In this document: in pieces, positions 1 to 40,767 of the stretch
How positions within the stretch are numbered: position 1 is the stretch's first letter
Layout of the letters: every line of letters starts with the position of its first letter
DNA from: Methylophilales bacterium 28-44-11
GTDB lineage: Bacteria; Pseudomonadota; Gammaproteobacteria; Burkholderiales; Methylophilaceae
Direction of reading: 5' to 3'
DNA length: 40,767 nucleotides
Assembly: GCA_002281475.1 (NCBI GenBank)
Contig: NCGC01000021.1
Span: 1-40,767 of the forward strand
The notes under the pieces: generated by a model
Database searches by the model: none
The model's input: the letters and a program-made list of their open reading frames with translations, nothing else
What the model was told of the DNA's origin: nothing
Made by a program: the position numbers and the translations under genes

Positions 1-572
1 TGCATAGGCATCAATTCAGGTAAATGTTCTGCACGTAATGCACCAGCCACTCCCGCCTGCAAATCATGTTTTTTACAATGCATAATAAATGCATTAATCA
101 TGGGAATATCCATCAAAGAAAGTAAGTGATGACCTTTATAGACTGTATCTAACATCACACCATAAAATCCGGTCTCGGCTAAAAGGGATATCCAGGATAA
201 ATTGACGGGATGTTCAGCATTGATGACGGCAATCAATTTCATTTTTTTTTCACGCAACATCTCACCTAATGCATATAGAAAATGTTTGTCATTGAAAAAT
301 AATGACCATGGAAGTTTGACGATATCCACACCCAACGCCCATTTCTCTTCAATTAAATCTAATACAGTTTGTGTATCCACATGCGTGTCACCAATTGTTG
401 CGCTGACCATCGCCCGCTGATTGACCACAAGGACTATTTGCTCACATAGCGCATTGTCCAAACTGCCTAATGCGCCTTGGCTAGGGTCTTTTAAGTCGAT
501 GAAATCTGCTCCCGCTGCTATGGCATCTAAGGCTTCTTGCACATTTTTAACGCTGACCAATAAACGAATCAA
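1..572 (-). CDS. mfnB: (5-formylfuran-3-yl)methyl phosphate synthase, partial
   Basis: This is the N-terminal 190 residues of a DUF556/MfnB-type TIM-barrel enzyme; the C-terminal end lies beyond the left edge of the window. In archaea MfnB condenses two glyceraldehyde-3-phosphate molecules into the furan precursor of methanofuran. Methylotrophic bacteria carry homologues in their H4MPT gene islands, presumably for a methanofuran-like cofactor. Visible hallmarks are the opening MIRLLVSVKN and the DLKDPSQGALG segment at residues 26-36, whose Lys is the expected Schiff-base residue. I place the start at TTG 572, because an AGG-type ribosome site lies just upstream and family members begin with this MxRLLVSV block; no nearby in-frame ATG fits. 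The gene follows the DUF447 gene by 11 nt and ends the purA-dmrB-DHPS-DUF447 series. The family call is firm; the exact bacterial product is inferred. Confidence 0.85.
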   Translation of the reverse strand, partial: MIRLLVSVKNVQEALDAIAAGADFIDLKDPSQGALGSLDNALCEQIVLVVNQRAMVSATIGDTHVDTQTVLDLIEEKWALGVDIVKLPWSLFFNDKHFLYALGEMLREKKMKLIAVINAEHPVNLSWISLLAETGFYGVMLDTVYKGHHLLSLMDIPMINAFIMHCKKHDLQAGVAGALRAEHLPELMPM

Positions 573-583
573 AATAACACCTA

Positions 584-1168
584 TTAAGCCTGATTTAACC
601 CTGATTGCTCTGCATAAAAATTGTCGATATATTCGATCAGCCAAGCCCAAGCTTGCAATTCACGCTCGCCCGCAGTTTTATCGATGGCAATTTGTAAGTA
701 CGCACGTTCTGTGATTATTTTTTCTTTGGGTAATCGCTGCAATCTGCTAGTCAACACCGCAAGCTCAATCACGGCCGCCTGTGCACGGTTGAATCCTGCA
801 AAAGGACGATGGGTTTCCTGATAAACACTTTGCATCAATAATTGAGGGCGCTCTGCATCCTCAACAATATCAACCAATTGTAGTTCGTGATGCGCAAGTG
901 TCTCTGCCAAACGAAAGCCTGCAATCTTTGTTGCAGGCATCATTTCAAACACCTGTTTGCGCACGACAGCACTTGCAAAAATACGCACATCATCGCTTAA
1001 ATTCATCACTGCATTCTGTGTATTGACAATATTCTCTAACGTCGTGGATGGTTTAAAAGGAGCAATGACAAATAACTCTCCCTTTTTTTGCACACCAAAT
1101 GGGGTGACATGAGCCGTGCTATTTTTATCGATGGTGGAAATAATGGTTTCGTAAATCACTGGCTTCAA
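584..1168 (-). CDS. DUF447 family protein of the H4MPT island
   Basis: A 194-residue protein of the DUF447 family, which has a flavin-reductase-like split-barrel fold and occurs in archaea and in H4MPT-using bacteria. No reaction is established; its constant company with methanopterin/methanofuran genes suggests a role in cofactor synthesis or handling. The N-terminal part (IYETIIST, then HVTPFGVQ at about residues 20-27) matches the split-barrel opening, and the C-terminal half is helical. The frame opens with TTG 1168, overlapping the TGA of the upstream gene (TTGA), which suggests translational coupling. A GTG three codons on (1159) would give MIYETI, the usual start of this family, and is an equally good choice. 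The mfnB-like gene follows after 11 nt. Confidence 0.75.
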   Translation of the reverse strand: MKPVIYETIISTIDKNSTAHVTPFGVQKKGELFVIAPFKPSTTLENIVNTQNAVMNLSDDVRIFASAVVRKQVFEMMPATKIAGFRLAETLAHHELQLVDIVEDAERPQLLMQSVYQETHRPFAGFNRAQAAVIELAVLTSRLQRLPKEKIITERAYLQIAIDKTAGERELQAWAWLIEYIDNFYAEQSGLNQA

Positions 1169-2568
1169 CGCTTACTTTTCTCTTTGATGGAAGCTTCACG
1201 ATGAGCCGATTTAGCTTGCTTATCTTTTGTCGATGTAGCCACACCAAAATTAAGCTCTTCATCCTGCACGTAACGTTTTTTTAACTGCCATGCAATCTGG
1301 GCTCTAGCCAATTCAACCCCTAAATAAAAAGCATGAGAGGCATCATTTTCTACGCCCAAGCGCGGATAAAACTGAAAAGGATCTACCTGCATGTGCAATC
1401 CCTCCCGGTTATAGACATGCACACCCTCTTCACTGACCATGATACGAAAGCTAGGGTCTTTGATTTGTGTGGCAAAGGCTTCAATCTCTTCTGCATTATA
1501 ACTAAATGGTTTTCTATCATGTAAGCCTAACAACCCATTGCTGTAGCCTCTAGGCAATCGATTGTCTTGCTTTGCACGGTACATCACACGCCTTGCTACA
1601 TCGGCTTCCGCAATCGCATAGGCAGCATGTGCACTGACAGAAGTCGCCAGCACAGCATTGATATTCAACTCACTGATGATACCGAACAATAAAGCATTGA
1701 TGCCTGTGGTATCGGCATCTGTTAACTCAGTCAGATTGCCTACACCCATCATTATTTGTATGTCTGGATATTTTTTTCGAAGCTTGTGGTATCGCACAAT
1801 CGAATTGGTCAGCCCAAACTGAATCGGATCTAAAATTGCATCTGCATAAAATGGTTTGTTGTTATGCAAACAATGTTCAATGGCACGGTATAGCGATGCC
1901 ATATTGCCAGGTTTACTAGGAATCAAGATCGGTGTTGATTCTACTTCGTCAATGAGGCCAATGGATTTTTCTGTAAGACTAAGCAAATAATCTGCGCCTG
2001 CCAAACCTCCAGTCCTTAAGTCAGCCACGTTCATCGAATCTACGCTCACCAGAAAACTGGCCGCCTTGAGTGCTTTGACCGTATCAGCAAGATGTAAGAA
2101 AGGCTTGCCTGGTAAACATCCTAAGTCAATGACATCGGCACCTTGCTGTTTAAAACGTGTCGCCTTCTCAATAATGGCGTCCACTGACAAATCTGGTGCA
2201 TCGACTATTTCAGCAAAAATCTTTACGCTATGCTGGGACAGGTCTGGTGTAATACCTTGTTGTCCAAAGTATTGTGGCAGATCTTTTAAATCCTCGGGTC
2301 CACGTTCCACTGGCACTCCTAATTGCGCTTGAAGTGGCCCCAAATCACCCTGACAAAGACCCGGTAAGATTACTTTGTTGGCATCACCGATATCTTTAAG
2401 TCGCCGTGCTATCAGTTCGGGGGTCATTAGAGCGGCGACAGACACCCCAATTTGTTCGACACGGTATTTAAATTGCGGAGTTTTGGGATTGGCTTGCACT
2501 TCACCTAGTATTTTGTGCAAGCTTTTTTCAGCAAGCTTTCCTGTTATAAATAACAGCTTATCTGTCAT
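1165..2568 (-). CDS. Dihydropteroate synthase-related protein (H4MPT island)
   Basis: A 467-residue protein resembling the dihydropteroate-synthase-related family of archaea and H4MPT-containing methylotrophs. An N-terminal domain of about 130 residues precedes a pterin-binding TIM barrel. Barrel landmarks are GADVIDLGC (about residues 144-152), which matches the DHPS-type beta-strand carrying the pterin-binding Asp, followed by VSVDSMN near residue 178 and MMGVGNLTELTD near residue 274. The family is thought to act in methanopterin biosynthesis, where the aryl acceptor differs from p-aminobenzoate; the precise step is not established here. It is much longer than folate DHPS (about 280 residues), so it is unlikely to be folP. 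The start ATG overlaps the stop of dmrB, and its stop overlaps the start of the DUF447 gene. The C-terminal about 25 residues are Lys-rich and probably disordered. Confidence 0.8.
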   Translation of the reverse strand: MTDKLLFITGKLAEKSLHKILGEVQANPKTPQFKYRVEQIGVSVAALMTPELIARRLKDIGDANKVILPGLCQGDLGPLQAQLGVPVERGPEDLKDLPQYFGQQGITPDLSQHSVKIFAEIVDAPDLSVDAIIEKATRFKQQGADVIDLGCLPGKPFLHLADTVKALKAASFLVSVDSMNVADLRTGGLAGADYLLSLTEKSIGLIDEVESTPILIPSKPGNMASLYRAIEHCLHNNKPFYADAILDPIQFGLTNSIVRYHKLRKKYPDIQIMMGVGNLTELTDADTTGINALLFGIISELNINAVLATSVSAHAAYAIAEADVARRVMYRAKQDNRLPRGYSNGLLGLHDRKPFSYNAEEIEAFATQIKDPSFRIMVSEEGVHVYNREGLHMQVDPFQFYPRLGVENDASHAFYLGVELARAQIAWQLKKRYVQDEELNFGVATSTKDKQAKSAHREASIKEKSKR

Positions 2569-3125
2569 ATAGATGAATTAACACCTGTTTGATGTATTTG
2601 AGCAAGCCGTTGCATAATAAGTTGCTGTAACTGGTCGATATCTTCTGCCACCGCCGTCAATGCAAACGATTTTAACTTCATGACATTTTCAAGATCAATC
2701 ACCCGTGGATAAACCTTTACCATATTGTCACGCGGTGCTTCGGACTCAAGTTCTGGCGCCGTGTCACATGCAAACACAATACTTTCAACACGCGTTTTAC
2801 CTGCTTGGGCAAATAAATTGGTCACTAAACTATCCGAGAAGCCATATGCCATTTTTGCGATGGTATTGGAAGTGGCTGGGGCAACCACCAAGGTATGATA
2901 CTTACCCTCGTAAAACAACTCCACAGGAATACTGCTCGCTGTTTTGTCTTGGTATACGCGATGCCCTGTCGCATCTAATGCAGGTTGAAATCCATACTGT
3001 TTGATAATTTCAGCGGCGGCCCTGCTTAAAAAAATATCGACAGATTCAAGCGTTTGCAACAAGGCAAGCGACTCTCTGAGATAGTGCCCAGAACCCGTGA
3101 TCGCCCATGCAAGACGCTTTTGCAT
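2565..3125 (-). CDS. dmrB: Flavoprotein, dihydromethanopterin reductase DmrB/AfpA type
   Basis: A 186-residue member of the homo-oligomeric FMN-containing HFCD flavoprotein fold. The family includes archaeal AfpA and bacterial DmrB, which reduces dihydromethanopterin to the active tetrahydro form in H4MPT-using methylotrophs. Supporting sequence: the opening AWAITGSGHYL near residues 6-16, the flavin-contacting VVAPATSNTIAKMAYGFSD block at about residues 82-100, and the C-terminal LKSFALT region. I use ATG 3125 rather than the upstream TTG 3137, because the TTG lies inside the purA coding region and GGAT lies a few bases before the ATG. It starts immediately after the purA stop, so the four cofactor genes are probably co-transcribed with purA. 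The family is clear; the exact activity is inferred from relatives and neighbours. Confidence 0.8.
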   Translation of the reverse strand: MQKRLAWAITGSGHYLRESLALLQTLESVDIFLSRAAAEIIKQYGFQPALDATGHRVYQDKTASSIPVELFYEGKYHTLVVAPATSNTIAKMAYGFSDSLVTNLFAQAGKTRVESIVFACDTAPELESEAPRDNMVKVYPRVIDLENVMKLKSFALTAVAEDIDQLQQLIMQRLAQIHQTGVNSSI

Positions 3126-3129
3126 AGAC

Positions 3130-4479
3130 TTATCCAATGTGAAATGGATGTTCTAACACAATAGTTTCATCACGCTCAGGGCCTGTAGACACAATTGCAA
3201 TGGGTACGCCGCACAAAGCTTCTAAGCGCTTCAAATACACTTGCGCATTGTTGGGTAAACCATCCCACGTTTTAACCCCGAACGTATTGTCATGCCAGCC
3301 CGCCACAGTTTCGTAAATGGGCTTACAACGCGCAACATCGTCTGCGCCCACCGGCAACATATCCACTACTTGACCATCTAGCTCGTAGCCAGTACAGATA
3401 TTCAAACTATCAATGCCATCTAATACATCCAACTTGGTAATACACAAACCAGTTAAGCCGTTAATACGGGCTGAACGACGAAGCGCAGCTGCGTCAAACC
3501 AACCACAACGGCGTTTACGTTTAGTCACCGTACCAATTTCTTGTCCTTTATTCGACATTTGATAGCCCGGCACACCGACAGTTTCAATGTCAAGCTCACT
3601 TGGAAAAGGACCACCACCCACACGTGTGGTATACGCTTTGGTGATACCTAATACATAATGCAACATATTGGCACCAACGCCGGTACCAGCTGAGGCTTGA
3701 CCGGCAATACAATTACTAGAAGTCACATAAGGATAAGTACCGTGGTCAATGTCCAACAATGTTCCTTGTGCGCCCTCAAATAATAGATTTTCGCCACGCG
3801 CATTGGCTGCATACAACTCAGCAGAAATGTCGCTCACCATCGGTTTTAGCGCCAGCGCATGTTGCATACTAGCATCATATTGTTGATTAAAATCAACCGC
3901 TTGCGCACCCAAATATTGCGTTAAGACAAAATTATGATAATCCATCACTTCGCGTAACTTGTCAGCAAAGCGCTCAGGATAGAACAAGTCATATACACGT
4001 AATGCACGACGCGCTACTTTGTCTTCATAAGTAGGGCCAATGCCTTTACCTGTTGTACCAATTTTTTTGTCTATGCTACGTTTGGCTTCTCTGGCTACGT
4101 CGACTGCGACGTGATGACTTAAAATCAGCGGGCAACCAGGGCTTAGTTTTAAACGACTTTTAACCTCTAGCCCGCCTTTTTCTAGTGTATCTATTTCGCT
4201 GAGCAAGTGCCCAGCATCGAGCACAACGCCGTTACCGATATAGCAATTCACACCCGCGCGCACAATGCCCGATGGCACTAAATTCAACTTGTAAATACGT
4301 TGGTCAGCACCTTGGCCAACCACTAGGGTGTGCCCTGCATTATGCCCCCCTTGGAATCTAACCACGCCTTGCGCATGATCCGTTAACCAATCAACGATTT
4401 TGCCTTTACCTTCATCGCCCCATTGCGTGCCAATGACGACTACATTTTTTGCTTGATGCTTGCTTGATTGATTTGCCAT
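3130..4479 (-). CDS. purA: Adenylosuccinate synthetase
   Basis: PurA converts IMP, aspartate and GTP to adenylosuccinate, the first committed step to AMP, in the cytoplasm. The 449-residue product has the GDEGKGK phosphate loop at residues 21-27, the GGHNAGHT block near residues 44-51, [12 protein letters not shown] near 143, [12 protein letters not shown] near 290 and TKLDVLDG near 348, all diagnostic. The length is slightly above the usual 430 because of a short N-terminal extension before [12 protein letters not shown]. It lies 57 nt downstream of hisZ and is followed directly by dmrB, so a purine gene heads the H4MPT cofactor genes. No independent promoter is obvious in the hisZ-purA gap. 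Confidence 0.97.
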
Positions 4480-4536
4480 AGTTTAAATGTGATGTTTTGA
4501 TGTGTAGAAATATCTACGTGATAAATAATATATACG

Positions 4537-5697
4537 TTAATTAGAAATAGGAGTGACACACCACTCGCCATGCTGTAATTCAAGAGTGCGGTCACAATTG
4601 AGCTCGTCGATTTGCGAACGCATATTAGGCAATGCTTGAATCACAATTTGACCACTTGCGCGTAGTAAATCAATCGCGCTTATAAGTTGCATATCATTAC
4701 CTTCTGGGGCAAGAATAGCTTTTGCAGATTGGGCTGGCGACAGAGCTAATACTGCTCCGCGTAGATCTAAACTAAACCCAGTCGCAGGTCTTGCACGACC
4801 AAAGGCAATCCCAACTTCGTCATAACGACCACCTAAGGCAATGGGTCCCGCGTAGCCATGGGCATATGCTGCAAATACAATGCCTGAGTGATAGTGATAA
4901 CCACGCAGCTCGCTCAAATCAAAACCTACCTGCACATCTAAGTCGGTTAAATGTTTAGCAATTGCGCGTAAATCCGTCAATGCTTGGTGTATTTCATCAA
5001 ACGGGGGTAAGACACTTGCCGCTTCGGTCAGAATATTCACATCGCCATTTAGCTCTACCAATTTGATAAATGCTTGTTGTATTTGCAAATCAAGGGAACT
5101 TACCAATGAAGTAACGGCTGATTTATCTTTACTTTGCAAGGCACTAAATAAGGCCTGCTCAAGGTTTGCATCAATCTTAGCGTGATGAATTAAGCTTTCA
5201 AATATACCGACATGACTAAAGTCAATATGGAGCTCTTTAAGGCCAAGCAATTGCAGAGACTTAATCATGAGCCGTTGAATTTCGAGGTCACTTTCAATCC
5301 CAGCATGGCCAAACAATTCCGCGCCCAGTTGCAATGGCTCGCGTGTTCTGGCAAGGCCATCTGGTTTTGTTCGCAACACGGTACCGGCGTAACAGAGACG
5401 AGAGACACCTTGGTGATTCAGCATATGTGCATCTATACGCGCTGCTTGCGGCGTCATGTCTGCGCGTACACCCATTAAACGTCCAGTTAGCTGATCCACC
5501 ACTTTGAAGGTAGCCAAATCTAAGTCATAGCCAGTACCTGTAATCAATGATTCCATGTACTCAAGCATAGGGGGGATGACGTACTGATAGCCATGCACTT
5601 GAAATAAGTCCAAAAGCTGTCTACGGAATGATTCAATGCGCCCAGCCTCAGCAGGCAGCACGTCTTCAATAAATTCGGGGAGTAACCAATTTCGCAT
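4537..5697 (-). CDS. hisZ: ATP phosphoribosyltransferase regulatory subunit
   Basis: HisZ is the histidyl-tRNA-synthetase-like regulatory partner of the short form of HisG, which catalyses the first step of histidine synthesis. The 386-residue protein has the class II synthetase core: LPEFIEDVLPAEA at residues 5-17, motif-2-like RADMTPQAARI near residues 78-88, and a C-terminal GGRYDEVG. It lacks the C-terminal anticodon-binding domain and the synthetase-specific active-site blocks seen in the true HisS at 32.4 kb of this same window. Its presence implies a short HisG elsewhere in the genome. The hflC-DUF2065-hisZ-purA order is common in betaproteobacteria. Confidence 0.93.
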   Translation of the reverse strand: MRNWLLPEFIEDVLPAEAGRIESFRRQLLDLFQVHGYQYVIPPMLEYMESLITGTGYDLDLATFKVVDQLTGRLMGVRADMTPQAARIDAHMLNHQGVSRLCYAGTVLRTKPDGLARTREPLQLGAELFGHAGIESDLEIQRLMIKSLQLLGLKELHIDFSHVGIFESLIHHAKIDANLEQALFSALQSKDKSAVTSLVSSLDLQIQQAFIKLVELNGDVNILTEAASVLPPFDEIHQALTDLRAIAKHLTDLDVQVGFDLSELRGYHYHSGIVFAAYAHGYAGPIALGGRYDEVGIAFGRARPATGFSLDLRGAVLALSPAQSAKAILAPEGNDMQLISAIDLLRASGQIVIQALPNMRSQIDELNCDRTLELQHGEWCVTPISN

Positions 5698-5735
5698 GGC
5701 GTTATTATAACCGCAAACTACACAAACGGCTTACG

Positions 5736-5921
5736 CTAGCGACTGAAGATCATCAGCAATATTCCGCCAATGATAGAAATTAATCCTATAAACCTTAATT
5801 GACCATCTTTTAAAGCAATCAGTCGTTGAAACGTATCGCGCCAAGCTTGTGGCAAAAGCAGAGGCAACAAACCCTCTGCAATCAGCATCAAACCTAGCGC
5901 GGTAAGTAAAGTATTGTTCAC
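5736..5921 (-). CDS. DUF2065 small membrane protein (YjeT-like)
   Basis: A 61-residue protein with two hydrophobic segments, roughly residues 4-24 and 43-59, separated by a short loop containing QAWRDTFQRL. This is the typical two-helix layout of DUF2065 proteins, which lie next to hflC or purA in many proteobacteria (E. coli yjeT). The function is unknown; inner-membrane location is inferred from the hydrophobic segments. It begins 8 nt after the hflC stop codon and is followed by hisZ after 38 nt, consistent with co-transcription. A larger overlapping reading frame in the same place has no membrane pattern and is not favoured. Confidence 0.85.
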   Translation of the reverse strand: MNNTLLTALGLMLIAEGLLPLLLPQAWRDTFQRLIALKDGQLRFIGLISIIGGILLMIFSR

Positions 5922-5929
5922 TGGCGTGC

Positions 5930-6805
5930 TTATTTCTTGGCACCGCCACTGCTACGCATATATTTAAAGAAGTCAGAACTTTGGTCTAACACAATGACAT
6001 CCGACTTACTTTTAAAGCTATTCTTATAAGCTTCTGTACTACGGTAAAAAGCATAAAACTCTGGGTTTTTATTGAAAGCATTGGCATAAGTTTCTGCTGC
6101 TTTTGCATCGCCTTCACCTTTGATTTTTTGTGCTTCACGGAATGCTTCAGCCACAATGACTTCACGCTGTCTATCTGCATCAGCACGAATTTTTTCCGCA
6201 GCTGCAGAACCTTGTGAGCGGAGTTCATTGGCCACCGATTTACGTTCTGCATCCATACGTTGATATACAGACTCACTCACCTCTTTAGGCAAATCTACAC
6301 GACGCAAACGCACATCTAAAATCTGCACACCAATCTGACGACTATCTTTGTCTGCACGCTGACGTAAAATTTCCATGATTTCCGAACGCTCACCCGACAC
6401 AACATCTTGAATGGTGCGTTTACCAAATTCAGCACGTAAACCATCATTCACTGTTTGTGATAAACGACGCTCGGCTTGCACTTCGTCACCTTTTACTGAA
6501 ACGTAATACTTTGCCGGATCAATGATTCGCCATTTTACAAAAGAGTCTACCAATACGTTTTTCTTTTCGCTGGTAATAAAACGGTCTGGCTCATCCCAGT
6601 TTAAGGTCAGGATACGTTTATCAAAATAACGTACGTTTTCGACCAAAGGCATTTTGAAATATAAGCCAGGTGTTTTTTTCACTGACACGATTTCACCCAG
6701 CCTAAATACAATGGCGTACTCACGTTCATCTACTGTAAATGCGGACAATGTCAACACGACCATTACCACAAATGCACCTATCAGACCTGCACCAAAATTT
6801 TTCAT
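5930..6805 (-). CDS. hflC: HflC, SPFH-domain regulator of FtsH
   Basis: HflC pairs with HflK in a membrane complex that surrounds and modulates the FtsH protease. The 291-residue product has one N-terminal membrane segment (about residues 4-24), then an SPFH/band-7 domain (EYAIVFRLGEIV near residues 29-40; WRIIDPAKYYVSV near 92-104) and a long Ala/Glu/Lys/Arg-rich coiled coil at about residues 185-245 (ERKSVANELRSQG, AFREAQKIKGEGDAKAAE). The length is usual for the family. It follows hflK by 19 nt and precedes the DUF2065 gene, as in most betaproteobacteria. Confidence 0.96.
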   Translation of the reverse strand: MKNFGAGLIGAFVVMVVLTLSAFTVDEREYAIVFRLGEIVSVKKTPGLYFKMPLVENVRYFDKRILTLNWDEPDRFITSEKKNVLVDSFVKWRIIDPAKYYVSVKGDEVQAERRLSQTVNDGLRAEFGKRTIQDVVSGERSEIMEILRQRADKDSRQIGVQILDVRLRRVDLPKEVSESVYQRMDAERKSVANELRSQGSAAAEKIRADADRQREVIVAEAFREAQKIKGEGDAKAAETYANAFNKNPEFYAFYRSTEAYKNSFKSKSDVIVLDQSSDFFKYMRSSGGAKK

Positions 6806-6824
6806 TTCATCATCACTTTCATTT

Positions 6825-7997
6825 TTATCTTACATCCCGATCACGGCTTCTAAAAGCATCACGTGAACGATCGGTATCTAATTCTATTTGGGCTGAATCT
6901 GTTGCTGGCGTTTTCGCATTGGTGTTTGCGCTTTGCGCAGCATTGCCAGAACGTTCCATCAACTTATCTAAAGGTAAATAAAGCAAACTATTGCCACCCT
7001 TTTGATCAATCAATACTTTATTGGTATTGCTCATGATTTGTTCTTGAGCATCAATGTACATACGCTGACGCGTGACTTCTGGCGCTTTATTGTACTGCGT
7101 GAGAATTTGTTCAAAACGGTCAGCATTACCTTTTGCCTCATTCTCTACACGCAGTTTGTAACCTGCCGCTTCTTCTGCCAATCTTGCAGCCGTACCACGC
7201 GCTTTTGGTATGACGTCGTTTGCATAAGCTTGACCTTCATTTTTTTGACGTTCTAAATCTTGCTTCGCTTTGACTGCATCATCAAAAGCTGCTTGCACCT
7301 GCTCAGGTGGTTGCGCATTTTGCATGGTAACATTGACCACATTGATACCAGATTGATAGCGATCCAGTACTTCTTGCATTAGTTTTTTTGCACGGACTGC
7401 AATCTCTTCACGGCCTTCGTAAAGTGCAAAGTCCATTCGGCTTTTACCTACAATTTCGCGGATCGCAGTTTCAGCAACACCGCGAACACCATCCTCAGTC
7501 GAACGGTTTTTGAATTGGAAATCTTCTACATCTTTTAAGTTGTACTGTACGGCAAATTGTAAATCAATGATATTTTCATCATTGGTTAACATCAGCGATT
7601 CACGTGGCTCTTTACTGCGAGAGCTGCCCCCTTCTGCGGAGCGATACCCAACTTCGATGGTACGCACCTGTTCAAGGTTGACATTTTCGACGCTTTCAAT
7701 CGGAAAAGGCAAATGCCATCTTGGACCAGGCAATGTCGTTTCCACATGTTGTCCAAAACGCAACACTAAGCCTCTAGAGCCTTGATCAACGATGTAAAAC
7801 CCTGTTGCTAGCCACACCAAGGCAACCAAGCCTATGATGGGGACGATTGGAAAGTCGATATTCTTGGATGGCGTATTTCCACCCCCACCAGAACCACCAA
7901 ATAAATTATTAATTTTTTTACTTAAATCACGAAATACCTCATCTAAATCAGGAGGTCCTTCGTTATTACGTTGCCAAAAACCTGGAAACTTGATCAT
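6825..7997 (-). CDS. hflK: HflK, SPFH-domain regulator of FtsH
   Basis: HflK is the larger partner of HflC in the FtsH-associated periplasm-facing complex. The 390-residue protein has a cytoplasmic N-terminus with a Pro-rich stretch and a Gly-rich loop (GGSGGGGN near residues 35-42), one membrane helix (about residues 50-70, IVPIIGLVALVWLATG), an SPFH domain (GLVLRFGQHVETTLPGPRWH near residues 80-99) and a coiled coil rich in Ala, Glu and Arg up to about residue 300. The C-terminal 50 residues are polar and Ser/Asp/Arg-rich. The N-terminal KFPGFW is characteristic. It follows hflX by 17 nt in the hfq-hflX-hflK-hflC operon. Confidence 0.96.
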   Translation of the reverse strand: MIKFPGFWQRNNEGPPDLDEVFRDLSKKINNLFGGSGGGGNTPSKNIDFPIVPIIGLVALVWLATGFYIVDQGSRGLVLRFGQHVETTLPGPRWHLPFPIESVENVNLEQVRTIEVGYRSAEGGSSRSKEPRESLMLTNDENIIDLQFAVQYNLKDVEDFQFKNRSTEDGVRGVAETAIREIVGKSRMDFALYEGREEIAVRAKKLMQEVLDRYQSGINVVNVTMQNAQPPEQVQAAFDDAVKAKQDLERQKNEGQAYANDVIPKARGTAARLAEEAAGYKLRVENEAKGNADRFEQILTQYNKAPEVTRQRMYIDAQEQIMSNTNKVLIDQKGGNSLLYLPLDKLMERSGNAAQSANTNAKTPATDSAQIELDTDRSRDAFRSRDRDVR

Positions 7998-8014
7998 GCA
8001 TTACTCCGAACTGA

Positions 8015-9142
8015 TTATGCGTACGCACTTTCTTCTGTGCTTAATTGTTTCAATAAATGCTGATACTCAGTGAGTGCCAGCTTCAAATCATCGATACCTG
8101 TACCATCGATGGCTGAAATTCTTACCTTGGAAATCTTACCATACTCATCGCGTTCCAAGCCTGGTGGCATGCCGACACGATCTATCTGGTTAAGCACCAA
8201 AATTTGGTGTACATGCGATGCGCCAATTTCATTCAGCACTAAATTAACCTGTGCTATCTGCGCATCACGATTGGTACTGGATACATCTACTACATGAATT
8301 AATAAATCAGCTTGCGCAGCTTCTTCCAATGTTGCACCAAACGCCTCAATCAGCGTAGTAGGCAAATGCTTGATAAATCCAACCGTATCTGACAACACAA
8401 TCGGATAAGTATCAGGTAAATACATCTTGCGCGAGGTGGTATCCAATGTGGCGAACAATTGATCAGCCGCATAGACGCCAGAATGCGTTAAACGATTAAA
8501 CAAGGTTGATTTGCCTGCATTGGTATACCCAACAATAGAGACCGTCATCAAGTGAGATCGTTTACGTGCTCTGCGTTGCATCCCTCGTTGCTGCTTCAAC
8601 TTCGCCAGCTTTTCTTTAAGTTGTTTTACTCGCACGCGCAACATGCGTCGGTCTAATTCAAGCTGAGTTTCACCTGGTCCACCACGCACACCGATACCAC
8701 CCTTTTGACGCTCCAAATGGGTCCAGCCGCGCACCAACCTAGTAGATAAATGCTCAAGTTGTGCTAATTCAACCTGCAATTTACCTTCATGGGTTTGTGC
8801 ACGCTGCGCAAAAATATCAAGAATTAGGCCGGTACGATCCACCACACGTGCTTGTAAAAAACGCTCTAGGTTTCGTTGCTGTGACGGACTCAAATCGTGA
8901 TTAAACGCAACAACCTTTGACTCGCTAGATTCAAGCATGAGTTTGAGTTCATCAGCTTTACCAGAACCTATGAAATACTTAGCATCTGGCGTTTGACGCT
9001 TGCCCTCAACCGTGGCACGAATTTGCATGCCAGCGGTCGTGACTAAGTGGCGGAGTTCATGCATACTTTCTGCATAATCAGGCTCACCAAAATCAACACT
9101 GACTAATACTACGGCGTCGCCACCAGATGGTCTTTCAAACAT
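8015..9142 (-). CDS. hflX: GTPase HflX, ribosome-associated
   Basis: HflX is a GTPase that binds the large ribosomal subunit and can split stalled ribosomes. The 375-residue product has an N-terminal HflX domain (FIGSGKADEL near residues 57-66), the GGIGVRGGPGETQLE segment at residues 148-162, a basic helical linker (residues about 165-197), and a G domain with the P-loop GYTNAGKS at 205-212, a DTVGFI switch and NQID as the guanine-specificity motif. The start ATG lies 6 nt after the hfq stop codon, so the two are translationally linked as in other proteobacteria. Confidence 0.96.
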   Translation of the reverse strand: MFERPSGGDAVVLVSVDFGEPDYAESMHELRHLVTTAGMQIRATVEGKRQTPDAKYFIGSGKADELKLMLESSESKVVAFNHDLSPSQQRNLERFLQARVVDRTGLILDIFAQRAQTHEGKLQVELAQLEHLSTRLVRGWTHLERQKGGIGVRGGPGETQLELDRRMLRVRVKQLKEKLAKLKQQRGMQRRARKRSHLMTVSIVGYTNAGKSTLFNRLTHSGVYAADQLFATLDTTSRKMYLPDTYPIVLSDTVGFIKHLPTTLIEAFGATLEEAAQADLLIHVVDVSSTNRDAQIAQVNLVLNEIGASHVHQILVLNQIDRVGMPPGLERDEYGKISKVRISAIDGTGIDDLKLALTEYQHLLKQLSTEESAYA

Positions 9143-9148
9143 GCAGTT

Positions 9149-9388
9149 TTATTCTTCAGACTGTTCCGGAATGTTCATATTGACAGCGCGTGCTGGGACA
9201 ATGGTAGATATTGCGTGTTTGTATACCATTTGTGTTACGGTATTTTTTAACAAAATAACGTATTGATCAAAAGAATCTACTTGCCCTTGTAATTTAATAC
9301 CATTCACAAGATAAATTGACACTTGCACATGCTCTTTTCTTAATGCATTTAAGAAAGGGTCTTGTAACATTTGTCCTTTATTGTTCAT
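9149..9388 (-). CDS. hfq: RNA chaperone Hfq
   Basis: Hfq is the hexameric Sm-like RNA chaperone that pairs small RNAs with mRNAs. The 79-residue product matches the betaproteobacterial form: [19 protein letters not shown] at the start, then Sm1 ([21 protein letters not shown]) and Sm2 ([13 protein letters not shown]) carrying the YKH motif of the RNA-binding face. An in-frame start 16 codons upstream exists, but ATG 9388 is chosen: an AAGGAG site lies 7 nt before it and the family begins at this point. The C-terminal tail is short and acidic. It heads the hfq-hflX-hflK-hflC operon; the preceding 130 nt before gltX contain no gene. Confidence 0.97.
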
Positions 9389-9517
9389 TATTATGCTCCT
9401 TTTTAGTTTTAATAGTGTTGGAGTAGCGTGCAACAACGATCGTCATTTATGCCCTCAACCTTTAATGACTACGATTGTACTATTTTGTTCCTATTCCGTT
9501 CGCCTAAAACGTTATTT

Positions 9518-10912
9518 TTAGCTTAAATAGGCATTTATTCTTTGGATTGCGACTTCTCGTCCTAAAATATACATCACTTGGTCAATACTTGGCGATTGTG
9601 CTCCACCCGTTAACATGACACGTAATGGCATCGCCAATTTAGGAAATTTGATCTGTTGTTCTGTCACCACTTCATTCATTACGGCGTGAATGGCTTCCAC
9701 GGCCCAGTCCAAATGACTGAGCTTTGCAACAAACGTAGTCATGACGGAAATCGCTTCAGGCGTAATATGTTTCTCAACGTCGGCACTGTTGGGTTGGGGT
9801 TGTGCAAAAAAGAAAGCAACATCTTGGGCTAATTGATTGAGATTATTGGCGCGCTCACGATATAGCTGGATTGCCGCCGCTAATTGCGACGATGCTTCAA
9901 CGTAAATATTCAGGGGTTGCAAACGTTTGCTGGTTTCTGCCATCAGCTTGTCCATCGGACAAGCTTTAATATAATGCGCGTTAAGCCAGTTTAATTTTTC
10001 TGTATTGAATTGCGCTGCTGATGGCGTAATGTGATCCAAATCAAACCATTCGCAAAATTGCTGCATACTAAATACTTCTTCATCGCCATGTGACCAACCG
10101 AGGCGTGCCAAATAATTCAATACTGCTTCTGGCAAATAACCTTCTTCATCATACTGCATCACGCTCACTGCACCATGGCGTTTGGACAGCTTTTGTCCAT
10201 CATCGCCTAAAATCATGGACAGATGCGCGTATTGGGGAATGTTCGCACCTAACGCTTTTAACATATTAATTTGTCGCGGCGTATTATTGACATGATCATC
10301 TCCACGAATGACATGGGATATTTGCATGTCCCAATCGTCCACCACCACACAAAAATTATAGGTTGGGGTGCCATCGGCACGCGCAATAATCAAATCATCC
10401 AGCTCAGCATTTGCGATTTCAATACGACCTTTCACCAAGTCATCCCACGCAACTACACCCGTGTCTGGATTCTTAAAACGCACGACTGGAGGCACACCTG
10501 CTGGTGGCATCGGTAAGTGTTTATCCACTTCGGGTCGCCACCGTCCGTCATAACGCGGCTTTATCCCTTGTTGCATTTGTTGCTCACGTAATGCATCTAA
10601 CTCTTCTTTACTGCAATAACATAAGTAAGCGGTGCCATCCGCCAGCATCTTTTGAATAATAGTCTTGTAATGTTCCATGCGTTGCATTTGGTAATAAGGA
10701 CCTTCATCGTAACTGAGTCCCAGCCAATGCATGCCATCTAAAATAGCCTGCACAGCTTCTGGTGTCGACCGCGCCACATCAGTATCTTCAACACGCAATA
10801 TAAACTGGCCTTGATGGCGCTTGGCATACGCCCATGAAAACAATGCAGTTCTGGCACCTCCAATATGAAGGAATCCAGTTGGACTTGGGGCAAATCTTGT
10901 GCGTACTTGCAT
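9518..10912 (-). CDS. gltX: Glutamyl-tRNA synthetase
   Basis: GltX charges tRNA-Glu with glutamate. The 464-residue enzyme shows the class I signature FAPSPTGFLHIGG (HIGH-type motif at residues 16-19) and KLSKRHG near residue 245, with the typical RVEDTD block near residue 44 and a C-terminal helical anticodon-binding region. I prefer ATG 10912 (MQVRTRFAPSP) to the in-frame TTG at 10924, since the family starts at this point. The sequence is full length. It is divergently arranged with the unknown gene at 11119, sharing about 200 nt of non-coding DNA. Confidence 0.96.
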   Translation of the reverse strand: MQVRTRFAPSPTGFLHIGGARTALFSWAYAKRHQGQFILRVEDTDVARSTPEAVQAILDGMHWLGLSYDEGPYYQMQRMEHYKTIIQKMLADGTAYLCYCSKEELDALREQQMQQGIKPRYDGRWRPEVDKHLPMPPAGVPPVVRFKNPDTGVVAWDDLVKGRIEIANAELDDLIIARADGTPTYNFCVVVDDWDMQISHVIRGDDHVNNTPRQINMLKALGANIPQYAHLSMILGDDGQKLSKRHGAVSVMQYDEEGYLPEAVLNYLARLGWSHGDEEVFSMQQFCEWFDLDHITPSAAQFNTEKLNWLNAHYIKACPMDKLMAETSKRLQPLNIYVEASSQLAAAIQLYRERANNLNQLAQDVAFFFAQPQPNSADVEKHITPEAISVMTTFVAKLSHLDWAVEAIHAVMNEVVTEQQIKFPKLAMPLRVMLTGGAQSPSIDQVMYILGREVAIQRINAYLS

Positions 10913-11037
10913 AATTAATCTCAAATGTTAGTGCGCTATTTTAACATGCCATGCTGCATATCATTATTCAAAAGCACAACATGACGCATCGGCATTACAA
11001 TAACTTGACTCATTTGGCTCATCCCAATGAATTTAGC

Positions 11038-11084
11038 TTGATAAAGCGTGTAAACAGAATTATATTAAGTTTACATTGTGTAAA
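11038..11084 (+). promoter_or_regulatory. Candidate promoter with inverted-repeat operator
   Basis: A sigma70-like promoter can be read as TTGATA (11038-11043), a 17-nt spacer, and TATATT (11061-11066). The half-sites TGTAAAC (11049-11055) and GTTTACA (11069-11075) form a perfect inverted repeat that brackets the -10 box, and a third TGTAAA (11079-11084) follows. This geometry suits a repressor blocking polymerase upstream of the unknown gene at 11119. The elements are visible in the sequence; the regulator and function are inferred, and the AT-rich context raises the chance of coincidence. Confidence 0.45.
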
Positions 11085-11118
11085 GAATTAAAAATCAGAT
11101 GCTTACCTCGCGTTTTGT

Positions 11119-12765
11119 ATGAAAAAATTACTCTCTTCACTGATTAATAAAGAAGGTTTACATGGCTTAAATACACGTCTAAGCTGGCTACCAGATCTTG
11201 ATCACTTAGATGCCATTTCTGGCATTAATCTTTCCGCAAAAAATATTACCTCGATTGTCAATGACCATGCTTTGTCAGTGGCAGAAAAAATTCATTTGTT
11301 GCTGTTAATTGAGGATGCTAATCATGCTTCGCTACAACAACAAATCACTAGCTTTGTGAAACTAGATAATTTAAAAACAGATATTACGCATCACATTGTT
11401 GACGTCAATTATGCTTATTACCGCATGGCGTTTCTCTCTTACACAAAGTTAATCGACCTTAGTTTTAATAAGTTGCCAGAGCAACAACCGCAACCCGCTA
11501 TTAAACTAATCGTGTTAGCAAGAGCCATTTCAACTGCGATAAATATGCTGAAATGGCGCTATTTTGATCGTGCTGGTGCCCCGGCCAATTTATGGTCACA
11601 AATCAATGGGTTGTATCAATATGCGATTGAGCATCAACTGCTTAACACCGCGATAAAACCGTATCAGGATTCCATAAGCACCAGCGTCAACAGCTTGTTT
11701 CTGCAACTTTGGATGTTAGGCAACCTTAATTTTAGCGGACTGCTTAAACCACAAATTGAAACTGTGGCAGAGTTATTATCATTGTCGATGCACGAAGTGA
11801 AAATCGACTCAATATGGCAACCAAAATACACATTTTATATTGAGTTAACCAAAGACCAACCTGCCAAACGCTTGCGTAAAGTGATTCCAACATCGGCGGC
11901 ACTATTTTGGCATTTAGATGTTTTTGAAGCGGATATGAAGCAGATTTTATTTCAAGCCAAGTCTCAACAAATGCCGACTTGTAAAGGGCAACCATTAAAA
12001 AATAGCCATTCAATTGAAGCAACACTTACTTATTTACAAAAAGAGTGGACTCGAAATGATTACATTCGTCAACGCAGGAAGGAAATACGTCACGACATTA
12101 TTCGGTCTGCCAGCGTTTCTGTAGGGTTTCAATCTGTATGTGAATTACTACAACAGTTGAACTTGAATCACGCGCCAGTGAAAAGCTTATTGGATGGTAA
12201 TTTAGCCAAAAGACCTGTGCAAACTAGAGTCGTCAATCAAGGAAATACCAATACATTGATGGTGGGCAAAGAAAAATGGAATATATTGAATGAAAGTACA
12301 TTAGGACTTGGTACCTTTGTCACACAAGACTCAGGTGCTTTGATTAAGCCCAATCGATTAGTGGCGATTTTAACGGCACGTACACAGAGCGGGCCGGCGA
12401 TTGGTGTGATTAGAAACAACAAGCAAATGAGTGGTGCCAAATTAAAAATTGGCATTGAATTGCTCACTGAAAATCCGCAGCTTGCCATTCTCAAGAGATT
12501 TGAAGTAAAAAAAGACCGGGATGTGAGAGCTCAGCATCTTGCAAATGATGATGAACACATCAATACAGAGTTTTTTGGCATACACATCCCCTATCTAAAT
12601 ACGCTCAATAGGTCCTGTAGTTTAATCCTACCGAAAATTGAATTTTTGCCTAATACTTTTTATGAAATACATTTTAAAAATAAGCGTGAAATCGTTAAAT
12701 TTGATGTCATTTCAGAACAAGGGGATGATTGGGTCTCGGTCACTTTTCCTGAGGAGCTGAAATAA
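11119..12765 (+). CDS. Unknown protein, possible degenerate PilZ-like C-terminal domain
   Basis: A 548-residue cytosolic-looking protein that I do not recognise. There is no signal peptide or clear membrane segment. The N-terminal about 330 residues are predicted mainly helical (Leu- and Ala-rich amphipathic stretches such as AEKIHLLLLIEDANHASLQQ), followed by a basic helix (NDYIRQRRKEIRHD near residues 312-325). The C-terminal 200 residues look beta-rich. They contain NESTLG at 391-396, which fits the [DN]xSxxG motif of PilZ cyclic-di-GMP-binding domains, and KIGIELL further on. The matching RxxxR box is not convincing, so the PilZ assignment is tentative. No good Shine-Dalgarno site precedes the ATG. 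The gene stands alone behind its own promoter-like element, and a 109-residue unknown protein follows after 119 nt. Confidence 0.65.
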   Translation: MKKLLSSLINKEGLHGLNTRLSWLPDLDHLDAISGINLSAKNITSIVNDHALSVAEKIHLLLLIEDANHASLQQQITSFVKLDNLKTDITHHIVDVNYAYYRMAFLSYTKLIDLSFNKLPEQQPQPAIKLIVLARAISTAINMLKWRYFDRAGAPANLWSQINGLYQYAIEHQLLNTAIKPYQDSISTSVNSLFLQLWMLGNLNFSGLLKPQIETVAELLSLSMHEVKIDSIWQPKYTFYIELTKDQPAKRLRKVIPTSAALFWHLDVFEADMKQILFQAKSQQMPTCKGQPLKNSHSIEATLTYLQKEWTRNDYIRQRRKEIRHDIIRSASVSVGFQSVCELLQQLNLNHAPVKSLLDGNLAKRPVQTRVVNQGNTNTLMVGKEKWNILNESTLGLGTFVTQDSGALIKPNRLVAILTARTQSGPAIGVIRNNKQMSGAKLKIGIELLTENPQLAILKRFEVKKDRDVRAQHLANDDEHINTEFFGIHIPYLNTLNRSCSLILPKIEFLPNTFYEIHFKNKREIVKFDVISEQGDDWVSVTFPEELK

Positions 12766-12831
12766 TTTCCTTTCCCCCTCTTCCATCTGAATTCAAAATA
12801 CTTTAAATCACTTAAAAAATTAAAAAACTTG

Positions 12832-12860
12832 TTGTAAATCAATTACAAAGACACTATTAT
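12832..12860 (+). promoter_or_regulatory. Candidate promoter overlapping a palindrome
   Basis: TTGTAA (12832-12837), a 17-nt spacer and TATTAT (12855-12860) read as a sigma70-type promoter for the small gene at 12885. The -35 box is one arm of a perfect inverted repeat, TTGTAA-ATCAA-TTACAA (12832-12848). The TGTAA half-site resembles those before the gene at 11119, though the spacing differs. A shared regulator is only a guess. Confidence 0.4.
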
Positions 12861-12884
12861 GCTGAAAATAGTTGAGGAGTTGCT

Positions 12885-13214
12885 ATGCAAATCTTTACTG
12901 GCGAAATCTATGGTAAGCAAACGGCACAGCGTTTTGTCATGTACCACGTGCTAAAAGTCGCCAAACATTCAATTACCCTACAAAATATTGACAATCCACT
13001 CAGCTTGTTTGAGACTACGATAGATAAATTGAGCAGCGCTGGCTATATTAGAATCAGCCAAACACCATTTATTGACACGCATGCAAGCAAAAAGAAAAAG
13101 GGGCTCAAAAAGCCTACACGCTGTCCATATACATTAGACTTTTTAGAATCGCGCGCTGATAGCGAACGTCCAGCACCGATTTTACCTGACCTATTTTCAA
13201 ACATAAGCATCTAA
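12885..13214 (+). CDS. Unknown small protein (109 residues)
   Basis: Not recognised. The first about 60 residues look like a compact alpha/beta unit (FVMYHVLKVAKHSITLQNI, then a helix LFETTIDKLSSAGYIRI). It is followed by a Lys-rich linker (ASKKKKGLKK, residues about 66-75) and a short polar C-terminus. No signal peptide, membrane segment or Cys cluster is seen. A good ribosome site (GAGGAG, 6 nt before ATG) and its own promoter-like element support a real gene. It follows the 548-residue unknown protein in the same direction and faces rimO convergently, with 37 nt between the stop codons. Confidence 0.65.
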   Translation: MQIFTGEIYGKQTAQRFVMYHVLKVAKHSITLQNIDNPLSLFETTIDKLSSAGYIRISQTPFIDTHASKKKKGLKKPTRCPYTLDFLESRADSERPAPILPDLFSNISI

Positions 13215-13251
13215 GATAGATAATAAATAGGCTTAAGAATATCAGTTTTGC

Positions 13252-14580
13252 TTATTTTGGTGGCCCACCCACTAAATCGTGGCCATCAGCACCTAAAATT
13301 TGTACCTCTACAAAATCCCCGGGGTTCAAACCCTCAGCATCTTGCAAATACACTACACCATCAATCTCTGGTGCATCCGCTTTTGTGCGACCAATTGCAA
13401 TCACATTATCATGTTCATCTGTAGTGAGCTCATCCACAAGCACTGTTTGCATCGTACCAATTTTTGATTGTAATTTAGCCGCGCTAATACGTTCTTGCAC
13501 TTCCATGAATCGGCTTAATCGCGCTTGTTTTACTTCTTCTGGCACTTGGTCTGGCAAATCATTGGCTTTGGCACCATCGACTGCGGAATAAGCGAAACAG
13601 CCGACGCGATCTAACTGTGCTTCTTCCAAAAAATCCAACAACATTTGGAAATCTTGTTCGGTTTCGCCAGGAAACCCAGCAATAAAGGTACTACGCACCG
13701 TAATGTCTGGGCAAATGTCACGCCATGCTTTAATACGGGCTAAGTTGTTCTCACTACTGGCTGGACGCTTCATGCTCTTTAGTATACGTGGGCTAGCATG
13801 TTGAAACGGCACATCTAAATAAGGCAAGATCAAGCCATCTGCCATGAGTGGGATTACCTCATCAACATGCGGATAGGGGTATACATAATGCAAACGTACC
13901 CAAACACCCAACTCGCTGAGCGCCTTGCATAATTCTGTCATGCGTGTTTTTAATGGTCGTCCATTCCAAAAACCACTGCGATATTTCACATCCACACCAT
14001 ACGCGGATGTGTCTTGTGAAATCACCAAAATTTCTGAAACGCCAGCATTGACTAAATTCTCGGCTTCATTCATCACTTCACCAATTGGGCGGCTCACTAA
14101 ATCGCCACGCATACTCGGAATAATGCAGAAGCTACAACGGTGATTACAACCTTCAGAAATTTTGAGATAGGCGTAATGATTGGGCGTTAAACGCACACCC
14201 TGTGGGGGCACTAAATCGGTATAGGGGTCGTGCGGCTTGGGTAAATGGGTATGCACATGCGCCATCACTTCTTCAAGTGCATGCGGACCTGTAATCGCCA
14301 ACACACTAGGATGTGCGTTTTGCACCACATCTTGTTTGGCACCAAGGCAACCAGTCACAATTACCTTGCCGTTCTTGTGTAATGCTTCACCAATCGCATC
14401 TAGTGATTCTTGCACTGCAGAATCGATAAAACCACAGGTATTCACCACCACCAAATCCGACTGTTCATAGCTACCGCTAATCTCATAGCCTTCGGCACGT
14501 AATTGCGTGAGAATGCGCTCAGCATCCGAACCCGCTTTGGGGCAGCCCAGAGAAACAAAACCAACTTTAGGAATCTGCAT
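13252..14580 (-). CDS. rimO: Ribosomal protein S12 methylthiotransferase
   Basis: RimO is a radical-SAM methylthiotransferase that adds a methylthio group to the conserved Asp of ribosomal protein S12. The 442-residue protein has the N-terminal UPF0004 cluster cysteines (Cys13 in [11 protein letters not shown], Cys49 in NTCGF, Cys78 in TGCLG). The radical-SAM CxxxCxxC follows at Cys145, Cys149 and Cys152 ([15 protein letters not shown]). A C-terminal TRAM domain is also present (from about residue 375). [11 protein letters not shown] and the IPSMRG sequence separate RimO from the tRNA enzyme MiaB. Full length. The ZIP transporter gene lies 11 nt upstream and reads in the same direction. Confidence 0.96.
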
Positions 14581-14591
14581 AATTCTTTACC

Positions 14592-15479
14592 TTAACCTTC
14601 TAACCACCATTTGGTGAGACCAATGGAAGCCACACCAAGAAAAATCAATGAAATCTGCATGACCGTGTCTTTCATTGCGGTCCGTTTGTGCAAACCCGGA
14701 ATCAAATCGGCAACAGCCACATACAGCATGCTCGCAGCAGCCAAACTTAATATATAGGGCACCCAACTTTGCACTGTTTGTAAGGCAAAGTAAGCGAGCA
14801 ACCCTCCCACCATGGTGGCCAAGCTAGAGAACAAATTAAATAGTAAGGCTTGCTTTTTACTATAGCCAGAATGCAAAAGAATTAAAAAATCGCCTACCTC
14901 TTGCGGAATTTCATGCGCAATAATCGCTATCGCTGTGACCAACCCAACTTGAGTATCCACCATAAAAGCGGCGGCAATCAAAATGCCGTCTACAAAGTTA
15001 TGAAAAGTATCCCCGATCATAATCATCATGCCACTGCGCCCATCATCATGTGCGTGATGATGATGCTGTTGCACTTTAATATTTGGGACTTGTTGGGTGA
15101 CGGTTCTAAATTTGACTGGGTGTTGTTGACTGGTATCAGGACAATGCGCTTCATCATGCAGGGCATGTGCTTCACAATGATCCCCATGGCAATGGCGCCA
15201 TAACACCAATTTTTCTAGCGTAAAAAACAATAAAATACCAAACAGCACGGTACCCGTCATGGCTTCTACACTGGTGGCAACTTCAAACGCATGGGGCAAA
15301 ATTTCTAAGAAGACGGCAGCTAACAAAGCACCTATGGCATAACTCACCAACATGGGCACCCATTTACGTTGGGCGTTGAGTGCAAAAAATGCTGCAATAA
15401 CCACGCTCATGACACCACCCAACAAACAGGTGGAGACAATCCAAGCTAACGGTGAAAGTTCAAGCGATTGCATAGCCAT
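14592..15479 (-). CDS. ZIP family divalent metal transporter
   Basis: A 295-residue inner-membrane ZIP permease, likely importing zinc or a similar divalent cation. About eight membrane segments are apparent. The metal pathway motifs are HNFVDG at residues 160-165 (fourth helix) and HEIPQEVGD at 189-197 (fifth helix). The cytoplasmic loop between helices three and four (about residues 96-148) is unusually rich in His and Cys, with HCHGDHCEAHALHDEAHC and a separate QHHHHAHDD run, a likely metal-sensing or buffering segment. The substrate cannot be told from sequence. It precedes rimO by 11 nt in the same direction, and the 56 nt before it separate it from pgeF. Confidence 0.92.
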   Translation of the reverse strand: MAMQSLELSPLAWIVSTCLLGGVMSVVIAAFFALNAQRKWVPMLVSYAIGALLAAVFLEILPHAFEVATSVEAMTGTVLFGILLFFTLEKLVLWRHCHGDHCEAHALHDEAHCPDTSQQHPVKFRTVTQQVPNIKVQQHHHHAHDDGRSGMMIMIGDTFHNFVDGILIAAAFMVDTQVGLVTAIAIIAHEIPQEVGDFLILLHSGYSKKQALLFNLFSSLATMVGGLLAYFALQTVQSWVPYILSLAAASMLYVAVADLIPGLHKRTAMKDTVMQISLIFLGVASIGLTKWWLEG

Positions 15480-15535
15480 CCAAACAATAAAGAGCGCGCA
15501 TTATAAACTGTAATAATGCATGATTGCGCATTGAA

Positions 15536-16297
15536 TTAAGCACTTAGCCATATCAATGTCGCCATGCGCCCAGTGTCGCCATCACGTCTAAACGAGAAAT
15601 ATTTTGCAGAGTCTTGGTAGGTACATTCATGGATGCCATACACAGCATCTACCCCAAGTTGGTTTAGACGCTGTTGGGCAATCATCGCCAAGTTACCTAA
15701 CCATTTATCACCGGATGCAGTAAACGCATCACTCGCCTGTGGATCCCGTTCCACAAATTGTGCTCTTACTTCACTTCCCACCTCAAACGCATGCGGCCCA
15801 ATCGCTGGTCCTAGCCAAGCCATTAGTTGGTTGGCTTGTAACGCTGAATGTTGACCCAACATGGATGCGACTGTCGCCTCAATCACGCCATCACATAAGC
15901 TACGCCAACCTGCATGAATAGCTGCCACAACCGTGCCTTGTGTGTCACACAACAGCACAGGCAAACAATCTGCGGTCATGGTGACGCACACCACTTCTTT
16001 TTTTTGGGTAAAGGCCGCATCAGCAGTCTCTACACAGTTGCTTAAGGCAGCATCAATCACGCGCGTGCCATGTACTTGATTCAACCAGACGGGCTCTGAG
16101 GGCACGTAATCACTTAATAACTGACGGTTGCGTGCAACATTGAGGGGATTATCGTTCACATGGTCGCCAACATTTAAACTGTGATATGGCGCAAGACTAA
16201 CGCCACCTTTACGCGTTGTTTGTAATGCTTTTACATTGGCGGGTGCAGGCCAGTTGGGTTGTATAAAAGAGGAGAAGAGCTTAGACGAGGCAATCAT
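15536..16297 (-). CDS. pgeF: Peptidoglycan editing factor PgeF (YfiH/laccase-domain)
   Basis: A 253-residue protein of the YfiH family, formerly called multicopper polyphenol oxidase, now linked to correcting mis-incorporated residues in peptidoglycan precursors. The expected zinc/catalytic residues are visible: NQVHGTRV (His near residue 75), MTADCLPVLL (Cys near 110) and AAIHAGWRSL (His near 127). Full length. Its ATG overlaps the rluD stop codon by 4 nt (ATGA), an arrangement common in proteobacteria, so the two are translationally coupled. Confidence 0.94.
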   Translation of the reverse strand: MIASSKLFSSFIQPNWPAPANVKALQTTRKGGVSLAPYHSLNVGDHVNDNPLNVARNRQLLSDYVPSEPVWLNQVHGTRVIDAALSNCVETADAAFTQKKEVVCVTMTADCLPVLLCDTQGTVVAAIHAGWRSLCDGVIEATVASMLGQHSALQANQLMAWLGPAIGPHAFEVGSEVRAQFVERDPQASDAFTASGDKWLGNLAMIAQQRLNQLGVDAVYGIHECTYQDSAKYFSFRRDGDTGRMATLIWLSA

Positions 16298-17385
16298 TCA
16301 TCTTCCTCCATGAAGTCATCATCCTCAAAATCGGCATCGTCCCAATCGTCGTTGTCGTCGCCAATATACAAACCGTTTTCATCCACACCAAAATCAAATG
16401 GCTCGATTTCTTCAGGCACATCTTCATGGCGCATCGCCTCAAGCAAGACTTTCATATCATCTGCCAAGTCAATTTGCCATTCCATGGGCTCATTGGTAAT
16501 AGGGTGAACCAACCCCAGTTTAATCGCATGCAACGCTTGGCGGTTAAAACCAGAGACTGCATCACGTAAGGTTTGGGTCATCAGTTTGTGCGGGATGATA
16601 TTGCCAATGCCGTATACAGGATCACCCAACATAGGCGCTTTTAAATATTGTAAATGCACACGGATTTGATGGGTGCGCCCGGTTTCCAAGTTGCAACGCA
16701 AATAGGTGTGCACACCAAAGCGTTCTAACACTTCATAGTGCGTCACTGCTGGCTTGCCAGTGCGAGAAATCGCCATTTTAGTTCTGGCGTGTGAGTGCCT
16801 GCCAATTGGCTGATCAATCTTTCCGTTTCGCCAAATCTGACCCCAAACGATTGCACGATATTCACGCTTGACTGTTCTGGCCTGTAATTGACGCACTAAG
16901 CTTGTTTGCGCTTCGAGCGTTTTGGCTACCACCAATAAACCACTGGTATCTTTATCAAGTCGATGCACAATACCAGCGCGTGGGACATCTGTTAATGTAG
17001 GGTAATGATAAAGTAATGCATTGAGTAAGGTACCAGTCCAGTTGCCCGCAGCAGGATGCACCACTAATCCTGCAGGCTTATTAATGACAAGCAATGCGTC
17101 GTCCTCGTAAACAATGTCCAAAGGAATTTGCTCAGGCTTAAAGGCATTTTCTTGCATATTTGGTGGTGGATTGACCATGACTTGATCCCCGCCCCACACT
17201 TTAGTTTTAGCTGTAGCAGGCTGCTGATTCAATTTGACCAAACCTTCTTTGATCCATACTTGGATACGCGTACGTGAGTGTTCTGGCATCATGGTTTGCA
17301 ATGCTAAATCTAAGCGCTGACCATTTAGATGCTCGGGAATTGCAATGATGGGGGTTGTGCTTTCTTTCATATTTTTCGATTGCAT
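16294..17385 (-). CDS. rluD: 23S rRNA pseudouridine synthase RluD
   Basis: RluD makes pseudouridines in helix 69 of 23S rRNA. The 363-residue protein has an N-terminal S4 RNA-binding domain (RLDLALQTMMPEHSRTRIQ, residues 24-42), the catalytic Asp144 in HRLDKDTSGLLVVAKT, and the C-terminal GRTHQIRVHL motif near residue 220. It is about 35-40 residues longer than E. coli RluD because of a strongly acidic C-terminal tail (from about residue 323, dense in Asp and Glu). The start is either ATG 17385 or the ATG at 17370; neither has a clear ribosome site. It is divergent from bamD with 39 nt between them, a conserved pairing, and overlaps pgeF. Confidence 0.95.
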   Translation of the reverse strand: MQSKNMKESTTPIIAIPEHLNGQRLDLALQTMMPEHSRTRIQVWIKEGLVKLNQQPATAKTKVWGGDQVMVNPPPNMQENAFKPEQIPLDIVYEDDALLVINKPAGLVVHPAAGNWTGTLLNALLYHYPTLTDVPRAGIVHRLDKDTSGLLVVAKTLEAQTSLVRQLQARTVKREYRAIVWGQIWRNGKIDQPIGRHSHARTKMAISRTGKPAVTHYEVLERFGVHTYLRCNLETGRTHQIRVHLQYLKAPMLGDPVYGIGNIIPHKLMTQTLRDAVSGFNRQALHAIKLGLVHPITNEPMEWQIDLADDMKVLLEAMRHEDVPEEIEPFDFGVDENGLYIGDDNDDWDDADFEDDDFMEEDE

Positions 17386-17389
17386 CAGT

Positions 17390-17395
17390 TATAAT
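17390..17395 (+). promoter_or_regulatory. Likely -10 box of bamD
   Basis: A perfect TATAAT lies 29 nt before the bamD start codon in the 39-nt rluD/bamD intergenic space. A -35 match at the proper distance is weak. As the rluD start is only 5 nt away, bamD transcription would begin within the rluD regulatory region. Confidence 0.4.
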
Positions 17396-17424
17396 GCGTT
17401 TAACATTTCGTGTAGGTTTGTATA

Positions 17425-18240
17425 GTGAAACGTATTTTACCGCTTATCCTTGTTTTCATTTCAGCTTTATTTTTAAATGGTTGTGCTATTTTTGGTGCGC
17501 CAACGGAATTAGATGAAACCAAAGGCTGGCAAGCAGAGCGCATCTATGCAGCTGGTCAAGAAAAAATGCTAGACAATGACTATGACAAAGCCATAGGGTA
17601 TTTTCAAAAACTTGAATCTCGTTTCCCGCATGGCGTGTATGCAACACAAGCGCAACTTGAAATCGCCTATGCCTATTACAAAAAACAAGAACCTATTTTA
17701 TGTTTGGCGGCAGCTGAACGATTTATCAAATTACACCCAAACCATCAACATGTAGATTACGCTTATTATTTAAAAGGCTTAGCGACTTTTAATGAACGTG
17801 GATTTATGGAGAAATATACGGCGCAAGAAATCACTGACCGTGATCCTAAAACACTCAAACTTTCATTTGCCGCATTCAAAGAACTAACCGACCGTTATCC
17901 CAAAAGCCGTTATTTCAAAGACTCGACTCAACGCATGGTGTATTTAGTCAACGCACTTGCGCAACACGAAATGCATGTCGCCCGTTACTATATGAATCGG
18001 ACGGCTTACGTGGCTGCCTTAAACCGTGCAAAGTATGTATTAGAGTATTATCCAAACTCCACTTCCGTGGAAGAAGCGCTGGTGGTGATGGTCAGCGCGT
18101 ATGATTATATGGAAATGGATGACCTGAAAAGCGACACCTTACGCATCTTAAAAACCAATTATCCGCAAAATCCAATGCTCGCGGGTAAGGCAACGCAAGA
18201 TGAACGTATCTGGTGGAAATTCTGGGAAAGTTTGTATTAA
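17425..18240 (+). CDS. bamD: Outer membrane assembly lipoprotein BamD
   Basis: BamD is the essential TPR lipoprotein of the BAM complex, which inserts beta-barrel proteins into the outer membrane. The 271-residue precursor starts at GTG 17425 and has a lipoprotein signal ending at LNGC (Cys20). TPR-like helix pairs follow: AERIYAAGQEKMLDNDYDKA, then YFQKLESRFPHGVYATQAQ, and later VLEYYPNSTSVEEAL. Length and motifs match betaproteobacterial ComL/BamD. Its partner bamB lies 19 kb away in this window. The stop codon abuts that of the convergent unknown gene with no intervening base. Confidence 0.95.
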   Translation: MKRILPLILVFISALFLNGCAIFGAPTELDETKGWQAERIYAAGQEKMLDNDYDKAIGYFQKLESRFPHGVYATQAQLEIAYAYYKKQEPILCLAAAERFIKLHPNHQHVDYAYYLKGLATFNERGFMEKYTAQEITDRDPKTLKLSFAAFKELTDRYPKSRYFKDSTQRMVYLVNALAQHEMHVARYYMNRTAYVAALNRAKYVLEYYPNSTSVEEALVVMVSAYDYMEMDDLKSDTLRILKTNYPQNPMLAGKATQDERIWWKFWESLY

Positions 18241-18891
18241 TTAAGCACGTAGCAACTGTCTGGTGTCGCCCGTGTTTTCAGTGATCCAATGTTGAAAAAA
18301 CTCTCGCACCACCGTTAAAAATAACTGTCTGGAATTTTTTAATCGGAAAAGTGGCAATGTCATATCGACGGCCACTCTGTAAACGGCACCGCTTTTTTGT
18401 GGTGCGTCTCGTAATCGCAACAACACAATCTTAGCCAAGCGCAACTTGACAACAATCACCCCTTTTTCAAATCCTTGTTGACGCATGGTTTTTAAGTACT
18501 GTTCAAGTTGCACACTCTCGAGTTCATTAAATGCAATATGCTCCAACATCTCAGATAATTGTTTGAGAGACGTAGGTAGCGGCGTCCAATCTACGACTGC
18601 GTTTTGCACACCATACTGTTCACTCAGTTGCGCAATCGCTTTGATGTCTTGCATCCAAAACGGATAAAACTCACGGGCTACTTGCATATGAAAATGCCAA
18701 GCCTGATCACGCGTTTTTTTCATGATCATATTCAGTGCACCCGCATAGGCAATACGATCGTAGGGCTTAGAAGCTAAGCCTGCAATCAGGCGCATCAAAA
18801 ACTCAACTCGCACGTCCAAACTTTTTTGCGCAACGCCTTTGCTGCGTAAAAAGGTGAGGTAGGCGTTTAATGCTTCGTTCTCATACTGCAT
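18241..18891 (-). CDS. Conserved unknown protein, integrase SAM-like helical pattern
   Basis: A 216-residue, mostly helical soluble protein. The N-terminal NAYLTFLRSKGVAQKSLDVRVEFLMRLIAG resembles the SAM-like core-binding domain of tyrosine recombinases. No catalytic R-H-R-Y domain follows, so it is not a recombinase. The C-terminal portion (VYRVAVDMTLPLF to VREFFQHWITEN) is not recognised. No signal peptide or membrane segment. It sits 16 nt downstream of trhO in the same direction and ends exactly where bamD ends on the other strand. I think the gene is real from its intact length and position, but no function can be given. Confidence 0.7.
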   Translation of the reverse strand: MQYENEALNAYLTFLRSKGVAQKSLDVRVEFLMRLIAGLASKPYDRIAYAGALNMIMKKTRDQAWHFHMQVAREFYPFWMQDIKAIAQLSEQYGVQNAVVDWTPLPTSLKQLSEMLEHIAFNELESVQLEQYLKTMRQQGFEKGVIVVKLRLAKIVLLRLRDAPQKSGAVYRVAVDMTLPLFRLKNSRQLFLTVVREFFQHWITENTGDTRQLLRA

Positions 18892-18907
18892 GCATTACTA
18901 CTTTCTT

Positions 18908-19834
18908 TTATGGAGTTTTTTGCTGTTCACCAATATGTGCTTCGCCACGTTGTTTAGCCAATATCACTTGCTTTTGTCGCTCTGTCAGTGCCGCCTTTTT
19001 CTCTTCTGATGTTTTGTTATAACAATGAGGACAGGCAATACCAGGTGTATACATTGGACTCTTCAGTTCTTCTGGTGATAATGGCATACGACATGCATAG
19101 CATTGATCATAATCACCCACCTCTAACCCGTGCTTGACAGCCACGCGCTGATCAAACACAAAGCACTCACCTTCCCACATACTTAGTTCTTTCGGCACGG
19201 TTTCTAAATACTTGAGGATACCACCCTGTAAATGGTACACCTCCTCGAAACCTTGCTGCTTCATAAAAGAGGAAGCTTTTTCACAACGAATGCCGCCAGT
19301 ACAAAACATGGCTACTTTTTTGTGTTTATTTTTGTCTAAGTTTTGCGCAACATACTCAGGAAACTGTCGAAATGTGGTGGTTTTAGGGTCTACAGCACCA
19401 TGAAATGTGCCTATACTGACTTCGTAATCGTTGCGTGTGTCTAACAGAATCACATCAGGGTCACTGATTAATGCATTCCAGTCTTCGGGTTTCACATAAG
19501 TACCTACCACTTGATTGGGGTCAATATTTGGTACACCCATGGTCACAATTTCTTTTTTTAGCTTCACCTTCATGCGATAAAACGGATGTGTGTCCGCGTA
19601 GGACTCTTTGTGTTCTAAGTCACTAAACTCTGGATATTGACGTAAAGCAGCTAGCACCGCTTGGATATGTTCCGGAGCGCCAGCAATGGTGCCATTGATG
19701 CCTTCAGTAGCAAGCAGCAATGTACCTTTGATTTGATGTTGATTACACATGGCTAAAATAGGCGCTTGCAATGCTTGGTAATTAGGCAAGCTCACAAATT
19801 TGTAGAGGGCGGCAGTTAAGTATTGGCTCATCAC
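18908..19834 (-). CDS. trhO: tRNA uridine-34 hydroxylase (rhodanese family)
   Basis: TrhO (YceA) hydroxylates uridine 34 of certain tRNAs, a step towards 5-methoxyuridine-type modification. The 308-residue protein has an N-terminal acylphosphatase-like domain ([16 protein letters not shown] near residues 37-52) and a rhodanese domain with the active-site Cys178 in [12 protein letters not shown]. The C-terminal region holds CYAC and CPHC pairs, likely binding a metal. All are typical of the family. The start may be either of two adjacent ATG codons at 19834 and 19831. It lies 54 nt from the HPP gene, separated by a probable terminator. Confidence 0.92.
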
Positions 19835-19850
19835 AGAATAACATTATTTT

Positions 19851-19874
19851 AAAAAGGGTATTTTAACACTACCC
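19851..19874 (-). terminator. Probable rho-independent terminator of the fhc-HPP operon
   Basis: On the minus strand, after the HPP stop codon, GGGTA (19874-19870) pairs with TACCC (19860-19856) around a 9-nt loop and is followed by five T residues (19855-19851). The stem is short, so strength is uncertain, but the placement just beyond the last gene of the series and before trhO fits. Confidence 0.5.
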
Positions 19875-19888
19875 GCCCCAATCGCGTA

Positions 19889-20413
19889 TTAAAACCAGTA
19901 TTTTGGATACCGGCCTTCACGGGTAATATTGTTATAAATGAGGGCAACGATAGTGATTGCAATGGCACCCAACAAGGTGGGGAAAAGCAAAAAATCCCAA
20001 CTTAGTCCACCATGAGAGGCTGCCATCAACCACACAATCACTGGATTTGAGCCTGCTGGAGGATGGACTGTTCGGGTCACCATCATAAGCGCAACCGCAG
20101 TAGCGACGGCAATGGCCAATGCCCACCATGTCACGCCCAAAAAAGAAACCACGACTAATCCGACTAACGAACTTAAAAAATGACCTGCGATGGTATTACG
20201 TGGCTGTGCAAAAGGGGCATCTGGATAGGCAAACAGAATGACACACGATGCGCCGAATGAGCCCAGTATAAGCATATACTCCAAGCGCTGCGTCATGATG
20301 GCGACCACTGCAATTGCAACAAAAGCACCAAGCCATGCAAGCCCAATGGATTTGACCGAAAATGCTGCGGGTAATGCGGCATGGTCACCTTGCAACTTCT
20401 CTAATAACTTCAT
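19889..20413 (-). CDS. HPP family membrane protein
   Basis: A 174-residue integral membrane protein of the HPP family, with four to five hydrophobic segments (for example GLAWLGAFVAIAVVAIM, MLILGSFGASCVILFAY and WALAIAVATAVALMMVT). The family-defining HPPAGSNP lies at about residues 116-123. Members have been implicated in nitrite transport in chloroplasts and cyanobacteria; the substrate here is unknown. No CBS domain follows, unlike some relatives. A strong ribosome site (GGGAGATAAC before ATG) is present. It is the last gene after fhcC (gap 51 nt), in the same direction, and may be co-transcribed with the fhc genes. Confidence 0.88.
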   Translation of the reverse strand: MKLLEKLQGDHAALPAAFSVKSIGLAWLGAFVAIAVVAIMTQRLEYMLILGSFGASCVILFAYPDAPFAQPRNTIAGHFLSSLVGLVVVSFLGVTWWALAIAVATAVALMMVTRTVHPPAGSNPVIVWLMAASHGGLSWDFLLFPTLLGAIAITIVALIYNNITREGRYPKYWF

Positions 20414-20464
20414 GTTATCTCCCTAATGTATATGATTGTTTTTGGAGATGAAAAAGCGAAATTG

Positions 20465-21127
20465 TTAGGCCAATACTAAAATTTCTGCCTTCCCAAGACC
20501 AGACACATCCCCCATCCAGCGTTGTACACGCATTTGTGTCAAGGTAGCAAATCGGGTATCGAGTGTTTTAAATGACTGGTAAAGGATATTTAAAAATGGC
20601 AAGGTGTGCCAGCCACAATCTAACCAAGTGGCTTGTAACGTTGGCGTTTGCGCCAGTAAAAGTGTACCGCGCTTCATGCCAAATCCAAGTCGAGCCCCAG
20701 TATTTCCGAGAACGCCTAGAGTACCGGCTTTCATGCTTGACGCGCAATACTCTCCTGCATCCCCTTCAATCAAGAGCATGCCTCTACGCATGCTATCACC
20801 CGCGCGTTCGCCCACACTCCCCTTACAAATCAGTACGCCACCTTGCATCGCCGCACCAATAAAATCTCCCGCATCACCTTCCACCGTTATTTGACCAGAT
20901 TTCATTTGATAACCCACATAATCAAGTGAATGCGTGGCCTGCTTAAAGATGATTTGATTCACATTTTCACCTGTTACATCAAATACATCTGCAACAATCA
21001 GGTGCTGACTTAAGCGCATGGCTTTGATTTCTGCCAATGTTTTTTGTGCCAGATGCTGCGGCGTCAATAATCGGCAATCTATTTTGGTTGTCACAGGTGG
21101 TTTTAAGGTCAATATCAACGCTGTCAT
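20465..21127 (-). CDS. fhcC: Formyltransferase/hydrolase complex subunit C, shortened
   Basis: FhcC is the parallel beta-helix subunit of the Fhc complex, homologous to archaeal FwdC/FmdC, and helps hold the complex that turns formyl-H4MPT into formate. The C-terminal beta-helix repeats are plain: EGDAGDFIGAAMQGG, GSVGERAGDSMRRGM, GDAGEYCASSMKAGT, GNTGARLGFGMKRGT. The product is only 220 residues, whereas family members are about 270. I count about five helix turns instead of seven, and the usual LPGxxxGM insertion is missing. The alignment break falls after GDAGDFIGAAM, suggesting an in-frame loss between repeats. The ATG overlaps the fhcD stop codon (ATGA). Identity is certain; whether the protein works is not. 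Confidence 0.9.
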   Translation of the reverse strand: MTALILTLKPPVTTKIDCRLLTPQHLAQKTLAEIKAMRLSQHLIVADVFDVTGENVNQIIFKQATHSLDYVGYQMKSGQITVEGDAGDFIGAAMQGGVLICKGSVGERAGDSMRRGMLLIEGDAGEYCASSMKAGTLGVLGNTGARLGFGMKRGTLLLAQTPTLQATWLDCGWHTLPFLNILYQSFKTLDTRFATLTQMRVQRWMGDVSGLGKAEILVLA

Positions 21128-22062
21128 GCTGAGGTTGCTCCCGCTAAATTTCCTTGCAAGATTGGCTGCAATTTAAAATGATGTTGCCCTAACTTGCCAC
21201 CATAATTACCAGCAGAAATACGTTTGATACCAGCGCTAGCGCCTAAGTGACACGCTGCCTCAATGCCAACTTTCATGGAGAGGGCAATATCTTCGAATGT
21301 CAGCCCATCAATCACGATTTCCATCACACTTTCAATGTCCATATCGAGCTCGGTGTTGACCACGCCTTTTAATGTGGGGCAAAACGCATCATTGGTACTG
21401 GCAAACAATTTGGGATATTTACTTCCCACTTTTGAACCTGAACGCACCACCCCACCTGGAAAAGGCATAATCACATTGGGTATTTTTTTCATTGCCTCAA
21501 TCGCGGCCTCACAAGCTGCGAGCACTTGCGGCTGACTTTGTCCTAATACCAAAAAGTTACCACCACCAATCGCACGCACCATGCCCGTGGTTTCTTGTGT
21601 TAAAAATTCACCGTCCATCACAGGAATACGCCAATAGCGTTGATTCACACCATTGGCATCGGGAATCAATTTGGACACCTGATTGCCATCGCCAAAATAG
21701 CGCAGATGCTTACCTAAGCTAATTTGATCATCTGATGCAATACCTGAAAAAGCTGCCGCCGTCGGGCAAGTCAATATACATTGACCCATGCGTGTTTCCA
21801 ACTGTTGCATCAACACTTTGCTACCCATGGCAAACATCAATACAGCCACCCCTGGCCGCCCATCAGGTGTTTCATCCGGTGTTAATTCACGTTCGATACC
21901 CGCCTCTACGCCACAGCCGATCACACTGGTGGCAAAACCAGTCATGGCATTGGCAGCGTTGTAGGCCCATTTGAGATTGAGCGCAGTAATGATTACGCGC
22001 GTGCCACGCATATTGAATGCCTCAGCAAAAGTATCGTCTATGTGTACGCCATTGATATTCAT
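21124..22062 (-). CDS. fhcD: Formylmethanofuran:H4MPT formyltransferase subunit
   Basis: FhcD (Ftr homologue) moves the formyl group between H4MPT and the methanofuran-like cofactor within the bacterial Fhc complex. The 312-residue sequence is full length. It opens with INGVHIDDTFAEAFNMRGTR, has TGFATSVIGCGVEAGIE near residues 42-58 and PDETPDGRPGVAVL near 62-75, and closes with the conserved GISAGNYGGKLGQHHF-type block (ISAGNYGGKLGQ near residues 285-296). No lesion is apparent. It follows the PPOX-family gene by 19 nt and overlaps fhcC by 4 nt. Confidence 0.95.
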   Translation of the reverse strand: MNINGVHIDDTFAEAFNMRGTRVIITALNLKWAYNAANAMTGFATSVIGCGVEAGIERELTPDETPDGRPGVAVLMFAMGSKVLMQQLETRMGQCILTCPTAAAFSGIASDDQISLGKHLRYFGDGNQVSKLIPDANGVNQRYWRIPVMDGEFLTQETTGMVRAIGGGNFLVLGQSQPQVLAACEAAIEAMKKIPNVIMPFPGGVVRSGSKVGSKYPKLFASTNDAFCPTLKGVVNTELDMDIESVMEIVIDGLTFEDIALSMKVGIEAACHLGASAGIKRISAGNYGGKLGQHHFKLQPILQGNLAGATSA

Positions 22063-22081
22063 ATTGTTTTATTCATCATGA

Positions 22082-22741
22082 TTATGCTTCTGGATGACCT
22101 GTTTTAATTTTTTCCACCCAACTGTTAATATCTATTGTGCCTAATGTTTCTACTTTTTCTTTGTCTTTTTCCAAAATCACATCTTGCATTAAATCAATAC
22201 GTTTCCATTCCGCAACAGGTGTTTCACATGCAGATCTTGGCACATATCGAGAGTCGCGTACTTTTTGCATCTGAGGGATATAGCGTGGGCAGTTTTGCCA
22301 TAACTCAGACAACTTCACCAAAACTACGAACTCAGCTTCTTTAAATTGAGATAACAAAGCAGGCTCTTTTGAAAGTGTGGCAGTCCCTTGTACACGAATG
22401 CGATGAGGTTTTTCAAACGAGATAAACAGTAGCCCTACTTGTGGGTTGGTACTGATGTTACCCATTGAAAAGAACATGCCGTTGCCGTCATAACTAGGGA
22501 ACATGAGCGTCGTTGCATCGATCACTTTCACAAAGCCAGCGTCACCGCCTTTAAATGAAACGGTAGGCCGTCCTTGGTGATCCACACTCGACAAGAAGAA
22601 CATGTCAAGGTGTTCGATAAACCCTTTTGCATCCTCATCAAACTCAGTTTTACAGGCAATCGCTTCCACCCGGTCCGCCAATTGCGTGGTCCCAAACGCG
22701 TCCTGTAATGTTCTGTGTTGCTCACCGTACAATCGACTCAT
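22082..22741 (-). CDS. PPOX-family flavoprotein inside the fhc operon
   Basis: A 219-residue protein of the pyridoxamine-5'-phosphate-oxidase-like FMN-binding split-barrel superfamily. Supporting sequence: FFLSSVDHQGRPTVSFKGGDAGFV at about residues 48-71, FPSYDGNGMFFSMGNISTNP near 97-116 and RIRVQGTAT near 133-141, typical of the small PPOX proteins found widely in bacteria; the true PdxH motifs are absent. The substrate is unknown, and a general oxidoreductase role is inferred. It lies between fhcA and fhcD, with gaps of 20 and 19 nt. The other fhc neighbours overlap by 4 nt, so it looks like an inserted gene. No intrinsic damage is seen. Confidence 0.85.
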   Translation of the reverse strand: MSRLYGEQHRTLQDAFGTTQLADRVEAIACKTEFDEDAKGFIEHLDMFFLSSVDHQGRPTVSFKGGDAGFVKVIDATTLMFPSYDGNGMFFSMGNISTNPQVGLLFISFEKPHRIRVQGTATLSKEPALLSQFKEAEFVVLVKLSELWQNCPRYIPQMQKVRDSRYVPRSACETPVAEWKRIDLMQDVILEKDKEKVETLGTIDINSWVEKIKTGHPEA

Positions 22742-22761
22742 GCGTTGCCCTCAAAAAAACA

Positions 22762-24350
22762 TTATGATTTGAAATGATTGATGACTTGGTTGCGACCATC
22801 TTGCGCAATTTCATCATCACTCATTTTAAAGTTATCTAGTTGAATCGTATGGTATTTATCAAAGTAATCTTTTAGGCCTTTTTCTACACCGATATCAAAC
22901 GCAGGTTTTGAGGTGTGTGTTTTGCCCCATACCACTTTGACGACTTTGCCATCTTTCACCACTAACTCACCATCTTTAAATACATAGTCTGGTTTACTAA
23001 ACATGGCTTCTTTATCAGCTTGGTCGGTATACACTGTGATATCCGCGGCCGCACCTATGCTTAAGTGACCACGGTCATGCAGACCAATTAATTTGGCAGC
23101 TGCAGCGCGCGTCATGGTCGCGATCTCATACAGGCTATATTCACGATTCAGGCTGGTTAAATTACTCATGGCCTGCGCATCTAAATTGAGCTTGGCAAAG
23201 GCATCATTTCTAAATGTCTTATCCATCAATAAACGAATCAAATGCGGATAACTTGTGAATGGCGCACCTGCAAGGCATTGACGTAATTTTGATCATGATA
23301 TTTAAATGGCACTACGCCACAACCAGCATCGCATTCGATGTCCATGATCACCGATTTTTTTGGGTTGGCAATCTTGGCATTAAGATGTTGCATCATATTG
23401 TCGCCAGAAGCTGTCACGGTTTGCCCAAACAATATTTGGCCTACATCGGCACTAATATGTTTGTTAGCGTTGAGCGCTTGGGCAATTTGTGCCGCAGCAG
23501 ATGAGAATTTTTTGTCCCCCTCTGTGCCATAACTATGAAACTGAATATGTGTGAGATGCATGGGTATACCATCGCTGGCGCCCATCGTATCTAGGGTAGT
23601 TTGGAAATTACCCGCCGTGCCTAAATTATTGCAGTGCACGTGCAATGGCTTGGCTATACCAAGCTCATTCACTGCGCGACTCAAGCTCTGCAAAATTTGC
23701 CGTGGCGTCACTTGGTAATGCACATTATTTTCGTCTAAATTTAAACGACGCTGATTAAACTTAAAGGCAGAAATACCACCTGGGTTTACTACTTTAATAC
23801 CAATCGTTTGTGTAGAGTGCAAGGTCCAAGCCACATAATCATTGATGGCTTTTTGGTCAGCTTTTCCTGCCAGCAACCTTAAAAAGTAATCATCATTTCC
23901 CAACATGGCATAACCACCCTTGTCAATCATGGGAGTGTCGCCCATTTCCAAATGCGCCTGCCGCGCGTTAATCGCTAAAATCGCTGGCTCAAACGCAGCG
24001 GTATAACCCATCTCAATGTAGCGCATACCGGTATCTGTTGTGCTTGGCGTTACGTTGTGCGTACAACTTGGGGTGCAAATATGGGCTTCAGGCTCGCTTA
24101 AATTACGCGTTGCTTGATACTCTGGCAACATCATGCGCGCAATATTGACTTTGCCACCACCAATATGGCTATGCATATCAATCGCTCCTGCCATCACTAT
24201 TTTTCCATTTAAATCAATGGTTTGATGTATTTTTTCAGTGTCGCTCGGCTTTGCAACAATACGACCATCACGAATATATATATTTTCCGTGACACCATCT
24301 TTCCCCTGAGCAGGGTCAATCACTTTGGCGTTTTTCAATAACGTTATCAT
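22762..24350 (-). pseudogene. fhcA: Formyltransferase/hydrolase subunit A, broken by deletion/frameshift
   Basis: FhcA, homologous to FwdA, is the amidohydrolase-type subunit that hydrolyses the formyl group to formate. The first part (23238-24350, 370 codons) carries expected metal ligands: DMHSH (His60, His62), GIKVVNPGG (Lys186), HVHCNNLG (His237/239) and HLTHIQFH (His265/268). After YVNALQ the frame runs 11 codons to a stop. From 23268 a different frame continues correctly as GAPFTSYPHLIRLLMDK and runs to 22762. Between Q and G the family has about 25 residues, including the TTDHPN motif with the catalytic Asp; these are missing. A deletion of 3n+1 nt, about 70-80, explains both the loss and the frame change. 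The second frame has no ribosome site. The ATG overlaps the fhcB stop. Identity is certain; the size of the deletion is from memory of the family. Confidence 0.88.
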
Positions 24351-25579
24351 GCCAATTGTGCCTCCAATTGCTGTAATACTTCGGCCAAGGTCGGCAATGT
24401 ACTTTTACGTACTTTTTTCAATGGCAACACCACAGAGGAATCCACTCTAAATAAAGTCCCTGCGCTATCCAAACCAGGCGTTGCTACTGGAATAAACACT
24501 TCAGGCGGCGTTGTAAATACTGTACCGGGGTGCCCTAATACAATCATCGGCGCATGAAAATTAGGCAAAGGTTTATCTGGGCTAAAGCTATTGACCCAAA
24601 TCATCAAATCATGTGCCTCCAACGCGTGCTCACTCAAAGTGAGGCCATCTAGCCATGTATGCGCATAATTCACGGTGGTATCGCCATCGCTACCACCCAA
24701 AGCCAAACCCATCGCGCGAGATTGCTGATTCAACACCACCACACTCTCGGTAATATTTTGTATGGTGAGTTCAGCATGTGGAAAGTCCAAATCTTTCGCC
24801 ACCCAAACCAGCACCGCATATTTAGCTTGTTTCAGTTGCTCAACTAAAGCATTTAAGGCACTGATAGCAACACCTGCCACCGCTTCTACCTTAACAGGCT
24901 TGCCTTGCAACAAAGCACGCAATGCTGCGGTGACTTCTGGCAAGTCTTTAGTAGCGCATGGTATCACTGTTGGCTGCACCCTAGATGGGGTTACGCCGGG
25001 TGCGGTATTTAAATCATCCCCACCCAAATACACTATTTTGCGTGAATCAGGCTCGGTAAACATGGCGTCATCCACCCACACTGTGCGTTCAAAAAAGCGC
25101 GGATTGTGGCTGACCACATCCGTGCCAATCAGCACTATCATATCTGCACGGTTTTTTACTTCTGTAAGGGTTGTAGTTTGCCACCCAGTCGATTGCAACA
25201 CCTTAGTGTTACGCAAGGAGCTTTGCACATTCATGTGCATCATCTCTGCCTTGATTTTCTGTGCAAATGCATACGCGGCTCTAAATCCAGCAAGGTCGGT
25301 ACTCAAGCCTGCGATTAATGGTGATTGTGCTGTTGCCAACAACTCTGCTGCCCGGTCAAACGCATCTGCAAGGCTAACCGGCTTACCAGCAATCATGGGT
25401 GAGTGAGCGTTTAAAGGGCGAGAGAAAAATGTAACCGCTTTAGCACAGGTTTCGCCCGATTTTAGAGTGACCTCAGGCTTAGCGTCAGCACTTTGCCAAC
25501 TTACCGATACATCGTCACACAACAAGCCACAAGCCGGGCATGTTGCAAGCACATTTTGGGTTGAGGATATCGTTTGCAT
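24347..25579 (-). CDS. fhcB: Formyltransferase/hydrolase complex subunit B
   Basis: FhcB is homologous to the molybdopterin-binding FwdB/FmdB subunit of archaeal formylmethanofuran dehydrogenase, but in bacteria it serves the hydrolase complex and has no redox role. The 410-residue product has an N-terminal CPACGLLCDD (Cys14, Cys17, Cys21) and a GxTCAKAVTFF block near residues 41-52. Oxidoreductase-like segments follow, such as IVLIGTDVVSHNPRFFERTVW near residue 145. The archaeal form's redox cofactor ligand is not evident. ATG 25579 (MQTISSTQ) is preferred over a TTG 11 codons upstream. First gene of the fhc series; it overlaps fhcA by 4 nt. It appears intact. Confidence 0.9.
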   Translation of the reverse strand: MQTISSTQNVLATCPACGLLCDDVSVSWQSADAKPEVTLKSGETCAKAVTFFSRPLNAHSPMIAGKPVSLADAFDRAAELLATAQSPLIAGLSTDLAGFRAAYAFAQKIKAEMMHMNVQSSLRNTKVLQSTGWQTTTLTEVKNRADMIVLIGTDVVSHNPRFFERTVWVDDAMFTEPDSRKIVYLGGDDLNTAPGVTPSRVQPTVIPCATKDLPEVTAALRALLQGKPVKVEAVAGVAISALNALVEQLKQAKYAVLVWVAKDLDFPHAELTIQNITESVVVLNQQSRAMGLALGGSDGDTTVNYAHTWLDGLTLSEHALEAHDLMIWVNSFSPDKPLPNFHAPMIVLGHPGTVFTTPPEVFIPVATPGLDSAGTLFRVDSSVVLPLKKVRKSTLPTLAEVLQQLEAQLA

Positions 25580-25635
25580 GGATTCTATTCTGCCATAGTT
25601 TAATGAGTTCAATATCGGTGCATTTCAAACTGCGT

Positions 25636-25659
25636 TTGTGTGCACTTTACATCACACAA
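25636..25659. promoter_or_regulatory. Candidate operator upstream of fhcB
   Basis: TTGTGTG (25636-25642) and CACACAA (25653-25659) form a perfect 7-bp inverted repeat with a 10-nt spacer, lying 57-80 nt before the fhcB start. The position and symmetry suit a dimeric regulator site. The palindrome is seen directly; no regulator is known, and it does not match the CRP consensus spacing. Confidence 0.4.
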
Positions 25660-25848
25660 CACAAATTCACCATTTCCACATCATAGCGCGTTCAATACCC
25701 ACATATTGCAGTATCAGCAGCAGAAATCATGCGCTATTCTTGGTTTTAATGCTAGCCATGCCGGATTAAGAAGACAAATTAAGTAAGCACCTCTAGGATG
25801 TTATGCATCACGATAATCCATAGGTTTGATAGGAGATTGTTTTCATGC

Positions 25849-25871
25849 GGCGGACTGTAAACGAGTCCGCC
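25849..25871. repeat. REP-like palindrome
   Basis: GGCGGACT (25849-25856) and AGTCCGCC (25864-25871) make a perfect 8-bp stem with a 7-nt loop. On the minus strand it is preceded by GTAGG, giving the GTAGGGCGGAnn...nnTCCGCC layout of short dispersed palindromes common in proteobacterial genomes. It could also act as an mRNA hairpin, but no T-run follows in either direction, so a terminator role is unlikely. Only one copy is seen in the window. Confidence 0.6.
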
Positions 25872-25880
25872 CTACGCGGG

Positions 25881-26384
25881 CTATCCCTTAAATAAATACC
25901 AATTACCGTCTACAGGCACGAAACATGTATCTGATTTCTTTACCATGTGACACTCTTCAAAGCTTTTTCTAATATCATGGGGAGGTTTTTTAAAATATAT
26001 AAATCCCCTCCATCTATCTACCAAAAATGCAACGCTTTCTTTTTCTTTTTGTAAGCAATTGTTGATTTTTGCCAAAATAAATAAATGACGATATTCGTCC
26101 CATCGTTTTTCACTAAAACCAATTTTTTTTCTTGGCCAAGACCAGTCGTTACTTAAGCGGGTGAATGTTGGCGCAATTCTTATGACCTTTGAGTCCTAAT
26201 GTTGCATTTTCAAAAGCATATTAATTTCAGTTTTATGTTCAAAAAACTGGGCTCTCAACTCTTTTTCTGTAGGCTTTTGGCTGCATGCAGTTATCAAAAG
26301 AACTGAAATAACCAATACACAAGCAACGAGTCTGAAACTAAAACGATAAGTCTTTGAATACATAATCCGAATTTTCTCAGTCAT
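25881..26384 (-). pseudogene. Small lipoprotein gene interrupted by an in-frame TAG
   Basis: From ATG 26384 (strong GGAGGG ribosome site) a 62-codon frame encodes a lipoprotein signal, with a hydrophobic segment ending at LLITAC (Cys34). After ELRAQFF and KMQH it stops at TAG 26196-26198. The same frame then stays open for 104 more codons to 25881 with protein-like content (APTFTRLSNDWSWPRKK, KRWDEYRHLF, DRWRGFIYFKK, CFVPVDGNWYLFKG). The simplest reading is a single lipoprotein of about 167 residues interrupted by a nonsense codon. Its Trp/Asp/Arg-rich C-terminal part resembles a family of small proteobacterial lipoproteins of unknown role that I recall only vaguely. If the stop is real, the short product would be a lipid-anchored stub. 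It lies 55 nt after the ABC exporter remnant. Confidence 0.7.
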
Positions 26385-26439
26385 TTTATTACCCTCCATA
26401 CATTTAAACTTTTGAACATTCTGCACCTCCTCATTACAA

Positions 26440-27488
26440 CTAATTGACCTCGGTTATATTTTGATTTTTCGTTTTAACTGACTCAGCCTTTCCTAACACC
26501 ACTGCCTCATCAACATTGAGTCCCTTAGGCAGTTGATGCGTGATGAACAGAATGGTGACTTTGCCTTTGAGCTTATTCACCGTCTGTGCAAAGTGTTCTG
26601 CAGTTTGTTGATCTAAGTTAGAAACCGCTTCATCAAAGATCAGCACTTTGGGCTGTTTAAGCAATGCTCTGGCAATGGCAATGCGCTGTTTTTGTCCACC
26701 ACTCAAACCTGTACCATTCTCACCTACGAAGGTTTGATAACCTTGCGGAAGCTTCTCAATAGCTTGGTGTATCTCTGCCAGTTGGCAAGCTTGGATGATT
26801 TGATCAAAGCTGGCGTGTGGATTGGCGAGAATGAGGTTGTCGTAGATGGTGCCAGAGAATAAGGTTGTTTCTTGTGGCACTACACCGAAGTGATTGCGCA
26901 ACTCGTTGGCCGCAAGATAGCGAATGTCTTGCCCATTGAGTTTGATATTGCCTTGTTGCGGTTGATAGAAACCAAGGAGGAGTTTAGCAAGAGTGCTTTT
27001 ACCGCACCCGCTTGGGCCCATCACCAATACACAATGCCCTGCTTGAATATTGAAAGTAAGGTTTTGATATAACCATGGTAAGTCATCACTATACTTAAAC
27101 CCAAACTATCAACTGTAATATTAGTAGCTTGCTGAATATTGGCTCTGGTAGGAATCAGTGTCACCGGTTCGGCTGGGGCGTTCATGACATCGCCTAACCG
27201 CTTGACTGCAATATCTGCTTGTTGAAACTCTTGCCAGAGCCCGACTAAACGCATCACCGGTTGTGACAATCTGCCGGAGAACATTTGAAACGCGACCAAC
27301 ATACCAATTGTGAAGTTGCTGTTGTGCATGACTAGCCAGGCACCCACGCACAGAATGGCAAGGGTTTGTAATTGTTCTAGGGTATTGGCAGCCGTGTTAT
27401 ACGTAATGGAAAGTTTACGGCTATCAAAGCTGGCATTGAGATAAGTGCTTAAGTAATTGCCAAAGGTTTGATTGGGTTCTAGACTCAT
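26440..27488 (-). pseudogene. Remnant of a type I secretion ABC exporter (HlyB/LapB-like)
   Basis: The C-terminal portion of a peptide/RTX-type exporter with fused membrane and ATPase domains. The first frame (from 27488) begins at SLEP near the end of the membrane domain and continues through LVAFQMFSGRLSQPVMRLVGLWQEFQQA. A one-base loss in a G run at about 27100-27102 breaks the frame. In the shifted frame FKYSDDLPWLYQNLTF continues without interruption into the ATPase: Walker A GPSGCGKST, signature GLSGGQKQR, Walker B VLIFDEA, ending at 26440. The N-terminal peptidase-like domain and most membrane helices, about 380 residues in full-length relatives, are absent. The 5' break lies just before the ndk leader, and no HlyD-type partner is present. 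Non-functional. Confidence 0.88.
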
Positions 27489-27647
27489 TTGTTATTTTTA
27501 TAGTATCTATAATCAATAGGCATCCTAGGTGAACGCTATCGTTAATTCAAGTAGATTATAAAATCTTCATTTATAAACAACATTAAAAATGCTAAAATTT
27601 GCGTTTAACGTAAGTTGTTCATTCATTTATTATTTTTTGGAGTTAAC

Positions 27648-28052
27648 ATGGCAGTAGAACGCACCCTAAGCATTATCAAACCAGACGCAGTTGCTAAAAA
27701 TGTGATTGGTCAAATTTACACACGTTTTGAAAATGCAGGTTTAAAAATTGTGGCCGCTAAAATGACACATTTATCGCAAGCTGAAGCAGAAGGCTTTTAC
27801 GCAGTGCATAAAGAGCGCCCTTTCTTTAAAGACTTGGTTAAATTCATGATTTCTGGCCCTGTGATGATTCAAGCCTTAGAAGGCGAAGGCGCTGTGCTGA
27901 AAAATCGTGACTTAATGGGTGCGACTAACCCTAAAGATGCAGCCGCTGGCACTATTCGTGCAGACTTTGCTGAAAGCATTGACGCAAATGCAGTGCATGG
28001 TTCTGACAGCGCTGAAAATGCAGCCATTGAAATTAAATATTTCTTTGGTTAA
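27648..28052 (+). CDS. ndk: Nucleoside diphosphate kinase
   Basis: Ndk balances nucleoside triphosphate pools by transferring phosphate through a His intermediate. The 134-residue product begins [18 protein letters not shown] and has the active-site block [11 protein letters not shown], with His near residue 116, plus [14 protein letters not shown] 27648 is chosen over an upstream ATG at 27615 because the ribosome site GGAG lies directly before it and the family starts here. It heads a long plus-strand series with rlmN, pilW, rodZ, ispG and hisS, an order common in beta- and gammaproteobacteria. Confidence 0.97.
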
Positions 28053-28097
28053 TCATTACAATCGAAGTTTAAATAATTTTTAAAAAGGGTTAACAGT

Positions 28098-29213
28098 TTG
28101 ATTAATTTACTTAATTTTAATCAACCTCAACTCGCCGACTACTTTATCAGTATCGGCGAGAAGCCTTTTCGCGCCAAGCAATTGATGCGCTGGATGTACC
28201 ATTTTGGGGTGCATGATGTTGGCCAAATGACGGATATCGCAAAAAGTCTGCGCGAAAAATTAGCTGTTGAAACTGAAATTCGATTACCCAATGTGCAGCT
28301 GGAGCAAGTCTCTAACGATGGTACGCGTAAGTGGTTGATTGGTACTGACGGCAAAGATGGTGCTGCAAACAGTGTTGAAACCGTGTTTATCCCAGAAGAT
28401 GATCGCGGTACGTTATGCATCTCAAGCCAAGTGGGTTGTGCTTTGGCGTGCACGTTTTGTAGCACGGGCGCGCAAGGGTTTAACCGCAATTTAAGTGTGG
28501 CCGAAATCATTGGACAGTTGGCAATTGCAAACCAATCACTGCGCAGTGAGTCGGGTTACGATTTGCTCTCGGCAAACGACCGTATTATTTCCAACGTAGT
28601 CATGATGGGTATGGGCGAGCCGCTCACCAACTATGATAACGTGGTGACTGCAATGCAGATTATGCTGGATGACAGTGCGTATGGTTTAAGCCGCCGCCGC
28701 TTGACACTTTCAACAAGCGGCATTGTGCCAGCGATGGACAGATTAAAAGAAGATTGCCCAGTGGCATTAGCCGTTTCGCTTCATGCACCAAACGATGCAC
28801 TGCGTGATGTGTTGGTGCCCATTAATCAAAAGTACCCGATTAAAGACTTAATGGCTGCATGTAACCGCTACCTAGAAAAAGCACCTCGTGATTTTGTGAC
28901 ATTTGAATATGTGATGTTGGATGGCATTAACGATACGGTGGAACATGCGCATGAATTGCTGGAAGTGATAAAACACGTGCCATGCAAGCTAAATCTGATT
29001 CCATTCAACCCTTTCCCCAATAGCGGTTACTCCACTTCCAAACCGCATAATATTCGTGTATTTCGTGATATTTTAATGAGTGCTGGTTATGTGGTCACCG
29101 TGCGCAAAACACGTGGTGAAGATATCGATGCTGCATGCGGGCAACTCGCAGGCAAAGTGTTAGATAAAACAAAACGCAGCTTAAAACATATTTCTGTACA
29201 GGCGGTATCCTAA
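28098..29213 (+). CDS. rlmN: Dual-specificity RNA methyltransferase RlmN
   Basis: RlmN is a radical-SAM enzyme that methylates C2 of adenosine 2503 in 23S rRNA and A37 of some tRNAs. The 371-residue protein has the CxxxCxxC cluster at Cys114, Cys118 and Cys121 ([12 protein letters not shown]), the [12 protein letters not shown] motif near residues 172-183, and the C-terminal [18 protein letters not shown] with the catalytic Cys. Translation appears to start at TTG 28098 (MINLLNF), preceded by an AAAGGG ribosome site 8 nt upstream; no ATG fits. Adjacent to pilW (no gap). Confidence 0.96.
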
Positions 29214-29975
29214 ATGCATTCCATGTTGTACAAAATGTTTTTGTTTTTAACTTTTTCTTTAGTTAGCGCGTGTGTGTCGCAAAATACCAATCCATACAAT
29301 ACCGACAGTGCATTGACCAACCAAGCGCGAGCACATACTGAGTTAGGTGCAGCCTACTTAAAAGAAAGTAAATTTGAAATAGCACTTGAAGAGTTTAATA
29401 TTGCCATTAGAAATGATCCAGATTATCCCCTTGCATATAATGGAATTGGCTTGGTCTATAGTTCACTTGGAGAAAACGCTAAAGCAGATGCAGCATTTCA
29501 AAAGGCACTGCAATTAAATCCCAACAGCTCTGAATCTCATAACAATTATGGTAATTTTTTGTGTAAAACCGGCCAATATGAAGAGTCGATCAAACATTTC
29601 CTAGATGCCGTAAATAATCCGCTATATGAGACGCCTCACCTAGCCTATGCAAACGCTGGCATATGCTCTATTCGTAAAAAAGACTTTATCAATGCAGAGC
29701 GCTATCTGATTGCGTCACTTCAACTACAACCTTTAATGCACCCTGCCGCTTATCATTTAGCCAATATTCAATTTAACCGCGGTGACGCAAAATCCGCAAA
29801 AACCACTTTGCAAAACACGCTGATTGTAGCGCCTAGTCCTGAAGTGTTATGGTTGGGTATTAAGATTGAGCGTGTTTTAGGTGATAAAGATAACGAAGCC
29901 AGCTATGCCATTCAATTAAGAAAGCAATACCCAAACGCAGCGGAAACGCAATTGCTGTTAAATTCTCAACATTAA
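29214..29975 (+). CDS. pilW: Type IV pilus biogenesis lipoprotein PilW/PilF
   Basis: A 253-residue TPR lipoprotein of the PilF/PilW family, the pilotin that helps outer-membrane secretin assembly for type IV pili. The signal ends at LVSAC (Cys20). TPR units are clear: ARAHTELGAAYLKESKFEIA, then YPLAYNGIGLVYSSLGENAKA, and SESHNNYGNFLCKTGQYEES, with later helices up to about residue 235. The start codon ATG 29214 directly follows the rlmN stop codon without a gap and has no good ribosome site of its own, so coupling to rlmN is likely. In this order it is diagnostic of the ndk-rlmN-pilW-rodZ-ispG cluster. Confidence 0.92.
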   Translation: MHSMLYKMFLFLTFSLVSACVSQNTNPYNTDSALTNQARAHTELGAAYLKESKFEIALEEFNIAIRNDPDYPLAYNGIGLVYSSLGENAKADAAFQKALQLNPNSSESHNNYGNFLCKTGQYEESIKHFLDAVNNPLYETPHLAYANAGICSIRKKDFINAERYLIASLQLQPLMHPAAYHLANIQFNRGDAKSAKTTLQNTLIVAPSPEVLWLGIKIERVLGDKDNEASYAIQLRKQYPNAAETQLLLNSQH

Positions 29976-29996
29976 GCACTCTCTGGATTATTTACT

Positions 29997-31073
29997 ATGG
30001 CGCGAAAAGCACAAAATAAACCCGAAACAACGGATGAAGTAGTTGAAGAAGCGCAAGTAATTGTGCCTGTTGCTGAACCTGTGTTGAATGAATCTGTCAC
30101 TTTGTCAGCTTGTGGCGGTGCACTTAAGGCGGGACGTGAAAAGCAAAAACTCAGCGTGCAAGACGTAGCCAGTCAATTAAGATTGGGTGTAAAACAAGTT
30201 GAGGCGTTGGAAGCTGATCGGTTTGACAAATTGCCGCAACCTTATATCGTGCGCGGATTTATTCGTAACTACACAAAACTCCTTAAGATGGATGCTGCAC
30301 CTGTCTTAGAGGCATACAGCATCTTAGTCCCAAATAGTACACCGCAATCATTTGCCGTAAAATCCGATGCGCATGCGTCTGTTATCGGTGAGAACCGTGC
30401 TCATTTTTCTTTCAAAATGTTTGTCGGTTTATTGCTGAGTTTTGCTTTGATCGTCTGGTTTTTTTATTACTACACCCAAGTGATTAAACCCAATGTAGCC
30501 ATTGAATTTCCTAGCATGAATTCACCGACTACCCAAGGCGATTTGCCAGCCACGTCGACTGATACAGAATTTGCATTGCCAGCTGCGGAGCGACAACCTG
30601 ATGTCGCGACACCCATCACTTTACCTGCGCCAGCATCTGGTGAAGAGACTATTTCGCCGCCAATACCTGAAGCATCCCCTGCTCCAGGCGATGCCAAACC
30701 TGCAGAAGAGTCTACCAATACGTCGCCATCATCGACGAATATAGTTACCCCTCCAAATGCATCAACCAATAAGCCAAGCATTACGCCTGCCCCTGCAGAA
30801 CTAAGTATCAGTCAACAGAATACAAGTGTGCGTAATAGTGCTCAATTATCGATTGATGCTACCGAGGAGACTTGGGTCAATATTACTGATAGCACTGGCA
30901 AACAGGTGTATAGCAAAGTATTAACGAGTGGAGCGTCGGAAATAATTTCTGTGTCGCCTCCACTCACCATCACGGTGGGCAACGCACATGCCACAACCAT
31001 GTCTATGGATGGTCAACCCATAGACCTTTTGGCGCACACACGTGACAAAGTAGCCCGTTTAAAAGTAAAGTAA
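29997..31073 (+). CDS. rodZ: RodZ-like cytoskeletal HTH membrane protein
   Basis: A 358-residue protein with RodZ architecture. A cytoplasmic helix-turn-helix domain (about residues 38-98; [24 protein letters not shown] and [18 protein letters not shown]) is followed by one membrane helix at about residues 141-160. A long Pro/Ser/Thr/Ala-rich periplasmic linker (about 170-270) and a C-terminal DUF4115 beta domain follow ([16 protein letters not shown] and the closing [10 protein letters not shown]). RodZ links MreB filaments to the membrane and sustains rod shape. The gene position between pilW and ispG agrees with this identity. Confidence 0.92.
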
Positions 31074-31078
31074 GGTTT

Positions 31079-32359
31079 ATGTTGCGTAGAAATACTAGAC
31101 AAGTGATGGTTGGCCATGTCGCGGTGGGTGGTGGCTTATATGGCACTATACCTGCCAGCGTGGTCGTGCAAAGCATGACCAATACCGATACCGCTGATGC
31201 TCAGGCGACAATTCAACAAGTATATGCACTCTGGCAAGCGGGTTCTGAAGTTGTGCGCATTACCGTTAACTCACCCGAGGCAGCAGCGCAGGTAGGTACT
31301 ATTCGTCAAGGATTAGATGCCCTAGGGTGTGATGTTCCATTGGTGGGTGACTTCCATTATAACGGTCACAAGTTGTTACAAGCCTATCCAGATTGCGCGA
31401 AAGCATTAGCCAAATACCGTATCAACCCCGGCAATGTGGGCAAAGGGAGCAAACGTGACGAACAGTTTGCGTCGATGATTGAAACGGCCATTCAATATAA
31501 AAAAGCGGTCCGTATTGGTGTAAATTGGGGAAGTTTAGATCAAGCCAAAATGGCACGTATGATGGATGAGAACGGTCAATCTGCAAATCCATTATCAGCC
31601 GATGCACTCATGCAAGAAGCCCTCATTCAATCAGCACTCGAAAGCGCACAGCAAGCGGTCGATATTGGCCTTGATCCAAACCAAATCATCATTTCGTGCA
31701 AAGTCAGTAATGTGCAAGACCTAGTTAAAGTGTATATGAATCTAGCGCAACGTTGCGACTATCCTTTACATTTAGGGCTTACAGAAGCAGGCATGGGCTC
31801 TAAAGGCATTGTTGCTTCCACAGCAGCACTAGCGCTGCTATTGCAAGCAGGGATTGGCGATACTATACGCGTATCGCTCACACCAGAGCCCAATGAATCC
31901 CGCACTAAAGAAGTGATTGTCGCGCAAGAGATTTTACAAACCATGGGCATACGCTCATTTACACCATTGGTCACCGCCTGTCCTGGTTGTGGGCGCACGA
32001 CCAGCACCTACTTTCAAGAGTTAGCCATGCAAATCCAAAGCTATCTGCGTACGCAGATGCCAGTTTGGCGTGCTACCTATCCTGGTGTCGAAAACATGAG
32101 TGTTGCAGTCATGGGCTGCGTAGTCAATGGGCCAGGCGAATCTAAACTAGCCAATATCGGCATTAGCTTACCTGGCACGGGTGAGACGCCTGTTGCGCCA
32201 GTATTTGTGGACGGCGAAAAAACGGTCACGCTCAAGGGTGATCATATTGCACAAGAATTCCAAGCCATTGTAGAAACGTATGTCCAAAAAAACTATGCTG
32301 AGGGTGGCAAACTGCGTACCGTAATCTCTCCCAAAACCATTCCTATTCAAGCTATTTAA
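31079..32359 (+). CDS. ispG: 4-hydroxy-3-methylbut-2-enyl diphosphate synthase
   Basis: IspG converts methylerythritol cyclodiphosphate to HMBPP, the penultimate step of the MEP isoprenoid pathway, using a [4Fe-4S] cluster. The 426-residue product has the barrel start [14 protein letters not shown] near residues 28-41, [13 protein letters not shown] near 118-130, and the cluster cysteines in [14 protein letters not shown] near residues 299-312 and [11 protein letters not shown] near 345-355. It follows rodZ by 5 nt. Full length, no anomaly. Confidence 0.97.
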
Positions 32360-32368
32360 TTCATTGCA

Positions 32369-33637
32369 ATGAGCGTATCTGTGTCGAACACCAAGTTTCA
32401 AAGTATCAAAGGCTTTTATGACATTCTTCCAGAAGCCACACCGCTATGGTTTAAATTAGAAGATACTGCGCGAAAAATTCTCGCGCAATATGGCTATAAC
32501 AACATTCGCATGCCACTGGTTGAACCTACAGAACTATTCGTCCGCAGCGTGGGTGAGCATACCGATATCGTCGAAAAAGAGATGTATGCATGGCAGGATG
32601 CGCTGAATGGTGACAAACTCACTTTACGCCCGGAAGGAACCGCAGGCTGCGTGCGTGCAGTAGTAGAGCATAGTCTTACCTATAATGGCCCACAGCGTTT
32701 ATGGTACATGGGCCCGATGTTTAGGCACGAAAATGTTCAAAAGGGGCGCCAACGACAATTTCACCAAATTGGTGTGGAAGCATTTGGCTTTGATGGCCCA
32801 GATGTGGATGCTGAACAAATCATTATGTTGGCTAGACTTTGGGCTGGGCTTGGCATTCACGATGTCGCCCTTCACATCAACAGCATTGGCGATGCGCATG
32901 AGCGTGCAGCTTATCGAGAAACATTAATACAATACTTTGAGCAACATGCAGACTTATTAGACGATGATGCAAAGCGTCGTTTACATACCAATCCACTGCG
33001 TATTTTAGACACCAAAAATCCACGTATGCAAAGTATGTGTGAGGCTGCGCCAAAATTAATGGATTGCCTAGGTGATGTTAGCCGTCAACATTTTGAAAAA
33101 CTTTGTCACTTACTAACCCAAGCCAACATTCCATTCAGCATCAATCATCGCCTTGTGCGAGGCTTGGATTACTATAACCGTACCGTGTTTGAATGGGTTA
33201 CCACCAAACTTGGCGCGCAAGGCACGATTGCGGGTGGTGGTCGATATGACACATTAGTGGAAAGACTCGGCGGTCAATCAACGCCTGCTTGTGGATTTGG
33301 CATTGGCCTAGAACGTGTATTCTTGCTTATGCAAGAATATGGCGTCACTGCTAACAATGCACCTGATCTATATTTGGTGAACGTTGGGGAGCATGCTGAG
33401 CAACATGCATTTGCGATGGCAGAACAATTGAGAAATGATGGATTATCTGTGGTGTTGCATGCGGGTGGTGGCAGCTTTAAATCGCAAATGAAAAAGGCAG
33501 ACAGAAGTGGCGCACGCTATGCCGCTATTTTGGGCGACGACGAAGCATTGGCGGGTGAAATATCGATCAAACCTCTATTAAGCACCGGCGAACAAAAACG
33601 ATGTAAACTCAACGAAGTCAAAACATTGATTGGATAG
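32369..33637 (+). CDS. hisS: Histidyl-tRNA synthetase
   Basis: HisS charges tRNA-His. The 422-residue class II enzyme has [18 protein letters not shown] at its start, motif 2 in [13 protein letters not shown] near residues 90-102 and [22 protein letters not shown] near 113-134, histidine-specific [15 protein letters not shown] near 263-277, and motif 3 [10 protein letters not shown] near 309-318, followed by an anticodon-binding domain. These active-site blocks are absent from hisZ at 4.5-5.7 kb, which keeps the two paralogues apart. It follows ispG by 9 nt. Confidence 0.97.
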
Positions 33638-33639
33638 CC

Positions 33640-34395
33640 ATGACGGAAAATAATCGTTTTTTGAGCGCGATGACCATCTTAGGGTTGCTCTTGGCAATTG
33701 GCATGTCGAGTGCAGCCTTTATTCTTGGCGTGCAAGCCAAGCGCGCCGTTTCAGGACAGCAATCGATCACGGTCAAAGGCTTGGCCGAAAAACCAATTCA
33801 AGCGGATAGCGCTGAATGGGTGATTACCATTGGTGTAGCAAGAGACACGCAAGCAGAAGCACTGGAAGCCGTAGCTCAAGAGCTTAAGGCTGTGCAAGAC
33901 TTCCTTACGAAACAAGGCCTTTCTCAAGATACTTGGTCGGTCGATGTGGAAACCATTGGCCCACATTACGAGGAAATTTTCATTAAGGATATTCCACGCC
34001 AAGTACAAAAAGGCTTTGATGCTTATCAAAATATCCGTATAACCACTCAGGAATTAACAAAAATCACCGCTGCCAATAAAGCATTTCTGCAATTACGCGC
34101 TGACAATCATCCGGTATCTGCTCAAGCGCCCAGTTATTTAGTTGGCAACTTAGAAGCTATTAAGATGTCTCTAATCGCGGACGCTACCAAAAACGCGCGA
34201 TCTCGCGCCACGGAATTTGTAAAGCAAGATGGGGTAAAAGTGGGTGTCATGAAATCTGCAAGCCAAGGCGCTTTTTATATCTTGCCTGTGGGCGGTAGTG
34301 ACGATAGCGATAATAGCTATGGTGGTGTCTATGATAAATCAACGATCGATAAAATTGCACGCGTGGTCGTGACCATCGTTTACAACATTGAATAA
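33640..34395 (+). CDS. SIMPL domain (DUF541) membrane-anchored protein
   Basis: A 251-residue protein with an N-terminal hydrophobic helix (about residues 9-30, TILGLLLAIGMSSAAFILGVQ) and a periplasmic SIMPL/DUF541 domain (QSITVKGLAEKPIQADSAEW at the start; a closing IDKIARVVVTIVYNIE). SIMPL proteins of this type, such as E. coli YggE-like ones, have been linked to stress tolerance, but no reaction is known. It starts 2 nt after hisS and precedes two ABC ATPase genes by 23 nt. These three genes occupy the site where hisS is usually followed directly by yfgM. Confidence 0.88.
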   Translation: MTENNRFLSAMTILGLLLAIGMSSAAFILGVQAKRAVSGQQSITVKGLAEKPIQADSAEWVITIGVARDTQAEALEAVAQELKAVQDFLTKQGLSQDTWSVDVETIGPHYEEIFIKDIPRQVQKGFDAYQNIRITTQELTKITAANKAFLQLRADNHPVSAQAPSYLVGNLEAIKMSLIADATKNARSRATEFVKQDGVKVGVMKSASQGAFYILPVGGSDDSDNSYGGVYDKSTIDKIARVVVTIVYNIE

Positions 34396-34418
34396 CACTA
34401 GATTGAATAACATCAGAC

Positions 34419-35249
34419 ATGACTGAAATCTTAAACATTCAACACCTTAATGTGAGTCCCAAAAACGACGTTACACGCATGCTCGTCAACCATGCGAGCT
34501 TTACATTATCGACCGGGAAAACTACTTGTATTGTTGGAGAATCGGGCAGTGGAAAAAGCTTAACCGCACTTACCATCATGGGCTTATTGTCAAAACAATT
34601 ACAAGCCAGCGGACATGTGATATTTCAAGGTCAGGATATTTCCAAATTAGATGATAAAGCCATGCAAAAAGTACGTGGTGCTAAAATTGGTATGATTTTT
34701 CAAGAACCGATGACCTCACTCAACCCAGTGCTGACAGTAGGCTATCAAATTGGCGAACCACTCACTGCCCATTTAGGGTTAAAAGGGACCACATTAAAAA
34801 ATCGTATTAGCGCACTCCTGCAACAAGTCGGCATTCCTCCTGAGCGTGCTGACAGCTATCCCGATGAATTGTCAGGTGGTCAACGTCAACGTGTCATGAT
34901 AGCCATGAGTATTGCGTGCGAGCCTGCTTTATTGATTGCTGATGAACCTACCACCGCACTCGATGTGACCGTGCAAGCGCAAGTGCTTAAATTGCTGAAT
35001 GAATTAAAGACTCGCATGAACATGGCTATGTTGTTTATCACGCATGATTTTGGGGTGGTTGCAGACATTGCTGACGATGTGATTGTGATGTTTCGTGGCG
35101 AAATTGTGGAAACGGGCACCTGTGAGCAAGTGTTGCATCATCCACAACATCCTTACACCAAAGCCCTATTAGCCTGCGTTCCCGATGCAGAAGGTCTTAA
35201 AACACTCAAACCGATTGATTATGCTTGGTTGAAAGAGGTTGCAGCATGA
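34419..35249 (+). CDS. Oligopeptide/dipeptide-type ABC transporter ATPase (DppD/OppD-like)
   Basis: A 276-residue ABC ATPase of the nickel/peptide subfamily, with Walker A GESGSGKS at residues 40-47, the GMIFQEPMTSLNPV Q-loop block near 90-103, signature LSGGQRQRV near 153, Walker B LLIADEPTTALD near 170, and the family's C-terminal HPQHPYTKALLA, typical of DppD/OppD/YejF first halves. The family's C-terminal iron-sulfur-type cysteine box is incomplete, with only the Cys in LLACVPD visible. There is no permease or substrate-binding gene nearby, so the transport partner must lie elsewhere. It overlaps the next ATPase gene by 4 nt. Confidence 0.92.
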   Translation: MTEILNIQHLNVSPKNDVTRMLVNHASFTLSTGKTTCIVGESGSGKSLTALTIMGLLSKQLQASGHVIFQGQDISKLDDKAMQKVRGAKIGMIFQEPMTSLNPVLTVGYQIGEPLTAHLGLKGTTLKNRISALLQQVGIPPERADSYPDELSGGQRQRVMIAMSIACEPALLIADEPTTALDVTVQAQVLKLLNELKTRMNMAMLFITHDFGVVADIADDVIVMFRGEIVETGTCEQVLHHPQHPYTKALLACVPDAEGLKTLKPIDYAWLKEVAA

Positions 35250-36043
35250 GTGACGTCATCTTAGAAGCACTTCATTTAAATAAAACCTACAGTCAACGTA
35301 GCGGACGGTTTGGGTTTGGTACAACAGAAATCAAAGCGTTAAACGATGTGAGCGTCCAACTAAGACAAGGTTCTACCCTAGCGGTAGTAGGTGAATCAGG
35401 CAGTGGTAAATCGACTTTGGCACGTTGTCTGTTACAATTGCAACCTTATGACAGCGGTGATGTGATTTTTCAAGGCCAATCGTTAGCGCAACTCGATAAA
35501 GATGCATTGCGTGGCGTGCGTAAAAATCTGCAGATGGTGTTTCAAGATCCTTTTGCCTCGCTAAATCCACGCATGCGTGTCGGTGATATTGTGGGTGAAG
35601 GATTGGTGATTCACAATATCGGCAATGCAGCTTCTCGCTTAGCACAGGTACGCCAAATGCTAGAACGCGTTGGACTATCAGTTGAAGATGAAAAAAAATT
35701 TCCACATCAATTTTCTGGTGGGCAAAGACAGCGTATAGGTATTGCACGCGCACTAGTATTACAACCTAAGGTTGTGATTTGCGATGAACCAGTCTCCGCT
35801 TTAGATGTTTCTGTGCAGGCGCAAATCTTACTGTTGTTAAAATCATTGCAACAAGAGATGGGTTTGAGTTACATATTTATTAGCCACGATCTTCGTGTCG
35901 TCAGGCATATTGCCAACGACATAGTGGTGATGCACAAAGGTCAAGTGGTTGAGCAAGGCGCTGTGGAATCGATTTACCAATCACCACAGCAAAGTTATAC
36001 ACAACAATTATTACAGGCAATTCCAGGCCGTAAAGCGGCTTAA
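35246..36043 (+). CDS. Oligopeptide/dipeptide-type ABC transporter ATPase (DppF/OppF-like)
   Basis: A 265-residue ABC ATPase and partner of the preceding one: Walker A GESGSGKS at residues 49-56, MVFQDPFASLNPRMRV near 95-110, signature FSGGQRQRI near 153, Walker B VVICDEPVSALD near 170, and the closing SPQQSYTQQLLQAIP. ATG 35246 overlaps the previous stop codon (ATGA) and gives the family's usual MSDVILEA start; an upstream GTG-type start in the same frame is not needed. With the first half the pair equals a split YejF (about 540 residues together). The overlap is neat, so I read it as a natural two-gene unit rather than a broken fusion. Confidence 0.92.
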   Translation: MSDVILEALHLNKTYSQRSGRFGFGTTEIKALNDVSVQLRQGSTLAVVGESGSGKSTLARCLLQLQPYDSGDVIFQGQSLAQLDKDALRGVRKNLQMVFQDPFASLNPRMRVGDIVGEGLVIHNIGNAASRLAQVRQMLERVGLSVEDEKKFPHQFSGGQRQRIGIARALVLQPKVVICDEPVSALDVSVQAQILLLLKSLQQEMGLSYIFISHDLRVVRHIANDIVVMHKGQVVEQGAVESIYQSPQQSYTQQLLQAIPGRKAA

Positions 36044-36059
36044 ATTTTTAGGGTAAAAC

Positions 36060-36686
36060 ATGGCGTACGATTTAGAAGAGCAAGAGCAATTAGACGAATT
36101 CAAAGCATGGTGGGCTAAAAACGGAAAAATGGTTTCCAGCCTTGTGTTGGTGGTGGTGTTAGCTTACGTTGGTTGGCAAGGTTACCATTACTGGATTCAA
36201 AAAAAATCTACTGAAGCCTCTAATATTTATCAAACATTAGTGACAACTGACGCAACTAAGCTAGATGCCATTAAAACGCAAGCTAATCAATTAACATCAG
36301 AATACATAGTGACGCCGTATGCCGGACGTGCTGCCGTGTTTTTAGCCAAAACACAATACGAAGCCAAAGATGTGAATGGGGCTAAACAACAATTGCAGTG
36401 GGCAATTGAACATGCGAAAGAATCAAGTGTTCAGGCCATTGCAGGACTGCAATTAGCAGGTATACATTATGAAAATAAAGACTACGAGAGTGCTAAAAAA
36501 GTACTGAATAATATTCAAGACCAAGGTTATTTGGGGCTTAAAGATAATTTGCTAGGTGATGTGTTTTTGGCCGAAGGCAAAACAGAAGAGGCAAAAAAAG
36601 CTTTGACTTCCGCCCTGAAAAACTTAGATCCCCAAGGCAGATTGTCTCAACTTACCAAACAGAAACTTGAATCATTAGGTGGATAA
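36060..36686 (+). CDS. yfgM: YfgM-like membrane-anchored TPR protein
   Basis: A 208-residue protein of the YfgM family, an ancillary subunit of the SecYEG translocon implicated in handing secreted proteins to periplasmic chaperones. It has a short charged N-terminus (DLEEQEQLDEFKAWWAKNGK), one membrane segment at about residues 23-45 (MVSSLVLVVVLAYVGWQGYHYW) and TPR-like helices in the periplasmic part (GRAAVFLAKTQYEAKDVNGA; AGLQLAGIHYENKDYESAKK). bamB follows, as in other proteobacteria. Length is typical. Confidence 0.93.
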   Translation: MAYDLEEQEQLDEFKAWWAKNGKMVSSLVLVVVLAYVGWQGYHYWIQKKSTEASNIYQTLVTTDATKLDAIKTQANQLTSEYIVTPYAGRAAVFLAKTQYEAKDVNGAKQQLQWAIEHAKESSVQAIAGLQLAGIHYENKDYESAKKVLNNIQDQGYLGLKDNLLGDVFLAEGKTEEAKKALTSALKNLDPQGRLSQLTKQKLESLGG

Positions 36687-36738
36687 GTTCATTGCCCATC
36701 CATGTAACAAATCTATCGCCTTTTTTAGGGAAATTCGT

Positions 36739-37923
36739 TTGCATCCATTATTTAATAGCCTAATCAAAACTTGTGTCGCCCTATTTTTAGTGTCATTGAC
36801 TGCATGCAGCGCGATTACAGAATTGCGTTACGACGTGGCAGACAAACTGTTTGGTGCAGAACCTCCAAATCCACCAGCAGAACTTGAAGAAATTAAAGCG
36901 TCATACACCGCTAAAGTGGATTGGTCATTAGAATTGGGTGAGACTACGCGCTACGACTACACACCTGCATTAGAAACAAGCTTTGTATATGGAACGAATA
37001 GCGAGGGTGACATCATCAAAATTGATGCGCTCAACGGCAAGCAACTATGGAAAACCAATATTGGTGAAACCATCAGCGGTGGTGTGGGGACTGGTGGCGG
37101 TTTAGTAATGGTTGGCACAAACAAAGGTCATGTATTTGCTTTGGATGTGAGTGGTAAACCACTGTGGAGTTCTAAATTAAGTAGCGAAATATTGAGCGTG
37201 CCACGCTATTTTGATGGCAAAGTCATTGTCAGAACAGGTGATAACCGTATTTACGGCATTGATGCTGCCGACGGCAGTCGTAAATGGGTGTATGAGCGTA
37301 CGGCCCCTGCCCTCACGTTGCGAAGTAGCGTGGGTGTAATTGTGGATGGCGGTGCTGTATATGCTGGCTATGCGGGTGGAAAACTGGCGGCTATTCGTGC
37401 AGACAATGGCAAACTCATATGGGAAGCCACTGTGGCACAACCAAAAGGTGTGACAGAAATTGAGCGGATTGCCGACATCACCAGCCTGCCATTTGTAGAT
37501 GGCCCTTTGCTTTTTTCTGTTGCCTATCAAGGCAGAATCGCCGCCATTGATAGAAAAAATGGTCAAGTGTTGTGGAACCGAGATATTTCAAGCTATAACG
37601 GCCTAACGGCAGAAGATGGCAAACTTTTTGTGAGTCATACCTTAGGCTCCGTCTACTCATTGGATTATGAAAATGGACGTACATTCTGGCGTCAAGGTGA
37701 TTTATCTAACAGACGTTTGACTAAACCATTGTCGATGGGCACTTTTATCGCCATTGGTGACCTAGAAGGATACATTCACTTTTTGAGCCGTGATGACGGC
37801 AGTTTTGTCGGTCGCATCAAAATTGACGATGAAGCCGTCATGTCTATCATCGCTGGCAACAGCACCTCTCAACTCATTGCAGAAACACGTGGTGGTGGCT
37901 TATATGCCATCACTGTTAAATAA
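36739..37923 (+). CDS. bamB: Outer membrane assembly lipoprotein BamB
   Basis: BamB is the beta-propeller lipoprotein of the BAM complex. From TTG 36739 the product is 394 residues with a lipoprotein signal ending SLTAC (Cys23). I prefer this TTG, which has AGGG 8 nt upstream, over a GTG at 36679 that lies inside yfgM and would add 20 residues before the signal. The body shows repeated PQQ-type blades with W-x-x-x-L/I patterns: DALNGKQLWKTNIGE, VSGKPLWSSKLSS, AADGSRKWVYERTAP, ADNGKLIWEATVAQ, RKNGQVLWNRDISSY, YENGRTFWRQGDL. It lies between yfgM and der, as is conserved. Confidence 0.94.
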   Translation: MHPLFNSLIKTCVALFLVSLTACSAITELRYDVADKLFGAEPPNPPAELEEIKASYTAKVDWSLELGETTRYDYTPALETSFVYGTNSEGDIIKIDALNGKQLWKTNIGETISGGVGTGGGLVMVGTNKGHVFALDVSGKPLWSSKLSSEILSVPRYFDGKVIVRTGDNRIYGIDAADGSRKWVYERTAPALTLRSSVGVIVDGGAVYAGYAGGKLAAIRADNGKLIWEATVAQPKGVTEIERIADITSLPFVDGPLLFSVAYQGRIAAIDRKNGQVLWNRDISSYNGLTAEDGKLFVSHTLGSVYSLDYENGRTFWRQGDLSNRRLTKPLSMGTFIAIGDLEGYIHFLSRDDGSFVGRIKIDDEAVMSIIAGNSTSQLIAETRGGGLYAITVK

Positions 37924-37926
37924 TTT

Positions 37927-39357
37927 ATGTTACCTACCATTGTTTTAGTTGGCCGACCAAACGTTGGCAAATCTACGCTGTTTAACCGCATGACTAAAAG
38001 TCGAGATGCCTTAGTTGCAGATTTGCCTGGCCTTACGCGTGATCGTCATTACGGGCGCGGCATTGGTGCTAGCAAGCCCTATTTAGTGATTGATACAGGC
38101 GGGTTTGAGCCGACGGCAGAGAGTGGCATACTTAAAGAGATGGCCAAGCAAACCTTGCTGGCGATTGATGAAGCGGATGTGATTATTTTTCTAGTCGATG
38201 GTCGTGCTGGATTAACGCCACAAGAGTTTATCATTGCGGACAAACTACGCAAAGCCCAGCGCCCAGTGTTATTGGCTGTCAATAAGACTGAGGGTATGAA
38301 TAAAGCCGTAGTGGCGGCTGACTTTCATGAATTAGGCCTAGGCGACCCACTCTCCATTTCTTCTGCGCATGGCGAAGGCGTTAAAGACATTGTAGAACTG
38401 GCACTGGAACAATTTCCGGAGCCAGTGTTTGATGAAAACAAACAAACAGACAAAATTCCGCGCATTGCGATTGTGGGCAGACCTAACGTAGGAAAATCCA
38501 CTTTGGTCAACGCATTGTTGGGAGAAGACCGAGTCATTGCCTTTGATGAACCCGGTACCACACGTGATTCGATTGAAATTGAATTAGAAAAAAACGGCAA
38601 ACGATACTCGATTATTGATACTGCAGGAGTGCGCAAACGCGGACGTGTATTCGAGGCCGTTGAAAAATTTTCTGTCGTTAAAACCATGCAAGCCATTGAA
38701 GATGCCAACGTAGCCATTTTAGTGGTGGATGCGCAAGAAGGCATTACAGAGCAAGATGCACACGTTGCTGCTTACATTCTTGATTCCGGACGTGCGCTGG
38801 TGGTGGCAATTAACAAATGGGATGGATTGAAAGAAGATGAGCGTGACTGGGTAAAACGTGAGATTGACCGAAAATTGATGTTTCTGGATTTTGCCAAGTT
38901 CCATTACATTTCTGCCTTGCGTAAAAAAGGGCTACCTGAATTGCTGACGTCGGTCGATGGTGCATTTAAAGCAGCGATGGCAAAGTTACCCACACCGCAA
39001 CTTACACGCGTACTCACAGATGCGATTGCACAACACCAACCGCCCATTACCCGTGGTATTCGTCCTAAGTTACGCTATGCCCACCAAGGTGGCATGAACC
39101 CGCCCATAGTGGTGATTCATGGCAACCATGTCGACGGCATTAAAGACAGCTACAAACGCTTTTTGGAGGGTGTATTTCGCAAAACCTTCCAACTCACAGG
39201 TACGCCACTGCGTGTGCAATTTAACCAAGGTGACAATCCATTTGCTGACCCAGATAAACGTAAGCCTGGTGAGGGTATTGTGAGTATGCGCCGTAGAAAA
39301 ACTGCGCAACGTGCAGAGCTGAAAGCAAAAAAAGATGCGGAAGATAAAAAGCGGTAA
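37927..39357 (+). CDS. der: Ribosome assembly GTPase Der (EngA)
   Basis: Der is an essential tandem-GTPase for 50S ribosome assembly. The 476-residue product has the first G domain (GRPNVGKS at residues 9-16, DTGGFE near 57, NKTEG in the guanine-specificity position), a second G domain (GRPNVGKS near residues 184-191, [11 protein letters not shown] near 235, NKWDG near 297), and a C-terminal KH-like domain (from about 365) ending in a Lys-rich tail. It starts 3 nt after the bamB stop codon and ends the plus-strand series. Confidence 0.97.
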
Positions 39358-39473
39358 ACTGAACTAACACTTAAGTTTTAGTTAATGTCTCGCTTGTTGC
39401 AAATGTAAACCCTCTACCTGCAATTTAAAATAAAGATAAGCTACCTAAAACAAAGCTTTTAGCACATATAAAA

Positions 39474-39503
39474 AAAGCGCCAACCTTACAAGGCTGGCGC
39501 TTT
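39474..39503. terminator. Bidirectional rho-independent terminator
   Basis: AAAGCGCCA (39474-39482) pairs with TGGCGCTTT (39495-39503) around a loop that can extend the stem with CCTT/AAGG. On the minus strand it is followed by a run of T residues (complement of the A run from 39476 down to 39470), and on the plus strand by TTTACTTTTA. It lies between convergent der and the PEP-CTERM gene and can serve both, better for the minus-strand gene, whose stop codon is 14 nt away. Confidence 0.85.
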
Positions 39504-39516
39504 ACTTTTACCACTA

Positions 39517-40398
39517 TTATTTCTTTTGACGACGTGCACTAAAGCCTAAAATGCCAAGGCCTGCAATCAACATCGCGTAAGTTTCTGGCTCTGGCACCGC
39601 CGCAACTGTTAAGCCATTGATGGTGCCATTAAAAGTACTCACCCACTCTGCTTGACCAGTCATGGTATTGATACGGATGAGCTCAGACTTCAAAAAGCCA
39701 TTGTCCATGTTGACTGCTGCATAACCAATACCATTCGCATCAATTTCAAACCCATTCGCACTTAATACATCTAAGCCCAAGCTTCCGATAATACTGATAG
39801 AGGGATTATTGAAGGCTGTGGTAGCCACATTCAATGTATCGTTTGCACTGTTGATGTAATACAACGCTGTGCTAGATGGCACGGTAGTTGGATTACTAGC
39901 ATTGCTATTGGTGTAAGAAACGCCTGTAAAGCCTGGAATCAATGAAGTGGCTAATGTAACAGCACCAGTATTGACATTAATTGCATAATTATCACCAGTT
40001 GAACTGACCAAGCGTAATGATGAAGCACCACCAATATCTGCTACAGGATTAAAATCAAACCCATAGGACTTACCAGCAGCAATCACTGGATTTGCCAAAT
40101 TTGCAACAAATGTACTGTTGCCACTATAAGCATCAATGGTGTAGATTTTGTTGCTTTGTGTAATACCATAGACAAGGCTGTTTGATGGGCGAAGATCAAT
40201 ACCAATAAAACTCTCACCGGATGCCGCGCCAGTGATTGTTGTAAATACTGCGTCATCTGCGCTATTTGCATTAAAAATACTGATTTGGTTTGCGCTGTTA
40301 ATTGCAATCAAGTCAGCAGCATAGGTATTGGTTACAAACATTGTCATCAAAGCAGCTGCCGAGGCACTTACTTTGTTCATCAATTTCGAACTTATCAT
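39517..40398 (-). CDS. DUF4394 protein with PEP-CTERM sorting signal
   Basis: A 293-residue secreted protein. It has an N-terminal signal peptide (hydrophobic ASAAALMTMFVTNTYAAD, cleavage likely after AYA or TYA near residue 27) and a DUF4394 beta-propeller-like body (DLIAINSANQISIFNANSAD; GIDLRPSNSLVYGITQSNKI). A C-terminal PEP-CTERM signal follows: VPEPETYAMLIAGLGILGF and a basic RRQKK end. PEP-CTERM proteins are processed by exosortase and usually associate with exopolysaccharide, so an exosortase (EpsH) gene is expected elsewhere. A GGAG ribosome site precedes ATG 40398. The gene stands alone next to a terminator. Confidence 0.93.
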   Translation of the reverse strand: MISSKLMNKVSASAAALMTMFVTNTYAADLIAINSANQISIFNANSADDAVFTTITGAASGESFIGIDLRPSNSLVYGITQSNKIYTIDAYSGNSTFVANLANPVIAAGKSYGFDFNPVADIGGASSLRLVSSTGDNYAINVNTGAVTLATSLIPGFTGVSYTNSNASNPTTVPSSTALYYINSANDTLNVATTAFNNPSISIIGSLGLDVLSANGFEIDANGIGYAAVNMDNGFLKSELIRINTMTGQAEWVSTFNGTINGLTVAAVPEPETYAMLIAGLGILGFSARRQKK

Positions 40399-40767
40399 TA
40401 TTCATTTCTCCAAAGATAACTACATCAGAAATTCACTATTTCCTCACTTCTAAAATGAAATCAGTTGCGCATGTCATCAAGTTGTCGAGAAAACACCTAA
40501 TCAATACACTTCATAAACGCTCATAGAAAAATTGAATTTCTCATCACTTAACGCCCGAGCGAGCTAGTTAGCGCATGAAATGATATTAAGCTAACTTTAT
40601 TACACATTTATTTTTCATCGGATTAGTTCTAGCTAGTACTTTTTTAAATTTCTTGGCAGGTAGAAAGGTATGAATTTATTCAGATTTCAGAGAGATATTC
40701 TATGAAATCTACTTGAAACATGAATATGTAGCCAGAATTTTAAAAATAATAGACACTTATATAAAAA
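40399..40767. other. Non-coding stretch upstream of the PEP-CTERM gene
   Basis: Up to the window's right edge no convincing gene is seen on either strand. An inverted repeat AGTTAGC (40566-40572)/GCTAACT (40590-40596) with a 17-nt spacer is present and AT content is high towards the end. This is presumably the leader and promoter region of the PEP-CTERM gene. No firm -35/-10 pair was fixed. Confidence 0.5.

Follow-up and report, generated by a model that had tools for sequence, protein, structure and literature searches.

The fhcA gene of Methylophilales bacterium 28-44-11, a formaldehyde-oxidation gene in a member of a methanol-using family, raises the question of whether a break in a conserved gene of C1 metabolism belongs to the organism or to its draft genome. 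The gene lies at 22762-24350 on the minus strand of the stretch analysed here (the window, 40,767 bases of contig NCGC01000021.1), and is written in two reading frames. A sequence-only reading of the window had attributed the frame change to a deletion of about 70–80 nt, of length 3n+1, that inactivates fhcA. Our results bear out the description of the lesion. As to its origin, an error in the draft assembly (probability about 0.55) seems to us likelier than a real deletion of very recent date.

Alignment of the DNA with five relatives (L032, L033, L034, L044 and L035) places a single gap of exactly 76 bp at 23268|23269, where the two frames had been said to join (23267-23270), and reveals no second gap inside fhcA; measured again in L032, L033 and L034, the gap is 76 bp each time. 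This length is 3 × 25 + 1, made up of the last base of the NALQ Gln codon and 25 codons. The 5′ part (23269..24350, minus strand; codons 1-361) is in frame and conserved, with 95–96% identity to the nearest relatives, and matches the FhcA profile TIGR03121 over positions 2-361 (471.6 bits). Its open frame continues in the wrong frame to 23238, giving an ORF of 370 amino acids (23238-24350). The gene therefore reads correctly to residue 361 and then resumes in another frame as the 3′ part (22762..23268, minus strand), equivalent to residues 387-554 (TIGR03121 387-554, 179.5 bits). Both halves thus resemble FhcA, the amidohydrolase subunit of the formyltransferase/hydrolase complex (PDB 6s6y; TIGR03121), and the FhcA of the relative L034 aligns with structure 6s6y over residues 1-537; unlike this FhcA, the window gene is short of 25 codons and one base in its middle, hence the frame change, and has no match to the full profile in one frame. 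As a repeat, the two sides of the joint share 0–1 base only.

The 25 residues lost include WAIGLE and TTDHPN, as had been proposed, and with the TTDHPN segment goes the strand-8 aspartate. The stretches DMHSHIGGG, IKVVNPGG, HVHCNN and HLTHIQFHSY are all present in the 5′ part, and those of L034 line up with 6s6y. We take the HSH, Lys and later His motifs of FhcA to belong to the metal site, and the Asp of TTDHPN to be the metal-site Asp of the amidohydrolase fold; an enzyme without this Asp should be dead. In formylmethanofuran dehydrogenases, the binuclear metal site is described as four His, one Asp and a carboxylysine, with a conserved Asp acting in catalysis, and the accessible text gives the metal-site Asp without a residue number (PMC11656701). 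FhcA cannot be made from fhcA as written in the window.

The segment is a constant feature of the gene in relatives. Each of the 21 genus mates has one full-length fhcA match, in one frame and with the motif, as do 76 of 80 related loci; of the other four, three stop at the end of a contig or locus, whereas L103 lacks the first 53 residues. TDHPN occurs in 78 of these 80 loci, the remaining two ending before reaching it, and the TTDHPN segment aligns across the three relatives of solved structure that were compared. In a set of 150 Methylophilaceae genomes taken from a larger group, an fhcA match is present in 109, and by count of rows 102 of the 109 are full length and in one frame. The seven others are the source genome itself, G094 (stops), G078 (without the first 52 positions), and G091, G124, G128 and G133, in which fhcA runs off a contig end or is divided between two contigs. 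No gap like that of the window was found among the 21 genus mates or the 80 related loci, and a natural short form of FhcA, the case that would have overturned the sequence-only reading, was not seen in these or in the other family genomes. Two genomes from other Methylophilaceae genera (G032 and G041) have two full-length fhcA matches each. The fhcA of G094 is an isolated remnant (contig C17; L258 1586-2648) with a frame change and stops in a 1.2-Mb genome; its pieces are only 44% and 56% identical to FhcA of the relative G009, and it was rejected as the same event. In the 4.3 kb around it there is no fhcB, fhcD or fhcC match better than E 5, and the other genomes of its genus, as listed, have no fhcA match. 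We read it as a foreign remnant or contamination.

A TIGR03121 search of the own assembly, 88.13% complete, found no second fhcA, and a 50-residue peptide spanning the gap found no copy of the lost segment there; an fhcA copy could still lie in the missing part of the draft, though every one of the 21 genus mates shows a single full-length match. The two fragments might themselves still be functional, either through frameshifting, or as two polypeptides that work together, or because a short FhcA is a natural form; they are indeed both open and conserved, and the second has a possible TTG start at 23241, within the end of the first. No decoding trick could restore 25 residues that are absent from the own assembly, just as the earlier claim that no simple frameshift restores the enzyme implies, and the conservation of the segment across the loci and solved relatives described above also speaks against this explanation. 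It is very improbable and, on sequence grounds, largely excluded.

Around fhcA, the other cluster genes found are open. fhcB (24347..25579, minus strand) is open and aligns end to end with the relatives G009 and G020, its match to TIGR03129 (E 9.2e-66, 222.1 bits) lying under the model cut-off of 327.8. fhcD (21124..22062, minus strand; TIGR03119 and NF002554) and fhcC (20465..21127, minus strand; TIGR03122) are open and over cut-off. A PPOX-type FMN flavoprotein gene within the cluster (22082..22741, minus strand; TIGR04025 below cut-off, PF01243 over cut-off) is also open. These family assignments come from a scan of 20 different window frames, a selection of its ORFs. The order fhcB-fhcA-(PPOX)-fhcD-fhcC is shared with G020, and fhcB, fhcD and fhcC are the neighbours expected from the formyltransferase/hydrolase complex cluster. 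Earlier mention of intact ‘neighbouring cofactor genes’ needs correcting, as none was seen and the neighbours are these four genes. On our reading of the alignment rows, fhcA is the only split gene in the window among those that have orthologues in G009 or G020, further split rows being paralogues, antisense frames or start differences. A chimeric contig was rejected, both sides being collinear with three relatives.

Several other features of this neighbourhood deserve mention in their own right. The PPOX gene, between fhcA and fhcD, has a relative of at least 50% identity in 39 of the 80 related fhc loci, some of which end too early to tell, and none in the G009 fhc locus (L034); it is a candidate for an accessory role in the Fhc complex. 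Between fhcB and ndk lies an insert (~25756-27600) that is absent from G009, G020 and G012 and, being upstream of the fhc cluster, may have changed the promoter of the cluster. It carries the remnant of an ABC exporter, with a break in its frame (26440-27027, with PF00005, and 27021-27488, with no Pfam match; both minus strand), the second broken gene of the window. Near the insert, rlmN (28098-29213) has 31 residues unique to the window vs 1, 3 and 8 in three relatives, and is a possible recombination tract.

The two halves of fhcA show no decay. Three of six window-relative comparisons gave a value of dN/dS (0.011, 0.014 and 0.022), dS being saturated in the rest; where computable, at dS near saturation, the ratio is as low as among relatives, and in these three comparisons no relaxed selection was seen. 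With neither relaxed selection nor several disabling changes, and one lesion only, the gene does not look like a decaying pseudogene. A very recent loss would give the same dN/dS, so the undecayed halves exclude only an old loss. Residues unique to one of four genomes number 6 in the window vs 2, 3 and 4 for one half, and 5 vs 3, 3 and 3 for the other; the window is also richest in unique residues in several other genes. Elsewhere in the genome mch and mtdB (both on contig C43) and three fae-type genes, a search for which had been advised, were found open, as were FTHFS and all other pathway genes tested.

The quality of the draft was judged from breaks elsewhere. The source genome is a draft of 234 contigs and 2,241,812 bases. 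Our sample of it, with the window, came to 559,857 bases (26,601 of them N), roughly a quarter of the total, and was compared with 1,385,000 of the 2,786,829 bases of G009, about half; matches below 60% identity were dropped (below 50% in the other-genome control). There is no N inside 50 of the 66 own stretches, the window included, and the other 16, short contigs, read as N throughout, apparently through masking. Five of 209 orthologues gave split rows, of which L242 was removed as false, alignment placing the difference upstream of a small gene. The four left are clean, frame-shifting gaps in otherwise conserved genes: fhcA (76 bp), cheR (161 bp) and an MCP gene (16 bp) on contig C171, and a metallo-beta-lactamase-fold gene (8 bp) on C127, the names coming from Pfam; this tally is without some small DNA-level deletions listed (14–25 bp). 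No gap among the four is as small as 1 or 2 bases, and internal stop codons are absent from the best matches of all 209 orthologues, seven rows with stops at residue 17 or earlier, or in the last 4 residues, having been dropped. Of five truncated rows viewed, three miss only the first 36–42 residues of a reference frame, another comes from an MCP paralogue, and the last (L228 on L164, residues 239-279 only) is without explanation; three further rows are in frame, with 8–10 residues, and two of them were viewed.

Contig C171 (9,493 bp; L123) also carries an exact adjacent duplication of 53 bp at the end of a cheZ-type gene (495-600), which is single in G009, in addition to the gaps in cheR (4008-4012) and the MCP gene (8084-8087). 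A search for adjacent exact duplications with units of 14–299 bp gave three in our sample (53, 24 and 18 bp), 10 in the 1,385,000 bases of G009, none of them with a unit above 35 bp, and none in 131,000 bases of G020 and G012.

Set against other genomes, the rate of breaks is not unusual. It is 3/208 without fhcA and 4/209 with it, compared with 3 splits in 501 gene-locus pairs from 80 other genomes, and the difference is not significant (Fisher p 0.37 and 0.20, respectively). The three control splits are one N run, one clean 128-bp gap (L085) and one small shift; a stop row (L095, residue 279 of 307) was not counted as a split. The gap in L085 (6695-7211) affects the PPOX gene in a draft genome from Baikal and is of the same kind as the fhcA break. 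A DNA-level control of ~79 kb aligned from G020 and G012, too small to weigh, gave two rows of 16–20 bp and no large gap; in the DNA-level comparison, sizes on minus-strand rows are 2 too large. In the sister draft G013, where L035 gives the same match as L004, both fhcD and mtdB are split. A parallel pathway loss there was rejected, as both breaks are runs of N, i.e. scaffold gaps. Like the fhcA gap of the window, they disrupt the frame of undecayed genes in this pathway, but they are marked by N and the fhcA gap is not.

If the assembly is at fault, two stretches of normal fhcA would have been joined with 76 bases of real sequence omitted, and the same omission seems to have occurred at a few other places in the draft; in that case the fhcBADC cluster of the organism would be an ordinary one and its formyltransferase/hydrolase complex would work. 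Faulty joining leaves gaps and unmerged overlaps of any size, and the 53-bp duplication on C171 is what two unmerged overlapping ends would give. Natural decay is expected to give stops and 1-bp shifts as well, so the spectrum of breaks is unlike decay. For these reasons we infer an origin of the gap in assembly rather than in the cell. The joint, being without a repeat, does not represent a repeat collapse, and the assembler would have needed reads or a scaffolding step across it. As the events are few (four) and the break rate is not significantly raised, the odds stay close to even.

The main rival, rated a little below even odds, is a real and very recent 76-bp deletion that inactivated FhcA in the strain or in part of its population. 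The cell would survive because methylotrophs using the RuMP cycle oxidise formaldehyde mainly by the cyclic 6-phosphogluconate dehydrogenase route, the H4MPT route being auxiliary, and genes for 6-phosphogluconate dehydrogenase, two hexulose-phosphate synthases, formate dehydrogenase and FTHFS are indeed present. The absence of N from the window and of a repeat from the joint agree with a true deletion, as does the ordinary break rate of the draft. In the accessible text of PMC4109929, the H4MPT route is called auxiliary in Methylophilaceae and one strain is reported without a true Fae; Ca. Methylopumilus and OM43 are reported, in the part of PMC6794327 available, to be without the pathway. 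Of the 150 family genomes, 41 have no fhcA match at 1e-20, and of 20 such genomes listed several are single-contig at about 99% completeness. Chemotaxis is given as one of the functions given up in pelagic lineages (PMC6794327, available part), which the cheR and MCP breaks would fit. Against a real deletion stand the open state of the other pathway genes tested, breaks without internal stops or 1–2 base shifts, the exact 53-bp duplication on the contig bearing two of these breaks, and an intact fhcA in 21/21 genus mates. All Methylophilus and Methylotenera are reported with the pathway (PMC6794327, available part), and transcripts of the H4MPT pathway, and none of the H4F route, are reported in the accessible text on an Arctic relative (PMC8262872), which argues that the pathway can matter. 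The inactivation claimed for fhcA thus holds for the gene as written; that the organism has lost FhcA is unproven, and an assembly error is somewhat more likely, given the lack of relaxed selection, the other genes open, and the further clean gaps and the duplication in the draft.

Should the deletion be real and very recent, it might be the first step of H4MPT-pathway loss, beginning with the hydrolase subunit while fhcB, fhcC, fhcD, mch, mtdB and fae are still open, and perhaps accompanied by fresh loss of chemotaxis genes; we hold this sequence of events to be possible, at clearly less than even odds. The same pathway would be hit as in Ca. Methylopumilus and OM43, in the same family, whereas there the pathway is reported absent (PMC6794327, available part) and in the window one gene has a clean gap with the others tested open. 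A true loss of fhcA would, it seems, be tolerated, perhaps not without cost, and be of a type already known, since the H4MPT route is auxiliary and alternative genes are present. The predicted loss of formate release from formyl-H4MPT was accordingly an overstated consequence. Whether it is a draft flaw, which is most likely, or a recent loss in a pathway that relatives lose, the break is not surprising. In a draft genome, a gap in a conserved gene is weak evidence for pathway loss even when it is clean and frame-shifting, has no repeat and no N is present in the sequence. If the deletion is true, it would mark the start of a pathway loss whose finished state the available literature describes, and its effect would be milder than first claimed, the pathway being auxiliary in the family (PMC4109929 and PMC6794327, accessible text).
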